From Cryobacterium sp. CG_9.6 (GTDB lineage Bacteria; Actinomycetota; Actinomycetes; Actinomycetales; Microbacteriaceae), in NCBI RefSeq assembly GCF_029893365.1, contig NZ_JARXUZ010000001.1, forward strand, positions 434,001 through 498,000: 64,000 bases of DNA, in the 5' to 3' direction. Under the pieces are notes generated by a model. That model made no database searches. It was not told the DNA's origin and worked only from the letters and a program-made list of their open reading frames with translations. Below are positions 1 to 64,000 of the stretch, piece after piece (position 1 is the first letter of the stretch; every line of letters begins with the position of its first letter). The position numbers and the translations under genes are program-made.

Positions 1-1
1 G

Positions 2-142
2 CTCACCGCCACGCTCTCGGTCACGAGCATCAAGTCGCTCGGCGGTCACGCCATGGTGACGGCCGTGTCCACCATCGTTGATGCGGCGGGCGACCACGTG
101 GTCACCGCAACCTCGACCCTCGTCGTCAGGGGAGACGAATGA
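2..142 (+). CDS. MaoC-like (R)-hydratase subunit, C-terminal fragment (HadA-like)
   Basis: The window opens inside a reading frame that starts before base 1 and stops at the TGA at 140-142. The readable 46 residues end in ATSTLVVRGDE, which resembles the C-terminal strand of the FAS1-type dehydratase N-terminal domain (HadA/HadC family). The stop overlaps the start of the next gene in an ATGA arrangement, so the two are translationally coupled. In actinobacteria such pairs form a heterodimeric 3-hydroxyacyl-ACP dehydratase of fatty acid elongation, with the other subunit carrying the hydratase motif. The family call rests mainly on this partner, because no catalytic part of the gene is in the window. 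Confidence 0.6.
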   Translation, partial: LTATLSVTSIKSLGGHAMVTAVSTIVDAAGDHVVTATSTLVVRGDE

Positions 143-561
143 CCCCCGATTTCACAACCCTCACCGTGGGCGACGTGGTGGCCAGCGCAAGTTTCTCGTT
201 GACGCGCGACTCGCTCGTGCGCTACGCCGGGGCATCCGGTGATTTCAACCCCATTCACTACCGCGACGACGTGGCCGTGTCGGTGGGCCTGGCCGGCGTT
301 CTCGCTCACGGCATGCTCACCATGGGCTTTGCCGTGCAGCCCGTGGTCGACTGGGCGGGCGACCCCGCACGCGTCATCGACTACCAGGTGCGGTTCACGC
401 GCCCGGTGTTCGTCGACGCCGCAACCGGAGCCGACGTGACCGTGACGGCCAAGGTGGGCGCCCTTGAAGCGGATGCCCGCATCGCCCGCATCGACCTCAC
501 CGTGACGTTCAACGACCAGACCGTGCTGGGCAAAGCCCAGGCCCGCGTCAGCCTCGTCTAA
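139..561 (+). CDS. MaoC-family dehydratase (HadB-like catalytic subunit)
   Basis: This 140-residue protein is a single hot-dog fold MaoC domain. The hydratase-2 signature is visible at about residues 28-60: YAGASGDFNPIHY supplies the catalytic Asp and His, followed by GLAGVLAHGML. It should hydrate or dehydrate (3R)-hydroxyacyl thioesters together with the upstream HadA-like subunit, whose stop codon overlaps its ATG. Length is normal for HadB. It sits directly before murB, the arrangement usual in Microbacteriaceae. The exact acyl substrate cannot be read from sequence, and a role in beta-oxidation-type hydration is the main alternative. Confidence 0.82.
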   Translation: MTPDFTTLTVGDVVASASFSLTRDSLVRYAGASGDFNPIHYRDDVAVSVGLAGVLAHGMLTMGFAVQPVVDWAGDPARVIDYQVRFTRPVFVDAATGADVTVTAKVGALEADARIARIDLTVTFNDQTVLGKAQARVSLV

Positions 562-590
562 CTCACCCCGTCAAACGTCTGGAATCTTCG

Positions 591-1748
591 ATGACCGAGC
601 CCATAGCCTTCTCCGAGCTCACCACCATGCGGGTGGGCGGACTGCCCGCTGCCATGGTGGCGCCCGAAACCGAGCAGGCGCTCATTGACGACACCCTCGT
701 GGTGTGGGGCATGGACGAAGAGTGGATGCTGCTCGGCGGCGGCTCGAACACGGTTGTCTGCGATGAGGGTTTCGCGGGGATCGTGATTCGCGTTCTCACC
801 CGCGGCGTGGAGGTTGTGGCGGAAGCCGAGCAATCGCCCGCGTCCCCGGAGGCTGGCGGCCGTGTGGTTCGCCTGCGCGTGCAGGCCGGCGAACCGTGGG
901 ACGAACTCGTGGCCTTCACCGTGGACCGGGGCTGGGCCGGCATCGAGGCGCTCTCCGGAATCCCGGGATCGTGCGGCGCGGCGCCGGTGCAGAACATTGG
1001 CGCCTACGGTCAGGAACTCTCCGACAGCCTCGTGGCCGTGGACTTTCTCGACTACGAGACCGGCGAGGTGCGGCGGATGGAATCCGCGGAACTGGGTCTC
1101 GGGTACCGCACCTCCGCGCTGAAGCAGGGACTGCGCGGCGTCGTGGTGGCGATCGAGCTGAGCCTGCGGGATACCCGGGCGGACGCATCCGGGGTGGCCG
1201 TTAGCCAGCCCATCGCCTACGCGCAGCTGGCCAGTGCGCTGGGTGTCACGATCGGCGATCGCGTGGAGCTCGGCACCGTGCGCGCCACCGTGCTGGGGCT
1301 GCGTACGGCCAAGGGAATGGTGCTCGACCCGAACGATCCCGATACCGCCAGCGCCGGCTCGTTCTTCACGAACCCGATTGTCACCGAGCAGTTTGCACGC
1401 ACGCTGCCGGCGAAGGCACCGCGCTGGGTCTTGGAGCCCGAGCTGCCCGACCGCATCATCCCGCTCGATGAGTACGCCGGAGTGGGGCCGATGCCGGGGA
1501 TTGATGACGTGCATCCGGTGAAACTCAGCGCCGCGTGGCTGATCGAAAACTCGGGCGTGCGCAAGGGCTTTCACCTGCCCGGATCGCGGGCCGCCGTGTC
1601 GAGCAAACACACGCTTGCCCTCACGAACACGGGCGGGGCATCCGCTGCCGAGATCGCCGAGCTGGCGCGCTTCGTGCTGGGCCGGGTGCAGTCCGAATTC
1701 GGCGTGAACCTGCAGGCCGAGCCCGTTCTGGTGGGCCTCGAACTGTAG
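591..1748 (+). CDS. murB: UDP-N-acetylenolpyruvoylglucosamine reductase
   Basis: MurB reduces UDP-GlcNAc-enolpyruvate to UDP-MurNAc with NADPH and FAD, the second committed step of peptidoglycan precursor synthesis in the cytoplasm. The 385 residues show the FAD-binding GGGSN at about 49-53, a GSCGAAPVQNIGAYGQE stretch, and the SAGSFFTNP motif with the proton-donating serine. The length and the domain inserted between these motifs fit the type I actinobacterial enzyme. It starts 29 bases after the MaoC gene and is probably cotranscribed with it. It ends 10 bases from the convergent ABC permease gene with no obvious terminator between them. Confidence 0.95.
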   Translation: MTEPIAFSELTTMRVGGLPAAMVAPETEQALIDDTLVVWGMDEEWMLLGGGSNTVVCDEGFAGIVIRVLTRGVEVVAEAEQSPASPEAGGRVVRLRVQAGEPWDELVAFTVDRGWAGIEALSGIPGSCGAAPVQNIGAYGQELSDSLVAVDFLDYETGEVRRMESAELGLGYRTSALKQGLRGVVVAIELSLRDTRADASGVAVSQPIAYAQLASALGVTIGDRVELGTVRATVLGLRTAKGMVLDPNDPDTASAGSFFTNPIVTEQFARTLPAKAPRWVLEPELPDRIIPLDEYAGVGPMPGIDDVHPVKLSAAWLIENSGVRKGFHLPGSRAAVSSKHTLALTNTGGASAAEIAELARFVLGRVQSEFGVNLQAEPVLVGLEL

Positions 1749-1758
1749 TCGGCAGCGG

Positions 1759-2571
1759 CTACGCGTCTTTGCGAATCCAGCGGAAGGTCACCCGGCTGAG
1801 CACGAGTCCCACGACGAGCCACAGCAGCAGGGCAATCGCCACACCGGCCAGGTTCCAGGTTTCGGTCTGCTCAACCTGCGCGAAGCTCTCCGGCAGAAAA
1901 ACCGAGCGCATGCCCTGAGCCATCCACTTCAGGGGAAAGAGACTCGCGAAATTCTGCATCCAGTCGGGCAGGATGCTGAACTGCAGGTAGACCCCCGAGA
2001 TGAACTGCAGAATGAGCACAATCGGCGTGACGACGGCCGTAGCGCTCTTCCCCGACCGCGGCAGCGCCGACAGCGCGATGCCGAGGAATGCGGACGTGAT
2101 CACTCCCAGCACGAACACCCACGCGAAGGTCAGCCACTTCTCGGGGTCGCTCGGTAGCTCGATGGCCAGTAGAACCCGCGCCACGAGCAGCAGCAGGGCC
2201 GCCTGCAGCGTGGCGGTCACGAACACCTGCCCGATCTTGCCCAGAAAATAGCTGAACGGCGAGAGCGGCGTGCCACCCAGCCGCTTCAGAGTGCCGTCGC
2301 TCTTCTCGCCAGCCATGTCCACGGCCAGGTTCTGCACCCCGGAAAGCAGCATGCCCGCCGCGAGCATGCCCGGCAGGTAATACGCCCCCACGCTCACGCC
2401 GCCGGTGCCGTCGGGAGCCGCACCAATGTTGCCGGCCGAGCTGAATGCGGCGGTGAAGATGCCGAGCATCACGAACGGAAAGAAGAATGTGAAGAGCATC
2501 GTGTCGGGCGAGCGAAAATACAGCCGAGTCTCGTAGCTGATCCGCGAGACGCCCAGCGCAAGCATGCTCAC
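1759..2571 (-). CDS. ABC-2 type exporter permease
   Basis: This 270-residue integral membrane protein has about six hydrophobic segments, beginning with the one around FTFFFPFVMLGIFTAAF and ending with VAIALLLWLVVGLVLSRVTF. The central stretch after ...AVDMAGEKSDGTLKRLGGTPLS is the cytoplasmic coupling loop characteristic of ABC-2 permeases of drug and lipid exporters. Its ATG overlaps the stop of the ATPase gene (ATGA), so the two are one operon transcribed leftward and probably assemble as a 2+2 exporter. The substrate is unknown. Daunorubicin/DrrB-like drug efflux is the nearest functional class. Confidence 0.85.
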   Translation of the reverse strand: MSMLALGVSRISYETRLYFRSPDTMLFTFFFPFVMLGIFTAAFSSAGNIGAAPDGTGGVSVGAYYLPGMLAAGMLLSGVQNLAVDMAGEKSDGTLKRLGGTPLSPFSYFLGKIGQVFVTATLQAALLLLVARVLLAIELPSDPEKWLTFAWVFVLGVITSAFLGIALSALPRSGKSATAVVTPIVLILQFISGVYLQFSILPDWMQNFASLFPLKWMAQGMRSVFLPESFAQVEQTETWNLAGVAIALLLWLVVGLVLSRVTFRWIRKDA

Positions 2572-3500
2572 GATCGCATACCTTTCGAAGCGGATGCCGC
2601 GGCGCCGCTCTCGACACCATCATCCGGCGGCAGGGACTCGCCCGCTGCATCGTGGCCCCGCACGAGGGCGAGGTACACGTCTTCCAGGCTCGGACGAATC
2701 ACCTCCAGATCGGCGGGTTCGCCGCCGAGGTCTGCAACAAGGGCAGCCACCACGCGGGCCGGCTCAGTCGTGCGCCGTTCGTGCATCGTGCCGGAGGCGT
2801 CACGCCAGCGCACGAGCGGAATCCGTGCTTCCGCCCCGCCGATCTCATCGATCGTGCCGAGGTCAATCAGCGATCCACCCGCGATGACGCCGGCCCGGTC
2901 GCCCAGCTGCGCGGCCTCGTCGAGGTAGTGCGTGGTGAGCAGAATGGTCGTGCCGTCGGCCTTGAGGCTGCGAATGAGTTCCCAGAACTGGTGCCGGGCC
3001 TCGGGATCGAACCCCGTGGTTGGTTCGTCAAGAAAGAGCAGCTCGGGGCGTCCAATGATGCCGAGCGCCACATCCACTCGGCGCCGCTGACCGCCCGAAA
3101 GCTTGCTGATGCGGGTGGTGGCCTTCTCGCGCAGCCCGGCCGCATCAATCACCTCGTCCACGTTGCGAGGGTGGGGGTAGAACCCGGCAAAGTGCCGCAA
3201 CTGCTCGACGACGGTGATGTTGCCGGTCTCGCCGCTGGTTTGCAGCACGATGCCGAGCCGCGCCTTCCAGGCCAGGCCGCCGCGTTGCGGGTCGACGCCG
3301 AGAACACTCACCTCGCCACCGCTGCGGTTGCGGTAGCCCTCGAGAATCTCGATCGTCGTACTCTTGCCGGCCCCGTTGGGCCCCAGCAGAGCGAAGGTCT
3401 CCCCGGCGGCAACGTCGAAGCTCACACCGCTGACGGCCGCCAGCGTTCCATACGACTTGTGGAGGTCACGAACGCGAACAACCGGAGCGGGAACAGTCAT
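2568..3500 (-). CDS. ABC exporter ATP-binding protein (DrrA-type)
   Basis: This ATPase subunit drives the permease encoded downstream. Walker A is GPNGAGKSTT, the signature is LSGGQRRRVDVALG, Walker B is LLFLDEPTTGFD, and the switch histidine lies in LLTTHYLDEA. A C-terminal extension of roughly 90 residues follows, as in DrrA/CcmA-type exporter ATPases. I take the start at MTVPAPVVRVRDLHKSYG (3500). A slightly longer version beginning at 3518 is possible, but the extra six residues are unlike the family. The 310-residue length is normal. The upstream region is the repeat 3560-3624, so the promoter must be short or lie within it. Confidence 0.88.
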   Translation of the reverse strand: MTVPAPVVRVRDLHKSYGTLAAVSGVSFDVAAGETFALLGPNGAGKSTTIEILEGYRNRSGGEVSVLGVDPQRGGLAWKARLGIVLQTSGETGNITVVEQLRHFAGFYPHPRNVDEVIDAAGLREKATTRISKLSGGQRRRVDVALGIIGRPELLFLDEPTTGFDPEARHQFWELIRSLKADGTTILLTTHYLDEAAQLGDRAGVIAGGSLIDLGTIDEIGGAEARIPLVRWRDASGTMHERRTTEPARVVAALVADLGGEPADLEVIRPSLEDVYLALVRGHDAAGESLPPDDGVESGAAASASKGMRS

Positions 3501-3559
3501 TCCTCCAGACTGCCGCATGCCGCTGCCCGGCGCCAGCCCGCGCGCCTCGCATCCGCTGT

Positions 3560-3624
3560 CAAACGGATGCCGCGGCGAGCACGACCCGTCGGCGCACCCG
3601 ATATCGGTGGGCGCTACGCCGGTT
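3560..3624. repeat. Palindromic intergenic repeat, copy 1, left half
   Basis: This is the left part of a direct repeat whose intact second copy is at 5284-5430. The copies read identically from CAAACGGATGCCGCGG through GCTACGCCGGTT. The segment ends exactly at GGTT (3621-3624), which is repeated at 5163-5166 on the other side of the IS3-family element. It carries the left arm GCTACGC (3613-3619) of an inner hairpin whose right arm GCGTAGC lies at 5168-5174. Confidence 0.85.
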
Positions 3625-3654
3625 CGTTAGTTGCCATGATGGTCGTGAGACATC

Positions 3655-4140
3655 GTGGTGACGGACGCTGAATCGGAGCAGGACATGAATGATATGGCGA
3701 TAGGTCGAACGAGAAATGGTGGGCGGTCGTTTCCGTTGGCGTTTCGGATTGAGTACATACGCCGCTGGGATGAGTGCGTGGAACGAGGCGCGAAGGTGCG
3801 GTTACTGCGCGAGTTCGACTTGGCAAAGGGCACGGTGAATCGTTGGCTGAGGGCTCGCGACGATGGAGAATGGACGGCATCGATGGTCGCAACGTCAGAG
3901 AGGTCACCACAAAGAATGGACAATCGCGATCGTGCGGAGTTGGCGCGGCTGCGGATGGAAAACGAGGCTTTGAAGAAGAAGGTCGCGCAGTCCGAAGCAG
4001 CACAACAAATCTTGGGAAAAGCATTCGAGCTCTTGGACGGGATCACCACCCGCTCGAACGAGGAACAAACACCGATCCCACCAGCGTTGATGAGCGCGGG
4101 CGAGTACGCGGCGTGGCTGAAACGAAGCAAGCTGTCCTGA
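3655..4140 (+). CDS. IS3-family transposase OrfA
   Basis: OrfA is a DNA-binding transposase subunit. The N-terminal part (RSFPLAFRIEYIRRWDEC... FDLAKGTVNRWLRARDDGEW) reads as a helix-turn-helix that recognises the terminal repeats. It is followed by a leucine-zipper-like coiled coil (ELARLRMENEALKKKVAQSE). The frame begins with GTG at 3655. ATG at 3685 (MNDMAIG) is an equally good start. The frame overlaps the OrfB frame, which lies at -1, and a slippery heptamer occurs near its end, so part of translation probably continues as the OrfAB fusion transposase. Confidence 0.85.
   Translation: MVTDAESEQDMNDMAIGRTRNGGRSFPLAFRIEYIRRWDECVERGAKVRLLREFDLAKGTVNRWLRARDDGEWTASMVATSERSPQRMDNRDRAELARLRMENEALKKKVAQSEAAQQILGKAFELLDGITTRSNEEQTPIPPALMSAGEYAAWLKRSKLS
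4014..4058 (+). other. Programmed -1 ribosomal frameshift signal of the IS3-family element
   Basis: The heptamer GGGAAAA (4014-4020) is in the correct phase of OrfA (TTG GGA AAA), matching the X XXY YYZ rule. Three bases later TTCGAGC (4024-4030) can pair perfectly with GCTCGAA (4052-4058). Slipping back one base moves the ribosome from OrfA into the open OrfB frame. Slippery heptamers with a downstream stem-loop are the known way IS3 elements make OrfAB. The 3-base spacer is shorter than the usual 5-9. Confidence 0.6.
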
Positions 4141-4169
4141 CCTTGACGGTCACGGCACTGGCCCAAGAA

Positions 4170-5153
4170 ATGGCGATGCCGATCGTGGACGCATGTCGTC
4201 TGGTCGGGATGCCACGGTCAACGTATTACCGGCTCAGCCGTGGCTACCAGCACTACCGCCCCGTGGCTGAGGCGATCCCGCACCGCGAACGCCGGCAACC
4301 CGCAGCCTTGGACACGCACGAGCGCGCCACGATACTCTCCGTGCTCTGCGAGCCGAAATATGAAGACAAATCGGTGGTGCAAACGTACTGGCACGCCTTC
4401 GACGCCGGGACTCTCGCGTGTTCGCAGCGCACGTTCTACCGGGTCGCCAACGCTCACCGCCTGGTCGGGGATCGTCGACGCACCCGAACCCCGCGCTCCC
4501 CGTCACCGCGCACTCCGGCCGTCGCGACGCTCAAGCCCGGGGATTTGTGGTCGTGGGACATCACCGAATTGAACGGACCCAGCTACCACGATCGGTACTA
4601 CCTTTACCTGATCATTGACGTGTTCTCGCGTTACCCCATTGGCTGGTGCATCGAGACTTACATCTCGAAGAAACGCGCTGTGACACTGTTCACCGACGCG
4701 ATCGCCACCCACGGCGCCCCCACAGTCGTGCACTCCGACAACGGGTCCTCCATGCGCTCCACAGACCTCATCAACGCCCTCGAGAGCAACGGCATCATCA
4801 CCTCGTACTCTCGCCCCCGGGTCAGCGACGACAACCCCTTCTCAGAATCACTGTTCAAGACCATCAAGTACGACCCCAGCTCCCCGGACCGATTCGATCA
4901 CCGCGATCACGCCCGCCAATGGACCAAGGACTTCTTGGACCTGTATGCCACCCAACACCGCCACAGCGGTCTCGGCCGGCACACCCCAGCATCCGTCTTT
5001 GACGGCACCGCCCACCTCATCCACGCGCAACGACAACGGGCACTGGACGCCTACTACGCCCAGCACCCCACACGCTTCCGCCAACCACCCACAGCACCAC
5101 CACTACCCCAACCCACAGGCATCAACACCCACCTACTGTCTCAAGCAGGTTGA
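4170..5153 (+). CDS. IS3-family transposase OrfB (DDE catalytic domain)
   Basis: OrfB carries the rve/DDE integrase core. The catalytic residues are visible as WSWDITEL (first Asp), VVHSDNGS (second Asp) and DDNPFSESLFKTIKY (Glu). An N-terminal HTH_21-like segment is recognisable from CRLVGMPRSTYYRLSRG. Coordinates begin at an in-frame ATG, MAMPIVDACRLVG. The frame is open much further upstream, to 3774, and the functional product is expected to be the OrfAB fusion made by frameshifting at 4014-4020. The catalytic core is intact and the protein runs almost to the right end of the element. Confidence 0.85.
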   Translation: MAMPIVDACRLVGMPRSTYYRLSRGYQHYRPVAEAIPHRERRQPAALDTHERATILSVLCEPKYEDKSVVQTYWHAFDAGTLACSQRTFYRVANAHRLVGDRRRTRTPRSPSPRTPAVATLKPGDLWSWDITELNGPSYHDRYYLYLIIDVFSRYPIGWCIETYISKKRAVTLFTDAIATHGAPTVVHSDNGSSMRSTDLINALESNGIITSYSRPRVSDDNPFSESLFKTIKYDPSSPDRFDHRDHARQWTKDFLDLYATQHRHSGLGRHTPASVFDGTAHLIHAQRQRALDAYYAQHPTRFRQPPTAPPLPQPTGINTHLLSQAG

Positions 5154-5162
5154 CAACTACCG

Positions 5163-5249
5163 GGTTAGCGTAGCGGCCGCCGATCTGGGGCGCTGCGGCG
5201 CGCGGTTACCGTCGCGCCCACCGATATGAGGCGCGGCGGGCGCGCGCGG
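5163..5249. repeat. Palindromic intergenic repeat, copy 1, right half
   Basis: This is the continuation of the split repeat after the IS3-family element. It matches 5345-5431 base for base from GGTTAGCGTAGCGGCC to GGCGGGCGCGC. It begins with the second GGTT of the target duplication and holds the right arms of both hairpins: GCGTAGC (5168-5174), and CGCCCACCGATAT shortly before 5230. Confidence 0.85.
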
Positions 5250-5283
5250 CTCACGCTGTCGCATCCGCTGTGGCATCGGTTCC

Positions 5284-5430
5284 CAAACGGATGCCGCGGC
5301 GAGCACGACCCGTCGGCGCACCCGATATCGGTGGGCGCTACGCCGGTTAGCGTAGCGGCCGCCGATCTGGGGCGCTGCGGCGCGCGGTTACCGTCGCGCC
5401 CACCGATATGAGGCGCGGCGGGCGCGCCGG
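5284..5430. repeat. Palindromic intergenic repeat, copy 2 (intact)
   Basis: This intact copy lies 182 bp from copy 1 once the insertion is removed. It contains two nested inverted repeats: ATATCGGTGGGCG (5325-5337) with CGCCCACCGATAT (5397-5409), and inside them GCTACGC (5337-5343) with GCGTAGC (5350-5356) around the loop CGGTTA. It ends at the stop codon of the leftward aminotransferase gene, so it may act as a transcript end or 3' structure for that gene. No coding sequence is evident between 5163 and 5434. Confidence 0.85.
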
Positions 5431-5434
5431 CTGG

Positions 5435-6637
5435 CTAGGCGAAGAGACGCTGGAGCCGCTGAATACCCTCGAGCAGGGCATCGTCGCCGAGAGCATAGGA
5501 CAGGCGCAGGAATCCGCTGGGTCCAAAGGCCTCACCGGGAACGGCGGCCACCTCGGCCTTGTCGAGAATGAGGTCGGCGAGTTCCAGCGAAGTGGTGGGG
5601 GTCACCCCGGCCCACTCGCGGCCGAGAAGCCCGGTGACATCGGGATACACGTAGAACGCGCCCTGGGGGGTGGGCGTCACCACGCCCTCGATCTTGTTGA
5701 GCTCAGACACGATGAGCTTGCGACGACGATCGAACGCATCGTGCATCTCGCGCACGGCGTCCTGCGGGCCGTTGAGGGCGGCAATGCCGGCGCGCTGCGA
5801 GATGTTGGAGACGTTCGACGACAGGTGCGACTGTAGGTTAGCCGCGGCCTTGATGGCGTCGCCGGGGCCCACCATCCAGCCCAGGCGCCACCCGGTCATG
5901 GCGTACGTCTTCGCGACACCGTTCACCAAAATGGTGCGATCGGCGAGGGCCGGTACGGCCTCAACGATCGAGACCGCGCGCAGGCCGTCGTAGACAAGGT
6001 TCTGGTAGATCTCGTCGGAGATGACCCAGAGGCCGTGTTCCTCGGCCCACTCGCCGATGGCCGTGGTCTGCTCGGGCGAATACACCGCACCGGTGGGGTT
6101 CGAGGGCGACACGAAGAGCAGCACCTTGGTGCGCGGCGTGCGCGCTGCCTCGAGCTGGTCGACGGTGACGAGGTAGCCCTGGTCACTGCCGGCAAAGACG
6201 TTGACTGGCACGCCGCCGGCCAGACGGATGGCTTCGGGGTACGTGGTCCAATAGGGCGTCGGTACGATGACCTCGTCGCCCGGATCGAGCAGTGTGGCGA
6301 AGGCCTGGTACACGGCCTGCTTACCGCCGTTGGTCACGACAACCTGGCTCGGGCTCACCGTGAGGCCGCTATCACGCAGGGTCTTGGCCGCAATAGCCTC
6401 ACGCAGTTCCGGCAGACCGGCCGCCGGGGTGTAGCGGTAGTTCTTGGGATCGTGAACGGCCGCGAGGGCCGCCTCCACAATGTGGGCAGGCGTGAGGAAG
6501 TCCGGCTCGCCGGCCGCAAAGCTGATGACCGGTCGCCCGGCAGCCTGCAACGCCTTCGCCTTTCCGTCTACCTTGAGGGTCGCCGACTCTGCAATGGAGC
6601 CGATCCGAGTGGAAATTCGCTTGAGTTCGTGTGCCAC
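5435..6637 (-). CDS. aspC: Pyridoxal-phosphate aspartate aminotransferase (class I/II)
   Basis: This 400-residue fold-type I aminotransferase transfers the amino group between aspartate (or prephenate) and 2-oxoglutarate. Visible motifs are FAAGEPDF near 40, [10 protein letters not shown] near 102, PYWTTYPE near 128, [11 protein letters not shown] near 177, the SDEIYQNL Asp near 208, the Schiff-base lysine K243 in [16 protein letters not shown], and a C-terminal LRLSYA arginine. Length and motifs match the AspC subgroup usually found beside secE-nusG in Microbacteriaceae. It is transcribed away from tRNA-Trp, and the two share the 233-base region 6638-6870. Some subgroup members also act on prephenate, which cannot be excluded. 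Confidence 0.9.
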
Positions 6638-6870
6638 GGTACGAGCATACGGGTCGCGTGCTCACGTGCGCGAGAACTGAACCGTGAATCTGCCGTCACG
6701 CCTCAGACATCCGCTGCCCCAGCAATGCCCGAAGTACCCGCCCACGCGCTCGCGACGCGGCCTCAGCTTTACACCCGGCTCCGAGTCACCTAGACTTGCT
6801 CAGGTAGTTGAACTCTGCAATGCTTTTCTGCGCCTTTTTAGTGTGGAACGGCATGCGGCGGACACTCCAT

Positions 6871-6943
6871 AGGGTGGTGGCTCAATTGGTAGAGCAGCGG
6901 TCTCCAAAACCGCAGGTTGCAGGTTCGAGTCCTGTCCGCCCTG
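6871..6943 (+). tRNA. trpT: tRNA-Trp (anticodon CCA)
   Basis: The 73-nt cloverleaf has the acceptor arm AGGGTGG (6871-6877) paired with CCGCCCT (6936-6942) and discriminator G6943. The D arm includes GGCTCAATTGGTAGAGC, the anticodon loop is TCTCCAAAA with anticodon CCA, and the T arm contains GGTTCGAGTCC. CA follows in the genome, so most or all of CCA is added enzymatically. It lies 42 bases before secE, an arrangement conserved in actinobacteria, and the two may share a transcript. Confidence 0.97.
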
Positions 6944-6985
6944 CAAGTCGGTGGTAAATCCATCGGCCCATGAAAGGTGTAACAG

Positions 6986-7255
6986 GTGGCCCGAAAAGTT
7001 ATCGACGAACCCGGTGAGGAAGTCGTCGCGAACGCAAGAATGGCCCGCGATTCCAAACGCGGTCCTTTCGCTCGGCTGTCCCTGTTCTTCCGACAGGTCA
7101 TTGCTGAGCTGCGCAAGGTCGTAACCCCGACCCGCAAGGAGCTCCTCAGCTACACCGGTGTCGTGCTTGTTTTCGTCGTGATCATGATGGCTATCGTCTC
7201 CGCATTTGACTGGGTTTTTGCCCTCGCGGTCACCTACGTTTTCGGCACGCCGTAA
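6986..7255 (+). CDS. secE: Preprotein translocase subunit SecE
   Basis: SecE clamps SecY in the SecYEG channel of the plasma membrane. The 89-residue protein has the actinobacterial form with a basic cytoplasmic N-terminal region, the amphipathic segment FFRQVIAELRKVVTPTRKELLSYT, and a single C-terminal transmembrane helix (VVLVFVVIMMAIVSAFDWVFALAV). The start is the GTG at 6986 preceded by the GAAAGG-like site in tgaaaggtgtaacag. It precedes nusG by 84 bases, the standard secE-nusG operon. Confidence 0.96.
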   Translation: MARKVIDEPGEEVVANARMARDSKRGPFARLSLFFRQVIAELRKVVTPTRKELLSYTGVVLVFVVIMMAIVSAFDWVFALAVTYVFGTP

Positions 7256-7339
7256 CCGTTCGAGCAGCTCGATTCATGGCAACGCCGTACCGGCGGGTTT
7301 CCTGCCGAAGTAAGCGACATAGAGAAGGATTGAAATTTA

Positions 7340-8296
7340 GTGACTGAGACGAAGCACGACGATGTCGACTGGGCCACTGCCGCCGAGCAGTCGGGCGACG
7401 ACGACGAAGCCCAGGAGGGCAACACCCTCGCCGCCGAAGAGAGTTCGGTAGAGGCCGCAGAGCACGCCGCCCTGCACGTTATTGACGAGAATGACGATGT
7501 CGAGGTCAACCTCGACGCAGCTCTCGATGCGCTGGCCGACTCAGCTGACCCCGCTGCCGATGCACTCGTCGACGACGCTCTCGACATCGATTCCGTTGAA
7601 GAAGCGGATGCTTCGGTTGAGGCCGTCGAGGATGAGGCCGAGCTCGTTGCTGAGGAGGCTTCCGCAGAAGCCGCCGACGCGGACCCGTACGACGCGTTCC
7701 GCAAGGAGCTGCGTTTCCTGCCGGGCAAGTGGTACGTCATCCACTCCTACGCCGGCTTCGAGCGCCGTGTGAAGTCGAACATTGAGAACCGCAAGCAGTC
7801 GATGGCCATGGAAGATTTCATCTACCAGGTCGAGGTTCCGATGGAAGATGTTGTCGAGATCAAGAATGGCCAGCGCAAGATGGTCACTCGCGTGCGTATC
7901 CCTGGCTACGTGCTGGTGCGGATGGACCTCGACGAGGACAGCTGGTCGGTTGTTCGTCACACTCCCGGCGTCACGGGCTTCGTGGGCAACTCCCACAACC
8001 CCACGCCCCTGCGTTTCGAAGAAGCCTTCGGCATGCTCAAGGGTCTCGTCGAGATTCAGGAAGCACCCGCAGTCAAGGGCAAAGCAAACGGCGGCAAGTC
8101 TGCTCAGCGTGTTATTGCAGCCGAGGTCGACTACGAAATCGGCGAGACGATCACCATCAAGGAAGGTTCGTTCGCGGGCCTGCCCGGTTCGATCAGCGAG
8201 ATCAAGCCGGAGAGCGGCAAGCTCATCGTGCTCGTGTCGCTCTTCGAGCGTGAGACCCCGGTGGAACTCAGCTTTGACCAGGTCACCAAGCTCTAG
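7340..8296 (+). CDS. nusG: Transcription termination/antitermination protein NusG
   Basis: NusG binds the RNA polymerase clamp and, through its KOW domain, Rho or ribosomal protein S10. The 318 residues consist of an acidic Ala/Glu/Asp-rich extension (about 1-115), the NGN domain (about 128-235, [18 protein letters not shown]), and a C-terminal KOW domain (about 262-318, [18 protein letters not shown]). Long acidic extensions are common in actinobacterial NusG, but this one is at the long end. The start is GTG 7340 with an AAGGA site upstream. Rightward neighbours are rplK and rplA. Confidence 0.96.
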
Positions 8297-8393
8297 GTTC
8301 GCCTAGCTCGCTCCCCCAACCACCGGGGCCCATCCGGGCCACCGGGAGAGCAGCCCTTCGGGGCCGCTCGAAAACGAAAAAGAAGGAAGAACA

Positions 8394-8825
8394 ATGGCAC
8401 CGAAGAAGAAGGTTACAGGTCTGATCAAACTTCAGATCAAGGCCGGCGCCGCCAACCCCGCACCGCCCATCGGGCCGGCACTGGGCCAGCACGGCGTCAA
8501 CATCATGGAATTCTGCAAGGCCTACAACGCTGCAACAGAAGCCCAGCGCGGAAACGTCATCCCGGTTGAGATCACCGTGTACGACGACCGCTCATTCACG
8601 TTCATCCTGAAGACCCCGCCCGCAGCGGAGCTCATCAAGAAGGCTGCCGGCGTTGCCAAGGGCAGCGGAACCCCGCACACCGTCAAGGTTGCCAAGCTCA
8701 CGCAGGCACAGGTCCGCGAAATTGCCGAGACGAAGATGGCTGACCTTAACGCCAACGACATCGACGCAGCCGCGAAGATCATTGCCGGTACCGCCCGCTC
8801 CATGGGCATCACGGTCGAGGCCTAA
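8394..8825 (+). CDS. rplK: 50S ribosomal protein L11
   Basis: L11 forms the GTPase-associated centre with 23S rRNA helix 43/44. All 143 residues fit the family: the N-terminal [34 protein letters not shown] motif, and a C-terminal RNA-binding half with [17 protein letters not shown]. The start ATG follows aagaaggaagaac. The 97-base gap from nusG suggests one transcript covering nusG, rplK and rplA. Confidence 0.98.
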
Positions 8826-8926
8826 GCCTCACCCGCTGGCGTTTTCGCCTTCAGTTATCAGCACGTCGTGGAAGAGCCAGCCAGGCTCACGAAAACCACA
8901 TCCTCAGTACACACAGGAGATTTCAC

Positions 8927-9616
8927 ATGGCAATTAAGTCAAAGGCCTACCGCGCCTCTGCCGAGAAAATCGGCGCAGACACGTTCTACACGCCGGCCGC
9001 AGCCGTCGCTCTCGCCAAGGAGACCGGCTCGTCCAAGTTCAACTCCACCGTTGAGGTTGCTTTGCGCCTCGGAGTGGACCCCCGCAAGGCTGACCAGATG
9101 GTTCGCGGTACCGTGATTCTTCCTCACGGCACCGGACGCACCGCCCGCGTCATCGTCTTCGCAACGGGCCCCGCCGCCGAGGCAGCTATTGCTGCTGGCG
9201 CCGACGAGGTTGGTGGCGACGAGCTCATCGAGAAGGTAGCCGCTGGTTACACCTCGTTCGACTCCGCTGTCTCCACCCCCGAGCTCATGGGTAAGGTTGG
9301 ACGCCTCGGAAAGGTGCTCGGCCCGCGTGGCCTCATGCCGAACCCGAAGACCGGAACCGTGACGCCCGACGTTGCCAAGGCCGTTTCCGACATCAAGGGC
9401 GGAAAGATTGAATTCCGCGTTGACAAGCACGCCAACGTCCACTTCGTTGTGGGCAAGGCCAGCTTCTCCGTTGAGCAGCTGAACGAGAACATCGCGACCG
9501 CTCTCGAAGAGGTTGTTCGTCTCAAGCCGAGCTCGTCCAAGGGCCGTTACATCACGAAGGGCGTCGTCTCGACCACCTTCGGTCCCGGCATCCAGCTTGA
9601 CGTGAACGCGATCTAA
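8927..9616 (+). CDS. rplA: 50S ribosomal protein L1
   Basis: L1 forms the mobile stalk beside the E-site and in many bacteria represses its own operon. The 229 residues include [12 protein letters not shown], the conserved [20 protein letters not shown] motif and the [11 protein letters not shown] segment. The start follows cacacaggagatttcac, a strong ribosome binding site. The gene ends just before a perfect palindromic terminator, so rplKA is a closed unit here and rplJL lies 29 kb away. Confidence 0.98.
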
Positions 9617-9643
9617 GCTCAGCCACACCGTACGTCGCTCCAT

Positions 9644-9683
9644 AGAAGAAGGGCCCATCCTCGGATGGGCCCTTCTTCTGTTT
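9644..9683. terminator. Bidirectional intrinsic terminator after rplA
   Basis: AGAAGAAGGGCCCATCC (9644-9660) pairs over 17 bases with GGATGGGCCCTTCTTCT (9663-9679), followed by GTTT. The structure is symmetric and lies between the converging rplA and aldehyde dehydrogenase genes, so it can end both transcripts. Confidence 0.92.
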
Positions 9684-9692
9684 AAGCCGGTG

Positions 9693-11126
9693 TTAGCCGA
9701 TGTAGCTCATCACGTGCTTGAGCCGGGTGTAGTCCTCCATGCCGTACATGGACAGGTCCTTCCCATAACCGGAGTGCTTGAACCCGCCGTGCGGCATCTC
9801 GGCAACGAGGGGGATGTGGGTGTTGATCCACACGCACCCGAAGTCGAGGTTCTTCGCCATGCGCATGGCCGTGCCGTGATTGGACGTCCACACGGATGAT
9901 GCCAGGCCATACTGCACATCGTTCGCCCAGGTGAGTGCTTGCGCCTCATCGGTGAACTTCTGCGCGGTGATCACCGGGCCGAAGATCTCGTTCTGCACCG
10001 CCTCGTCGGTCTGCAGCAGGTTGGACACGATCGTCGCCTCATGGAAGTAGCCGCGCGTACCCTGGCGGTGCCCACCAAGTTCGAGGGTGGCGTGGTCGGG
10101 GAGACGCTCAATCACGCTCTGCACGCGACCCAGCTGATCAGCGCTGGAGAGCGCACCGTAGAGGATTCCCTCGTCGAAGGGAGCTCCGGTGCGGGCGTTC
10201 TCTTTGGCGTACGCGGCAAGAGCCGCCATGAACTCGTCGTGGATGCCCTCCTGCACGAGAACACGCGTGGCGGCGGTGCAGTCCTGCCCACCGTTGTAGA
10301 AGGCTGCGCCCACAATGCCCTCCACTGCACTTGCAATATCGGCGTCGTTGAAGACGATGGCCGGTGCCTTGCCCCCCAGCTCAAGGTGAACGCGCTTGAG
10401 GTCGAGGGCGGCCGCTCCGGCCACCTCCATTCCGGCCCGCACCGAACCCGTAATGGATACGAGTTGCGGGGTGCGGTTGGTGACGAGGGCGCGTCCCGTT
10501 TCGCGGTTTCCGGTGACCACGTTGAACGTTCCCGCCGGCAAAAACTCGGACGCGATCTCGGCGAGCAGCAGCGTGGATACGGGGGTGGTGTCGGAGGGCT
10601 TCAGCACGATCGTGTTGCCGGCCGCGAGAGCGGGCGCGATCTTCCACATCGCCATCATCATCGGGTAGTTCCACGGCGTCACCTGACCGACGACACCGAT
10701 CGGCTCGCGGCGCACGAAGGAGGTGTGATCCTTCATGTATTCGCCGGCGGACTTGCCTTCAAGCAGTCGAGCCGCGCCGGCAAAGAAGCGCAGCTGGTCG
10801 ATCATCATGTCGACCTCTTCGGCCACCAGCCCCGGGCGAGGCTTGCCGGTGTTTTCGCTCTCGGTGTCGGCCAGTTCCTCGGAGCGGCCCTCGAGGGCAT
10901 CAGCGAACTTCAGCAGCGCGTGCTGACGTTCACCGGGCGTGGTTTCACCCCAGGTCTCAAAGGCGGTGGCCGCCGAACGGTACGCGCCGGCAACATCCGC
11001 TTCGGTGGAGACCGGTGAGGTGGCGTACACGTCTTCCGTTGCCGGGTTGACAATGTCGAGGCGCTCGGTTGCGGTTGATTCCGCGTAGTCGCCGTTTACA
11101 AAATTGTGAAGTTCACGAGTGGCCAT
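9693..11126 (-). CDS. Aldehyde dehydrogenase, gamma-aminobutyraldehyde dehydrogenase-like
   Basis: This 477-residue NAD(P)-dependent aldehyde dehydrogenase has oxyanion Asn153 (TPWNYP), the general base E249 (HLELGGKAP) and nucleophile C283 (GGQDCTAATR), all intact. Overall sequence resembles the gamma-aminobutyraldehyde/betaine aldehyde dehydrogenase branch (PatD/PuuC-like), which finishes putrescine or choline breakdown. I start at MATRELHNFV (11126), preceded by a GAAAGGA site, rather than the in-frame 11198 start that adds 24 unlike residues. It is divergent from a GntR-family gene, a likely regulator. No aminotransferase for putrescine is nearby, so the substrate remains an inference. 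Confidence 0.85.
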   Translation of the reverse strand: MATRELHNFVNGDYAESTATERLDIVNPATEDVYATSPVSTEADVAGAYRSAATAFETWGETTPGERQHALLKFADALEGRSEELADTESENTGKPRPGLVAEEVDMMIDQLRFFAGAARLLEGKSAGEYMKDHTSFVRREPIGVVGQVTPWNYPMMMAMWKIAPALAAGNTIVLKPSDTTPVSTLLLAEIASEFLPAGTFNVVTGNRETGRALVTNRTPQLVSITGSVRAGMEVAGAAALDLKRVHLELGGKAPAIVFNDADIASAVEGIVGAAFYNGGQDCTAATRVLVQEGIHDEFMAALAAYAKENARTGAPFDEGILYGALSSADQLGRVQSVIERLPDHATLELGGHRQGTRGYFHEATIVSNLLQTDEAVQNEIFGPVITAQKFTDEAQALTWANDVQYGLASSVWTSNHGTAMRMAKNLDFGCVWINTHIPLVAEMPHGGFKHSGYGKDLSMYGMEDYTRLKHVMSYIG

Positions 11127-11369
11127 GGCGGTCCTTTCGCACAGAGGAGAGGCGACGCCGGTGGGCTCGAACGGGACAACCCTGTCGCCTCGGGGCATTT
11201 CACCCTATAGCGACGATACCGCACCGCGCGTTGACGGCTGTCGTCCTCGGGTCTTTCCGGAGAGCGAACACATGGAATCGGGAATTTGTCTACCCCCCTT
11301 AGGATTTTTTCCAGCTGTGGAATAATTCGGTGTACGTGTGATTGACGGCAACGACGGGGACACCAAGAG

Positions 11370-12095
11370 ATGGACGTGGGTGACGTGGCGCAGACCGGCG
11401 GTCAGGCGGCCTACGAACTTTTGCGCGCACGCATCCTGTCGGGTGAACTTGCGGCGAACGCCACACTGCGGGAGCAGGCGCTGGCCCAAGAACTCGGCGT
11501 AAGCCGAACGCCCGTGCGTGAGGCGCTCAGACGGCTCGATGCGGCCGGACTCGTGGCCTTCGTGCCCAACCGTGGTGCCACAGTTTTGGCCTGGTCGCTC
11601 GAGCAGATGCGGGAAACCTGCGTCGTGCGTGCGTCGCTGGAAAGTCGAGCGGCTGCCCTCGCTGCGGAGCGCATTCAGGCTGTTGACCTGCACCTGCTGG
11701 CACTGCTGATCGAGCGGATGGAGCCGTTTGTCACGGCAACGACGGATGTTGAGATTTCCACTCTCGGCCGTCTCAATGCTCAGTTTCACCGCACGATCGT
11801 GTCTGCTGCGGGAAGCCCTCAGCTCCTCACCCTGATCCAATCGGTGTCCCGTGTGCCCCTGATGGAGAGTATGTTGCGTGCGAATGGCGCCCTGTACCGG
11901 GCGCGGAGTAACCATCAACATCGAGATATTCTCACCGCGTTAAAGTCCCGGGATCCGCTCTGGGCCGAAGCGGCCATGCGTTCACACGCTCTTGCCGCAC
12001 GAAACACCGTGTTGGGCGGGGAGGAACCGGGCGCCCGGCGCTCGGCCTCCACCGAGGAGCAGCAGGCGGAAGGCGTGACGAGGGTTACTGACTAG
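11370..12095 (+). CDS. GntR-family transcriptional regulator, FCD (FadR) subfamily
   Basis: The 241-residue protein has an N-terminal winged helix (about 12-75, with REQALAQELGVSRTPVREALRRLDAAGLV), followed by an all-helical FCD ligand domain containing the N..FH..I..A.....L pattern (LNAQFHRTIVSAAGSPQL). Metal-binding histidines typical of FCD proteins are seen in QFHR, NHQHRDI and MRSHALAA. Such proteins usually bind TTGTATACAA-like sites and respond to carboxylic acids. It lies divergent from the aldehyde dehydrogenase gene and 13 bases before the convergent degenerate ATPase gene. Candidate sites occur at 13907-13990. Confidence 0.88.
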   Translation: MDVGDVAQTGGQAAYELLRARILSGELAANATLREQALAQELGVSRTPVREALRRLDAAGLVAFVPNRGATVLAWSLEQMRETCVVRASLESRAAALAAERIQAVDLHLLALLIERMEPFVTATTDVEISTLGRLNAQFHRTIVSAAGSPQLLTLIQSVSRVPLMESMLRANGALYRARSNHQHRDILTALKSRDPLWAEAAMRSHALAARNTVLGGEEPGARRSASTEEQQAEGVTRVTD

Positions 12096-12108
12096 CGATA
12101 GCAGTCTC

Positions 12109-13050
12109 TTACTCTGCGGCTAGATCTGCGTTTCGTGCGGCGACCAGCCGCTGACTGTGCTCATGCTGGGGGGAGTGCAGAAGCTCCGCTACCGACGCGT
12201 GTTCCACGATCATGCCCCGTTCGACCACGGCAACCTGCCTGCAGCTCTGCGCCACCATCGACAGGCTGTCGGTCACAATCACCAGCGTGAGGGCCAGCTC
12301 CTGGTGAAGGTCGTGGAGGAGATCAACGACCGCGTGGGCGTCGTTCGGGCGGAGGGAGCTGGTGGGATTGTCGGCGACCACCAGCAGGGGATCGCACGAG
12401 ATTGCACCGGCAATGAGCACGCGCTGTGCCATGAACGGTGTGAGGTCAGCCGGATACAGATCGAGAAGTGCCCGCGGATCGGTGAAACCCACCCGGGCCA
12501 GGAGCTCCAGCGAGAGGCTGCTGGAGGCGCGCCGCGAGAATCCCATGGTGCGACGCAGAGGTGTCTGAAGATGGTGCGCGATGGTCAATGTGGCGTCCAG
12601 GCTACGCGCTGGGTCGCGCGGAACAAACGAGATGTCCGTTCCCCGCACGCGGGCGAGCCGACGCTCCGGAAGGCCCACGAGTTCGATACCCGTGAAGAGG
12701 ATCGAGCCGCCGGTGAGGCGGTCCGTTGACGTCAACAGCCCGCTCAGGGCCAGGGCGATCTCCCGGGCTCCGGAATCGGAATCCCCCAGCAGCCCGACGA
12801 TTTCCCCCTGTGTGATCGTGAGAGTAACGCCACGCACGACCTCGAGAGCGCCGGCTGACGGCGAGACGCGCAGCCCTCGCACGTCGAGGAGCGCCGACGA
12901 CCGGAACCAGGTGGATGGTCGTGGCTCGTCCAGCATTTGTGTGTCTGAGTCTGTCGGGTGCTGTGCGGTTTGTGTGGTTTGTGTGGTCGTTTCCGGTTCG
13001 TGCGGGGGGGGCGTTTCGGCGTCGTGCGCGCGCGGTGAGACCCCAGGCAA
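12109..13050 (-). CDS. Degenerate Dpp/Opp-type ABC ATPase domain
   Basis: From about residue 50 the protein aligns in layout with oligopeptide-transporter ATPases (DVRGLRVS... GVTLTITQGEIVGLLG... ). The catalytic motifs are nevertheless lost. The Walker A position reads GDSDSGARE, lacking the P-loop lysine. The signature region reads ADLTPFMAQRV instead of LSGGMRQRV. Walker B ends VVADNP, lacking the catalytic glutamate. It should therefore bind or hydrolyse ATP poorly if at all. The first 45 residues (Pro/Thr/His-rich) overlap the permease gene in another frame. A TTG start is assumed, but a fused permease-ATPase protein is more likely (see the 8-G run at 13004-13011). Confidence 0.6.
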   Translation of the reverse strand: MPGVSPRAHDAETPPPHEPETTTQTTQTAQHPTDSDTQMLDEPRPSTWFRSSALLDVRGLRVSPSAGALEVVRGVTLTITQGEIVGLLGDSDSGAREIALALSGLLTSTDRLTGGSILFTGIELVGLPERRLARVRGTDISFVPRDPARSLDATLTIAHHLQTPLRRTMGFSRRASSSLSLELLARVGFTDPRALLDLYPADLTPFMAQRVLIAGAISCDPLLVVADNPTSSLRPNDAHAVVDLLHDLHQELALTLVIVTDSLSMVAQSCRQVAVVERGMIVEHASVAELLHSPQHEHSQRLVAARNADLAAE

Positions 13051-13870
13051 CCGCGGAGCCCCCGGCGAGCAGCAGCATCGTCAGGGGTGTCCCGGCAAGA
13101 ATCGCATCGCCGAAGTGTGGTCCCTCGTCGACAGCCTGCGCAGAGTTGCGCACCATCCACGCCGCAACGGGTGAATCCGAACCGTCTCGCTTCACCAGTA
13201 CTGCGTCACGGGCGAGGAGGGCGGCGAACAGCCCCACCAGGTGCAGGCCGAGGAGGGTGACCACGGAGGCGCGACTGCGCCGAAACACCTGCGCACGGAC
13301 GATGCCGGGCTGCGACTGGCCGCGACTGCGGAGCGTGCGCACGACATCGCTCTGCAGCAAACCGAGCGATGCGACCGTGATCTGCCGGGCGATGGCCGTC
13401 GCTGTTCCGAGGGTGAGGGCAATCAGGGGAACGGCCAGCGAGGCGCACCAGCCGAGCAGGAGTGCACCAATGGTGGTGTGCGTTAGGACCGTGAACGGTG
13501 AGTCGGGCGCGGTGAGCGCGGGGGAGAGGGCCAGAGCGACCCACACCACCGCAGCGGCGTTCCCCGCGAGGCCAACGGTGAACAGGGCTCGATCGAGGCG
13601 AGGACCACGCGTGGCGGCGAGTGCGCCGAGCGCGACTCCGAGTACGGCAGCGACGATCGTGGTGAGCAGGGCCACGGTCATGGCCGCGGGCATCCGCGTG
13701 ACCAACCAGGCACCGGCCACATCACGAGGTACCACGGCGATCATGGCGATCATGATGGTGCAGAGGGCCACAATGCTCAGCACGGGGAGCCACACGTGCG
13801 GCAGTAGTGAACCGGCCGAAGTGCCCCGACGCTTCGGCACGGTGTCGACGGGCGTCATGGTGGGTCGCAT
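12602..13870 (-). CDS. Dpp/Opp-type ABC permease, frame breaks at homopolymer
   Basis: The first 285 residues or so are a peptide/nickel-type ABC permease with hydrophobic segments beginning at WLPVLSIVALCTIMIAMIAVV. The EAA-like coupling loop is weakly conserved (SDVVRTLRSRGQSQPGIVRAQVF). After about position 13010 the frame runs into Arg/Pro-rich sequence unlike any permease, while the neighbouring frame becomes the ATPase domain. The switch point coincides with a run of eight G (13004-13011, C on the coding strand). A run of seven would fuse the two domains in frame, an architecture known for actinobacterial permease/ATP-binding proteins. No binding protein or second permease is nearby, so the system looks orphan or decaying. 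Confidence 0.6.
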   Translation of the reverse strand: MRPTMTPVDTVPKRRGTSAGSLLPHVWLPVLSIVALCTIMIAMIAVVPRDVAGAWLVTRMPAAMTVALLTTIVAAVLGVALGALAATRGPRLDRALFTVGLAGNAAAVVWVALALSPALTAPDSPFTVLTHTTIGALLLGWCASLAVPLIALTLGTATAIARQITVASLGLLQSDVVRTLRSRGQSQPGIVRAQVFRRSRASVVTLLGLHLVGLFAALLARDAVLVKRDGSDSPVAAWMVRNSAQAVDEGPHFGDAILAGTPLTMLLLAGGSAVAWGLTARARRRNAPPARTGNDHTNHTNRTAPDRLRHTNAGRATTIHLVPVVGAPRRARAARLAVSRRSRGRAWRYSHDHTGGNRRAAGGFRFRSPGDRPGPERAVDVNGPPHRRLDPLHGYRTRGPSGASARPRAGNGHLVCSARPSA

Positions 13871-13906
13871 TCGTGGTTCAGGGAGAGGCGGGATCTGCTC
13901 CCCCTG

Positions 13907-13990
13907 ATTGTATGCAATATGTCGAATTAAATCTGCACTGGCCAGAAGATTCAGGCCGTAACTAATTTATGTCACGTTTTTTGCATACAA
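13907..13990. promoter_or_regulatory. Paired GntR-type operator candidates
   Basis: ATTGTATGCAAT (13907-13918) and TTTGCATACAAC (13980-13991) are inverted copies of the same ten-base core, TTGTATGCAA/TTGCATACAA, 73 bases apart. Each is nearly palindromic and close to the TTGTATACAA sites of FCD-type GntR regulators. They lie upstream of the leftward permease gene in an AT-richer stretch, so they probably control it. The GntR gene at 11370 is the obvious candidate binder. Confidence 0.5.
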
Positions 13991-14042
13991 CATGACGGAT
14001 AGCCGAAGCCGTCTGTTCCGCAACGGGACCCCGGGCGGCGGC

Positions 14043-15536
14043 CTACGCGGTGGCATGCTCCTTCGGGGAGTGGTTCTCCAGAAACTGGTAGACCTCTGTC
14101 TGGTCGACGCCGGGGAACGTCCCGGACGGGAGCGCGGCGAGCAAACTGGTGGGGGTGCGAGCGGCCGGCCAGGAATTCGCCGCCCAGCGGTCGGCGAGGT
14201 TGCTCGGCGGCATCCGGCAGCACGACTCGTCGGGGCACTTTGAGACGGAGCGGTTGGGGGTTTCGCGTCCTCGGAACCACTTCACCTCACTGAACGGCAC
14301 GCCCACGCTCACGGAGTACTCGCCCTCCTTGGCTTTTTCAATGCGTGAGGTGCACCAGAAGGTTCCCGCCTGCATGTCGGTGTACTGATAAAAAGCACTG
14401 AAGCGGTCAGCCACATCAAAGACGGTTCGTGCTGTCCACGTGCGGCACACCGTGGCGCCCTCGACGGCGCCGAGGGCATCGCTCGGAAACCGCACCGAGT
14501 CGTTCTCGTAGGCCTTGATGATCGTGCCGGATTCATGCACCTTCATGAAATGCACCGGAATATCCAGACGCGCCGTGGCGAGGTTCGTGAACCGGTGCGC
14601 GGCTGTCTCGTACGACACGGAGAACGCGTCACGGAGGTCTTCCATCGAGATACGGCGCAGCGACTTGGCCTCGGTGAGCATGCGCACCGCGTCACGCTCC
14701 GGCAGCAGAATGGCGGCGGTGAGATAGTTGGTCTCCACGCGCTGGCGCAGAAAATCCGCGTAATTTTCGGGCTCCTCGTGGCCACAGAGGATGCTTGCAA
14801 AGGCTTGCAGAATGGGGGGTCGGGAGTCCCCTGACGAGGATCGTTCCGTGGGAAGGTAAATGCGTCCGTTGAGTTTGTCGGTCACCGAACGGGTGGAATG
14901 CGGCAGATCCTGCACGTAGTGCAGGGAATACCCCAGGTGCGTGGCCATGTCAGCGACCACCTGTTGCGACACCGGGCCGCCGGAATGGCCGACCGCTCCG
15001 AGTAGCTCAAGGGCGAGCGCCTCCAGCTCGGGAAAGTAATTATCCTGCTGTCGCATGATGGCCCGGAGCTCCGCATTGGCCCGCCGGGCCTGCTCAGGTG
15101 TGGCCGCCCGCTCGCGGTGGAGACGGTCAATCTCGTTGTGCAAACTCAGGATTGTCTGCAGGGTTTCGTCGCTCTGCCCCTTTGACACCCGGATGCGGGG
15201 TAGGCCGAGGGCTTCGAACACGGGACCACGCTGGGCGCGCTCGACCGAAATTTCGAGCGCCGCACGCGCGGATGGCGCATCCGTTTTCAAGAGGTCGTCA
15301 ACGGTGGTGCCGAGGGCGGTGGCGATGGTGCGCAGCATGGACAGGCGCGGTTCGCGCTTTCCGTTCTCGATCATCGACACCTGCGACGGCGCCCGGTCGA
15401 TGGCTGCGGCCAACGCGTCGAGGGTCATGCGGCGCTCGCCGCGCAGTTCGCGGATGCGACGCCCGAGCACGAGCGCATCGAACTCTGACTCCTCTTCGAT
15501 GAGAGGCGGAAGGGTGACGGTACCGGAAACGACCAT
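14043..15536 (-). CDS. ramB: RamB/ScfR-type XRE-family regulator of acetate and glyoxylate metabolism
   Basis: The 497-residue protein begins with an HTH_3 domain (about 24-78, LGRRIRELRGERRMTLDALAAAI... SQVSMIENGKREP), followed by a long middle part. It ends with a short-chain fatty-acid regulator domain of RamB type including CRTWTARTVFDVADRFSAFYQY and the Cys-containing KCPDESCCR. The IrrE/ImmA-like segment (LPHSTRSVTDKLNGRIYLP) lacks a clear HExxH. RamB in Corynebacterium represses aceA/aceB, and here the gene is divergent from malate synthase, sharing 172 bases. I start at MVVSGTVTLPP (15536), since longer readings run into the aceB leader. Confidence 0.88.
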   Translation of the reverse strand: MVVSGTVTLPPLIEEESEFDALVLGRRIRELRGERRMTLDALAAAIDRAPSQVSMIENGKREPRLSMLRTIATALGTTVDDLLKTDAPSARAALEISVERAQRGPVFEALGLPRIRVSKGQSDETLQTILSLHNEIDRLHRERAATPEQARRANAELRAIMRQQDNYFPELEALALELLGAVGHSGGPVSQQVVADMATHLGYSLHYVQDLPHSTRSVTDKLNGRIYLPTERSSSGDSRPPILQAFASILCGHEEPENYADFLRQRVETNYLTAAILLPERDAVRMLTEAKSLRRISMEDLRDAFSVSYETAAHRFTNLATARLDIPVHFMKVHESGTIIKAYENDSVRFPSDALGAVEGATVCRTWTARTVFDVADRFSAFYQYTDMQAGTFWCTSRIEKAKEGEYSVSVGVPFSEVKWFRGRETPNRSVSKCPDESCCRMPPSNLADRWAANSWPAARTPTSLLAALPSGTFPGVDQTEVYQFLENHSPKEHATA

Positions 15537-15708
15537 GCCACAGTGTGGCATGAAAAAGTTGCGCGAAACAGAAGAACAGACATTATTCTCTCGAATGTTT
15601 TCGGTTGAGGTCGCTGTAGTGGAGACAGAGTTGACTCGTAGCAAAAATTCGCCATCACAACTCAGCTCGCGCCGGGTGGCACCCACAAACACACGAAGGA
15701 GAAACACC

Positions 15709-17361
15709 ATGACGACCACTCAGCCGGCGACAATTGACCGCACCACAAACACCGGCAGCTTCGCCACCGTGCGTGCCCGCCTCGAGGTAACCGGACCGCT
15801 GGGAGCTCGCTACGACGAGGTTCTCACCCCGGAGGCGCTCGAGTTTCTGGCCGAGCTGCACGAACGCTTCGCCGGCATCCGTCATGACCTTCTGGCCAAC
15901 CGTCTGCAGACGCGAGTGGATGCCGCCAACGGTCGCGACCCCAAATTCCTCACCGAGACCGCGCACATTCGTCGCGATACCGAGTGGCGCGTGGCCGGTG
16001 CGGGCCCCGGCCTCGAAGACCGCCGTGTGGAGATCACCGGCCCGACCGACCGCAAGATGGCCATCAACGCCCTGAACTCCGGCGCGAAGGTGTGGCTCGC
16101 TGACCAGGAGGACGCCACGAGCCCCACCTGGGCCAACGTGATCGAGGGCCAGATCACCCTGATGGACGCCGTGCGCAACCAGCTGAGCTACACGAGCCCC
16201 GAGGGCAAGGAATACACGGTGGGCGAGGCGACGCCCACGATCGTGATGCGTCCCCGCGGCTGGCACCTGGTCGAGAAGCATGTGACCTTCGTAGACCGGG
16301 CCAACCGCCGCATGAAGGCCTCGGGCAGCCTGATCGACTTCGGCCTCTACTTCTTTCACAACGCGCAGAAGCTGATCGAAACGGGCAGTGGCCCGTACTT
16401 CTACCTGCCGAAGCTGGAAAGCCACAAGGAAGCGCGCCTGTGGAACGACGTCTTCAGCTACTCGGAAGACCGTCTCGGCATTGCGCACGGCACGATCCGG
16501 GCCACCGTTCTCATCGAGACCATTCAGGCCGCATTCGAAATGGACGAGATTCTGTACGAACTGCGCGACCACTGCGCCGGACTGAACGCCGGACGATGGG
16601 ACTACATCTTCAGCATCATCAAGACGTTCCGCGCTCGCGGTCGCCGCTTTGTGTTCCCCGACCGCAAGCAGATCACCATGACAGTGCCCTGCATGCGCGC
16701 CTACACCGAGCTGCTGGTGGCCACCTGCCACCGTCGCGGAGCATATGCCATTGGCGGCATGAGTGCCTTCATCCCCAACCGCCGCGACCCCGAGGTGACC
16801 GAGCGGGCATTCGCCCAAGTGACCGCGGACAAGCAGCGCGAGGCGACCGATGGATTCGACGGCACGTGGGTGGCACATCCCGACCTTATTGTTCTGGCAC
16901 AGGCCGAGTTCGATGCGGTTCTCGGCGAGAACGCGCATCAGCTGGAGCGCACGCGCCCCGAGGTTGAGGTCACGGCCGCGCAGCTTCTCGACGTGAGCTC
17001 GATTGGTGGCACCATCACCGAAGACGGCGTGCGCAGCAACCTGCTGGTCTCCCTGCGCTACATCGAGTCCTGGCTGCGCGGCGTGGGTGCTGCCGCAATC
17101 GACAACCTGATGGAAGACGCCGCAACCGCCGAGATCTCCCGGTCACAGCTGTGGCAGTGGATCCACCAAAACTCGGTTACCGCCGAGGGTCGTCGCATCG
17201 ACTCCGCGTGGGTGGAGGAACTGCTCGCCGAGGTCGTTGCCGGTCTGGAGCGCGGCCCGGGTGACCGCTTCGACGACGCCCTCACGGTGCTGCGCAGCGC
17301 GGCACTGGAGCCCGAGTTCCCGAGTTTCCTCACGGTGGGCGCCTACGCTCGCTTCTTCTAG
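15709..17361 (+). CDS. aceB: Malate synthase A
   Basis: Malate synthase condenses glyoxylate with acetyl-CoA to malate in the glyoxylate shunt. The 550 residues match the A isoform length. Recognisable pieces are RRVEITGPTDRKMAINALNSG, the acidic VWLADQEDATSP, PRGWHLVEKHV, the active-site LIETIQAAFEMDEILYELRDHCAGLNAGRWDYIFS and CHRRGAYAIGGMSAFIP. The start is ATG 15709 with GAAGGAG just upstream. The gene has its own terminator. Isocitrate lyase is not in the window, so the second shunt gene must be elsewhere. Control by the divergent ramB gene is likely. Confidence 0.96.
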   Translation: MTTTQPATIDRTTNTGSFATVRARLEVTGPLGARYDEVLTPEALEFLAELHERFAGIRHDLLANRLQTRVDAANGRDPKFLTETAHIRRDTEWRVAGAGPGLEDRRVEITGPTDRKMAINALNSGAKVWLADQEDATSPTWANVIEGQITLMDAVRNQLSYTSPEGKEYTVGEATPTIVMRPRGWHLVEKHVTFVDRANRRMKASGSLIDFGLYFFHNAQKLIETGSGPYFYLPKLESHKEARLWNDVFSYSEDRLGIAHGTIRATVLIETIQAAFEMDEILYELRDHCAGLNAGRWDYIFSIIKTFRARGRRFVFPDRKQITMTVPCMRAYTELLVATCHRRGAYAIGGMSAFIPNRRDPEVTERAFAQVTADKQREATDGFDGTWVAHPDLIVLAQAEFDAVLGENAHQLERTRPEVEVTAAQLLDVSSIGGTITEDGVRSNLLVSLRYIESWLRGVGAAAIDNLMEDAATAEISRSQLWQWIHQNSVTAEGRRIDSAWVEELLAEVVAGLERGPGDRFDDALTVLRSAALEPEFPSFLTVGAYARFF

Positions 17362-17390
17362 GCCTCTTCCGCCCCAAATAGCGCTCGAAA

Positions 17391-17437
17391 GCGCAACAGT
17401 GGCCCCTTCAGCAACAGTGAAGGGGCCTTTGTTGCGC
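17391..17437 (+). terminator. Intrinsic terminator after aceB
   Basis: An outer pair GCGCAAC (17391-17397) / GTTGCGC (17431-17437) surrounds the strong stem GGCCCCTTCA (17401-17410) / TGAAGGGGCC (17418-17427), followed by TTTGTT. It lies 30 bases after the aceB stop. Confidence 0.88.
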
Positions 17438-17471
17438 TCTCGCGCCGGTCACCCCCGCTTAGTGTGGACCT

Positions 17472-17999
17472 GTGAGTACAATTCGAGTCGCCACCACAGC
17501 GGATGCCCCGGCGCTGGCCGAGCTGGCCGCCGCAACGTTCCCCCTGGCCTGTCCGCCGGCCACCACAGCGACGGCTATCGCGGAGTTTCTGCGCGATGTG
17601 CTCGCGGAGGATAACTTTCGCACCTATCTTGCGGACGCCAACCGACTCACCCTGGTGGCGGAATTTGACGGGCAGCTCCTCGGCTATACCGTGCTGGTGT
17701 TCGGCGACCCCACCGATGCTGCCGTGCAGTCCGCGGTGAGCATCCATCCCACCGCCGAGGTGAGCAAATGCTACGTGCGCGCCGGCAGCCACGGTGGCGG
17801 CCTCGCGTCCTCCCTGATGGCGGCCACCCTGCACGCCGCCCGGGACCGCGGCGCGAGCGGAGCCTGGCTGGGTGTGAACGAGTTGAACGCGCGCGCCATC
17901 CGCTTCTATGAGAAGCAGGGTTTTGCCCAGGTGGGTCGCAAAACGTTCGCGCTGGGCGGCGTGCTGGAGAACGACTTCGTGCTGGAGCGGGCGCTCTAG
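17472..17999 (+). CDS. GNAT-family N-acetyltransferase
   Basis: This 175-residue single-domain acetyltransferase has the GNAT fold: an N-terminal strand IRVATTADAPALAELAAATFP, the acetyl-CoA site around SKCYVRAGSHGGGLASSLMAATLHAARDRGA, and the C-terminal LGVNELNARAIRFYEKQGFAQVGRKTFALGG typical of the family. The acceptor is unknown, and RimI-like protein acetylation or detoxification are equally possible. The start is GTG 17472. The stop overlaps the stop of the convergent photolyase gene by two bases. Confidence 0.85.
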   Translation: MSTIRVATTADAPALAELAAATFPLACPPATTATAIAEFLRDVLAEDNFRTYLADANRLTLVAEFDGQLLGYTVLVFGDPTDAAVQSAVSIHPTAEVSKCYVRAGSHGGGLASSLMAATLHAARDRGASGAWLGVNELNARAIRFYEKQGFAQVGRKTFALGGVLENDFVLERAL

Positions 18000-19417
18000 C
18001 CCGTCACCGTGGGGCTGGCCGAGCCCACCGGGGCGCGTGCGCCCTTCACGTATTCGTAGGCGGCGAGGGCCGCGCGGCGGGTTTCGCCGAGGTCCACGAT
18101 GGGCTCGGGGTAGGCATCCGTTCCCCATTCGGCAATATTGGCGCGAACGTAGGCCTCTTTCGGATCGAATTTGGCGAACTGCAGTTGCGGGTTGAAGACC
18201 CGAAAGTAGGGGGAGGCGTCGGCTCCCGAACCGGCCACCCACTGCCAGCTGGCCGGGTTGCTCGCCGGGTCGGCGTCCACGAGGGTGTCCCAGAACCAGC
18301 GCTCACCCTCGCGCCAGTCGATGAGCAGGTTCTTGGTGAGGAACGATGCCGTCACCATGCGCACCCGGTTGTGCATCGTGCCGGTGCGCCAGAGCTCGCG
18401 CATACCGGCGTCAACGAGGGGAAAACCGGTGCGTCCCTTCTGCCAGGCCTCGAGTGCCACCGTATCCAGCGGCTGCCACGGGAAGGCATTGAAGTCGGTC
18501 TTCCAGTTCTCCGTGGCGAGCTGCGGCGCGTGAAAGAGCACGTGGTAGCTGAATTCGCGCCAACCGATCTCGGTGAGAAATCGGGTGGCGCCGGGGCTCG
18601 TGACGCCGGCCGTGGCTTCGCGGGTGGCGTGCCACACTTGGTACGGGCTGATCTCGCCCCAGCGCAGGTGCGGGGACAGGCGTGAGGTGACCTTTTCGGC
18701 CGGCAGGTCACGCTGCTCGGCATAGGTGCCGAGGCTCTCGGTCAGAAAATCGTGCAGGCGAGCGTGCGCGTGCGCTTCACCGGGCTGCCACGCGGCGCGG
18801 AGGCCATCAGCCCAGTCGTGTGAGCGGGGTTCGAGCTGCCAGTCGGCGAGGGTATCGGTGGGCAGGTCGCCGGACCATGCGTCGAGGGAGGAGGGCGCGG
18901 GGAACGGGTTACGCGGAAGCGCAGCGGCATTGCAGGCCCGCCAGAACGGGGTGAAGACCGAGTACGGGTTTCCCTGACCGGTGCTGATGGTCCAGGGCTC
19001 GAAAAGGAGCGTGCCGGCGAAGCTGTGCGCGTCGCGGCCGGCATCGCGCAGGGCGGTCTTGATGGCTGCGTCAACCGTGCGCTCAGCCAGACCGTAGCGA
19101 CGGTTCCAGTACACGGCCGCGGCGTTTGTGCTCGCCGCCAGGTCGGTGATGATCTCCTCGGCCGGACCGCGTCGCAGAATGAGCGGCACACCGAGTGCCT
19201 CGAGGGACGCGGTGAGGGAGAGCAGACTGCTGTTCAGCCACCAGCGTGAGGCGCGGCCGATCGGGCGGATGTCGGGTGATTGCTCGTCGAGCACATACAC
19301 GGCGATAACCGGTGCCCCGCGGGTGACGGCGTGATGCAGTGCCGGGTGGTCGGCGAGGCGCAGGTCGTCGCGAAACCACACGATCGATGGGCCGGTATCG
19401 CGGTCTGCTTCCAACAT
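17996..19417 (-). CDS. phr: Deoxyribodipyrimidine photolyase
   Basis: Photolyase repairs cyclobutane pyrimidine dimers using light, FADH- and an antenna chromophore. The 473 residues have the N-terminal antenna domain (SIVWFRDDLRLADHPALHHAV), and a C-terminal FAD domain with TGFPLVDAGMRELWRTGTMHNRVRMVTASFLTKNLLIDWREGERWFWDTLVDAD and a PASNPASWQWVAGSGADASPYFRVFNP block. I choose the start MLEADRDTG (19417), directly after an AAGGAG site, rather than the in-frame start 12 codons upstream. The gene is monocistronic or cotranscribed with the YqaJ-like gene 84 bases upstream. Confidence 0.94.
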   Translation of the reverse strand: MLEADRDTGPSIVWFRDDLRLADHPALHHAVTRGAPVIAVYVLDEQSPDIRPIGRASRWWLNSSLLSLTASLEALGVPLILRRGPAEEIITDLAASTNAAAVYWNRRYGLAERTVDAAIKTALRDAGRDAHSFAGTLLFEPWTISTGQGNPYSVFTPFWRACNAAALPRNPFPAPSSLDAWSGDLPTDTLADWQLEPRSHDWADGLRAAWQPGEAHAHARLHDFLTESLGTYAEQRDLPAEKVTSRLSPHLRWGEISPYQVWHATREATAGVTSPGATRFLTEIGWREFSYHVLFHAPQLATENWKTDFNAFPWQPLDTVALEAWQKGRTGFPLVDAGMRELWRTGTMHNRVRMVTASFLTKNLLIDWREGERWFWDTLVDADPASNPASWQWVAGSGADASPYFRVFNPQLQFAKFDPKEAYVRANIAEWGTDAYPEPIVDLGETRRAALAAYEYVKGARAPVGSASPTVTG

Positions 19418-19501
19418 GCGTCTCCTTGTGGTGTGGATTCCATTGTGACGCATGCCCCTGACAGACCCCCACGTGAAAGTGAGGCGGCGGTACGCGGCGT
19501 G

Positions 19502-20158
19502 TTACGGGGCGGTGCGGGCCTGACGATCGAGATACTCCTGCTCGAGGAGGTGGATCAGGTTGTTCGCAAAGCCGATGAGAATGGCGATCTGGTCTTCGTC
19601 CCGCTCGATCCAGCGAAATTCGGGAACCGCATTCACCGGCACGAAATCGAGGTGCTGCTCCCACACCAGCAGGGTGCGGTCGGCGCCCAGCACATACTGC
19701 TGCCACCACACCTGTCGCAGATAGGACCGCGGAATGCTGCGCCACGGTTTGCTGGTGGTCTTGATCTCGGCCAGTTCGAGCACGCCGTTCTCACAGCGAC
19801 CCACACCGTCGGGCGTGGCCAGATGTCGCGGCTGGTCGGCCGCGTGAAAGAGGTTGCTGCTCGGCTCAATGCCGTAGTTCTCAAGCACCCACGCTGCAAT
19901 TTCGGGTTCTCTGGCCCGACCGTGGTCGGTGTAGGTGTTTCCCGAGAAGCTGCTGCCGTTGAGCTTGTCGAACACCGCGGTCTGCAGGGATTTGGGGGTG
20001 GCGAGCTTGGCGACATCCGTTGCCGTAATGCCGCGTGCACGCGCACGCAGCCAGGCGACGCGATCATCGGAATTGGCGACGATGCGCCGGTTGTGCGGCA
20101 GTGGCGCGGGAGTGACGGACTTCGCCGGCTCAAACACGGAGAGCAGGGAATTTGGCAC
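19502..20158 (-). CDS. YqaJ-type (lambda-exonuclease-like) nuclease
   Basis: The 218-residue protein carries the PD-(D/E)XK signature of the YqaJ viral recombinase family: ARARGITATDVAKLATP, GRAREPEIAAWVLENYG, the catalytic Asp in HLATPDG, the ELAEIKTT motif with Glu and Lys, and VWWQQYVLGADRTLLVWEQH. Such enzymes digest double-stranded DNA and feed single-strand annealing recombination in phages, but stand-alone chromosomal copies are common in actinobacteria. I use the GTG start at 20158 (VPNSLLSVFEP) because a GGAG precedes it. The longer reading translates part of the palindrome at 20222. No phage genes are near, and the role in the host is unknown. Confidence 0.78.
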   Translation of the reverse strand: MPNSLLSVFEPAKSVTPAPLPHNRRIVANSDDRVAWLRARARGITATDVAKLATPKSLQTAVFDKLNGSSFSGNTYTDHGRAREPEIAAWVLENYGIEPSSNLFHAADQPRHLATPDGVGRCENGVLELAEIKTTSKPWRSIPRSYLRQVWWQQYVLGADRTLLVWEQHLDFVPVNAVPEFRWIERDEDQIAILIGFANNLIHLLEQEYLDRQARTAP

Positions 20159-20221
20159 TCTCCAACTATGCCACTCCGACCCGCACCGACGGTGACGACC
20201 CGCGATGGGACAGGCGGCAAA

Positions 20222-20269
20222 CGGCGCCAATCGCACCTTCTCTGCGCCGGGAGGGTGCGATTGGCGCCG
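20222..20269. repeat. Solitary AATCGCACC-type palindromic repeat
   Basis: CGGCGCCAATCGCACC (20222-20237) is followed after 16 bases by its exact reverse complement (20254-20269). The core AATCGCACC and the GGAGGGTGCGA arm are those of the nine-unit array at 51041-51815. It lies between the divergently transcribed nuclease and response-regulator genes, 82 bases before the latter. Confidence 0.85.
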
Positions 20270-20351
20270 ATCACGAAGAGCGGGGGCAGGGCGTGCTCAC
20301 AGGTGACTTGGGCGTTTCGCAGGGCTGGTTCATAGGAAACTCTGGATACTT

Positions 20352-21101
20352 GTGAGCATGAACACACGCAGTCCCGCCACGCATGGCCCGCGCCTGCACA
20401 AGGCCGACGGGAGCGCTATTCGCGTGCTCGTTGTTGATGACGAGCCCACCCTGCGGGACCTGCTCTCGATGGCGCTGCGTTACGAGGGCTGGGAGGTTCG
20501 CACCGCCGGCGAGGGTCGGCAGGCTCTCACGATGGCCCGGGAGTTTCGTCCGGATGCCATCGTGCTCGACATCATGCTTCCCGATATCGATGGCCTGCAG
20601 GTGCTGCAACGGCTGCGCGCCGATGGATATGAGTCTCCCGTGCTCTTTCTTACCGCCAAGGATTCCCTCGACGACCGCATCGCCGGGCTCACGGCGGGCG
20701 GTGATGACTACGTCACGAAGCCATTCAGCCTCGAGGAAGTCGTGGCCCGACTGCGCGGACTCATCCGTCGATCCACTCTTGCGGTTGCCGATTCAAACGA
20801 CCCGCGCATCACCGTGGGTGACCTCATGCTCGACGAGGACAGCTACGAGGTCTTTCGCGGCGGAGATTCCATTGAGCTCACGGCCACCGAATTCGAGTTG
20901 CTGCGGTTCCTTATGCGCAATCCGCGTCGCGTGCTGAGCAAGGCCCAGATTCTCGATCGGGTGTGGAGCTACGATTTCGGGGGCAAGTCATCCGTGGTCG
21001 AGATTTACATCTCCTACCTGCGCAAAAAGATCGACGCCGGTCGCGACCCCATGATTCACACGGTGCGTGGCGCCGGCTACATGCTGAAGATCGCGGAATG
21101 A
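20352..21101 (+). CDS. OmpR/PhoB-family response regulator
   Basis: This cytoplasmic two-component regulator has a receiver domain (about 22-135) with the acidic pair D29-D30, the phosphoacceptor D73 (VLDIMLPD), Thr in FLTAKD and Lys in YVTKPFS. A winged-helix DNA-binding domain follows (about 150-249, ELTATEFELLRFLMRNPRRVLSKAQILDRVW... VVEIYISYLRKKID). It resembles the MprA/TcrA group. The GTG at 20352 or the ATG at 20358 may start it. Its stop overlaps the start of the sensor kinase gene, so they form one operon and a cognate pair. Confidence 0.92.
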   Translation: MSMNTRSPATHGPRLHKADGSAIRVLVVDDEPTLRDLLSMALRYEGWEVRTAGEGRQALTMAREFRPDAIVLDIMLPDIDGLQVLQRLRADGYESPVLFLTAKDSLDDRIAGLTAGGDDYVTKPFSLEEVVARLRGLIRRSTLAVADSNDPRITVGDLMLDEDSYEVFRGGDSIELTATEFELLRFLMRNPRRVLSKAQILDRVWSYDFGGKSSVVEIYISYLRKKIDAGRDPMIHTVRGAGYMLKIAE

Positions 21102-22732
21102 CCGGCTCGCCCCCAGACAGCCCGGTTCCTGGCCCGCCTGGTGATCAGCCCGAGGGAGGGACTGAGCCCGCGGCAGGGCCGACGCGTGCGGCCGGGACTG
21201 AGCCCGCGGCATCCGCTTTCGGGAATGTAGAGGCACTCGCGGGTGCGGCGCGACGGAAGCGACCGCGCTGGACGCTGCGGCGGCGCCTCGTGCTCACCGT
21301 GGTGGGCCTGTTAGCACTGGTGAGCCTGTCGATTGGTGCGGTGAGCGTGGCGATTCTGCGCTCGTCGCTGCTTGATCGGCTCGACGTGCAGCTTGCCTCG
21401 GCTGCGGGGCGTTCCGGCGCCGTGCTTGGCGAAGGGGGCGTTGATCGTTCGCGCGGCTTCGTGGTGATCCCCACAGCGGATGCCATCCTCGGCGGCCCCG
21501 CACAGCCGCCCGGCCTGCTCGCCCTCGTCTTTGACGGGAGCACGATTACCACCGGGTACACCGACAGTGAGAGCGGTGCGATTCAGACGCTGGATGCGGA
21601 GCAGGTGCAGCTGCTCGCCGATCGCATTGAGCAATCGACACCGGTGACGGTCAACCTGGGGGGAACGCTGGGGGCGTACCGCGTGGTCGCCGAGACCAAT
21701 CGCAGCGGCACTCTCTATCTCGTGGGTCTGCCGCTGTCGGGCGTGGACGGAACCGCAGTGCAGCTGGCGGCCATCATTGCGGTCGTGTCTCTGGCCGGAA
21801 TTTTGCTCGTGGCGGCGCTCGCCGGCTGGATTGTGCGCCTCGCGCTGCGTCCGCTGGAACGGGTGACGGCCACGGCTACGCGGGTGGCAGCTCTGCCCCT
21901 CGATCGCGGAGAGGTGTCGCTTGTGGACCGCGTTCCCGCAGAGGACACCGATGAGCGTACCGAGGTGGGACAGGTGGGCCTGGCGCTCAACCGTATGCTC
22001 GACCATGTTGATGTGGCGCTCGAAACCCGCCAGGCGAGCGAGCGCAAGGTGCGCCAGTTCGTGTCGGATGCCAGCCACGAGCTTCGCACACCCCTCGCCT
22101 CGATTCGGGGTTACTCGGAGCTCACGCGGCGCAGCGGTCAGGAGCTCCCTCCCGATGCTCGGCATGCGATTGGTCGCATCGAGGCGGAATCAATTCGGAT
22201 GACCGCTCTCGTGGAAGACCTGCTGCTACTCGCCCGACTCGATGAGGGCCGCGAACTTGAGGTGGCCCCCGTGGATCTCACCCGGCTGATCGTGGATGCG
22301 CTCAGCGATGCACACGCGGCCGGCCCGGACCACGTGTGGGACCTGGACCTGCCCGAGGAGCCGATTGAAGCTCTGGGCGACGAGGCTCGGGTGCAGCAGG
22401 TGCTGGTGAACCTGCTGGCCAATGCGCGCGTGCACACACCGGCTGGCACGACGGTGACGGTGGCGCTCGCCGCAGCGCAGGGCCGAGCCATCGTTACGGT
22501 TACCGACACGGGCCCTGGCATTCCGGAGGACCTGCAGTCCACCCTGTTTGAGCGATTTGCGCGCGGTGACACGTCGCGCTTTCGTGGTGCAGGGGCCAGC
22601 ACGGGTCTCGGGCTGGCGATCGTGGCCGCGGTGGTTGCTGCTCACCACGGAGAGGTTACTGTCGACAGCCGGCCTGGTCATACGGAGTTCCGCGTTGTCC
22701 TGCCGCTCGCGCCCGGCGCCGCCCGCGCCTGA
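21098..22732 (+). CDS. Sensor histidine kinase (HAMP-type)
   Basis: The 544-residue membrane kinase partners the upstream regulator. It has a Pro/Gly-rich cytoplasmic N-terminus, a first transmembrane helix at about 64-88, an extracellular sensor region of roughly 130 residues, and a second helix (AAIIAVVSLAGILLVAALAGWIV) with a HAMP linker (LRPLERVTATATRVAAL). The phosphoacceptor is H327 in SDASHELRTPLASIRGYSEL. The ATPase domain shows N (VNLLANARVHT), DTGPGIP, FERFARGD and a GLGLAIV box. The signal is not evident. The ATG overlaps the regulator stop. The gene ends at a repeat-filled convergent gap. Confidence 0.92.
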   Translation: MTGSPPDSPVPGPPGDQPEGGTEPAAGPTRAAGTEPAASAFGNVEALAGAARRKRPRWTLRRRLVLTVVGLLALVSLSIGAVSVAILRSSLLDRLDVQLASAAGRSGAVLGEGGVDRSRGFVVIPTADAILGGPAQPPGLLALVFDGSTITTGYTDSESGAIQTLDAEQVQLLADRIEQSTPVTVNLGGTLGAYRVVAETNRSGTLYLVGLPLSGVDGTAVQLAAIIAVVSLAGILLVAALAGWIVRLALRPLERVTATATRVAALPLDRGEVSLVDRVPAEDTDERTEVGQVGLALNRMLDHVDVALETRQASERKVRQFVSDASHELRTPLASIRGYSELTRRSGQELPPDARHAIGRIEAESIRMTALVEDLLLLARLDEGRELEVAPVDLTRLIVDALSDAHAAGPDHVWDLDLPEEPIEALGDEARVQQVLVNLLANARVHTPAGTTVTVALAAAQGRAIVTVTDTGPGIPEDLQSTLFERFARGDTSRFRGAGASTGLGLAIVAAVVAAHHGEVTVDSRPGHTEFRVVLPLAPGAARA

Positions 22733-22734
22733 CT

Positions 22735-22780
22735 GGTGCCAATCGCACCTTGCGGGGCCGGTGGCAGGTGCGAATGGCGC
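22735..22780. repeat. Solitary AATCGCACC-type palindromic repeat
   Basis: GGTGCCAATCGCACCT is followed after 15 bases by AGGTGCGAATGGCGC, an almost perfect inverted repeat starting two bases after the kinase stop codon. The core matches the unit at 20222 and those of 51041-51815. Its position right at a gene end would suit a 3' mRNA structure, although no U-run follows. Confidence 0.8.
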
Positions 22781-22814
22781 TAGTGTTCGCGGAACGTGGG
22801 TTGTTCGTGTCGGT

Positions 22815-23105
22815 GAGGCGGCGCATCCGCTGGCTGGATCGCTTCGCGGCACCTGTTTTGTCACGCGGCACTGGTTTAGACGAGTGCCGCATGTCAAAAC
22901 GAGTGCCGCGCGAGGGGTTTCCGGTGCGGAGCGGCCGCAGGGGTGCGGTCTGGCAGGGGCTGCGGCGTGCCCGCGTGGAGGGAGTGTGCGGGGCGTGGCC
23001 GACGCATCCGCTGGCTAAATCGCCCCGCGGCACGCGTTTTGTCGCGCGGCACTCGTTCAGACGAGTGCCACGTGGCCAGATGAGTGCCGCGCGTGAAACG
23101 GGCGG
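22815..23105. repeat. GAGTGCC-family modular repeat, two units
   Basis: This covers most of the 435-base gap between two convergent genes. Two units start with CGCATCCGCTGGCT (22822 and 23003, 181 bases apart). Each continues with GCGGCAC-TGTTTTGTC-GCGGCACT and then the palindrome around GGCACTCGTT-AGACGAGTGCC, with further ACGAGTGCCGC copies behind. Apparent reading frames here are in low-complexity Arg/Ala-rich shadow frames, and no gene or ribosome binding site is convincing. Confidence 0.85.
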
Positions 23106-23167
23106 GCTGAGACCCGGTCGGCTGGCTGCTCGTTGGGGAGAAATGACTCAGGCGACCCGATACCAGT

Positions 23168-24424
23168 TCAGTCGCGCGCCAGATTCAGCAGCGTGTCGAG
23201 TAGAACATTGGCGCCGTTCTCGACGTCCGACCACGCCGTTTTCTCTTCGGGGCAGTGGCTGCGTCCGTCAATGCTCGGCACGAAGATCATGCCTGTCGGT
23301 GCCAGCTGAGCCATGTTCTGTGAGTCATGCCCTGCGCCCGAGGGCAGCGCGCTGTGAGACAGGCCACGGGCCGTCGCTGCTGCGGCGATCACAGTTTGGA
23401 TACCGTTGTCCAGAAGTACCGGTGGAATAGTGGTTTCAAAGTCGAACTCCGCCTGAACTCCATAACGCAGCGCGATGTCTTGGGCGGCAGCCACGATGCC
23501 CGCCTCCAGGGCGCTCACGAGGTGGGTCTCAGCCTCCCGAAAGTCGACCGTTACCCGCGCTGCGCCTGGAACGACGTTGGCGCTTCCGGGCTCAACCGTG
23601 ACGATGCCCGACGTCACGACAGCATTAGCGCTGACGTTGGCGGCGACCTCCGGAAGCGCTACCAGGAGTGCGCCAGCGGCGGTCAGCGCATTCTGACGCC
23701 GGTCCATCGGGGTGGTTCCGGCGTGGTCCGCCCTACCCAGAAACGAGACCACGCCGCCGCCGAGTGCCACTATGCCCGTCACCACACCGATGTCGTGCCC
23801 GAGCTGCTCCAGGAAGGGGCCCTGCTCAATGTGGAGCTCGACGGTCGCGTGTAGCATCGCCGGATTCAGCTTCGTGTTCGCCGCGGCATCGAGGTCGCCA
23901 CCGGCCGCTGAAAACGTGTCGACGAAACGGTCGCCATCCCGGCCGGTTAGTGCCTCAAGCTCGGCGCGTGAGAACCCCCGTGCCAGAGCACTAGACCCGA
24001 ACAGGTGCGCGTAGTTCCCTTCCTCGTCCGTAAACATGATGGCCCGCACCGGGCGGTCCAGGGTGGGGCGCTCTTCCTGGATGCGGCGCAGGCACTCCAA
24101 AGCGGCAAGCACGCCGAGGGAACCGTCGAAGTCACCACCGTTTGGGACGGTGTCGATGTGTGACCCTGACCAGACTGCGGGGCGGCCTGCCGTCTCGGCG
24201 TCGTAATCGGGTGACATGACGAAGTTGCCTATTCCGTCAGTATGTACCCTCAGCCCTGCTTCGGCGCAGCGCCGCAGTAACCATGCCCTAGCCTCACTAT
24301 CTGCTGCCGAAAAGGAGGTTCTGTCGAGGCCCCCGCCCGGCCCGCGTCCAATCTGTGCGAGGGTCTCCAGATCGGCAATGAGGCGGGGACCGTTCACCGA
24401 GAGGCGGGCCGATGCGCCGGTCAT
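23168..24424 (-). CDS. M20-family Zn-dependent amidohydrolase, allantoate / N-carbamoyl-amino-acid hydrolase type
   Basis: The 418-residue enzyme belongs to the HyuC/AllC branch, which hydrolyses N-carbamoyl-L-amino acids, ureidoglycine or allantoate. Metal ligands are visible in SGSHIDTVPNGGDFDGSLGV (His, Asp), MFTDEEGN (Glu-Glu), the VELHIEQGP histidine, and the C-terminal DGRSHCPEE. The dimerisation lid begins near VVSFLGRADHAGTTPM. The start chosen is ATG 24424, overlapping the stop of the second amidohydrolase (ATGA), so the two are coupled. The region upstream codes for a damaged membrane protein and DUF5058-like gene that probably supplied substrate. The exact substrate is uncertain. 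Confidence 0.85.
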   Translation of the reverse strand: MTGASARLSVNGPRLIADLETLAQIGRGPGGGLDRTSFSAADSEARAWLLRRCAEAGLRVHTDGIGNFVMSPDYDAETAGRPAVWSGSHIDTVPNGGDFDGSLGVLAALECLRRIQEERPTLDRPVRAIMFTDEEGNYAHLFGSSALARGFSRAELEALTGRDGDRFVDTFSAAGGDLDAAANTKLNPAMLHATVELHIEQGPFLEQLGHDIGVVTGIVALGGGVVSFLGRADHAGTTPMDRRQNALTAAGALLVALPEVAANVSANAVVTSGIVTVEPGSANVVPGAARVTVDFREAETHLVSALEAGIVAAAQDIALRYGVQAEFDFETTIPPVLLDNGIQTVIAAAATARGLSHSALPSGAGHDSQNMAQLAPTGMIFVPSIDGRSHCPEEKTAWSDVENGANVLLDTLLNLARD

Positions 24425-25671
24425 GCGGTGCCGCCCAGGCTGCTGGCTGGCGCGCCAACCCTGGAGAGAATGGCAGTCAAGGCAGCCGTGAGTCCCGCAG
24501 CTAGAGCTGGTTCGGAGTCCGGTGCGAAGTGTGGGGAGTGATTTCCAGCGACTGTGTCTGACGCGTCGAGGGTATCGCGCGAGTACCCACCGAACATCCA
24601 ATACACCGACGGTACCCCGATGGCTTCGGCCAGCAGCCCGAAGTCTTCGCTGCCCATCACGGGCGGTACGTCAAGGACGGCGTTGGCACCAAGTGTGCCG
24701 CGGAGCTCCGTAATAAGCTGTGCGGTCGATGCAGGGTCGTTGTAACACCTCGGGAAGGTGGAGAGCACCTCGATTGTGGGTTCGGGTGCACCGGATGCCT
24801 GTGCCTCGGCTCCGATGATCCGACGCGCGGAGTCCAATACGCGGGTACGCACGTCGCTATCGAAGGTGCGGACATTTAACGTGAATTCGGCCGTAGCGGG
24901 GATGATGTTTTCTTTCAGACCGCCATGGAATGTTCCGACCGTCAGTACCGCTGCCTGCATAGGGTGTACCTCCCGCGATACAACGGTCTGCAGCCGCACC
25001 ACCATGTGCGCACCGAGCACGATCGGGTCGATGGACTGGTCAGGCTGGGACCCGTGGGCCTGGCGACCGTGCACGGTCACCTTCCAGGAGTCGGCCATTG
25101 CCATGGCTACTCCGCTGCTGATGTCGATGGTTCCGGCCAGGCCGGGCCAGACGTGCTGACCGTAGACGATCTCGGGGCGCGGGGCGCGGTCCCACAGGCC
25201 GTCTGTGAGCATCGCGATGGCTCCCGCCCCGGTTTCCTCTCCGGGCTGAAAAATGAAGACCACGGTTCCTGCCCGCGCAGAACGAGTGGTGGCCAGATGT
25301 TCGGCAGCGGTGAGGGCGACGGTCATATGCGTGTCGTGTCCGCAGCCGTGCATGGCAGGCACGTCAGTACCATTGGCCAGAGTGCCTCGGGCGACGCTCG
25401 CAAAGTCGAGCCCCGTTTCTTCTTCGATCGGGAGACCGTCGGTGTCTGCCCGGTAGGCCACGACCGGGCCCACGCCGTTACGAAGGACGCCAACGACCCC
25501 GGTCCCTCCGCAGGCGAATGTTTCCAGACCAAGCTCGTCGAGCCGTCGTGTCAGAAAGGCGGAGGTTTCAGTTTCTTGCATGGACAGCTCCGGGTGGGCG
25601 TGTAAGTAACGGTACAGCTCTTGCATTGCGAGGGTGGTTGTGGCGTCGGTAGGGGGCAAAGTAACAGTCAT
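24421..25671 (-). CDS. M20-family amidohydrolase (N-acyl amino acid / IAA-conjugate hydrolase type)
   Basis: This 416-residue dinuclear metallohydrolase of the M20D group cleaves acyl or aminoacyl groups from amino acids. Ligands: MHGCGHDTHM (Cys, His, Asp-neighbour), FQPGEETGAGA (Glu-Glu), VYGQHVWPGL (His) and the C-terminal NHSPHFAPD (His). PVMGSEDFGLL is also typical. It starts four bases into the end of the broken membrane gene (stop 25668), so the operon order is DUF5058-like, broken membrane protein, this enzyme, then the HyuC-type enzyme. Peptide-like substrates such as N-acetylated amino acids are plausible. Confidence 0.87.
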   Translation of the reverse strand: MTVTLPPTDATTTLAMQELYRYLHAHPELSMQETETSAFLTRRLDELGLETFACGGTGVVGVLRNGVGPVVAYRADTDGLPIEEETGLDFASVARGTLANGTDVPAMHGCGHDTHMTVALTAAEHLATTRSARAGTVVFIFQPGEETGAGAIAMLTDGLWDRAPRPEIVYGQHVWPGLAGTIDISSGVAMAMADSWKVTVHGRQAHGSQPDQSIDPIVLGAHMVVRLQTVVSREVHPMQAAVLTVGTFHGGLKENIIPATAEFTLNVRTFDSDVRTRVLDSARRIIGAEAQASGAPEPTIEVLSTFPRCYNDPASTAQLITELRGTLGANAVLDVPPVMGSEDFGLLAEAIGVPSVYWMFGGYSRDTLDASDTVAGNHSPHFAPDSEPALAAGLTAALTAILSRVGAPASSLGGTA

Positions 25672-26056
25672 GACATTTCTTTCTTAGAGTCAGAATTGGC
25701 CCTGCTGCGCAGAAACCAGGCCAGTACAGCGGTGGTGACAACAGTGATGCCGGTGGCGAGGTTTGCGATTGTGGGAACGGCGGGAACGAGAATGAAGAAG
25801 ACGAAGGCAGCCGTGCCGATGGCGATCAGAGTGACCCGGGGCTGCTTGAGCGACACGATCAGCTGCACAACCACCGCGCCGATGATGCTGGGGAAGATGT
25901 AGAGACGTGCCACGTCAGTGATCTCGGCCGGTACGATACTGACCAGCCACGAGCCGAGCAGACCAACGAACACCAGCATGAAGAAGACATGCACCATGGC
26001 AGCGCCGCAGATGGCCATCAGGGCCGAGAACTCACCGCGTTTGGTGCCAGCCTTAG

Positions 26057-27705
26057 CCTCGATCCACCGGTCTGCCTTGACTGATCGGCGTCACTGAATT
26101 CAGATCGTGGTTTTTGGTGGCGGGCAGGGCGAGGCTGCCGACCTTGCTGCCGGTGGTGTTCCAAGTCTTCGTTCGCCGGGTGGCTGGTGGTTAGGTGGCG
26201 GCGGTTTGCGGCGGGCCGCAGGCCGCCGCGAACGCGGTCGTCCATCCGGGTTTCCATGGCCAGTTGGCGGGGAGGTGCAGGGTGATCCTGCGTGCCGAGG
26301 TGGAGATGCGGGCGGGGATGCTGATGAGTTTGCGACGAATGGTGCCGCTGCGTGCCTTGCCGAGATCGCTGCCGGCCAGCGAACCAACGGCGCGCGAAAG
26401 GTTGAAGGCGATCGTGGCCAGCACGAGCCAGGCCGCGTTGGCCGTGAACACACCTGATGGCAGGTGCGCCAGCGCGCTGTCCTTAAGGTCGGCGTTAATC
26501 TGCTCGATGATGGCGTGCTGCCGGTGGGTCTGGTCCGCGGTGACAGTGTCCAGGTCGCTGGTGGTGAAGAACGCATGAAACCGATGCGTGTCAAACAGGG
26601 TCGGCTGCCCTTCGGTCGCCTTCTGATTCAGCTCCGGGATCCGGCGCACGACCAGGCGCCCCACGATGCGTTCGGCCTTCTTGCGCGAGCTGAAAGCGGT
26701 GAACACGACTTCCGCGACCTCGGCGGACGAGATCCACGCGCCGGTGGCCTCGTCCCGGATCGCATCGGTGTAGTTGATGGTCGTCCATTGGTCATCGGTG
26801 ATCGTGCCGATGGCGCGCTTAACGGCCGGGTCCATGCGTGCCGTGATGGACACTTTTGCGCCAGCCCGGTGCGCGGCGGCGACGACCGCGTGCCCATAGA
26901 ACGCGCTGTCCGCGCGCAGCAGCACCAGGCCGCCGGCCGTCTGGCTGCGGAGGCGTTTCACGGTGGCGAGGACATCCCCGACGAACTTTCCCGCGCCGCG
27001 CGGGGAACCGGCCGCGCCTTTCCGCAGTCGGGACCCGATGATGATCGGCGCCGCCTTGCGTGTGGAGACGATGCCGATCAGGGCGTTTAAACCGCGCACT
27101 CCGGAGTAGCCGTAACCGGAGCCTTGCTTCTGGTAACCGTGGACTTCCTTGATCGTGTCGTCGATGTCCACCAGCGCATAGTCGTCGATTCCCGTCACGA
27201 TCGGGGTGTGTGCGGCGACGTTGACCAGCCACCGCCAGGCGACGGCGTCCAGCTGCCGGACGTGACCAAACGTGAACGACCGCAGGAACGACCCCAACGT
27301 CGACGGGGCATACGTCCCGACGAAGAGTTTCTTCATACCGCCGTGCCGCAGCAACGCCATGTCATCGATCGAATCGGCACCAGCGAGCATCCCCGCGACC
27401 AACGCGGTGACTTTCAACCCCGAGTTCGCGCCGAAGTACCCCGGCAAGGTCAGCCATGCATCGGCGAGGTCGCTGAGGCCGGTTTTCACCGCCAAGGCCA
27501 TCGCGGGGACAAGCCCCGCGGACGACACGAGATTCGTGTCATCGAAGGTGGCTGACAAGCGGCTGGAACTGTGGAAAAGTTGCATCTACGAGATGCCTCT
27601 CGAATCGGTTGAAATGAACCCTAAGTAAGTTCTATTTTTCCTGATCCGAGTGGCATTCTCTGTTTAACGCGCCGCTACGACCCTAACTCGACCGGTGGAT
27701 CGAGG
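26057..27705 (-). mobile_element. IS1380-family insertion sequence, complete
   Basis: The element is 1649 bp with perfect 16-base inverted ends, CCTCGATCCACCGGTC at 26057-26072 and its complement at 27690-27705. It is flanked by the 5-bp duplication CTTAG (26052-26056, 27706-27710). One intact transposase gene fills it. The perfect ends, the intact gene and the exact in-frame reconstruction of the target gene indicate a recent insertion. Confidence 0.92.
26191..27585 (-). CDS. IS1380-family transposase
   Basis: The 464-residue DDE transposase fills the element. Characteristic stretches are SSAGLVPAMALAVKTGLSDLAD, ALVAGMLAGADSIDDMALLRHGGM, the first catalytic Asp region DDYALVDIDDTIKEVHGYQKQG, LLRADSAFYGHAVV with the second Asp, and ADQTHRQHAIIEQINADLKDSALAHLPSG toward the Glu. 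Length and order match IS1380-type transposases. The frame is intact, so it is probably functional. It is transcribed in the same direction as the gene it interrupts. Confidence 0.92.
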   Translation of the reverse strand: MQLFHSSSRLSATFDDTNLVSSAGLVPAMALAVKTGLSDLADAWLTLPGYFGANSGLKVTALVAGMLAGADSIDDMALLRHGGMKKLFVGTYAPSTLGSFLRSFTFGHVRQLDAVAWRWLVNVAAHTPIVTGIDDYALVDIDDTIKEVHGYQKQGSGYGYSGVRGLNALIGIVSTRKAAPIIIGSRLRKGAAGSPRGAGKFVGDVLATVKRLRSQTAGGLVLLRADSAFYGHAVVAAAHRAGAKVSITARMDPAVKRAIGTITDDQWTTINYTDAIRDEATGAWISSAEVAEVVFTAFSSRKKAERIVGRLVVRRIPELNQKATEGQPTLFDTHRFHAFFTTSDLDTVTADQTHRQHAIIEQINADLKDSALAHLPSGVFTANAAWLVLATIAFNLSRAVGSLAGSDLGKARSGTIRRKLISIPARISTSARRITLHLPANWPWKPGWTTAFAAACGPPQTAAT

Positions 27706-28078
27706 CTTAGCGCCAATGGCGGACTGGGCGACCAATGCTGACGGGAGGAGCTTGTTGGCGATGTTGCCGATCATGAAGGCCTGGTACATCGCGGCCGGGC
27801 CGAGGATCGGATAGTACGTGATGGGTTCGACCACCCACAAGACGGAAAACACAGCGGCGACAGCTAGAAACGCCACCCAGACTTGCGTCTGGGTGATGCC
27901 AAGGTCTGCGAAGAGTACAAGGTAGAGCGGTGCAGCCAGAGACATCACCAATGCGGCGATCATGGTGAGGCGTCCCCAACGGGAAGTGGTGCGGTCGAAG
28001 GCTGCGAGGTCGGCGGATGCCGCAGTGAGCACAGTTGTGGAAGACATGTTGGCCTTTCTCTGGGTCCTGTGGTGAGGG

Positions 28079-28834
28079 TTAGGCGGGCGGCGTAAGGCCA
28101 GCGGTGTGGGCAGAGTAAGCAACGATCAGGCCGATCACAATGGAGAAGCCGAGTCCCCACTCGCGCAACCAGGCCTGGTTGAACCGTCGGGCTACGAACA
28201 GGCAGATTCCCATCACCGCAGCCGAGGTGAGGACGGTGAGGATGTGGACGGTTGTCTTGCCGAACTCCCCGATGCCAAGGCTGGCGAAGGCCCCGAGCAG
28301 GGCAGCGGCAGGGATGATAGCCATCAGGGTTGGGTTCACGCTCCGCAGGCGTGAGTCACCGCGCTTCAGTAACGGGGTGAGTATCAGGGTGGCAATCATC
28401 CACATCGCACCGGAGAGGCTCATCGCCATGAACGCGACGGCAAAGACACTCTGGGTGTAGCTCGAATCGCCGAGGGCGGCCCCCATGGTCGTGGCGGCAA
28501 TGCTCGCGGAAGCGGTCTCGGTGGCAGCCGACCCGACAAGTCCCACTCGTACCAGCACCGCAGGGGTGCCAAACAAGCTGAGCAGAGCCACGCTGACCAA
28601 GACGACGGCCAGCGATGGGCCTATCGCGGCAACAGCCCCGGCTCGGAAGGAGGTTTTCAGCTCGCTCGGGCTGATGCCGGCTGCGGGCGCAGCAATCCGG
28701 GCAGCCCGCATATAAACGATTGTTTGGAGGATGATGGCGGCGAACACCCCAACCGCGAAGATCCACAGGATGGGCAGGTTTGCAATCGCGAGGATGTCGG
28801 TCGAGTCGGGGTCGCTGGGAAGAGAAGTGATCAT
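28079..28834 (-). CDS. Multi-spanning membrane protein, DUF5058-like
   Basis: The 251-residue protein has six or seven hydrophobic helices: ILWIFAVGVFAAIILQTIVYM, AGAVAAIGPSLAVVLVSVALLSLFG, VGLVGSAATETASASIAATTMG, FAVAFMAMSLSGAMWMIATLILTPLL, LMAIIPAAALLGAFASLGIG and VLTSAAVMGICLF. The GAVAAIGPSLAV and RVGLVGSAATE pieces recall the DUF5058 family, whose function is not established. It is the first gene of the leftward operon with the broken membrane gene and two M20 hydrolases, which suggests transport of their substrate. The start is ATG 28834 after a GGAG site. An in-frame ATG 33 bases upstream is the alternative. Confidence 0.65.
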   Translation of the reverse strand: MITSLPSDPDSTDILAIANLPILWIFAVGVFAAIILQTIVYMRAARIAAPAAGISPSELKTSFRAGAVAAIGPSLAVVLVSVALLSLFGTPAVLVRVGLVGSAATETASASIAATTMGAALGDSSYTQSVFAVAFMAMSLSGAMWMIATLILTPLLKRGDSRLRSVNPTLMAIIPAAALLGAFASLGIGEFGKTTVHILTVLTSAAVMGICLFVARRFNQAWLREWGLGFSIVIGLIVAYSAHTAGLTPPA

Positions 28835-28939
28835 GGGTGCTCCAGAGCTGGGATGCGGGTGGGGCAAAGCGTGATGGTAAGTTCGGCGGAACGGAAATCC
28901 GTGTGGTTCCGCAGGATGGGAGCCAGAGAGAGGTGAACT

Positions 28940-29884
28940 GTGCGCCTATTGGACCCGCTTGAGCGGCGGATCGCGGCCGCCCTGCAACTCGATGGCAGGA
29001 GTTCGTGGAGTCGGATTGCCGAGGTCTTGGGAGAGCCGGAGCGCACTGTCGCTCGCCGGGGGAGCGAGATGCTTGAGTCGAAGCTGGTGCAGGTGGCAGC
29101 ACTCCGCCCGCAGTCGGCGTCGGTAATCATTCGAGTGCAGACAGCGCCCGGCACCACCCGCGCGACCGCGAACGCACTGGCCCAGCGCCGGGACTCGACC
29201 TTCGCGTACACGATGACGGGTGGCGTGGACTGTGTCGCCGAGGTGCTCACCGAGTCGGAGCGAATGCCAGCGCTTCTCACGGACGAAATCCCTGGAACTG
29301 TCGGTCTTGTTCGCGCGGTAAGTTACCCGATCATGCGGTATTTTCGAACCATCCGAGGCTGGCAACCCGACCTGCTCACGGAGGTGGAGGCTAACGCTTT
29401 TCGCGCTGGTGTCACGATGGACACGTGGAGCTTGCAGCCGCCACAACGACTGAGCCGGGTTGACAACGAAATCGTCGAGGCCTTGCGCGAGGACGGGCGA
29501 GTCTCGTGCGAACGCTTGGCCCGACTGACGGGCGTATCGAATGCAACTGCGCGGCGTCGAACCGACTGGCTCTTGCAGAACAATCACGTCTACATTCGGG
29601 CAGTCGTGGAGCCAGCGAGTGTTGGCCTGCCGGTTGAGGCGTTCCTCTGGATTCGCTGCGAACCGAAAAATGTTGAAGCGGTGGGCCGTGAGCTCGCAGC
29701 CTCTCCGTTGGTGCGATATGCGGCTGCGGTTGCAGGCGAATACCAGATCGTGGCCAACGTCACCGCAAAAGATCAGGCAGCCCTGTACACGTGCGTCACG
29801 TCGGCACCGTGGGTTGCTCACACCGAATCCATCGATGTGAGCATCCTTCTCGAAGCCTTCAAACGCGGCGGACGGATGGTGTAA
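28940..29884 (+). CDS. Lrp/AsnC-family regulator with two tandem modules
   Basis: The 314-residue protein is a double Lrp: an HTH (LDPLERRIAAALQLDGRSSWSRIAEVLGEPERTVARR) and a RAM-like ligand domain, then a second HTH (LSRVDNEIVEALREDGRVSCERLARLTGVSNATARRRTDWL) and second ligand domain to the end. Lrp proteins sense amino acids, fitting the divergent amidohydrolase/membrane operon and the convergent amidase. GTG 28940 is the start, preceded by GAGAGGTG. The fused form is frequent in actinobacteria and presumably acts as a pseudo-symmetric dimer in one chain. The 105 bases to the DUF5058-like gene hold both promoters. Confidence 0.9.
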   Translation: MRLLDPLERRIAAALQLDGRSSWSRIAEVLGEPERTVARRGSEMLESKLVQVAALRPQSASVIIRVQTAPGTTRATANALAQRRDSTFAYTMTGGVDCVAEVLTESERMPALLTDEIPGTVGLVRAVSYPIMRYFRTIRGWQPDLLTEVEANAFRAGVTMDTWSLQPPQRLSRVDNEIVEALREDGRVSCERLARLTGVSNATARRRTDWLLQNNHVYIRAVVEPASVGLPVEAFLWIRCEPKNVEAVGRELAASPLVRYAAAVAGEYQIVANVTAKDQAALYTCVTSAPWVAHTESIDVSILLEAFKRGGRMV

Positions 29885-29910
29885 TTCCCTCGAACCTGAC
29901 GGGTGACGGT

Positions 29911-31392
29911 TCAATTCGGCCCCTCCTCTAAAGCGTTGACCAGACTGGTCGGACGGTGAAGTTCAGGTGCACGCCAGGCATGCCGGCTGGCCTGTTCCAA
30001 GCCGTAACCCACCTGCAGCAGCTCAAAGTCTTGCCCGTAGTTCATGACCAGTTGCATGCCAACCGGCAGCCCGGACTCGCTGAACCCGGCGGGCAGGCAG
30101 AGCGCTGGCAGTCCGGTCGCCGAGATGACGCAGGCCGAACGCATCCACTCGAGATAGGTTTCAAATGTTGTTCCGTCGATTTCAGTCGGGTAGCGGAGTG
30201 CGGCGTTGAAGGGCAACAGCTGGGTGGCCGGACTGGCAAACACGTCGTAGCGGGAGAAGAACGTGCCAGTCTTCTCCGCCAGACGTGTGCGGGCCAGTGA
30301 TGCTGAGACAACCGCGGCGCCGGTGAGCGCCAGCCCTTGTTCCACATTCCAGCGCACTTCGGGCTTGATCTGATTTCCGTGCTGCGCCACAAGATCGCCA
30401 TAGGCCAAGGCGAAATCGAGCGCACGCACGGTGCTGAACACCTCGTCGGCGTCCTGCAGGTTGGGGGCAGCTTCCTCGACGATCGCGCCGAGATCCTCGA
30501 GAACACGTAGCTGCTGGTGCAGCACCCGCAGCACCTCTTTTTGCACCGGTATGCCCAGACCGAAGTCATCGGACCAGCCGATGATGAGTCCGGTAAAGTC
30601 GCGTTCCAGCGGTTCACGGAACCGACGGGCGGGCACGGGGCAGGGGTACGGTGCCGCAGCGTCGGGCCCGGCCAGCACGGACATGGTCAGCGCAATGTCC
30701 TTCACTTCCCGCGCCATCGGGCCACTGCGGGACAGCCAGCTCCACGCGTCGCGGCTCGGCCGCAGGGGAATGATGCCGAGGGACGGACGGAAGCCCACTA
30801 CGTTGCAGAAAGAGGCTGGGATGCGCAACGAACCGCCCATATCACTCCCGTCAGAGATGGACTGGATGCGTGCGGCCACAGCGGCTGCCGCCCCGCCACT
30901 GCTACCGCCGGCGCTGAGGCTCGGGTCGTAGGGATTGGTCGTGGTACCGAACACCTCATTGAAGGTGTGCGATCCCGCGGCAAATTCCGGCACGTTTGAT
31001 TTGCCGGTGGTGACCACGCCAGCTGCTTTCAGGCGTTGGATGATGAGGTCATCGTGATCGGGCACATGGTCGGCAAACAGCGGCGAACCGAAGGTCGTGC
31101 GCAAGCCCGCGGTTGCGTGGGTGTCTTTGTGGGTCATCGGCACGCCATGCAGGGGCGGCAGGGCGGCGCCGCTCGCAGTGAGCGCATCGGCGGCAATCGC
31201 CAGACGCCGGGCGGTCGCGCGGTCCTGGGTGATGACTGCGTTGATCTGGGGGTTCACCCGGTCGATCTGAGCGAAGTGCGCGTCCAGGGCCTCATTTGCC
31301 GATATCTCGCCGTGGCGGATTGCCACCGAGAGAGCGGATGCTGAAAGTTCGGAAATCTGGTCGGTCACGTTTCGTCCCTGAGATTCGGTCAC
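29911..31392 (-). CDS. Amidase-signature-family amidase
   Basis: The 493-residue serine amidase shows the Ser-cisSer-Lys triad: K89 in PMTHKDTHAT, the cis-Ser in SAGGSSGGAAAA (about 164), and nucleophile S188 in SDGSDMGGSLRIPA. The rest follows the family to LPALCLPAGFSESGLPVGMQLV. It is too divergent from GatA context to be the tRNA amidotransferase, since no gatB or gatC is present. It is probably a catabolic amidase for amides or N-acyl amino acids, beside the Lrp and M20 genes. GTG 31392 is the start. The end is convergent with the Lrp gene, 26 bases apart. Confidence 0.87.
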   Translation of the reverse strand: MTESQGRNVTDQISELSASALSVAIRHGEISANEALDAHFAQIDRVNPQINAVITQDRATARRLAIAADALTASGAALPPLHGVPMTHKDTHATAGLRTTFGSPLFADHVPDHDDLIIQRLKAAGVVTTGKSNVPEFAAGSHTFNEVFGTTTNPYDPSLSAGGSSGGAAAAVAARIQSISDGSDMGGSLRIPASFCNVVGFRPSLGIIPLRPSRDAWSWLSRSGPMAREVKDIALTMSVLAGPDAAAPYPCPVPARRFREPLERDFTGLIIGWSDDFGLGIPVQKEVLRVLHQQLRVLEDLGAIVEEAAPNLQDADEVFSTVRALDFALAYGDLVAQHGNQIKPEVRWNVEQGLALTGAAVVSASLARTRLAEKTGTFFSRYDVFASPATQLLPFNAALRYPTEIDGTTFETYLEWMRSACVISATGLPALCLPAGFSESGLPVGMQLVMNYGQDFELLQVGYGLEQASRHAWRAPELHRPTSLVNALEEGPN

Positions 31393-31574
31393 TCGACCGG
31401 CGTTTACCGGTGGGTAGAAGTCTCGTTTCTCAGAGGCAGGATGCTGAGTCCGGGAGAGTGAAGGTATCCCTTTTAGCAGTTATGGCCATAATTCTGGCTG
31501 CTTTTAGCGTCTGAGCTCACTCACGTGGCTGAAATATCTGCCACTGGCCGAGCTAAACGCGAGCGCGCGCGGCG

Positions 31575-31862
31575 GGCCGGCCCGACGCATCTGCTGGCTG
31601 GATCGCCTCGCGGCACCTGTTTTGGCTCGCGGCACTCGTCTGAACGCGTGCCGCACGTCAAAACGAGTGCCGCACGGGACGTGACCGCGTCGAAACGAGT
31701 GCTGCTCGCGCAAATGAGTGCCACGCGAGGGGTTTCTGGTGCCGTGCGGCCGTGCGCGGCGTGGCCGACGCATCCGCTGGCTGGATCGCCTCGCGGCACC
31801 TGTTTTGTCGCGCGGCACTCATGCAGACGAGTGCCGCACAGCCAGATGAGTGCCGCGGTGTG
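31575..31862. repeat. GAGTGCC-family modular repeat, two units
   Basis: Two units begin with CGCATC-GCTGGCT (31586 and 31769, 183 bases apart) and carry the GGCACCTGTTTT stretch, the GGCACTC...GAGTGCCGCAC palindrome and several ACGAGTGCC copies. They fill most of the 591-base gap between the divergent amidase and surface-protein genes, so here the family sits in a promoter-side region, unlike the other two loci. The rest of the gap (31393-31540, 31863-31983) shows no gene. Confidence 0.85.
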
Positions 31863-31983
31863 ATTTGTGGTCGAGGGCCGGTTCTGTACTGCTACAGTCA
31901 TCGAGGGGGCGCGTGCAAACGCGTTAAAAATGCCGCATATTTCCGGGCACTCCGTCTATGCAGTGTCGAAACAAGGGGATCTC

Positions 31984-33687
31984 GTGCACAATACTTTCGG
32001 ACGGCTCAGGCGTCATAGCCTGAAGGCCGCACTGGTCATGGTCAGCGCTGTTGCGCTGAGTGGCCTCGTGATTGCCGCGCCCGCGCAGGCAACCACATCC
32101 GTGGAAACAGCCTCGGCGGAATTGGTCGAGGCCCCCGCTGCCGAGGTAGCAGCCACGGCTACGATTTCGGGCACGGTCACCGGTCAGGGCCTGAATGGCG
32201 CGCCCGCGACGCCGCTGGCTGGTGCGCGCATCGCGCTGCAGTCGTACGCGAATAACGTACCCGCCTCTGTATCGGTCGAGACCAACTCCGCAGGGTTCTA
32301 TTCCGCGGAAGTAGCGCCTGGTGGATGGCTTGTCTTCGTTGAACAATACGGCGGGAATACGAACGATCTGACAGGTTATTTTTCTGGCAGTTACCAGCTG
32401 AATGGGGGTGTTACCGCGGTCGTCGTGGAGGCTGGTGAAATACAGGGCGACATCAACGTGGTGCTGAAGCAGGGCGCAGTAGTCAAGGGCACCGTGACTC
32501 AGAAGTCTGCGGCCGGGGTGGTCACCTCAGTCAGCGGCCTTAGGGTCTCGCCTATGCGTCCTGACGGAGCAATTTTCAGTAGCAGCGTGGACTTTACTGA
32601 ATCCGATGGAAGCTACGCAACAATAGTGTCGCAAGGCACCTACAAAATCGGGTTTGGTACCAACTCAAGTATCGGATCGTTCATTCCCGAGTACTACGAC
32701 GATGCCCCTGATCTCGCGTCGGCGACCACCGTCACCCCGGTGATGGGCACGCCGTCAGTCATAAACGCGGAGCTCGCATCGCGACCGGCCGTCGCGTCTT
32801 CCGAGATATTCGTTTATGACGAATACGAGGATGCCGCCTATGCTGACCTTTTGAACTTCACCGCCACCAACAAGACGTTCATGGTCACTGTCGGGGCGCT
32901 CACGACTGCCTTTACCATCCCCGCCGGACAGGCCGTTTATCAGTGGCTCAAAGACTATGAGCCGGGCCAATCAGTGACGGTCAGGTTGGACGGCGTTGTC
33001 TTGGCGACCCACGCGGCGCCGGCGCCGGCGCCGGTGCCGACTCCGACGGACACGCCGACGGCAACACCGACGCCGACGGCAACACCGACGCCGACGGATA
33101 CGCCGACGGCAACACCGACTCCGACGGACACGCCGACCGCGACGCCGACGGCAACACCGACTCCGACCGTGACGCCGACTCCGACGGACACGCCGACCGC
33201 AACGCCGACGCCGACCGTGACGCCGACCGCGCCTGCAACGTCGACACCCGCGGAGGCAGTTGCAACGAGCAGTATCACCGAGGAGGGAACATTCCTGATC
33301 GCCGGTTCCGGATTCAACCCCTTCGAAGAGGTTGAGGTGTGGCTGTACTCCAACCCAATTCTGCTCGGGGTGTTGACGGCCAACGCGGAAGGATTGATCA
33401 GCGGCAACTTCGCCCTGCCCGCAGGCGTTCCGGCCGGAAACCACCACGTTGTCGTGGGTGAGGGCCTCACGGGATTTGGTTCAACAGCTGTAACGATCTC
33501 AGCAGCCGGAATAATCACCTTGACGCCGGCGGTTGTGAACGCATCCGCCACACTCGCTGAGACCGGCGTTCCGGTCAATCCGTTGCACCTCGGTAGTCTC
33601 GCCGTTCTGTTCGCCCTCATCGGGGCTACTCTCGTGACCATTCGCAACCGGCGCGCGGTTCGCGCCCGAACGGCCACGGTGTCCTAA
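31984..33687 (+). CDS. Secreted cell-wall-anchored surface protein with Pro-Thr stalk and LAETG signal
   Basis: The 567-residue precursor has a signal peptide ([28 protein letters not shown]), two carboxypeptidase-regulatory-like beta domains ([25 protein letters not shown]..., [12 protein letters not shown]...) and a folded region. A Pro-Thr-rich stalk of about 70 residues follows, then another small domain and a sorting signal: LAETG at 524-528, a hydrophobic helix and a basic tail ([14 protein letters not shown]). LAXTG is the motif used by class E sortases of high-GC Gram-positives. I take GTG 31984 because AAGGGG precedes it at the right distance. An in-frame frame extends further upstream without a signal-peptide-like start. 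Function is unknown, possibly adhesion or carbohydrate contact. Confidence 0.82.
33034..33240 (+). repeat. In-gene microsatellite encoding the Pro-Thr stalk
   Basis: Degenerate 6- to 12-base units such as CCGACG-GCAACA and CCGACT-CCGACG-GACACG repeat about 17 times in frame. They encode [18 protein letters not shown] sequence. The frame is kept, so length changes by slippage would only alter stalk length. Confidence 0.9.
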
Positions 33688-33794
33688 CGGCCCGTTCAGC
33701 TTCCACCGCGCGGCCCCCAACGTCCAGCGTTCGGGGCCGCGTTGCTGTACCCAAATCAATAGTCACGAAACCGTCCAAGCGTAGAACGATCGCG

Positions 33795-35579
33795 GTGTGG
33801 CTCGCGGTTCTGACCATGGTGTTCTTTGTTCCCGATGCCCTCACGCGGTGGGTTCTTCCCAAGGACGCACTACTCGCCCTTGCCGTGGTCATCGGCTCCC
33901 TCGCCGTGGCTCGTGGACGCCTGCCTCGGTGGTTAGTGACCCTCGCGACGGTGGCAGGGGGTCTCCTCCTGATCGCGGTCCTCGCATCGGCGAACCCTGC
34001 CGCGCAGCTCTGGGGGAGTTGGCCACGCTATGAGGGTCTCGTCTCGATGCCGGTCTATGTTGCCGCCGTGTGGCTGGGAGCCCGACTGATTGCACCCGAT
34101 GTGGAGCCGGGTGGGCTGAGCACTCTCAACCGCGCCGTCATCGTGGCCGCGACGCTCATGGGCGTCGTCTCGGTGCTGGAAGCGGTGGGGCTCGGGCCGA
34201 TTGCCTCGGACCTCGCCCGCCCCGGCGCCTTTGCGGGCAACGCCACGGATCAGGGGATCATCGGCGCCCTGATCACCGCGGTTCTGCTGCTGCCGCTGAT
34301 CCGATCGTGGTCGGACGGCACCACCCGCGCACCGCTCGGCACTCGCCTGGCCCTCGCGGTCGGGCTCGGTGCCGGCCTGACCACCGTCATCGTTGCGGCA
34401 TCCCGCGCCGCGCTCCTGGCCACTGTGGTGGTGGCCGTCGTGATCGGGGTGAGTGAAATCATCCGCTTGGTTCAGAGTGCAGAGCGGCGAGAATTGCTGC
34501 GCTTTCTGGGGCTCGCCGCGGGGGCGCTCGCGCTGCTGGGCGCCGCGATACTGGCCGTGCCACTCACTCGCAGCAGGTTGCTCGGCTCCAGCCCGCTCTC
34601 GGCCAGCAGTGTCGATGACCGCTTCGGCATGTGGTCGGAGAGCCTCACGCTGCTGGCCAGTCGCCCGTTCGTCGGAGTCGGCCCGGGTGGATTCGCGGAT
34701 GCCATCGTGGCCGAGCACGACTCCGACTGGTACGCCCGTGTCGGGAGCGACACCACGCTGGACTCCCCACACAATTGGTTGTTGCAGGTCGCGCTGGACG
34801 GCGGGGTGTTCTACCTCGCGGTGATTCTGGCCATGGTCGTGGCCCTCACGGTCGTCGCCCTCCGTCGGTGGCGATCGCTGCGGGCGGCGGGCAACCTCGG
34901 TGGGGCGGACTTTGTGATCGGGGCGCTGGCTGCCGTCGTCGCCTACGGGGTGGCTCTGCTCACGCACTTTACGGCTCCAGGCACAGCCATTTTTGCCGCG
35001 TTGCTGTGCGGTGCGCTTATCTCAGTGGATGCCGCCACGGGCGCCCGCGCCCGGCCACCGTTCGCGACGCATCGCGCCCACTGGCGCCTGGCTCGGACCA
35101 CCCTGCTGGCGATCTGGCTGGTGTGGCTCACGGTGGTTACCGGGGCGGAAGTGTCCTTGCAGGGCGGCCTCGTCGCCACGCGCACGGGTGACGTGGCTGC
35201 GGCGCAGGCGGCGTTCGCGCGCGCTCAAACTCTTCGCCCCTGGGATGCGGACGTCACGAGTATCGCTGCGCAATCCTTTACGGCAGCTGCCGCAGCGGGA
35301 CTGCCTGGCGCCGCGGGTGAGGCGCTCCGCTGGGGCGAACGGGCTCGGGCGAGACTGCCCGAGAACGTCTCGGCGGCCAAGGCACTCGCTGCAGCCCGGC
35401 AAATCAGCGGAGACCTCACGGGCGCGGAAGCGACGCTGCGTGATCTTTCTGCACTGGCCCCGTTCGACGCCTCCGTTGCCCGTCAGCTCGGCGATGTTCT
35501 CCTGATGCAGGGGGACCGCGTGGCGGCGGAACTGGAGTATGCCCGCGCGGCTGGCCTGCCCGACGCATCCGCTGGCTGA
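33795..35579 (+). CDS. O-antigen ligase / Wzy-type membrane protein with C-terminal TPR
   Basis: The roughly 594-residue protein has about twelve hydrophobic helices and the Wzy_C/O-antigen ligase loop: WSESLTLLASRPFVGVGPGGFADAIVAEHD...DSPHNWLLQVALDGGVFYL. A TPR-like helical region (about 470-590, GDVAAAQAAFARAQTLRPWDADVT...) follows. Proteins of this group join lipid-linked or surface glycans, and in Gram-positives they may glycosylate surface proteins. It follows the LAETG surface protein by 107 bases in the same direction, which makes glycosylation of that protein a fair hypothesis. GTG 33795 is the first usable start seen, and the frame is open upstream. Its last five codons (DASAG) and stop come from the following repeat. 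Confidence 0.75.
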   Translation: MWLAVLTMVFFVPDALTRWVLPKDALLALAVVIGSLAVARGRLPRWLVTLATVAGGLLLIAVLASANPAAQLWGSWPRYEGLVSMPVYVAAVWLGARLIAPDVEPGGLSTLNRAVIVAATLMGVVSVLEAVGLGPIASDLARPGAFAGNATDQGIIGALITAVLLLPLIRSWSDGTTRAPLGTRLALAVGLGAGLTTVIVAASRAALLATVVVAVVIGVSEIIRLVQSAERRELLRFLGLAAGALALLGAAILAVPLTRSRLLGSSPLSASSVDDRFGMWSESLTLLASRPFVGVGPGGFADAIVAEHDSDWYARVGSDTTLDSPHNWLLQVALDGGVFYLAVILAMVVALTVVALRRWRSLRAAGNLGGADFVIGALAAVVAYGVALLTHFTAPGTAIFAALLCGALISVDAATGARARPPFATHRAHWRLARTTLLAIWLVWLTVVTGAEVSLQGGLVATRTGDVAAAQAAFARAQTLRPWDADVTSIAAQSFTAAAAAGLPGAAGEALRWGERARARLPENVSAAKALAAARQISGDLTGAEATLRDLSALAPFDASVARQLGDVLLMQGDRVAAELEYARAAGLPDASAG

Positions 35580-36232
35580 ATCGGCTCGCGGCACGTGTTT
35601 TGTCGCGTGGCACTTGTTTAGACGGGTGCCGCACGCGTAAACGAGTGCCGCGACTCGGGTTTCCGGTGCGAGGCGGTCGCGCGGTGCGGCATGGTGGGAG
35701 CTGGGGTGGGCGAGCAGCGATGCGGGCCTGCGCGACGTATCCGCTGGCTGGATCGGCTGGCGGCACGTGTTTTGTCGCGGGGCACGCGCGAACGAGTGCC
35801 GCACGCGCAAACGAGTGCCGGAGATGGGTTTCCGGTGCGGGTGTGTCGGTGCGGGGCGGCCGCAGGGCTCCGGCGTGGCGGAAGCTACAGCGTGCCCGCC
35901 TGGCGGGAGTGTGCGGGGCGTGCGCGACGCATCTGCTGGCTAGATCGGCGCGCGGCACGTGTTTTGTCGCGTGGCACTTGTTTAGACGGGTGCCACGTGG
36001 CCAGACGAGTGCCGCGCGGGATGTGACCGCGTCGAAACGAGTGCCGCGCGCGCAAACGAGTGCCGCGCGAGGGGTTTCCGGTGCGGTGCGGTGTGGCGGG
36101 AGCTGTGGCGTGCCTGCAGCTGGCCTGCGCGACGCATCCGCTGGCTGAATCGGCTGGCGGCACCTGTTTTGTCGCGCGGCACTCGTTTAGACGAGTGCCG
36201 CGTGGCCAGACGAGTGCCGCGGGGCGGGCTAC
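35560..36232. repeat. GAGTGCC-family modular repeat, four units
   Basis: This locus fills the whole 649-base gap between two convergent genes and enters both ends. Unit starts (CGCATCCGCTGGCT or one-base variants) are at 35564, 35736, 35928 and 36133. The units carry GGCACGTGTTTTGTCGCG, the palindrome GGCACTCGTTTAGACGAGTG and repeated AAACGAGTGCCGCGCG, AGGGGTTTCCGGTGCGG blocks. No gene other than shadow frames is present. Confidence 0.87.
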
Positions 36233-36711
36233 GGCGTGTTCAGCTGCGTGAGAAGCCGCGCGAACTCGTGCAGGTCGTCGGCCGACCACGTGGCGAGGCG
36301 GCGGTGCACGATGGCCGTGTCGCCCGCCCGCAGCTCGGCGAGCTTACTCTCCGCCAGCGGTGTTACGGCCAGGAAGTGGGCACGTCCGTCGCTCGGATCG
36401 GGCTCGGTACGCAGCAGTCCGAGCTCGCAGAGTGGCTTCACGTGCCGACTGATCACACTCTTGTCCACGGCGAGGGCCGCGCCGAGGACGGTGGCCTGCG
36501 TGGGGCCGACACGCGCAATGTGCCGCAGCATCTTCAGGCCGAACACCTGCATGCCCGGGTCAATGCTCGCCGCAGCCACACGCTGAGCGGCCCGAATATG
36601 CCCCGCGAGCACACTCATCTGCTCGATGACCTCGCCGATCATGGCGGTGCTGTCTGCGCTCGCTAGCGCGGTCGGGCCGGTGGTGTGCTCGGTCGTCATG
36701 TCTGACCTCAT
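36229..36711 (-). CDS. MarR-family transcriptional regulator
   Basis: The 160-residue winged-helix regulator has the MarR core: GLKMLRHIARVGPTQATVLGAALAVDKSVISRHVKPLCELGLLRTEPDPSDGRAHFLAVTPLAESKL, including the DxR wing motif (DGRA). MarR proteins repress efflux genes and release on binding drugs or phenols. The ATG at 36711 overlaps the stop of the MFS gene, so it is the second gene of an efflux operon and likely controls the operator at 38477-38496. An alternative start is MTTEHTTG, four codons in. Confidence 0.9.
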   Translation of the reverse strand: MRSDMTTEHTTGPTALASADSTAMIGEVIEQMSVLAGHIRAAQRVAAASIDPGMQVFGLKMLRHIARVGPTQATVLGAALAVDKSVISRHVKPLCELGLLRTEPDPSDGRAHFLAVTPLAESKLAELRAGDTAIVHRRLATWSADDLHEFARLLTQLNTP

Positions 36712-38462
36712 CGGTGGGTGAGGTCCGCAGTGCGGGGCAGGCGAATCGATCCCGTTGGGGTGTTGAGCCCCACGGGCGTGAGGCCAGCGGATGCCGACGT
36801 CACGTCGATCAGAATATCCTCCATGTCCGCAAGCTCGCGTGCGGCCCGGGCGCGGGCATCCGCTTCTCCCTCGAGCTTTTCGGCGTGTGCCCGGGCGATA
36901 GCGGTCTTGCCGCCGAGGGGAAGGTTGGGCAGGAGCGTCACCATCACGAGCGTGACTACGGCCAGCGGAGCGCCGAGGAGAAAGACCGTGCCCGCACCGG
37001 ATCCATAGGCGGACTCGACGATCACGCGAAGCGCTTCCGGAAGCGCCGAGATGTTCGGAATGGTGCCGCTGCCAATACTTCCAGCCGCCGCGATCTGCTG
37101 GTCTGCAGACAGGGTGCCGATTCCCGAGCGGATGCGATCGGCCACGACGGTGCCGAGCACGCTTCCGAGCACGGCGACGCCGATGGTGCCGCCGAGGCTA
37201 CGGAAGAAGGTGATGCCACTCGTAGCGACGCCCAGCGACTGAACGTCGATGGCGTTCTGCACCACGAGCACGAGGTTTTGCATGAGCGAACCGAGACCGG
37301 CACCGAGAATGAACATGAACACACCCACGAGCACGAGGTTGGTGCTGGAGGTGAGCGTCCCGAGCAGCAGCTGGCCGACAATCACGAGCGCCGCCCCCGT
37401 GATCATGATGGCCTTCCACTTGCCCGTGCGGCTGATGAGCATTCCGAACCCCGTGGACGACACCAGGAATCCGCCCATCATGGGAATGGTGAGCAGTCCC
37501 GACTGGGTGGGCGTGGCTCCCCGAGCGAGCTGCATGTACTGGCTGAGAAAGAGGGAGGTGCCGAACAGTGAGACGCCCACCGAGATACTGGCGATGGTGG
37601 CGATGCTGAACGTGCGGTTCTTGAACATGGCGAGCGGAATGATCGGCTCCGCCACCGTGGCCTCCACGATGACGGCAGCTCCGAGCAGCAGCACCGCGCT
37701 GCCCACCATGACGAACGAGGCAATGGATACCCACTCAAACTGAGACCCGGCCAGCGTCACCCAGATCATGAGCAGCGACACTCCGGCGGCGATGAGCACC
37801 GCGCCGAGGTAGTCGATGCGCACAACGCGCTTCACCTGCTCGGGCAACCGCAGCGTGCGCTGCAGCAACACGATTGCCACGATGGCGACGGGCAACGCGA
37901 TGAAGAAATTCCAGCGCCAGCCAAAGGCATCCGTTATCACTCCGCCAATGAGTGGACCGCCCACGGTACCGAGCGCCATGACGGCACCGAAAAGACCGGC
38001 GTACTTGCCGCGGTCACGCGGGCTGATGATGTCGGCCATAATGATCTGGCTGAGGGCGGCCAGACCGCCGGCGCCGAGACCCTGAAGCACGCGGAAGCCG
38101 ATGAGGGTTCCCGTGTCCTGCGAGAAACCGGCCAGTGCCGAGCCGAGCACGAAGATGACGAGCGAGAGCTGAATGAGCAGCTTGCGGTTGAACAGGTCGG
38201 CGAACTTGCCCCAGATGGGCGTGCTCACGGTGGTGGCAAGCAGGGTGGCGGTGATGACCCACGTATAAGAGGACTGTCCGCCGTCGAGGTCGGCAATGAT
38301 CACCGGAAGCGAGGTACTCACCACCGTGCCGGCCAGAATCGAGACGAACATGCCCAGGAGTAAGCCGGAGAGGGCTTCGAGAACCTGGCGGTGGGTCATG
38401 CTGCCGTCGGCCGAGATGGTGGGGCGAGGCTTTGCGGTGCTGCGGCGTGAGGCGCGGGACAT
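36708..38462 (-). CDS. MFS drug efflux pump, DHA2 (EmrB/QacA) family
   Basis: This 584-residue 14-helix antiporter exports toxic compounds using the proton gradient. The first part (LLGMFVSILAGTVVSTSLPVIIADLDGGQSSYTWVITATLLATTVSTPIWGKFADLFNRKLLI) carries the family motifs A and C-like glycine/proline pattern (GFRVLQGLGAGGLAALSQIIMADIISPRDRGKYAGLFG). A long charged C-terminal tail (ARAHAEKLEGEADARARAARELADM) is typical of actinobacterial members. It is first in the operon, with MarR second. The promoter and operator just upstream are very clear. The substrate is unknown. Confidence 0.93.
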   Translation of the reverse strand: MSRASRRSTAKPRPTISADGSMTHRQVLEALSGLLLGMFVSILAGTVVSTSLPVIIADLDGGQSSYTWVITATLLATTVSTPIWGKFADLFNRKLLIQLSLVIFVLGSALAGFSQDTGTLIGFRVLQGLGAGGLAALSQIIMADIISPRDRGKYAGLFGAVMALGTVGGPLIGGVITDAFGWRWNFFIALPVAIVAIVLLQRTLRLPEQVKRVVRIDYLGAVLIAAGVSLLMIWVTLAGSQFEWVSIASFVMVGSAVLLLGAAVIVEATVAEPIIPLAMFKNRTFSIATIASISVGVSLFGTSLFLSQYMQLARGATPTQSGLLTIPMMGGFLVSSTGFGMLISRTGKWKAIMITGAALVIVGQLLLGTLTSSTNLVLVGVFMFILGAGLGSLMQNLVLVVQNAIDVQSLGVATSGITFFRSLGGTIGVAVLGSVLGTVVADRIRSGIGTLSADQQIAAAGSIGSGTIPNISALPEALRVIVESAYGSGAGTVFLLGAPLAVVTLVMVTLLPNLPLGGKTAIARAHAEKLEGEADARARAARELADMEDILIDVTSASAGLTPVGLNTPTGSIRLPRTADLTHR

Positions 38463-38476
38463 GACACTCCAGTATC

Positions 38477-38521
38477 TAGTTGATAATGTTCAACTATATA
38501 CACATGGTGGATAACTGTCAA
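38477..38521 (-). promoter_or_regulatory. Promoter and MarR-type operator of the efflux operon
   Basis: On the minus strand the promoter reads TTGACA (38521-38516), 17 bases, then TATAGT (38498-38493), close to the sigma-70 consensus. The perfect palindrome TAGTTGA-N6-TCAACTA (38477-38496) overlaps the -10 and the likely transcription start. A second half-site TCAACTA overlaps the -35 (38518-38524). Repressor binding there would block polymerase. Confidence 0.85.
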
Positions 38522-38551
38522 CTACTTTGCGAGCGGATGCTCACGCTCAAG

Positions 38552-38581
38552 TTGCAGGACACCCCGCGCGTGACGTAGAAT
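38552..38581 (+). promoter_or_regulatory. Promoter of rplJ-rplL
   Basis: TTGCAG (38552-38557), an 18-base spacer and TAGAAT (38576-38581) form a good promoter facing rplJ. The leader that follows is over 190 bases long and structured. Together with the leader this accounts for the 325-base gap between the efflux pump gene and rplJ. Confidence 0.65.
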
Positions 38582-38603
38582 GAACCTCAGCCACAGACCG
38601 CCG

Positions 38604-38737
38604 GTTGTTGCTTTGCGCAGTAATGCACGAAGCAACCGAAGGTTCATTCACGTGAACGGCCCGCGCAGGTGTTCGAAGTAAGTTGTCAGTCTTATGGATT
38701 GTGACCTCGCTCCGGCGCCCTGCGCTGGAGCTTTTTT
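38604..38737 (+). promoter_or_regulatory. Ribosomal protein L10 leader with attenuator-like hairpin
   Basis: A stem GTTGCTT / AAGCAAC around 38607-38636 resembles the L10-binding element in rplJ leaders, where L10(L12)4 represses translation. Further on, GCTCC (38709-38713) pairs with GGAGC (38727-38731) and is followed by six T (38732-38737), a complete intrinsic terminator inside the leader. Together they suggest both translational and transcriptional feedback. Confidence 0.65.
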
Positions 38738-38787
38738 CATGTCTGCACTCGGGGCTACCCGGCACATGACTATTAATGAGGAGCACC

Positions 38788-39303
38788 ATGGCGAACAAGG
38801 AAGCAACGGTCGCCGAGCTTACGGAGAAATTCCAGAGCTCGACCGCCGTACTGCTCACCGAGTACCGCGGTCTCACTGTTGCGCAGCTCAAGAGCCTGCG
38901 TAAGTCCATCAGTGAGGACGCCACGTACGCCGTGGTAAAGAACACGCTCACCAAGATTGCGGCCAACAACGCCGGCATCACCTCGTTTGACGAGGAACTT
39001 GTCGGACCGTCCGCTATCGCCTTCGTGCACGGAGACCCCGTCGCCGTCGCGAAGACCCTGCGTGCCTTTACCAAGGCAAACCCTCTCCTGGTGGTTAAGG
39101 GCGGTTACTTTGACGGTAGCCCGCTCACCGCAGAGGAGGTCGGCAAGCTTGCTGACCTCGAGTCCCGCGAGGTGCTGCTGGCCAAGCTGGCCGGCGCCTT
39201 CAAGGCCTCACTCTTCGGAGCCGCTTATCTCTTCCAGGCACCGCTGTCGAAGGCTGTTCGCACCATCGACGCGCTGCGTGAGAAGCAGGAGTCTGCAAAC
39301 TAG
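38788..39303 (+). CDS. rplJ: 50S ribosomal protein L10
   Basis: L10 anchors the L7/L12 stalk to the ribosome. The 171 residues show [39 protein letters not shown] and the C-terminal helix that binds L12 dimers. I start at MANKEATV (38788), with GAGGAG upstream, rather than at the ATG four codons earlier. It is normally adjacent to rplKA, but here it lies 29 kb downstream. Confidence 0.97.
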
Positions 39304-39373
39304 GCATTTGCCTCGTTTCGCGGTATTTGTTTTTTCACAATCTTTAAGAATTAGAAACTAAAAGGAGTACATC

Positions 39374-39754
39374 ATGGCAAAGCTTTCCACTGAAGACCTG
39401 CTTGAGCAGTTCAAGGGCCTCACCCTCATCGAGCTCTCCGAGTTCGTCAAGGCATTCGAGGAGACCTTCGAGGTCACCGCAGCAGCCCCCGTCGCAGCAG
39501 CAGGCGCCGCTGTCGCCGCTGTCGTCGAAGAGGTTGAAGAGCAGACCGCATTCGACGTCATCCTTGACGCCGTTGGCGACAAGAAGATCCAGGTCATCAA
39601 GGTTGTGCGCGAGCTCACCAGCCTGGGCCTCGGCGAGGCCAAGGCCGTTGTCGATGGCGCACCGAAGGCCGTCCTCGAGGGCGTTGCCAAGGATGCAGCC
39701 GACAAGGCAAAGGCAGACCTCGAAGCTGCAGGAGCAACCGTAACCCTCAAGTAA
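39374..39754 (+). CDS. rplL: 50S ribosomal protein L7/L12
   Basis: L7/L12 is the multicopy stalk protein that recruits translation factors. The 126 residues contain the N-terminal dimerisation helix ([31 protein letters not shown]), an Ala-rich hinge, and the factor-binding C-terminal domain ([49 protein letters not shown]). It is 70 bases after rplJ with an AAAAGGAG site. Two hairpins follow the stop codon. Confidence 0.98.
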
Positions 39755-39825
39755 TTGAGGAGTCTCGGTCACCCCCGCAGGGGATGGTGACCGAGGCCCG
39801 GTCCTGTCTGTTGACAGTTCAGTTT

Positions 39826-39870
39826 GAACGGGCGTTATTTCCACACGGAGATGACGCCCGTTCGTCGTTT
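39826..39870 (+). terminator. Intrinsic terminator after rplL
   Basis: GAACGGGCGT (39826-39835) pairs exactly with ACGCCCGTTC (39854-39863), followed by GTCGTTT. A first hairpin, CTCGGTCACC... GGTGACCGAG, lies just after the stop codon near 39764-39796 without a T-run. Confidence 0.8.
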
Positions 39871-39898
39871 AACGTCGTCCACCACGCACGATGTGCGC

Positions 39899-40927
39899 TT
39901 ACGCGTGGTGTAGCGGGGCGCGCGGAGCGCTCGTGCTCGAGCGCATCACCAGGTTCGTGGCGAGCACCGTTGACTCGCTCGCGTCCTCCGGCGTCGGGAT
40001 GTCGAGATTGGCCAGCAGTGACATGACCGCCAGCCGGCCCTGACGGCGCGGATGCTGTTCGAGGGTGGTGAGCCGGAACATCTCAGCGTACGGATGCCCG
40101 TCGATACCAATGACCGAAAGCTCCGACGGCACCAGGATGCCGAGCTCCCGAGCCGCAACAATGAGCCCGATGGCGATCTCATCACTCGCAGCAAAGATGG
40201 CGGTGGGGCGGCGGCGAGGGTCGCCGAGTACGCTGCGGCCCATCTCGTACCCACCAGGGACCGTGAGCTCGCAGGCGTAAAACGCATCGTTCGTCGGCAG
40301 ATCGGCGGCGTGCATGGCGGCCAGAAAACCGGAGAGCCGCTTGCTGTGCACGGCAAAGTCCATTTGTTCATCCTGGTTGCCGCCGATGTGCAGAATGTCG
40401 CGGTGCCCGAGGCTGAGCAGATGCTCGGTGGCGAGCCGGGCCGTGGCAACATCGTCGATCGCGATCGTATGTACTCCCCGGATCGCACCGCCGATACCCA
40501 CCAGGGGCCGGCGCAGCCGGTGCAGATGATCAACCTCATCATCGCTGAGCTCGACTCCCACGGAGATCACGCCGTCAAAGCGCTTGCGAGCCAGAAAGTA
40601 TTCGAAGACCCGGTCCCGCTCGGGTGAAGCGGATGGCAGGTTGTAGAGCGTCATGTCATAGCCCTGCTCGAGCAGGGCCTGTTCGATGCTCTCCAACACC
40701 TCGGCGAAGAACCATCTGCTGATGTAGGGGATGATCACGCCCACGCTTTTGGTGCGACCGGTCACGAGGCTCGCGGCGTTGGGTGACACGACATAACCGA
40801 TGGTGCGTGCGGCGCTGACCACGCGCTCACGGGTCTCCTCGGAGACATAGCCCTTGCCGCTGAGGGCCCGACTGGCGGTGGCCTTGGCGACGCTGGCGAG
40901 CCGTGCGACATCCGCTATCGTGCTCAT
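39899..40927 (-). CDS. LacI-family repressor of the downstream sugar importer
   Basis: The 342-residue regulator has the LacI HTH (STIADVARLASVAKATASRALSGKGYVSEETRERV) with the hinge helix, and a periplasmic-binding-protein-like ligand domain (GVIIPYISRWFFAEVLESIEQAL..., FAASDEIAIGLIVAARELGI). It is divergent from a carbohydrate importer operon. The palindrome GGAACCGGTTCC lies 54 bases in front of this gene and again just after the importer promoter, so it probably represses both. Inducer is unknown. An alpha-glucoside is possible given the importer type. Confidence 0.9.
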   Translation of the reverse strand: MSTIADVARLASVAKATASRALSGKGYVSEETRERVVSAARTIGYVVSPNAASLVTGRTKSVGVIIPYISRWFFAEVLESIEQALLEQGYDMTLYNLPSASPERDRVFEYFLARKRFDGVISVGVELSDDEVDHLHRLRRPLVGIGGAIRGVHTIAIDDVATARLATEHLLSLGHRDILHIGGNQDEQMDFAVHSKRLSGFLAAMHAADLPTNDAFYACELTVPGGYEMGRSVLGDPRRRPTAIFAASDEIAIGLIVAARELGILVPSELSVIGIDGHPYAEMFRLTTLEQHPRRQGRLAVMSLLANLDIPTPEDASESTVLATNLVMRSSTSAPRAPLHHA

Positions 40928-40980
40928 CTCAGCCTCCGTCCTTGGACCCGTTCAGCTCACAGTAGCCTTATTTGGGGCTG

Positions 40981-40998
40981 GCTGGAACCGGTTCCAGC
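40981..40998. promoter_or_regulatory. LacI operator 1
   Basis: GCTGGAACCGGTTCCAGC is an 18-base perfect palindrome with the central CG typical of LacI-family operators. It sits 54 bases upstream of the lacI start codon and shares the 12-base core GGAACCGGTTCC with operator 2 (146 bases away, centre to centre), which would permit autorepression or looping. Confidence 0.8.
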
Positions 40999-41091
40999 AA
41001 ATTCCTTGATTGAGGCGCGACCGCGGTGACGTTTTCGAGGCGTCAGGCTGACCTCGGCACCGATCTTTGCCATTCTGTTATGTAAATGGGC

Positions 41092-41139
41092 TTGCATACC
41101 GCGCGCAGGTCACGTAATTTATGGTGTGGAACCGGTTCC
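41092..41139 (+). promoter_or_regulatory. Sugar-importer promoter with LacI operator 2
   Basis: TTGCAT (41092-41097), 17 bases, and TAATTT (41115-41120) form the promoter. The palindrome GGAACCGGTTCC (41128-41139) begins seven bases after the -10 and covers the start point. This is the standard arrangement for repression by the divergent LacI protein. Confidence 0.8.
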
Positions 41140-41216
41140 CGAGTTCCCGTACAAAATCCGCGCTCGTGGCCCAACCCCGCCTGCGCATCACAAATACTCA
41201 ATGAGGAGATAAAAAG

Positions 41217-42536
41217 ATGCGGTCTTCCTTTCACCGTCGCATTATCACGCCGGTCGCCATTGCGGCGATCGCCGGTCTGACGCTCGCCGGTTGCTCCGGT
41301 GGACCCGGATCCACCACGTCCGACGCCGGCGCGGCCGGAGACGGTGTCGTCACCGTCTACAGCACGATTGCGGACTTCGAGGCTGAACAGCTCGAAGAAT
41401 CCTGGGCCGGCTGGGAAACAGAAAACAACATCGACATTCAGTACGAATTCTCGAAGGAATTCGAATCCCAAATCTCCATCCGTGCACAGGGCGGCAATCC
41501 CCCCGACATCGGAATCTTCCCGCAGCCCGGTCTCCTGGCCGACCTCGCCAGCCGCGGGTTCATCAAGCCAGCCCCGGCTGCGGTCGAAGCAAACGTCGAC
41601 GAGTACTGGTCTGCCGACTGGAAGAAATACGGCACCGTCGACGACGTCTTCTACGGCGCGCCCTTCAAGGCCAACCTCAAGGGCTTCGTTTGGTACTCCC
41701 CGGCGAAGTTCGCGGAGTGGGGCGTTGAGGTTCCCGAAACCTACGACGAGATGGTGGCCCTCACCCAGACCATCCAGGAGAAGACCGGGGCGGCTCCCTG
41801 GTGCGCCGGATTCGGTTCCGGAGACGCCACGGGCTGGCCGGGAACCGACTGGGTCGAAGACCTCGTGCTGCGTCAGTCTGGAGAGGACGTCTACGACCAG
41901 TGGGTGGCCAACGAGATACCGTTCACGGACCCCGCCATCAAGGACGCCTTTGACGCTGTTGGTGAAATTCTGCTGAACCCCGCCTACGTGAACGCCGGCT
42001 TTGGTGACGTGAAGTCGATCAACAGCGTGCCGTTCGGTGACGTTGCAGCGCCCATCGTTGATGGCACGTGCGCCCTGACCCACCAGGCATCCTTCTTTGA
42101 CGGCTTCCTTGCTGACGCGGGCGGCAATGTCGGACCGGATGCTGACATCTGGGCATTCATGACGCCGTCCATCGAAGCGGGTGGCCAGGCTGTTGTCGGT
42201 GGTGGCGAGATTGTCGGAGCATTTACCGATGACGCGGACACCCAGGCCGTTCAGGAGTATCTGTCGTCGCCGGAGTGGGCGAACAGCCTCGTCTCGATCG
42301 GTGGAGGCATCAGCGCCAACACAGGTGTTGACCCCGACCTTGTCGACAGCCCGATCCTGGCGGAATCGATCAGGATCCTTCAGGACCCCGACACGACCTT
42401 CCGCTTTGATGCCTCGGACCTGATGCCCGGCGCAGTCGGCGCGGGAACGTTCTTCAAGGGAATCGTCGAATGGATCAACGGCACGCCAACGGACGAGGTG
42501 CTCACCGGCATCGAGGCCGGCTGGCCGTCCAGCTAG
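41217..42536 (+). CDS. Carbohydrate ABC transporter substrate-binding lipoprotein
   Basis: The 439-residue family-1 solute-binding protein has a lipoprotein signal peptide with lipobox LAGC (Cys26). Characteristic segments are YSTIADFEAEQLEESWAGWETENNIDIQYEFSKEFESQISIRAQGGNPPDIGIFPQPGLL, PFKANLKGFVWYSPAKFAEWGVEVPETYDEM, and a closing VGAGTFFKGIVEWINGT. The overall pattern is that of AglE-like alpha-glucoside binding proteins. It is first in the operon, followed by a stable hairpin and two permeases. No ATPase gene is present, so a shared MsiK-type ATPase probably energises the importer. Confidence 0.88.
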   Translation: MRSSFHRRIITPVAIAAIAGLTLAGCSGGPGSTTSDAGAAGDGVVTVYSTIADFEAEQLEESWAGWETENNIDIQYEFSKEFESQISIRAQGGNPPDIGIFPQPGLLADLASRGFIKPAPAAVEANVDEYWSADWKKYGTVDDVFYGAPFKANLKGFVWYSPAKFAEWGVEVPETYDEMVALTQTIQEKTGAAPWCAGFGSGDATGWPGTDWVEDLVLRQSGEDVYDQWVANEIPFTDPAIKDAFDAVGEILLNPAYVNAGFGDVKSINSVPFGDVAAPIVDGTCALTHQASFFDGFLADAGGNVGPDADIWAFMTPSIEAGGQAVVGGGEIVGAFTDDADTQAVQEYLSSPEWANSLVSIGGGISANTGVDPDLVDSPILAESIRILQDPDTTFRFDASDLMPGAVGAGTFFKGIVEWINGTPTDEVLTGIEAGWPSS

Positions 42537-42575
42537 GTCACAGTTCGTCCATTGAGCTCGCTCTGAATGGGGTGG

Positions 42576-42600
42576 GGGCCACCGAGAAACTCGGTGGCCC
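42576..42600 (+). other. Stable hairpin between binding-protein and permease genes
   Basis: GGGCCACCGAG (42576-42586) pairs with CTCGGTGGCCC (42590-42600) around an AAA loop. There is no U-run, so it is more likely an mRNA-stability or partial-termination element that raises binding-protein output relative to the permeases, as in maltose-type operons. Confidence 0.75.
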
Positions 42601-42689
42601 TCACCCGAGGGCGGGTGTACCGTAACGGTAAGTTTTTGCCTTGACCCGGGCGATTGCTAAGAGTCCGTCGTCGTACTCGAAAGGTTTCC

Positions 42690-43823
42690 ATGTCCGCCTT
42701 CTTCGCCTGGCTGTCGCAATTGCCGCCACTCGCCCAGATTCCCATCGTCATTCTCGCTTTCGCCATCGTTGTCGGAGCGATTCTGTTCTTCGTGGAGATC
42801 GCGCCGCGCCCCGGCCGGGTGTACACGATCATTCGTCTTGCGGTCTGCGTACTTCTCCCGCTGCTGATTCTCACGCTGGCCGGTTCGTACCCGATCGCCA
42901 TCGCTGTCGCGGCGGTGCTGGGCGGGGTGTTTTTCCTCATTGACTTCCGAGGGCGCAAAGGTGCGGGGTACCTTTTCCAGCTCGTGGGTTTTCTCGCTCC
43001 GGCTGTGCTCCTGCTCGCTGTCGGACTCATCATCCCCACGGTGCAAACCACCGTGCAGGCATTCCAAAACTCTCGAGGAACTGAGTTTGTCGGTTTTGAG
43101 AACTTCGCCTGGGTGTTTACCCAGCCGGAGAACGTGCGGATCATCGTCAACACCATTGTGTGGGTGCTCTTCGTCCCCACCGTGTCCACGATCGCCGGGC
43201 TCGCCTACGCCGTCTTCATCGACAAGAGCCGCGGCGAGAAGTACTTCAAGATCCTTGTCTTCATGCCCATGGCCATCTCCCTCGTGGGTGCGTCCATCAT
43301 CTGGCGCTTTGTGTACACGGCTCGACCGGCTGACCAGGAGCAGATCGGTCTGCTCAACGCCATCGTGGTGGGCCTCGGCGGACAGCCGGTTGATTTTCTC
43401 GCCGTGTCGCCCTGGAACACTCTGTTCCTCATCGTCATCCTCATCTGGGTGCAGACCGGATTTGCCATGGTCGTTCTGTCCGCCGCCATCAAGGGCGTGC
43501 CGACCGAGCAGATGGAGGCCGCCGAGCTGGACGGCACCAACGCCTGGCAGCAGTTCATCAACGTAACGGTTCCCGGCATCCGCAGTGCACTGATCGTTGT
43601 GCTCACCACGATCTCCATCGTGTCGCTTAAGGTCTTCGATATCGTGCGCACCACAACCGCCGGCTCCAACGACACCAGCGTCATCGCCAACGAAATGTAC
43701 ACGCAGTTCAAGAACTTTGAGCAGGGACGTTCGGCGGCTTTTGCCCTGATCTTGTTTCTGCTGGTGCTCCCGATCGTGGTCTACAACGCACGCCAAATCA
43801 AGAAGCAGAGGGAGATCCGATGA
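42690..43823 (+). CDS. Sugar ABC transporter permease (AglF/MalF-like)
   Basis: The 377-residue permease has three extra N-terminal hydrophobic helices (IPIVILAFAIVVGAILFFV, IIRLAVCVLLPLLILTLAG, IAIAVAAVLGGVFFLIDF) before the six-helix core. The EAA loop is EQMEAAELDGTNAWQQFINVTVPGI. The N-terminal extension is typical of AglF-like permeases. The start chosen is ATG 42690 behind GAAAGG, since the upstream TTG would add unlike residues. The stop overlaps the start of the next gene (ATGA). It forms a heterodimeric channel with that protein. Confidence 0.9.
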   Translation: MSAFFAWLSQLPPLAQIPIVILAFAIVVGAILFFVEIAPRPGRVYTIIRLAVCVLLPLLILTLAGSYPIAIAVAAVLGGVFFLIDFRGRKGAGYLFQLVGFLAPAVLLLAVGLIIPTVQTTVQAFQNSRGTEFVGFENFAWVFTQPENVRIIVNTIVWVLFVPTVSTIAGLAYAVFIDKSRGEKYFKILVFMPMAISLVGASIIWRFVYTARPADQEQIGLLNAIVVGLGGQPVDFLAVSPWNTLFLIVILIWVQTGFAMVVLSAAIKGVPTEQMEAAELDGTNAWQQFINVTVPGIRSALIVVLTTISIVSLKVFDIVRTTTAGSNDTSVIANEMYTQFKNFEQGRSAAFALILFLLVLPIVVYNARQIKKQREIR

Positions 43824-44791
43824 GCGTCCTCATTCCCGGTCAGATTGCCGACCCGCAGACAAGTCGGCAGCTGCGCAAGGGCGAACGTCGGGCCGAGTCG
43901 GCAGCGCTCAAGAATACGAAGAGACGACTCACGAGCCGGGGCGCCACCATTGGTGCACTCATCATCGCCGTGCTCTGGTCGATCCCCACCCTCGGCCTCC
44001 TCATCTCGTCATTCCGTCCGGCTCAGGAAGTGCGCACCACCGGGTGGTGGTCCATCTTCGCGAACCCGGGTTTTACGCTCGACAACTACAGCGAGGCACT
44101 CGCTGCCGGTAACAGTCAGCTCAACCTCGCGGGTTCCTTCATTAATTCGCTGGCAATCACCCTGCCGGCCACGCTCATCCCACTCATGATCGCCAGCCTC
44201 GCAGCCTATGCCTTTGCCTGGGTCGATTTCCGAGGCAAGAACGTGCTGTTCATCGGCGTCTTCGCTTTGCAGATCGTTCCCATTCAGATGGCCCTCGTAC
44301 CGCTGCTCCAGTTCTTCTCGGGCGGGACGATCTTCGGCTTTCCAGTGGTTCAATCGCTGGCGGCGGGAAGCGGGTACACCCAAGTGTGGATTGCGCACAC
44401 CATGTTCGCCTTGCCGCTGGCCATCTACCTGCTGCACAACTTCATCTCGGAGATCCCGGGCGAGGTTATTGAAGCGGCGCGCGTGGACGGCGCCGGGCAC
44501 GGACAGATTTTCCTGCGGATCGTCTTGCCGCTCACCATGCCGGCCATCGCCTCAATTGCCATCTTCCAGTTTCTCTGGGTGTGGAATGACCTGTTGGTTG
44601 CCCTCATCTTTGCGGACGGGGCCGTCGCCCCCATGACCAAGCTGCTGGCCGAACTTTCGGGAGCCCGAGGACAGGATTGGCACCTGCTCACAGCTGGCGC
44701 TTTCCTCTCGATTCTGGTTCCACTCATCGTGTTCTTCTCGCTTCAGCGCTTCTTCGTGCGCGGCCTGCTGGCCGGTTCCACGAAGGGGTAA
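43820..44791 (+). CDS. Sugar ABC transporter permease (AglG/MalG-like)
   Basis: The 323-residue permease has a basic N-terminal tail (RKGERRAESAALKNTKRRLTSRG), six transmembrane helices starting at TIGALIIAVLWSIPTLGLLISSFRP, and the EAA loop EIPGEVIEAARVDGAGHGQIFLRIVLPLTMPA. It is translationally coupled to the preceding permease and completes the membrane pore. After it comes a GC-rich hairpin (44814-44854). Confidence 0.9.
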   Translation: MSVLIPGQIADPQTSRQLRKGERRAESAALKNTKRRLTSRGATIGALIIAVLWSIPTLGLLISSFRPAQEVRTTGWWSIFANPGFTLDNYSEALAAGNSQLNLAGSFINSLAITLPATLIPLMIASLAAYAFAWVDFRGKNVLFIGVFALQIVPIQMALVPLLQFFSGGTIFGFPVVQSLAAGSGYTQVWIAHTMFALPLAIYLLHNFISEIPGEVIEAARVDGAGHGQIFLRIVLPLTMPAIASIAIFQFLWVWNDLLVALIFADGAVAPMTKLLAELSGARGQDWHLLTAGAFLSILVPLIVFFSLQRFFVRGLLAGSTKG

Positions 44792-44813
44792 CACGCGCGC
44801 TGCAGCAAGCCGT

Positions 44814-44854
44814 GGCGCCCGGCTCGTGCACCCGTGGTGCGCGTGCCGGGCGCC
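44814..44854 (+). terminator. Hairpin after the sugar-importer operon
   Basis: GGCGCCCGGC (44814-44823) pairs exactly with GCCGGGCGCC (44845-44854). No T-run follows, so it may be a U-less terminator or a 3' stabilising structure. Confidence 0.55.
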
Positions 44855-44937
44855 GCTTCGTGCGCCCGGCCGGAGGCATCCGCCTGCCCCTCAAGCCTCG
44901 GTGTCAGAGGGTCGGTAGTGGAGCCTAGAGTTGGCGT

Positions 44938-46842
44938 ATGAGTTCAATGCACGGAGGCTCGGGGCCCGCCTCGCAAGGGCAGCGTGGGCGCATCATGCGC
45001 GGAGATGTGGCCGGCCAGCGGGCCCGTAACGCCGAGGCGCCCACGGTCCCCAATCTTCTGCCCCGCATCATGGCGCTGTTTCAGCCGCACCGCGTTGCTC
45101 TCGCTATTACCGTGGTCCTGGTGCTTGTGGCCGCGGCGTTTTCGGTCGTGCCTCCGCTGCTCACCCAGCGTGCCTTCGACGAGGGACTGTTTCCGCCCGG
45201 CGGAACGCCGAACCTCTCCCGGTTGGCCACCCTCGTGGGGTTGATGCTGGTCATCTACGTGGTATCGGCCCTGCTCGGCGTCTGGCAGACCTGGCTGACC
45301 GCCAACGTGGGTAACAAGGTGATGGGCGCCATGCGCGTGCGCCTGTTTACACACCTGCAGTCGATGGAACTCAACTTTTTCACCAAAACAAAGACCGGCG
45401 TGATTCAGTCGCGGCTGCAGAACGACGTGGGCGGCGTGGCGAACGTGCTCACGAACACCGTGTCGAGCGTGCTCGGCAATGTGGTCACCGTTCTTGCGGC
45501 GTTTGTGGCGATGCTCCTGCTTAACTGGCAACTCACCATTGTGGCGCTGGTTCTCATGCCCGTGCTGGTGATTGCGCAGCGGCGCGTCGGCCAGGTGCGG
45601 GCGCGCATTGCGGCGAAGACCCAGGAGTCCCTCTCGGACATGACCGCAATCACCCAGGAAGCACTGAGCGTGTCGGGGATTCTGCTGTCGAAAAGCTTCA
45701 CCCAGCAGCCCAACGAGATTGCACGCTACGCCAAGGAAAACGGCACCCAGATTCGGTTGCAGGTGAGCCAGACCATGAGCGGTCAGTGGTTCTTCGTGAT
45801 GGTGAGCATCTTTCTGTCGAGCATTCCGGCCATCGTATATCTCGTGGCGGGCGCACTCGTGTTTAACGGAACGACCGACGTGACACCCGGCACCATCGTG
45901 GCCTTCACCACCGTGCAGGCCCGGCTGCTGTTTCCGCTGATGGGGCTGCTCCGGGTGGTGCTCGACCTGCAAACATCGCGGGCGCTCTTCGCGCGCATTT
46001 TTGAATACCTCGACTTCACTCCGGCTATTGCGGACAGTCCCACGGCCCGCACCGTCCCCACCAGCGGGCCCGCAGCCGGTCGGGTGGAATTTGCCGGGGT
46101 CACCTTCGCCTACCCGGATGCCACCGAGGCGTCGGTGCCCACGCTGGACAACGTGTCCTTCACGATCGAACCCGGACAGTTTGCGGCGTTTGTGGGGCCG
46201 TCGGGCGCCGGCAAAACCACGGTGTCCTACCTGATTCCCCGTTTTTACGAGGCGACGTCGGGAAGCGTGAAATTCTCCGGCATCGACGTGCGTGAACTCA
46301 CCCAGCGGTCCCTCGTGTCCCGGATCGGTATTGTGAGCCAGGAAACCTATCTTTTTCACGCCACCATTGCTGAAAACCTGCGCTACGCCCGTCCCGAGGC
46401 AACCGACGCCGAGCTGGAGGCCGCGGCGCGCGCCGCGAATATCCACGAAACGATTGCCTCGTTCCCCGACAAGTACGACACCGTCGTGGGGGAGCGCGGC
46501 TATCGGCTCTCCGGCGGCGAAAAACAGCGCATTGCGATTGCACGGGTGCTGCTCAAAGACCCCCCGGTGCTCATTCTGGACGAGGCGACCAGCGCACTCG
46601 ACTCCATCTCCGAGCATGTGGTGCAGCAGGCCCTCGACACGGCCAGCAACGGCCGCACGACGATCGCGATCGCACATCGGCTCTCCACTGTGCTGACTGC
46701 CGACGTGATCTTTGTCGTCGATGGTGGCCGCATCGTGGAGCACGGTACCCACGATCAGCTGCTCGCCCTCGGCGGCACGTACGCGAGCCTCTACTCCCGG
46801 CAGATTACGGCGTCACCGGCGAAGACGCATCCGCTCGGCTAG
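44938..46842 (+). CDS. ABC exporter, fused membrane and ATPase domains (MdlB/LmrA-like half transporter)
   Basis: The 634-residue half-transporter has an ABC type-I membrane domain (about 45-340, six helices, RLFTHLQSMELNFFTKTKTGVIQSRLQNDVGGV as coupling helix) and an ATPase domain with Walker A GPSGAGKTT, Q-loop VSQETYLF, signature LSGGEKQRIAIARVLL, Walker B VLILDEATSALD and H-loop IAHRLST. It should function as a homodimer exporting lipids, drugs or peptides. It stands alone in its direction, and its end overlaps the convergent DUF305 gene by four bases. Confidence 0.92.
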   Translation: MSSMHGGSGPASQGQRGRIMRGDVAGQRARNAEAPTVPNLLPRIMALFQPHRVALAITVVLVLVAAAFSVVPPLLTQRAFDEGLFPPGGTPNLSRLATLVGLMLVIYVVSALLGVWQTWLTANVGNKVMGAMRVRLFTHLQSMELNFFTKTKTGVIQSRLQNDVGGVANVLTNTVSSVLGNVVTVLAAFVAMLLLNWQLTIVALVLMPVLVIAQRRVGQVRARIAAKTQESLSDMTAITQEALSVSGILLSKSFTQQPNEIARYAKENGTQIRLQVSQTMSGQWFFVMVSIFLSSIPAIVYLVAGALVFNGTTDVTPGTIVAFTTVQARLLFPLMGLLRVVLDLQTSRALFARIFEYLDFTPAIADSPTARTVPTSGPAAGRVEFAGVTFAYPDATEASVPTLDNVSFTIEPGQFAAFVGPSGAGKTTVSYLIPRFYEATSGSVKFSGIDVRELTQRSLVSRIGIVSQETYLFHATIAENLRYARPEATDAELEAAARAANIHETIASFPDKYDTVVGERGYRLSGGEKQRIAIARVLLKDPPVLILDEATSALDSISEHVVQQALDTASNGRTTIAIAHRLSTVLTADVIFVVDGGRIVEHGTHDQLLALGGTYASLYSRQITASPAKTHPLG

Positions 46843-47501
46843 CTCCGTGCGGCGAGCATGTCGGTCATCAGATCGATTTCGCTCTGCTGGCTGGTGACCA
46901 CCGCGTTCGCGAAGGCGAGCACCACCGAGTTGCTGCTGCGGTCCAGCACCGCGTCCGCCATCTCGATGGCACCCTTGTGGTGGGCAATCATGAGGGTGAG
47001 AAAGATGCGGTCGGCCTCGGTTCCGGATGCCGCCGTGAGCGCCGCAACCTGGGCGTCGGTGGCGAGACCCGGCATGGGTTCACCGGGCTGATGGGCGTCG
47101 GCGTGATCGTGGGCGCTGTCGGTGCGGCCCGGCCGAGTCATCCAGGTCATCGACGGCTCCGCCGACGCCTGACTCAGTCCCCAGACGCTCAACCACCCGA
47201 ACATCTGCCCGGACTGTTGACCCTGCGTGGTGACGATGTCATACCCGAGCAGGCGAACGGCCTCGTCGGTCGATCGGTCACGGATCAGCACGCCGAGTTG
47301 CACACCCTGATCGTGGTGCACCTGCATGTCACGGGCGAAACCGGCCTCGGCGCTCGTGGAAACCGGCATCGAGTCGGCCAGGGTGCTCAGGCGCCCTACG
47401 GAGAACGCGGAGACGCCCACAATCACCGCGGTGACAAGCACCGCAATGAGAAGGGCCAGGCGGCCGCGATGCCGGACTTTCGGCTCCGCAGCGTCCGACA
47501 T
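46839..47501 (-). CDS. DUF305 membrane-anchored protein
   Basis: The 220-residue protein has one N-terminal transmembrane helix (LALLIAVLVTAVIVGVSAFSVG, about 15-36) and an extracytoplasmic DUF305 four-helix domain marked by FARDMQVHHDQGVQLGVL and LTLMIAHHKGAIEMADAVL with repeated His and Met. Such proteins resemble ferritin-like metal-binding bundles, often near copper-handling genes, but no activity is established. It starts three bases after the stop of the DUF3105 gene, so the two form an operon. Confidence 0.88.
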   Translation of the reverse strand: MSDAAEPKVRHRGRLALLIAVLVTAVIVGVSAFSVGRLSTLADSMPVSTSAEAGFARDMQVHHDQGVQLGVLIRDRSTDEAVRLLGYDIVTTQGQQSGQMFGWLSVWGLSQASAEPSMTWMTRPGRTDSAHDHADAHQPGEPMPGLATDAQVAALTAASGTEADRIFLTLMIAHHKGAIEMADAVLDRSSNSVVLAFANAVVTSQQSEIDLMTDMLAARS

Positions 47502-47504
47502 GAG

Positions 47505-48176
47505 TTAGGAGACCTTGCCGGGAGCGTCGATTGCACCGGAGCAGGATGCGCCGATCTCTGGCGCGGTGCCGCTCTTCCAATACTCCTGGAAGAACTCGGG
47601 AAGGCGAGGATCGTCGGCGTTCTCCAGCTGCAGCTGCGCATTCCACCCGCTCAGCACAATCGGGGCCGGTGAGTCCTCGAAGGGAGAGAGCACGACGAAG
47701 CTTGACGGCAACAGTGCCTTCACTGCGTCGAGTTCGTCGGCGCTGATCGAAGGATCGTACGTCACCCAGATGGCACCGTGCTCGAGCGAGTGCACGGCGT
47801 TCTCGTTGGGCACTGGCTGGTCATACACGCCGCAGTTCAGCCACGCGGGATTGTGCTCGCCGCCCACGGGCGGGGTCTGCTCGTAGGTGACGGCAGTCTC
47901 CACGTGTCCGTTGCCGTTATCGTACGTGAGCACACCCTCAATATCGGCGCCCGTGCCACCGCCCGCATAGTTTGGTGCTTGCGGAGTGAGCACAACCATG
48001 GTGACGACCAGACCGATCACGGCCACTCCACCCACAATGGCCGAGGTGATGCCGATGCGGCGGTTGCGTTTGGTGCGCTTCTCCTGAAGGTGAAACTTTT
48101 CGAGCTTTTTGGCCCGTTGGGCGGCGCGCTGCTCCTTCAGGGTGGCTTTGTTCGCGGGCGAGCCGGGCTGGGGCAT
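47505..48176 (-). CDS. DUF3105 membrane protein
   Basis: The 223-residue protein has a highly basic cytoplasmic N-terminus (KEQRAAQRAKKLEKFHLQEKRTKRNRR), a single helix (IGITSAIVGGVAVIGLVVTMVVL) and an external DUF3105 domain: YEQTPPVGGEHNPAWLNCGVYDQPVPNENAVHSLEHGAIWVTYDP, with conserved His and Cys, and a second Cys near the end (GASCSGAID). The function is unknown. The pairing with DUF305 is recurrent in Microbacteriaceae. The 295-base gap to the divergent cbs gene shows no gene. Confidence 0.88.
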   Translation of the reverse strand: MPQPGSPANKATLKEQRAAQRAKKLEKFHLQEKRTKRNRRIGITSAIVGGVAVIGLVVTMVVLTPQAPNYAGGGTGADIEGVLTYDNGNGHVETAVTYEQTPPVGGEHNPAWLNCGVYDQPVPNENAVHSLEHGAIWVTYDPSISADELDAVKALLPSSFVVLSPFEDSPAPIVLSGWNAQLQLENADDPRLPEFFQEYWKSGTAPEIGASCSGAIDAPGKVS

Positions 48177-48471
48177 GCGGGAGGCCTCTCATTGTGGAGC
48201 AATGTCCATCCGAAGGTATCAGCGTCACCCGGTGATCTTCTGTGTATGTACCCAGCCACACAGATAGAGTGGAGGCGTGCCTGTGCTTATCGCCTGTTCG
48301 TGTTGCTGCTGTATTCAGCCGACCCGTTGACCCGAGTCCCGCGTGTGCGGGGAGTTGGTGAAGCGGATGCCGAGGGTGCGCTTCTCAGGGCCCTCACGTG
48401 CGCCGTACCACCGCACCACCCACGTTTTTCGCTGTTCCGAGCATTCCGAGCATTCCGATGAAGGACACTCC

Positions 48472-49836
48472 ATGAAGATCGCAAACACCATCCTTGACCT
48501 CATTGGCGACACTCCGCTGGTGAAATTGCACAAGGTTACTGGCGACATCCGCGCGACCGTGCTCGTGAAGCTGGAGTACCTCAACCCGGGTGGGTCCGCG
48601 AAGGACCGTATCGCGGTGCGCATCATTGACGCTGCCGAGCGCGACGGGTTCCTGCTGCCGGGCGGAACGATCGTTGAACCCACGAGCGGTAATACCGGAG
48701 TGGGCCTCGCCCTCGTGGCGCAGCAGCGCGGCTACAAGTGTGTTTTCGTTCTGCCCGACAAGGTGGGCGAGGACAAACGGAATGTGCTCACGGCGTACGG
48801 CGCCGAGATTGTCGTGACACCGACATCCGTTGCCCCCGACGACCCCGAGTCGTATTACAGTGTGTCGGACCGGCTGGCCCGGGAGATTCCGGGCGCGTTC
48901 AAGCCCAACCAGTACTTCAACCCCAACGGGCCGCTGAGCCACTACGAGACCACCGGCCCCGAAATTTGGCGCGACACCGACGGAACGATCACCCACTTCG
49001 TGGCGGGTGTGGGGACCGGCGGAACCATTTCGGGCACTGGCCGTTACCTGCGTGAGGTGTCTCAGGGCAGTGTGCGCATTGTGGGTGCCGACCCGGAAGG
49101 CTCGGTGTACTCCGGTGGCACCGGTCGGCCATATCTCGTGGAGGGTGTGGGCGAGGACTTCTGGCCCGGCGCCTACGACCCGACCGTGGTGCACGAGGTG
49201 ATCGCAGTGAGCGATGCCGAGTCGTTCGCGATGACCCGCCGGCTGGCCCTCGAGGAGGGCATCTTGGTGGGTGGCTCCAGCGGAATGGCCGTCGTTGCCG
49301 CGCTGCGACTCGCGGAAACGCTCACCGAGACCGACACGGTGGTCGTGCTGCTACCCGACGGCGGACGCGGCTACCTCGGCAAGATCTTCAACGACGGGTG
49401 GATGCGTAGCTACGGCTTCACGAAAGCACCCACCGGTGACACGGTCGCCACCGTGCTGGCGGCGAAGACCGGCACGCTCCCGCCGTTCGTGTACGTGCAC
49501 CCGAGCGATACGGTTCAGGACGCGATCGGCATGATGACGAGCCAGGGCGTGTCGCAGCTGCTCGTGCTCACCGCCAAGCCGCCCGTGGTGATGGGCGAGG
49601 TGCTCGGCGCCCTCGATGAGCGCGCGCTGATGGAACTCGTCTTCTCCGGTGCGGCCCAGCTCACCGACCCGGTTTCCAGCTTCGTCGGCGAATCCCTGCC
49701 CCTCATCGGCGTGAACGAGCCCGTGTCCACGGCTCACACATCCCTCGCCCACTCCGACGCAATGCTCGTCACCGACGGCGGCAAACCGCTCGGTGTGCTC
49801 ACGCGTCACGACCTGCTCACATACCTGAGCGTCTAA
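48472..49836 (+). CDS. cbs: Cystathionine beta-synthase
   Basis: This PLP enzyme condenses serine with homocysteine to cystathionine. The 454 residues have the fold-type II domain with Schiff-base K44 (NPGGSAKDRIA), the PTSGNTGVGLALVAQQRGYK phosphate loop, and GGTISGTGRYL, then a pair of CBS domains (about 345-454, VYVHPSDTVQDAIGMMTSQGVSQLLVL... MLVTDGGKPLGVLTRHDLL) that regulate the enzyme in other organisms. ATG 48472 is preceded by GAAGGA. Haem-binding N-terminal residues of animal enzymes are absent, as usual in bacteria. It is cotranscribed with the next gene, 30 bases on, giving a reverse transsulfuration pair. Confidence 0.94.
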   Translation: MKIANTILDLIGDTPLVKLHKVTGDIRATVLVKLEYLNPGGSAKDRIAVRIIDAAERDGFLLPGGTIVEPTSGNTGVGLALVAQQRGYKCVFVLPDKVGEDKRNVLTAYGAEIVVTPTSVAPDDPESYYSVSDRLAREIPGAFKPNQYFNPNGPLSHYETTGPEIWRDTDGTITHFVAGVGTGGTISGTGRYLREVSQGSVRIVGADPEGSVYSGGTGRPYLVEGVGEDFWPGAYDPTVVHEVIAVSDAESFAMTRRLALEEGILVGGSSGMAVVAALRLAETLTETDTVVVLLPDGGRGYLGKIFNDGWMRSYGFTKAPTGDTVATVLAAKTGTLPPFVYVHPSDTVQDAIGMMTSQGVSQLLVLTAKPPVVMGEVLGALDERALMELVFSGAAQLTDPVSSFVGESLPLIGVNEPVSTAHTSLAHSDAMLVTDGGKPLGVLTRHDLLTYLSV

Positions 49837-49866
49837 ATTTCCCCTATTCTCGTTAGGAACCCCAGT

Positions 49867-51021
49867 ATGGCCAAGAAGCAAAAGTTTGACACCGTCGCGA
49901 TTCACGCCGGTCAGGAATTTGATCCCTCCACCGGCGCGGTGATTCCGCCGATCTACCAGACCTCCACCTACGTGCAGGAGAGCATTGGCAACCTGCGCGG
50001 CGGCTACGAGTACAGCCGCGGCGGTAACCCCACGCGCACGTCGCTCGAGACGCTGCTCGCAGCGATCGAGGGAGGCAAGCACGGACTCTCCTTCGCGAGC
50101 GGACTCGCCGCGGAGGACACCCTGCTGCGGGCGATTCTGAAGCCCGGCGACCACATTGTGCTGGGCAACGACGCGTACGGCGGAACTCACCGGCTGATCG
50201 ATCGGGTGCACGGTGCCTCAGGCATCCGCAACTCGGCCATTGATCTCTCCGACCTGCGCGCTGTTGAGAAGGCGATCATTCCCGGGGAGACGAAGATCCT
50301 GTGGATTGAGACCCCGAGCAACCCGCTCATGAAGATCAGCGACATTGCCGAGCTGGCCGACATCGGTCACCGGGCTGGCCTCGTCGTGGTTGTCGACAAC
50401 ACTTTTGCGTCTCCTGCCCTGCAGAACCCGCTGTCACTCGGCGCCGACGTGGTGGTGCACTCCACCACCAAGTACCTCGGCGGTCACTCGGACGTGCTTG
50501 GTGGCGCGCTGATCATCAACGACGACGAACTGGCCGAGAAGGTCACCTTCCTGCAGTTCGCGGTGGGCCCGGTGTCGGCGCCGATGGATGCCTGGCTCAC
50601 GGTGCGCGGAATCAAGACTCTGGCCGTACGCATGGACCGCCACTGCAGCAACGCGCAGGCGATCGCCGAGTTCCTTGACGGCCACCCCGCCGTCGACACC
50701 GTGTACTACCCCGGCCTGCCGAATCACCCCGGCCACGAGCTCGCCAAGCAGCAGATGAGTGGCTTCGGCGGCATGATTTCCTTCTCGTTCAAGGGTGGGT
50801 CGAAGGCCGCGCGCAAGTTCTGCGAATCCACGCACCTCTTCCAGCTGGCAGAGTCCCTCGGCGGAGTGGAGTCACTCGTGAACTACCCGTCCGAGATGAC
50901 GCACGCCTCGGTACGCGGCACCGACCTCGAGGTAGCCGACAACATCGTGCGTCTGTCGGTGGGCATCGAAGACGTGACCGACCTCCTCGCCGATGTGGAG
51001 GCCGCGCTGCCGCGTAAGTAG
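49867..51021 (+). CDS. metB: Cystathionine gamma-synthase / gamma-lyase
   Basis: This 384-residue PLP enzyme of the Cys/Met metabolism family has [47 protein letters not shown], the PLP Asp in [11 protein letters not shown], and Schiff-base K202 in [16 protein letters not shown]. Next to cbs it most likely acts as a cystathionine gamma-lyase (to cysteine), although family members in actinobacteria often do both this and gamma-synthase chemistry, and sequence does not decide. It is the last gene before the repeat array. Confidence 0.9.
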
Positions 51022-51040
51022 GTCGCCGCTGCCCGCCTGG

Positions 51041-51815
51041 CGCGAATCGCACCTTCCGGGGCACCCGGAGGGTGCAAACTCCGCTGGTGACCCGTCCGCG
51101 ACGGCCCGCCACGGGCTCGGTGGCGCGAATCGCACCCTCCCGGTGTGCGCGACCGTGTGAAGGCCGCTGGTGACGGGACCGCGCCGTCCCGCCTCAGGCT
51201 GGGTGGCACCAATCGCACCCTCCGGGCGCCCGGAGGGTGCGAAGGCCGCCGATCGCGCCACGGGCGCAGGTGCGCCGGGCCGCCGCGGCCTAGGTGGAGC
51301 CAATCACACCCTCCCGGGCGCCCGGAAGGTGTGAAGGCCGCCGGCGACCCGGCTCGGCCGTGTCGGAACGGCGTGGGTGGCGCCAATCGCACCCTCCCGG
51401 TGTGCGGGACCGTGTAAAGGTCGCCGGGGAGGTGACCGCAGGGTCGGGACCCACACCGGCGTGGCGTCGCTTGCGCCTTTCGGGTGTTCGGGAGGGTGTT
51501 AAATCCGGTGTTGAGGGGACCGTGGGGTTGTCGGCTCAGGTTGGCGCGCCCGCCTCTGACCGCCAGGGCGCCGGCCCGCCGCAGCCCGAGTGGAGCCAAT
51601 CGCACCTTCCGGGGCGACGGGAGGGTGTGAAGTCCGCCGGAGACCTGACTCGGCCGTGTCCGAACGGGCTGGGTGGCGTCGTTTGCGCCTTCCTGGGCGA
51701 CGGGAGGGTGTGAAGTCCGCCGGGGAGGTTGCCACGGGGTCGGGACTGAGGGTGGGTGGCGTCGTTTGCACCTTCCGGGGCGACGGGAGGGTGTGAAGGG
51801 CGCGAGCGGGTGAGG
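51041..51815. repeat. Nine-unit tandem array of palindromic repeats, 83-bp period
   Basis: The 812-base gap between two convergent genes is almost entirely this array. The AATCGCACC core (or the variant GTTTGCGCC) begins at 51045, 51128, 51211, 51302, 51385, 51469, 51598, 51681 and 51764. Spacings are 83, 83, 91, 83, 84, 129, 83 and 83. Each core reads AATCGCACCYTCCGG, then CGGGAGGGTGTGAAGGCCGC, which can form a hairpin. In unit 3 the palindrome from GCACCCTCCGGG outward is perfect. About 40 bases of less conserved linker separate cores. No gene is apparent. Confidence 0.92.
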
Positions 51816-51833
51816 GCTGCGGTGGCGCGCGGG

Positions 51834-52649
51834 TTAGGCGCGAGAGAACTCGGAGGCTCGCCTCACCTGGTCGGGGGTGGGACGCACGCCCGTGTAGAGC
51901 ACAAACTGTTCCTCGGCCTGAACGGCTGCCACCTCTGCCCCGGTGATCACGGTCTTGCCCGCCGTTCGCGCCGCAACGATGAGCGGAGTCTCGGACGGCG
52001 AGGCCACCACATCGAAGACCCAGGTTGCCGCAGCGATTGCGGCGGCCGGGAACGATACATCCTGCGCCTCCGCGCCACCGGCCATACCCACCGGCGTCAC
52101 GTTTACGATCAGACCGGCCTGCAACTCGCCCACCTCTGCTGCCCAGGCGTAGCCGTACAAGTCGGCCAGGGCTCGTCCCGTAACCTCGTTGCGGGCCACG
52201 ATCGTGCCGTCGGTGAATCCCGCATCGCGCAGCGCCGCGGCCACCGCCTTGGCCATTCCGCCACTGCCTCGCAGGAGTACCGACAGCCCGGTGGGGACAG
52301 AGTGCTGGGCGAGAAGACGCTGAACCGCCGTGTAATCCGTGTTGTATGCCGTGAGGTGACCGTTGTCATTCACGATCGTGTTCACCGAGCTGATGGCTGA
52401 CGCCGAGGCATCCATCTCGTCAACGAGCGCAATCACCTCTTCCTTGTAGGGCATCGACACGGCACAGCCACGGATGCCGAGACCACGCACGCCCGCAACG
52501 GCATGCTCAAGGTCGGTGGGGGCAAAAGCCTTGTACACAAAGTTCAGTCCAAGCTCGTCGTAGAGAAAATTGTGGAACCGGGTGCCGAGGTTGCTCGGGC
52601 GTGCCGCGAGCGAGATGCACAGGGTCATATCTTTGTTCAAAATAGGCAT
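51834..52649 (-). CDS. Shikimate 5-dehydrogenase-like oxidoreductase
   Basis: The 271-residue protein has an AroE-type substrate domain (LCISLAARPSNLGTRFHNFLYDELGLNFVYKAF, VRGLGIRGCAVSMPYKEEVIALVDEMDASASAISSVNTIVNDNGHLTAYNTDY) with the catalytic Lys in MPYKEE and Asp in NTDY. It also has a Rossmann domain (LLRGSGGMAKAVAAALRDAG). Replacement of the usual SxSxS start by SLAARPS and the lack of aromatic-pathway neighbours suggest a quinate/shikimate-like or unknown polyol dehydrogenase rather than the main AroE. It is divergent from a LacI gene, which may regulate it. Confidence 0.75.
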   Translation of the reverse strand: MPILNKDMTLCISLAARPSNLGTRFHNFLYDELGLNFVYKAFAPTDLEHAVAGVRGLGIRGCAVSMPYKEEVIALVDEMDASASAISSVNTIVNDNGHLTAYNTDYTAVQRLLAQHSVPTGLSVLLRGSGGMAKAVAAALRDAGFTDGTIVARNEVTGRALADLYGYAWAAEVGELQAGLIVNVTPVGMAGGAEAQDVSFPAAAIAAATWVFDVVASPSETPLIVAARTAGKTVITGAEVAAVQAEEQFVLYTGVRPTPDQVRRASEFSRA

Positions 52650-52825
52650 ATGTCATTCTGGTCGTAAAAGTCTGTGGGTATGGTCGCCACATCGAAATCG
52701 TGCTGCGCGGGCTTCTCGGCGTGCCGCACACCGAAGAACGGATGCCGGCCATGGAATTCAGCGCGGCCCGCTTTCACCTTCACGGGTTGGCCTAATGCTG
52801 TGCATAATAGGGTTGCGTTCATATT

Positions 52826-52839
52826 TGTGACCGTGCACA
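52826..52839. promoter_or_regulatory. LacI operator near the regulator gene
   Basis: TGTGACCGTGCACA fits the pattern TGTGANCGNTCACA except at one position. It lies 18 bases before the GTG start of the LacI gene and between it and the divergent dehydrogenase-like gene, so it may control both. It matches the operator at 53953. Confidence 0.65.
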
Positions 52840-52856
52840 TACGAGCAAGGCCGGCC

Positions 52857-53906
52857 GTGACAACAGAGTCGCCTAGGGAACGCGCCCCGAGTATTCGGGA
52901 TGTCGCGAAACTCGCCGACGTGTCGCATCAGACCGTCTCCCGGGTGCTCAACGACCACCCCAGCATCCGCGATTCTACCCGGGAGCGGGTGCTGGCCGCC
53001 ATGGCAGAGCTCAGCTATCGGCCCAACCGTGCGGCGCGAGCGCTCGGGGCCGGACGCTCGCACACCATTGGTGTGCTGGCGGCGTCCAACGCCCAGTTCG
53101 GCCCGGCCAGCAGTATCTCGGCCATTGAAGATGCGGCGCGCGCGGCGGGGTACTACGTGATCACCGCTAATCTCAACGCGCTCGACCCGGACTCCATCCA
53201 CGACGCCATCGACCACCTGATGAGCCAGTCGATTGAAGGGCTGGTGGTGGTGGCCCCGCAGGTGCGGGTGTTCGACGCGCTCACGCGCATGTCGATTCAG
53301 GTGCCGTACGTGAGTCTGCAATCCAGCACGGTCACCGGACCGACGGCGCTGTCGGTCGACCAGATCGAGGGGGCCAGGTTGGCGACCCGCCACCTGATCG
53401 ATCTCGGTCACCGTGAGATTCTGCACCTGGCTGGACCGCAGGACTGGATCGAGGCCGAGGCGCGGATGCGTGGATTCCTCGACGAGATCGACCGCGCCGA
53501 CCTGCGCACCCACCCCCCGATCCTTGGTGACTGGACCGCGGACTTTGGGTATTTTGCCGGTCGGGAGCTGACCTACAACCGAGACTTCACGGCTGTGTTC
53601 GCCGCGAACGACCAGATGGCGGTTGGGCTGCTGCACGCCTTCCGCGATTCAGGGGTCAGCGTGCCCGGGGACGTAAGTGTGGTGGGCTTTGATGACATTC
53701 CGTTGGCCGCGCATGTGTGGCCTCCGCTCACGACCGTGCACGAAAATTTCACCGAGATTGGTCGCCGTGCCGTGGCGCTTTTGTTGGGGGAGGTGCAGGG
53801 CACCAACGACTCCGTGGACACCCTGCAGACCCTGCCGCGCCTCGTGGTGCGGGAGTCAACCGGTCCAGCCCCCGGACGCCCGGGCTTGTTACCCAAGCGT
53901 TACTGA
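52857..53906 (+). CDS. LacI-family repressor of the ChvE/GguAB-type importer
   Basis: The 349-residue regulator has HTH and hinge (PSIRDVAKLADVSHQTVSRVLNDHPSIRDSTRERVLAAMAELSYRPNRAARALG) and a ligand-binding domain (AIDHLMSQSIEGLVVVAPQ..., FAANDQMAVGLLHAFRDSGVSVPGDVSVVGFDDIPLAAHVWPPLTTV). I take GTG 52857 (VTTESPRERAPS), since earlier in-frame starts lack the family's N-terminal pattern. A sugar importer operon begins 247 bases downstream behind a promoter with a matching operator. The ligand is probably a pentose or hexose such as arabinose, xylose or galactose. Confidence 0.9.
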   Translation: MTTESPRERAPSIRDVAKLADVSHQTVSRVLNDHPSIRDSTRERVLAAMAELSYRPNRAARALGAGRSHTIGVLAASNAQFGPASSISAIEDAARAAGYYVITANLNALDPDSIHDAIDHLMSQSIEGLVVVAPQVRVFDALTRMSIQVPYVSLQSSTVTGPTALSVDQIEGARLATRHLIDLGHREILHLAGPQDWIEAEARMRGFLDEIDRADLRTHPPILGDWTADFGYFAGRELTYNRDFTAVFAANDQMAVGLLHAFRDSGVSVPGDVSVVGFDDIPLAAHVWPPLTTVHENFTEIGRRAVALLLGEVQGTNDSVDTLQTLPRLVVRESTGPAPGRPGLLPKRY

Positions 53907-53913
53907 AGCTGGC

Positions 53914-53966
53914 TTGACACAGTGGCTGCTTTTCGCGCATTATTAGCTTCGATGTGAACGGTCACA
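53914..53966 (+). promoter_or_regulatory. Promoter and LacI operator of the monosaccharide importer operon
   Basis: TTGACA (53914-53919), 18 bases and CATTAT (53938-53943) make the promoter. The perfect palindrome TGTGAACGGTCACA-type site (53953-53966, TGTGA-ACGG-TCACA) starts ten bases after the -10. Repressor binding would block the start region. Confidence 0.82.
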
Positions 53967-54153
53967 CTGACTGAAACACACCATTCCCCCATTCGCTCTC
54001 GCATGACATTGAGGTCAGGCACGTGTTCAAAAAACGTCAAACTGGCGGTACTATTCCCGCTGTGACGACCGGTACGACCGGCCGGTCGACACTCGTCGTC
54101 CTCGCCGGTCGCACGGGGGACCTCACATGAGCACCGGCGCAAGGAGCACAACG

Positions 54154-55704
54154 ATGTCGACCCGCCCCACCATTCTGGAGATGCGCTCGATCACCAAGGA
54201 ATTCCCCGGTGTGAAGGCCCTCTCCGACGTGTCGCTCACCGTGAAGGCGGCGGAGATCCACGCCATCTGCGGCGAGAACGGCGCCGGTAAGTCGACGCTC
54301 ATGAAGGTGCTCTCGGGCGTCTACCCGTTTGGTACCTTTACCGGCGACATCATCTTTCAGGGTGCGCCGGTGCAGTTCAAAGACATTCGTGCGAGTGAAG
54401 CGGCCGGCATCGCCATCATTCACCAGGAGCTCGCGCTCATTCCGGAACTCTCCATCACGGAGAACATCTTCCTCGGCAACGAGATCGTGCGTCGCGGCGC
54501 TATCGACTGGCCCGCGTCCAAACGACGGGCGCTCGAACTGCTTGCCCGCGTGGGTTTGCGCGACGACCCGGACACCCTCATCAAGCACATCGGTGTGGGT
54601 AAGCAGCAGCTCGTGGAGATCGCCAAGGCGCTCAACAAAGACGTGAAGCTGCTCATCCTCGACGAGCCCACCGCAGCACTCAACGAGGCCGACTCGCAGC
54701 ATCTGCTTGATTTGATTCGCGGCCTCAAGGGCAAGGGAATCAGCTCGATCATGATCTCCCACAAGCTCAACGAGATCGAACTCGTGGCCGACACCATCAC
54801 CATCATCCGTGACGGCAAGACCATTGAGACCCTCGATATTCAGGCCGACGGCGTGAACGAGGATCGCATCATCCGCGGCATGGTTGGCCGCAGCCTCGAG
54901 AGCCGTTTTCCCGATCGCACCCCGCACATCGGTGAGGTGCTGTTCGAGGTGAAGGACTGGACCGTTCAGCACCCACAGAACCCCGAGCGCATGGTGGTCA
55001 AGGGCTCCAACCTCACCGTTCGTCGCGGCGAAATCGTGGGCATTGCGGGACTGATGGGCGCTGGCCGCACCGAACTGGCGATGAGCGTCTTCGGTCGCTC
55101 CTACGGCAACTTTCTTTCCGGACAGATGTTCATGAACGGCGAAGAGGTTGAGATTCGCAACGTATCGGAGGCCATCGACCACGGCCTCGCCTACGTGAGC
55201 GAGGACCGCAAGGCACTCGGACTCAATCTTCTTGACGACATCAAGCGCAGCGTTGTGTCGGCCAAGCTGTCCAAGATCTCTCGCGGCCCGGTCGTCGACG
55301 ACGCTCAGGAATTCGCCATCGCGGAGCAGTACCGCAAGAGCCTGCGGATCAAGACGCCCAACGTCGATGCCGGTGTGGCAAAACTCTCCGGAGGAAACCA
55401 GCAGAAGGTCGTTTTGGCCAAGTGGATGTTCACCGATCCGGAGGTGCTCATTCTTGACGAGCCCACCCGTGGCATCGACGTGGGTGCGAAGTACGAGATC
55501 TACGGCATTATTCAGGGCCTTGCGGCGCAGGGTAAGGGTGTCATTCTGATTTCCTCCGAGCTGCCCGAGCTGCTGGGACTGGCCGATCGTATTTACACAA
55601 TCTTTGAGGGCGCCATCACCGACTGCATAGACGGCAGCGTGGCGGATCCCGAAACCCTGATGAAGAGCATGACCTCCGCGAAGAAGAAAGTGCAGAGCAC
55701 ATGA
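54154..55704 (+). CDS. mmsA: Multiple-monosaccharide ABC transporter ATPase (GguA/MmsA)
   Basis: The 516-residue double-cassette ATPase belongs to the rbsA/xylG/gguA group. The first cassette has GENGAGKST, a signature replaced by [14 protein letters not shown], and [13 protein letters not shown]. The second has [25 protein letters not shown] and [12 protein letters not shown]. The asymmetry, with the degenerate second Walker A, is normal for this group. I use ATG 54154, directly behind AAGGAG, rather than ATG 54127. It is first of a three-gene operon with the permease and binding-protein genes. Confidence 0.92.
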
Positions 55705-57032
55705 GTACAGACACGAGTCCCAAAACGGGCGGCCTTCGAGACCTGAAGAAGATGTTTGGTGGCGGCTCCTCCAACCTGCGTCAGTTCGGTATCCTGTTCA
55801 GCCTGATCGGGATCATCGTCTTCTTTCAGATCGTGACGAACGGGCTCACGCTCTCTCCCGGCAACCTGATCAACCTGGTGAGCCAGTACTCCTACATTCT
55901 GATCCTCGCGATCGGCATGGTTCTGGTGATCATTGCCGGCCACATCGACCTCTCCGTCGGTTCAGTGGCTGCCTTCTCGGGCATCGTCGTGGCGACATCG
56001 ATGCAGAGCTGGAACTTTCCGTGGCCGCTCGCCATCGTCTTCGGCCTCGTCGTCGGCGCCATGATCGGTGCCTGGCAAGGGTTCTGGGTGGCCTACATCG
56101 GTGTGCCAGCCTTCATCGTGACCCTCGCCGGTATGTTGATCTTCCGTGGAGGCAACCAGCTCATCGGTAACGCGAACACCGTTCCCGTGCCGAAAGGTTT
56201 CACGTTCATCGGTGCCGGCTACCTGCCTGAGGTAGGACCGGACTTCGGCTACAACAACCTCACCCTGCTCCTTGGTCTGCTGCTGGCGGCAGCAGTGGTG
56301 TGGGTCGAGCTGCGAGCCCGCCGAGTGCAGAAAGCCATGGGTTCGGAGACCGCGCCCCTCTGGGTGAGCATTCTCAAGATCGTGCTGCTGGACGGTGTGC
56401 TCATCTTCGCCACACTGCAGTTCGCCAGCGGACGCGTCGGAACAAGCTTCCCCATCTCGGGCATCATCCTGGGGCTGCTCGTGCTGCTGTACTCGTTCAT
56501 CTCCCGCAACACGATCATGGGCCGGCACGTCTACGCGGTGGGTGGCAATAAGCTCGCGGCCGAACTGTCGGGCGTGAAGTCGCGCCGCGTCAACTTCCTC
56601 GTGATGATGAACATGTCGGTTCTCGCGTCCCTGGCCGGAATGATCTTCGTGGCTCGGTCTCAGGCCTCCGGCCCTCAGGACGGACTCAGCTGGGAGCTCG
56701 ACGCGATCGCTGCCGTGTTCATTGGTGGCGCTGCGGTCTCGGGTGGAATCGGCACCGTGATCGGGTCGATCATTGGTGGTCTCGTGATGGCCGTGCTCAA
56801 CAACGGTCTCCAGCTTCTGGGCGTGGGTTCCGACCTCGTGCAGATCATCAAGGGCCTCGTGCTCCTCGTGGCCGTGGGTGTGGACGTGTGGAATAAGAGC
56901 CAGGGGCGACCATCCCTCATCGGCTTCCTCACCCGCAATCGCAAGTCCTCGGAGTTTCCGCCCGCGCCGCCGGCCGTGAGGCCCGACATCGGCACACCTG
57001 ACAGTGCGCGACCTGCTGACCTGTCCAGCTAA
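55701..57032 (+). CDS. mmsB: Multiple-monosaccharide ABC transporter permease (GguB/MmsB)
   Basis: The 443-residue permease of the BPD_transp_2 family has about ten hydrophobic helices. Typical motifs are [85 protein letters not shown] and [32 protein letters not shown]. The insert between helices ([15 protein letters not shown]) distinguishes the long GguB type from RbsC. The start overlaps the ATPase stop (ATGA). It homodimerises to form the pore. Confidence 0.92.
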
Positions 57033-57121
57033 CCCTTTTCGCCGGTGGTGTGTGCTTTGCACGCCACAGGTTTCTCCCTAGCAACATTCCGCACGACCTC
57101 AACGAATAGAAAGTGATTGAC

Positions 57122-58216
57122 ATGCGAAAGCGAATTATCCTCACTACAGCGATCGCCGCTGTAGCGCTCATGGCCCTGTCTGGCTGCGCCGGTGGGCGTG
57201 CCGACACTGCAAGCACTGACGCTGCAGCAGGGTTCCCGGCCGACTCCACGATCGGTGTTGCGCTCCCGTCGAAGACCTCCGAAAACTGGGTTCTCGCCGG
57301 TGGCCTGTTTGAAGACGGCCTCAAGGAGGCTGGCTTCACGGGCGACGTGCAGTACGCCGGTGCCTCCACCACGGTGAAGGACCAGCAGGACCAGATCTCG
57401 GCGATGGTGACCAACGGTGCCAAGGTCATCATCATCGGTGCCGCCGATGGTGGTCAGCTTGCCACCCAGGTGCAGGCGGCCCAGGACGCCGGCGCTGTCG
57501 TTATCGCCTACGACCGCCTCATTCTGAACACCGAGGCAGTGGACTACTACGTTGCGTACGACAACTTCAAGGTGGGTGAGTTGCAGGGCCAGGCGCTTCT
57601 CGATGGACTTGCCACGAAGAAGGCCAACGGACCGTACAACATCGAACTGTTTTCCGGTTCTTCGGATGACGCCAACTCGGCCGTGTTCTTCGACGGTGCC
57701 ATGAGCGTGCTGCAGCCGAAGATCGATGACGGAACCCTCGTCGTGGCATCGGGTCAGACCGACATCAAGCAGACGGCTACCGCCGGCTGGAAGGCGGAGA
57801 ACGCACAGAACCGCATGGACGCCCTGCTGACCAGCACCTACGGCACTATCGCCCTCGATGGCGTGCTGTCCCCGAACGACACGTTGGCCCGCGCCATCAT
57901 CACCTCTGTGAAGGGTGCTGGCAAGGACATCCCCATCGTGACCGGTCAGGACTCCGAAGCAGAGTCGGTCAAGTCGATCATGGCGGGCGAGCAGTACTCC
58001 ACCATCAACAAGGACACCCGTGTTCTCGTTGCTCAGGCCATCGCTATGGCCGAGGCCCTGCAGAAGGGTGAGACCGTCGAGGTCAACGACACCACGTCGT
58101 ACGACAACGGCGCCAAGATTGTTCCGGCCTACCTGCTTCCCCCGGTGATCGTCACCCAGGAGAACGCAGCCGAGGCATACGCGAACGACCCGGTGCTGGC
58201 CCCGCTCACCGAGTAA
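57122..58216 (+). CDS. chvE: Monosaccharide-binding lipoprotein (ChvE-like)
   Basis: The 364-residue binding protein has a lipoprotein signal (RKRIILTTAIAAVALMALSGC, Cys22) and a ChvE/XylF-like domain: IGVALPSKTSENWVLAGGLFEDGLKEAGF, KVIIIGAADGGQL, VIAYDRLILNTEAVDYYVAYDNFKVG, NIELFSGSSDDANSAVFFDGAM and VTGQDSEAESVKSIMAGEQYSTI. It binds aldoses such as glucose, galactose, xylose or arabinose in relatives. Here it is last in the operon, whereas in many relatives it is first. A terminator follows. Confidence 0.92.
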   Translation: MRKRIILTTAIAAVALMALSGCAGGRADTASTDAAAGFPADSTIGVALPSKTSENWVLAGGLFEDGLKEAGFTGDVQYAGASTTVKDQQDQISAMVTNGAKVIIIGAADGGQLATQVQAAQDAGAVVIAYDRLILNTEAVDYYVAYDNFKVGELQGQALLDGLATKKANGPYNIELFSGSSDDANSAVFFDGAMSVLQPKIDDGTLVVASGQTDIKQTATAGWKAENAQNRMDALLTSTYGTIALDGVLSPNDTLARAIITSVKGAGKDIPIVTGQDSEAESVKSIMAGEQYSTINKDTRVLVAQAIAMAEALQKGETVEVNDTTSYDNGAKIVPAYLLPPVIVTQENAAEAYANDPVLAPLTE

Positions 58217-58255
58217 CACCGCTCACACGTAGTACCGCTCACAAGTAATACAGGC

Positions 58256-58290
58256 AAGGGGTCGGCCCGACAGGGTCGGCCCCTTCTGCT
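58256..58290 (+). terminator. Intrinsic terminator after the monosaccharide importer
   Basis: AAGGGG (58256-58261) pairs with CCCCTT (58280-58285) enclosing an inner CCGAC/GTCGG stem, followed by CTGCTGT. It separates the sugar operon from the nrd control region. Confidence 0.7.
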
Positions 58291-58327
58291 GTGCCCTGGA
58301 GCGGCGACCATGCGACACGCCGATCGG

Positions 58328-58447
58328 ATTTCCACAGGTTATTTTCTGCCTTGCTCGGGGCCTGTGGATAAGTCGTGGTTGGCCCGCCTAATCAGGCGCT
58401 TTCTGCGCCCTGGCCTGTGGGTAACTCCGTGGAATGTCGGTGGATAA
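58328..58447. promoter_or_regulatory. DnaA-box cluster upstream of nrdHIEF
   Basis: TGTGGATAA (58363-58371) is an exact DnaA box. TGTGGGTAA (58416-58424) and GGTGGATAA (58439-58447) differ at one base. ATTTCCACA (58328-58336, other strand) differs at two. Such clustering within 120 bases of an nrd promoter fits the known DnaA control of ribonucleotide reductase in E. coli. The remaining part of this 389-base gap holds the NrdR boxes and the promoter. Confidence 0.55.
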
Positions 58448-58463
58448 CTACATAATTGTAATT

Positions 58464-58509
58464 ACCTCATCTAGTGGCCATTCCGATTTCCGATCACTAC
58501 ATGTAGTAT
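58464..58509 (+). promoter_or_regulatory. Paired NrdR boxes and nrd promoter
   Basis: ACCTCATCTAGT (58464-58475) and the perfect palindrome ACTACATGTAGT (58496-58507) are spaced 32 bases apart, about three helical turns, as NrdR box pairs are. The second overlaps a possible -10, TAGTAT (58504-58509), with TTCCGA 17 bases before it. NrdR with bound dATP would repress here. The nrdR gene is not in the window. Confidence 0.6.
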
Positions 58510-58605
58510 TGAGAGAGTGGTGGGGCACTAGAGAAGGACGAAAGTTTCCCTCAATTTTGTACAACTCGCCCGCACATCAGTGAATAAAGAGAAAGGCCAT
58601 CTGCA

Positions 58606-58839
58606 ATGGCAATTACGGTCTACACCAAGCCCTCCTGCGTACAGTGCACCGCGACGTACCGCGCCCTGGACAGCAAGGGCATCGAGTACGAAGTTCTCGA
58701 CCTCTCGGTTGATGAGAACGCGCTCGAAGCGGTCAAGGCTCTCGGTTACCTGCAGGCACCCGTGGTCATCACCGACGAAGAGCACTGGTCGGGCTTTCGC
58801 CCCGACAAGATCAACGCGCTCGCTGCTCGCCTCGCGTAG
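58606..58839 (+). CDS. nrdH: Glutaredoxin-like NrdH redoxin
   Basis: The 77-residue redoxin has the active site CVQC (KPSCVQCTATYRALDSKGI) and a cis-Pro region APVVITDEEHWSGFRPDKI with the W-S-G-F-R-P motif that marks NrdH. It reduces class Ib ribonucleotide reductase using thioredoxin reductase. It is first gene of the operon, with GAGAAAGG upstream. Confidence 0.96.
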   Translation: MAITVYTKPSCVQCTATYRALDSKGIEYEVLDLSVDENALEAVKALGYLQAPVVITDEEHWSGFRPDKINALAARLA

Positions 58840-58872
58840 TACGTTCGCCTCAATGGCCGCGGGAGGTGCACG

Positions 58873-59277
58873 ATGACAGATCTGGTGTACTTTTCCAGCG
58901 TCTCAGGTAACACGCATCGTTTCATTGAGAAGCTCGGTCGCCCCGCAACGCGCATACCGCTTTACGCCAGTGATACCGCCCTCACCGTTACGAAGCCCTA
59001 CGTTCTCTGCCTCCCCACCTACGGTGGCGGGAGTGAAGGTGGGGCTGTTCCCAAGCAGGTCATTCGTTTTCTGAATGACTCGCACAATCGGTCTCTGATC
59101 CGCGGCGTCATCGGTGCCGGAAACACAAACTTTGGTGAGACGTTCTGTCTCGCAGGGGACATCATCGCAGCCAAGTGCTCGGTCCCCCACCTGTATCGCT
59201 TTGAAGTATTTGGAACACCGGATGATGTACGCATCGTTCACGACGGATTGGAAGAATTTTGGAAACTACAGCCGTGA
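58873..59277 (+). CDS. nrdI: NrdI flavodoxin-like protein
   Basis: NrdI is the flavodoxin that generates superoxide to assemble the Mn(III)2-tyrosyl radical cofactor in NrdF. The 134 residues include the FMN phosphate loop [16 protein letters not shown], the [25 protein letters not shown] loop, and [25 protein letters not shown]. Its stop overlaps the likely GTG start of nrdE, coupling the two. It lies 33 bases after nrdH. Confidence 0.95.
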
Positions 59278-61409
59278 AGATCACGCCAGTAGAAGCGCCG
59301 ATCATGGATTATCACTCGCTCAACGCCATGCTCAACCTGTACGGACCGAACGGTGAGATTCAGTTCGAGAAGGACCAGGAAGCAGCGCGCGAGTTCTTCC
59401 TGCAGCACGTGAACCAGAACACCGTCTTCTTCCACAGCCTGCGTGAGCGGTTGGACTACCTCGTGGAGAAGCAGTACTACGAGCAGGCCGTGCTCGACCA
59501 GTACAACTTCGAATTCATCGAGAGCCTCAACAACCTCGCCTACTCAAAGAAGTTCCGATTCAAGAGCTTCCTGGGTGCGTTCAAGTACTACACCTCGTAC
59601 ACGCTCAAAACCTTTGACGGCAACCGTTACCTGGAGCGCTTCGAAGACCGCGTGGTCATGACCGCCCTCGGCCTGGCGCAGGGTGATGAGAAGCTCGCCG
59701 TGGCTCTGGTTGAAGAGATCATCGCCGGACGTTTTCAGCCGGCCACCCCCACGTTCCTCAACTCGGGCAAAGCCCAGCGAGGCGAGCTCGTCTCCTGCTT
59801 CCTGCTTCGCATCGAAGACAACATGGAGTCCATCTCTCGCGGCATCAACTCGTCGCTTCAGCTGTCGAAGCGTGGCGGCGGCGTAGCGTTGCTGCTCAGC
59901 AACATCCGCGAATCGGGCGCGCCCATTAAGCAGATCGAGAACCAGTCGAGCGGAATCATCCCCGTGATGAAGTTGCTGGAAGACTCCTTCAGCTACGCCA
60001 ACCAGCTGGGTGCTCGTCAGGGCGCCGGCGCGGTCTACCTGCACGCGCACCACCCCGACATCATGCGATTCCTCGACACCAAGCGTGAGAACGCCGATGA
60101 GAAGATCCGCATCAAGACGCTGTCTCTCGGCGTGGTTGTGCCCGACATCACCTTCGATCTCGCCAAGAAGGGAGAGGACATGTACCTGTTCTCGCCCTAC
60201 GACGTGGAGCGCGAATACGGCGTGCCGTTTGCCGACATCTCGGTGAGCGAGAAGTACTACGAGATGGTCGACAATCCCCGCATCAAGAAGTCGAAGATGA
60301 AGGCGCGTGACTTCTTCCAGACGCTGGCGGAGATTCAGTTCGAGTCGGGCTACCCGTACATCATGTTCGAAGACACCGTGAATGCGGCGAACCCGATCAA
60401 GGGCCGCATCAACATGTCGAACCTGTGCTCCGAGATTCTGCAGGTGAACACGCCCACCACCTACAACGAAGACCTCTCGTACAACCAGATTGGCAAGGAC
60501 ATCTCCTGCAACCTGGGGTCGATGAACATCGCCCTGGCCATGGATGCCCCGGACTTCGGTCGCACGGTCGACACTGCCATTCGTGGTCTGAGCTCGGTCT
60601 CGGACCAGAGCCACATCGCATCCGTCCGTTCCATTGAAGACGGTAACGACCGCTCGCACGCCATCGGCCTCGGCCAGATGAACCTGCACGGCTACTTGGC
60701 CCGTGAGCGCGTGTACTACGGCAGCGAAGAGGGAATCGACTTCACCAACATCTACTTCTACACGGTGCTGTTCCACGCCCTGCGTGCCTCAAACGCCATC
60801 GCGATTGAGCGTGGCCACACGTTTGAGGGGTTCGAGAACTCCACCTACGCCTCGGGCACATTCTTCGACAAGTACACCGACCAGGTGTGGGAGCCGTCCA
60901 CCGTTCGCGGTGCCGAGCTGTTCGCGCAGTCGGCCGTGGAGATCCCGACGCAGGCCGACTGGGCGCTGCTGAAGGCATCCGTCATGGAGCACGGTATCTA
61001 CAACCAGAACCTGCAGGCCGTGCCGCCCACCGGGTCGATCTCCTACATCAACAACTCCACCGCATCGATCCACCCGATCGCCGCAAAGATCGAAATTCGC
61101 AAGGAAGGCAAGCTGGGCCGCGTGTACTACCCGGCTCCGTTCATGACGAATGACAACCTGGACTACTACCAGGATGCCTACGAGATCGGTGCCGAGAAGG
61201 TTATTGACACGTACGCCGCGGCGACACAGCACGTGGACCAGGGCCTCTCGCTCACCCTGTTCTTCAAGGACACCGCCACCACGCGCGACATCAACAAGGC
61301 GCAGATCTACGCGTGGAAAAAGGGCATCAAGACCATTTACTACATCCGCCTGCGCCAGATGGCGCTCGAGGGAACCGAAGTAGAGGGCTGCGTGTCCTGC
61401 GCACTCTAA
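59274..61409 (+). CDS. nrdE: Class Ib ribonucleoside-diphosphate reductase, alpha subunit
   Basis: NrdE reduces ribonucleoside diphosphates to deoxy forms. The 711 residues show [26 protein letters not shown] (with the active-site Cys), [52 protein letters not shown], and the C-terminal redox pair GCVSCAL. The short N-terminus without an ATP cone is typical of class Ib. I choose GTG 59274, overlapping the nrdI stop (GTGA). TTG 59259 is possible. The gene is followed by nrdF after 66 bases. Confidence 0.96.
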
Positions 61410-62450
<1,041 letters not shown>

Positions 62451-62477
62451 CCCCACCGTTTCACCAGTCATTCCCTG

Positions 62478-62519
62478 CGGACGGCTGTTCCTGATACGTC
62501 AGGAACAGCCGTCCGTTTG
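62478..62519 (+). terminator. Intrinsic terminator after nrdF
   Basis: CGGACGGCTGTTCCTGA (62478-62494) pairs with the exact complement at 62499-62515 around a TACG loop, followed by TTTGT. The 17-base stem is one of the strongest in the window. Confidence 0.93.
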
Positions 62520-62620
62520 TGGCAGGAAGAGCCCGCGCGGCGGCGGAAAAAGGGGTTTGGTAAGCTGAACGTTCCTGACCCCCGTTGCCATTGCCGGGGG
62601 AGGACGCGTCGCTCCAATCA

Positions 62621-64000
62621 TTGAGGTTCCAGATTTCTCTGTCAGCACCCGTTTCTACCGAGGGTGACGAAGCCCCCTCCCGCGTCAATAAGACCGTCTT
62701 CATCGGCTCCGCAAGCGGCATCATCGCCATCGCCCTCTGGGCCATCCTCGCCCCCGACAACGCCAGTGCCGTCATCGGCGCCGTTGTCGGTTGGGTGTCC
62801 ACCAACCTCGGTTGGTACTACTTTCTGATTGTCACCCTTGTGCTGGCCTTCGTGATCTACATCGCACTCTCGCGAGTGGGGAAGACCCGGCTCGGCCCCG
62901 ATCACTCGCGGCCACAGTTCAGCCTGTTCACCTGGACCGCCATGCTGTTCGCGGCCGGAATCGGCATCGACCTGATGTTCTTCTCGGTCTCTGAGCCGGT
63001 CACCCAGTACCTGGCGCCCCCCGCCGGCGACGGCAGCACCGTTGAAGCCGCCCGGCAGGCCATGGTCTGGACGCTCTTCCACTACGGCATCACCGGCTGG
63101 GCGCTCTACGCTCTGATGGGCCTGGCCCTCGGGTACTTTGCGTACCGGCAGAACCTGCCGCTCAGCATCCGCTCGGCCCTCTATCCCATCTTTGGTAAGC
63201 GCATCTATGGCCCCATTGGTGACGTTGTGGACATCGCCGCCATTCTGGGCACCATCTTCGGTATTGCGACGAGTCTCGGCATTGGTGTGGCGCAGCTGAA
63301 CTACGGCCTGACGTTCATGTTCGGCACCCCACAGACCATGTTCGTGCAGGGTTCGCTCATTGCCCTGTCGGTAGTGATGGCCACCGTGTCGGCCGTGACC
63401 GGTGTGGAAAAAGGCATCCGTCGTCTCTCCGAACTCAACGTGCTGCTCTCGGTTGCGCTCATGCTGTTCGTGCTCGTGGTGGGCAACACCTCGTTCCTGC
63501 TCGATTCGATCGTGCAAAACGTGGGCGACACCCTCAGCCGCTTCCCGGCAATGACCCTCAACACCTTTGCCTACGACCGGCCCGACGCCTGGATGAACGC
63601 GTGGACGCTGTTCTTCTGGGCGTGGTGGATTGCCTGGGCACCGTTTGTGGGCCTGTTCCTGGCCCGCATTTCGCGCGGCCGCACGATCCGCGAATTCGTG
63701 GCCGGCGTGCTCGTGGTGCCGTTCGCGTTCATTCTGCTCTGGATCGCCATCTTCGGAAACAGCGCCCTGGCCATCGTCATCGGCGGTGATGCCGGCTTCG
63801 GCGAGATTGCCATGAACTCTCCCGAGCGCGCCTTCTACTCCCTGCTGGACCAATTCCCGCTGGCACCCGTGACGGCAGCCGTGGCCACGTTCACCGGCCT
63901 GCTGTTCTACGTGACCTCCGCCGACTCGGGTGCGCTCGTGATGGCAAACTTCACTTCACACCTGAAAAACTCCGAGTCGGATGGCCCGAAATGGCTCCGG
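62621..64000 (+). CDS. betT: BCCT-family choline transporter (BetT-like), partial
   Basis: The readable part is about 460 residues and continues past the window. BCCT transporters import betaine, choline or carnitine with a cation gradient for osmoprotection. Seen are an N-terminal tail (APVSTEGDEAPSRVNKTVF) and the first helices. FAAGIGIDLMFFSVSEPVTQYLAPP has the Asp-containing BetT version of the glycine motif. The signature block WTLFFWAWWIAWAPFVGLFLARISRGRTIREF and TSADSGALVMANFTS also follow. TTG 62621 is only one of several possible starts (others at 62585 and 62591), and no strong ribosome binding site decides. Confidence 0.88.
   Translation, partial: MRFQISLSAPVSTEGDEAPSRVNKTVFIGSASGIIAIALWAILAPDNASAVIGAVVGWVSTNLGWYYFLIVTLVLAFVIYIALSRVGKTRLGPDHSRPQFSLFTWTAMLFAAGIGIDLMFFSVSEPVTQYLAPPAGDGSTVEAARQAMVWTLFHYGITGWALYALMGLALGYFAYRQNLPLSIRSALYPIFGKRIYGPIGDVVDIAAILGTIFGIATSLGIGVAQLNYGLTFMFGTPQTMFVQGSLIALSVVMATVSAVTGVEKGIRRLSELNVLLSVALMLFVLVVGNTSFLLDSIVQNVGDTLSRFPAMTLNTFAYDRPDAWMNAWTLFFWAWWIAWAPFVGLFLARISRGRTIREFVAGVLVVPFAFILLWIAIFGNSALAIVIGGDAGFGEIAMNSPERAFYSLLDQFPLAPVTAAVATFTGLLFYVTSADSGALVMANFTSHLKNSESDGPKWLR

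Follow-up and report, generated by a model that had tools for sequence, protein, structure and literature searches.

Interspersed palindromes of the REP/BIME (PU) type have been known for decades, from E. coli and other bacteria. They are intergenic, palindromic and dispersed, occur both as singles and in clusters, and often lie at the 3' ends of genes; a RAYT is not needed by every genome that carries REPs. The accessible part of PMC12306157 describes REP roles as remaining unclear and E. coli REPs as lacking clear genome-wide clustering or periodicity, on a scale that differs from that of the inter-unit steps considered here, and, to judge by titles cited in that paper, there is precedent for REP/BIME repeats being associated with gyrase, IHF and Pol I. 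According to the accessible part of PMC5082802, a REP element of Bradyrhizobium japonicum comprises three palindromes in the overlapping 3'-UTRs of convergent genes. Intrinsic terminators are inverted repeats 3' of stop codons that convergent genes can share, and in CRISPR arrays partly palindromic repeats alternate with spacers about as long as the linkers seen here.

The locus described here belongs to a stretch of 64,000 nucleotides from Cryobacterium sp. CG_9.6, hereafter the window. It belongs to a class that is, like REP/BIME repeats, intergenic, palindromic and dispersed in many copies, single or clustered, frequently near gene 3' ends, but its arrays consist of longer palindromes (~50-64 bp) in the same orientation, phased at 7-8 helical turns. 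No RAYT was found in this genome: the Y1/RAYT transposase family PF01797 has 0 matches at E<=0.1, and the control matches in 8 of 14 genomes. We therefore call the arrays REP-like and not a REP-RAYT system; RAYT-driven REP is rejected, or at least weakened, for this genome. Like the Bradyrhizobium element, the locus has several palindromes in one convergent gap; that element, as far as the accessible text of PMC5082802 goes, differs in belonging to another phylum and in having no long phased arrays. Unlike intrinsic terminators, the array lacks a T-run, belongs to sequence families common to many loci and has regular multi-unit spacing. A CRISPR array, with near-identical repeats and unique spacers, is rejected: mean column identity among the units is no more than 69-80%, the linkers within an array are related (0.60) and the clusters are many and dispersed. 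Helical phasing of such arrays is not described in the literature searched, which consisted mostly of sources other than subscription journals and so yields a weak negative. The earlier note knew of no described element with this layout; that holds for the literature searched, although the class works like REP/BIME repeats.

The nine-unit array and its counterparts in this genome

Nine palindrome-like units stand head to tail at 51037-51806, inside an 812-bp convergent gap (Table 1). The nine units and their steps of 83, 83, 91, 83, 84, 129, 83 and 83 bp reproduce the earlier count exactly, and the gap is convergent as stated, with the + gene ending at 51021 and the - gene at 51834. The core of about 41 bases and linker of about 42 bases that had been proposed give way to units of 51 bp (50 bp for unit 3) and linkers of 32 bp in the 83-bp steps. 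The consensus of 24 own-genome copies, GTGGCGCCnATCGCACCTTCCCGGGCnCCGGGAGGGTGCGAAGGCCGCCGG, is an imperfect palindrome with a short centre. Units 4-6 and 7-9 resemble a segmental duplication.

Table 1. Array units, flanking genes and single array-type units in the window (CM R1, covariance model R1)
Feature	Position	Strand	Evidence and remarks
Cystathionine gamma-synthase gene, upstream flank	49867..51021	+	NF005871 648.8 bits, cut-off 513; ORF
Unit 1	51037..51087	+	CM R1 65.3 bits; RNA fold z -5.1
Unit 2, 83 bp after unit 1	51120..51170	+	CM R1 60.3 bits; fold z +0.8, no better than shuffles
Unit 3, step 83 bp	51203..51252	+	CM R1 60.6 bits; perfect inverted repeat in the central 30 bp (51213-51242)
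Unit 4, step 91 bp	51294..51344	+	CM R1 68 bits
Unit 5, step 83 bp	51377..51427	+	CM R1 63.3 bits
Unit 6, step 84 bp	51461..51511	+	CM R1 48.5 bits, lowest score among the nine
Unit 7, step 129 bp	51590..51640	+	CM R1 69.8 bits
Unit 8, step 83 bp	51673..51723	+	CM R1 63 bits
Unit 9, step 83 bp	51756..51806	+	CM R1 66.1 bits
Shikimate dehydrogenase gene, other flank	51834..52649	-	NF009202 459.7 bits, cut-off 306
Single array-type unit, near-symmetrical palindrome	20221..20270	.	CM R1 45.3/42.9 bits (two strands); 19/22 pairs
Single weaker array-type unit, directly 3' of predicted + gene end 22732	22733..22783	.	CM R1 38 bits

A 31-base core pattern, searched in the window with up to 3 mismatches on both strands, has 14 matches, all within the array, compared with 0 in 100 dinucleotide shuffles. 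Across the 3.54-Mb genome a core pattern of this kind has 26 forward and 19 reverse matches (0 for a backwards control), and two-strand matches to R1 at E<=10 number 144. Applied at E<=2 to the window plus 23 further own-genome loci, R1 yields 149 matches that reduce to 78 distinct places, some of them weak (the weakest at ~16 bits), in ~29 clusters of which 3 fall within a predicted ORF; as with REP/BIME repeats, the copies are many, dispersed and mainly intergenic. One shuffle of 360 kb of the genome contains no palindrome of 17/22 pairs. Among the 48 steps shorter than 320 bp, 26 are exactly 83 bp and 30 fall within 82-84 bp. A second nine-unit array, with one weak unit, occupies C1:2720593-2721374. 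A two-unit pattern finds five pairs in own-genome loci, at steps of 83, 83, 72, 72 and 83 bp, and none in five loci of other genomes. The possibility raised earlier, that no other regular arrays exist and the locus is a one-off duplication, fails on this recurrence, here and in other genomes, and is rejected. A phage or plasmid origin is rejected or weakened, as blastn found no match in two collections.

Other repeats were seen in passing. A second palindrome array of different sequence, GCCAACA..GGCCCCTT..AAGGGGCC..TGTTGGC, lies at L242:14230-17745 (C1:1164230-1167745), with motif steps of, for example, 84, 67, 93 and 52 bp; a palindrome of the GGCCCCTT/AAGGGGCC kind with 19/22 pairs occurs at window position 17414. 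Another palindrome family, GTCTCGAGACC..GTGAGC.., is found at L241:7257, 7404, 7551 and 9341 and at L248:8476, three of its copies being at exact 147-bp steps (~14 helical turns). A further family, with motifs resembling GAGTGCCGCG and 19-bp tandem repeats, is present at window positions 22887 and 35782-36225, and long linkers in the array at 431 kb (L058:4046, 4262) contain similar motifs. Paired 41-bp tandem repeats with the palindrome CGCTACGCCGGTTAGCGTAGCG occupy window positions 5163-5246 and 5344-5427, and L158, a locus of another genome, has a sequence resembling them close to its end.

Distribution, spacing and genomic setting

The earlier note proposed a profile search of the family for further copies, and these were found: R1 matches 5 of 120 family genomes at E<=1e-3 and, with the permissive threshold of E<=1, 27 of 40 congeneric genomes (own genome included in both counts). 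A generic model, R2, matches 7 of 9 chosen genomes at E<=0.5 and, at the level of the order, 8 of 297 genomes, own included, at E<=1e-4 with strict filters, some of these matches being single palindromes from other families. The relatives have near-perfect palindromes with different arms, and the arms vary even inside one genome, as in G125, with 103 two-strand R1 matches and at least three arm types; such variety within a single genome is awkward for one sequence-specific protein. In G052, which belongs to a different genus (g53), the matches listed (18 of 22) form 5 loci, 4 of which are pairs at 83, 83, 83 and 82 bp, and the other genomes of its genus that were tried, G160 and G213, have no R2 match. 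Steps of 73 bp occur elsewhere: in G148 as a pair (L233), beside a second pair of which one partner is weak (L230) and a triple spaced by 72.5 and 84.5 bp (L261); in G141 as a pair (L286); and in G140 as four units at exact 73-bp steps, with a diverged fifth ~72 bp further (L274). These 73-bp arrays in other genomes of the genus are one helical turn below 83 bp. The 73-bp pairs L283 (G126) and L269 (G140) are apparently orthologous, with flanks alike by eye, an identical step and near-identical linkers.

The nearest named hits, at 82% protein identity, come from Cryobacterium. No R2 match below E 0.06 was found at 80 named shikimate-dehydrogenase loci from Cryobacterium, Arthrobacter and others. 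In the fetched DNA of named Cryobacterium loci, metB adjoins aroE in 9 of 11, and the gap between the two contains no R1 or R2 unit; it exceeds 100 bp in 7 of these 9, and 6 of the 7 have other palindromes of at least 15/22 pairs, mostly GGGCCC-rich (L079-L085).

The steps prefer whole helical turns. The phase test took each distinct step once per array and omitted 82-85 bp, leaving 17 steps in this genome: 62, 72 (three times), 73, 91, 93, 97, 103, 129, 137, 145, 146, 167, 197, 201 and 216 bp. For these, R is 0.53 at 10.4 bp, and a free scan of periods from 7 to 16 bp places the best at 10.47 bp (R 0.54; p ~0.009 against a jitter of +-5 bp). For twelve of the 17, the nearest multiple of 10.45 bp is at most 1.6 bp away. 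The spacing at whole turns expected of a phased protein-binding array is seen here with 5 exceptions, the steps of 91, 97, 129, 201 and 216 bp, which are out of phase by 2.4-3.6 bp. The steps of 97 and 146 bp depend on one low-scoring unit (17.7 bits) in the array at 2720 kb and become 99 and 144 bp according to the strand used. Ten steps from other genomes (72.5, 73, 73, 73, 82, 83, 83, 83, 84.5 and 125 bp) give R 0.94. When own and other genomes are pooled, the steps outside 82-85 bp (n=22) have an R of 0.64 for a period of 10.4 bp, a best period of 10.45 bp, an offset of -0.6 bp and p 0.0004, with an effective number below n, given that a unit length is common to all arrays of a species and the 83s and 73s are not independent. 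A blunter scan of all structural palindromes with at least 15/22 pairs near other-genome sites finds little phase (R 0.21-0.28, n=56), and it mixes unrelated palindromes, mid-points (36.5 bp, half of 73) and noise, shuffled DNA having 43 palindromes per 189 kb at this threshold.

Linkers belonging to 83-bp steps (26, taken from 11 arrays) are 60% identical within an array, so that much of the regularity is due to tandem duplication. Between arrays identity is 0.353, close to random and slightly above shuffles (0.326, sd 0.004), so that some arrays are of common descent, foremost L069a, L069b and L075, whose linkers are related at 0.58-0.68. The linkers of most own-genome arrays otherwise look quite unlike each other, and the retention of the 32-bp length in most arrays without sequence identity is the core argument for a phase constraint.

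The palindromes avoid divergent gaps and are in excess in convergent ones. With genes predicted by a home-made codon-usage caller, the 29 own-genome clusters comprise 13 convergent, 11 co-oriented and 2 divergent placements and 3 inside a predicted ORF, and the 50 other-genome loci (L162, L170, L171, L173, L176 and L201 omitted, as well as the duplicates L178, L179, L189 and L200) comprise 28 convergent, 15 co-oriented, 2 divergent, 4 in an ORF and 1 open-sided. Among the 111 gaps of at least 60 bp in the own-genome loci, site gaps included, 28 are convergent and 30 divergent. Many units lie a few tens of bases from a predicted stop codon, with distances judged by eye; this location at 3' ends, together with the rarity of divergent placements, is again that of REP/BIME repeats.

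A concentration around the origin is a lead, weaker than it appeared at first. With dnaA at C1:201298, 25 of 27 own R1 clusters lie in the origin half, and among the matches listed for six relatives, 47 of 71 merged sites do so and none of the 71 lies beyond 0.79 of the distance from the origin to the opposite point; taken alone, G126 (9/17), G140 (9/16) and G141 (6/13) show no origin-half excess among the matches listed. In an unselected sample of this genome, R2 finds the other array type (L242) in the terminus half and nothing in nine origin-half samples. Convergent gene pairs number 13.3 per 100 kb in the origin half and 11.6 in the other (226 and 198 kb sampled). Further Bac_DnaA-domain matches occur at G000:C2:130476-130781, C1:143330-143608 and C1:1566603-1566881; the identical scores of the two on C1 suggest two copies of one mobile-element ATPase.

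Evidence for a role in DNA or in RNA

The expectation that each core forms a hairpin is borne out for part of the array. Against 100 mononucleotide shuffles of the + strand, units 1, 3, 8 and 9 fold clearly better (z -3.6 to -5.8), unit 8 reaching just -2.5 against a second, smaller shuffle set; unit 7 is intermediate (z -2.6), and units 2, 4, 5 and 6 are near chance (z +0.8 to -1.3), unit 4 folding well on the - strand (z -4.1). Taken as a whole, the gap has a more stable fold than 20 shuffles on either strand (z -6.3 and -5.5), as would be expected of a set of related inverted repeats. Between 50900 and 51950 there is no terminator-like site with a T-run and no Rfam match up to E=1, and at gathering scores Rfam identifies tRNA alone in the whole window. 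A known structured RNA family is accordingly rejected, and an intrinsic terminator, with its GC-rich stem and U-tract, is rejected or weakened.

Covariation differs with the set of units. Within the genome, 24 units give 0.130, below the shuffled 0.159, which we count against an RNA role. In an alignment of 36 other-genome and 12 own units (A4), 21 of 25 pairs have changes on both sides, and covariation is 0.518 compared with 0.175 for shuffled and at most 0.140 for slid alignments; all of these units were found by R1, whose structure term favours paired sites, so that the value leans upwards.

The mismatches, counted in 69 of the 78 units, are one-sided. On the + strand, G-T predominates over A-C in most arrays right of dnaA (32:0, 31:2, 28:2 and 29:5, for example), and left of dnaA the bias is reversed (7:36 at 2720 kb, 0:7 at 3310 kb), with an exception at 3343 kb (4:0) and a few small arrays without bias. 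In four arrays that lie between '<<' genes (L056, L067b, L068b and L069b), the + strand bias persists and so runs counter to the direction of the genes. We infer that the bias reflects replication-strand mutation and not selection for G-U pairs.

Judged from sequence, a DNA-level role, as a platform for a putative dimeric protein or a topoisomerase where convergent genes end, is favoured over terminator or small-RNA roles, because not all units fold well, the mismatches go with the replichore and not with gene direction, and the search for U-tracts was negative. Among the three functions suggested in the earlier note, a source of small RNAs accordingly loses ground on all three counts. The multi-hairpin transcription end is weakened by the missing T-run site, the four of nine units near chance and mismatches that show no bias towards a neighbouring gene's strand. 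The nucleoid-protein array fits best, given the preference of the steps for whole helical turns, with a mechanism that would operate as set out below.

Proposed mechanism and its rivals

The explanation that we prefer, although as a whole we place it slightly short of an even chance, is that the arrays are interspersed BIME-like palindromes at whole-turn spacing that a putative dimeric protein would occupy on one face of the DNA, forming a boundary in convergent gaps. What is observed is that the arrays recur, that their spacing has a preference, and that they avoid divergent gaps and are over-represented in convergent ones. The class would comprise intergenic palindromes of Cryobacterium and some relatives whose neighbours tend to stand at whole helical turns, most commonly 8 turns (83 bp) here and 7 turns (73 bp) elsewhere in the genus. 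As dyad sites, the palindromes may receive a dimeric protein or complex that binds DNA, perhaps a putative nucleoid-associated protein, perhaps a topoisomerase like gyrase (cf. E. coli BIME-2). Such a protein would dock on one helix face and link neighbours cooperatively, and the similar arrays in related bacteria do suggest a protein that grips one DNA face. In a convergent gap the result could be a topological or transcriptional boundary that blocks read-through and absorbs positive supercoils. Units would spread, and arrays grow, through copying of hairpin-forming DNA and tandem duplication, with selection maintaining the phase. The out-of-phase steps, the non-independence of the 83s and 73s, the duplicated linkers, the relatedness of some arrays, the little phase in the blunter scan, the variety of arms and the presence in no more than 8 of 297 genomes under strict filters are counted against this explanation. 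A more specific, chromatin-like version is doubtful; in it, the putative dyad-binding protein would polymerise on one DNA face at a species-specific 7-8 turns, insulate convergent gene ends and mark an origin-centred part of the chromosome.

The units could instead be selfish REP-like hairpins without a host role, spread in single-stranded form and multiplied by slippage, with a spacing set by the geometry of the copying enzyme. The abundance in G125 of near-perfect palindromes with several arm types and the similarity of linkers within arrays suit this account, and harmless insertions would likewise avoid genes and divergent gaps; we nevertheless hold it rather unlikely, considering that the genome has no PF01797 transposase and that the whole-turn preference of diverged arrays needs selection or recent copying. 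If the helical steps were coincidental, an 83-bp unit duplicated neutrally in tandem would explain the duplicated look of units 4-6 and 7-9, the linker identity within arrays and some of the relatedness between them. This account is very unlikely given that the steps outside 82-85 bp favour multiples of 10.45 bp, that other genomes use 73 bp and that G052 has 82-83 bp with different arms.

That the units act in RNA, as multi-hairpin 3' ends serving both convergent genes as bidirectional terminators or mRNA-protecting hairpins, is distinctly unlikely. Their frequency in convergent gaps, often near predicted stop codons by eye, agrees with it, as do the folding of the whole gap and the compensating arm changes across genomes. 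It is opposed by the lack of a T-run site, the near-chance + strand folding of four of the nine units and the own-genome covariation below shuffles, and G-U versus A-C mismatches track the replichore, against gene direction in the four '<<' arrays. RNA hairpins, moreover, do not require helical phase.

The observation is confirmed; its ingredients are ordinary and its register is unusual: helical phasing would be a feature new to the REP/BIME-like class, with a putative function at the level of DNA. A helical register that lies one turn apart between species offers a testable handle on REP/BIME-type function, and it points to double-stranded DNA held from one side, and not to RNA, as the form that matters.
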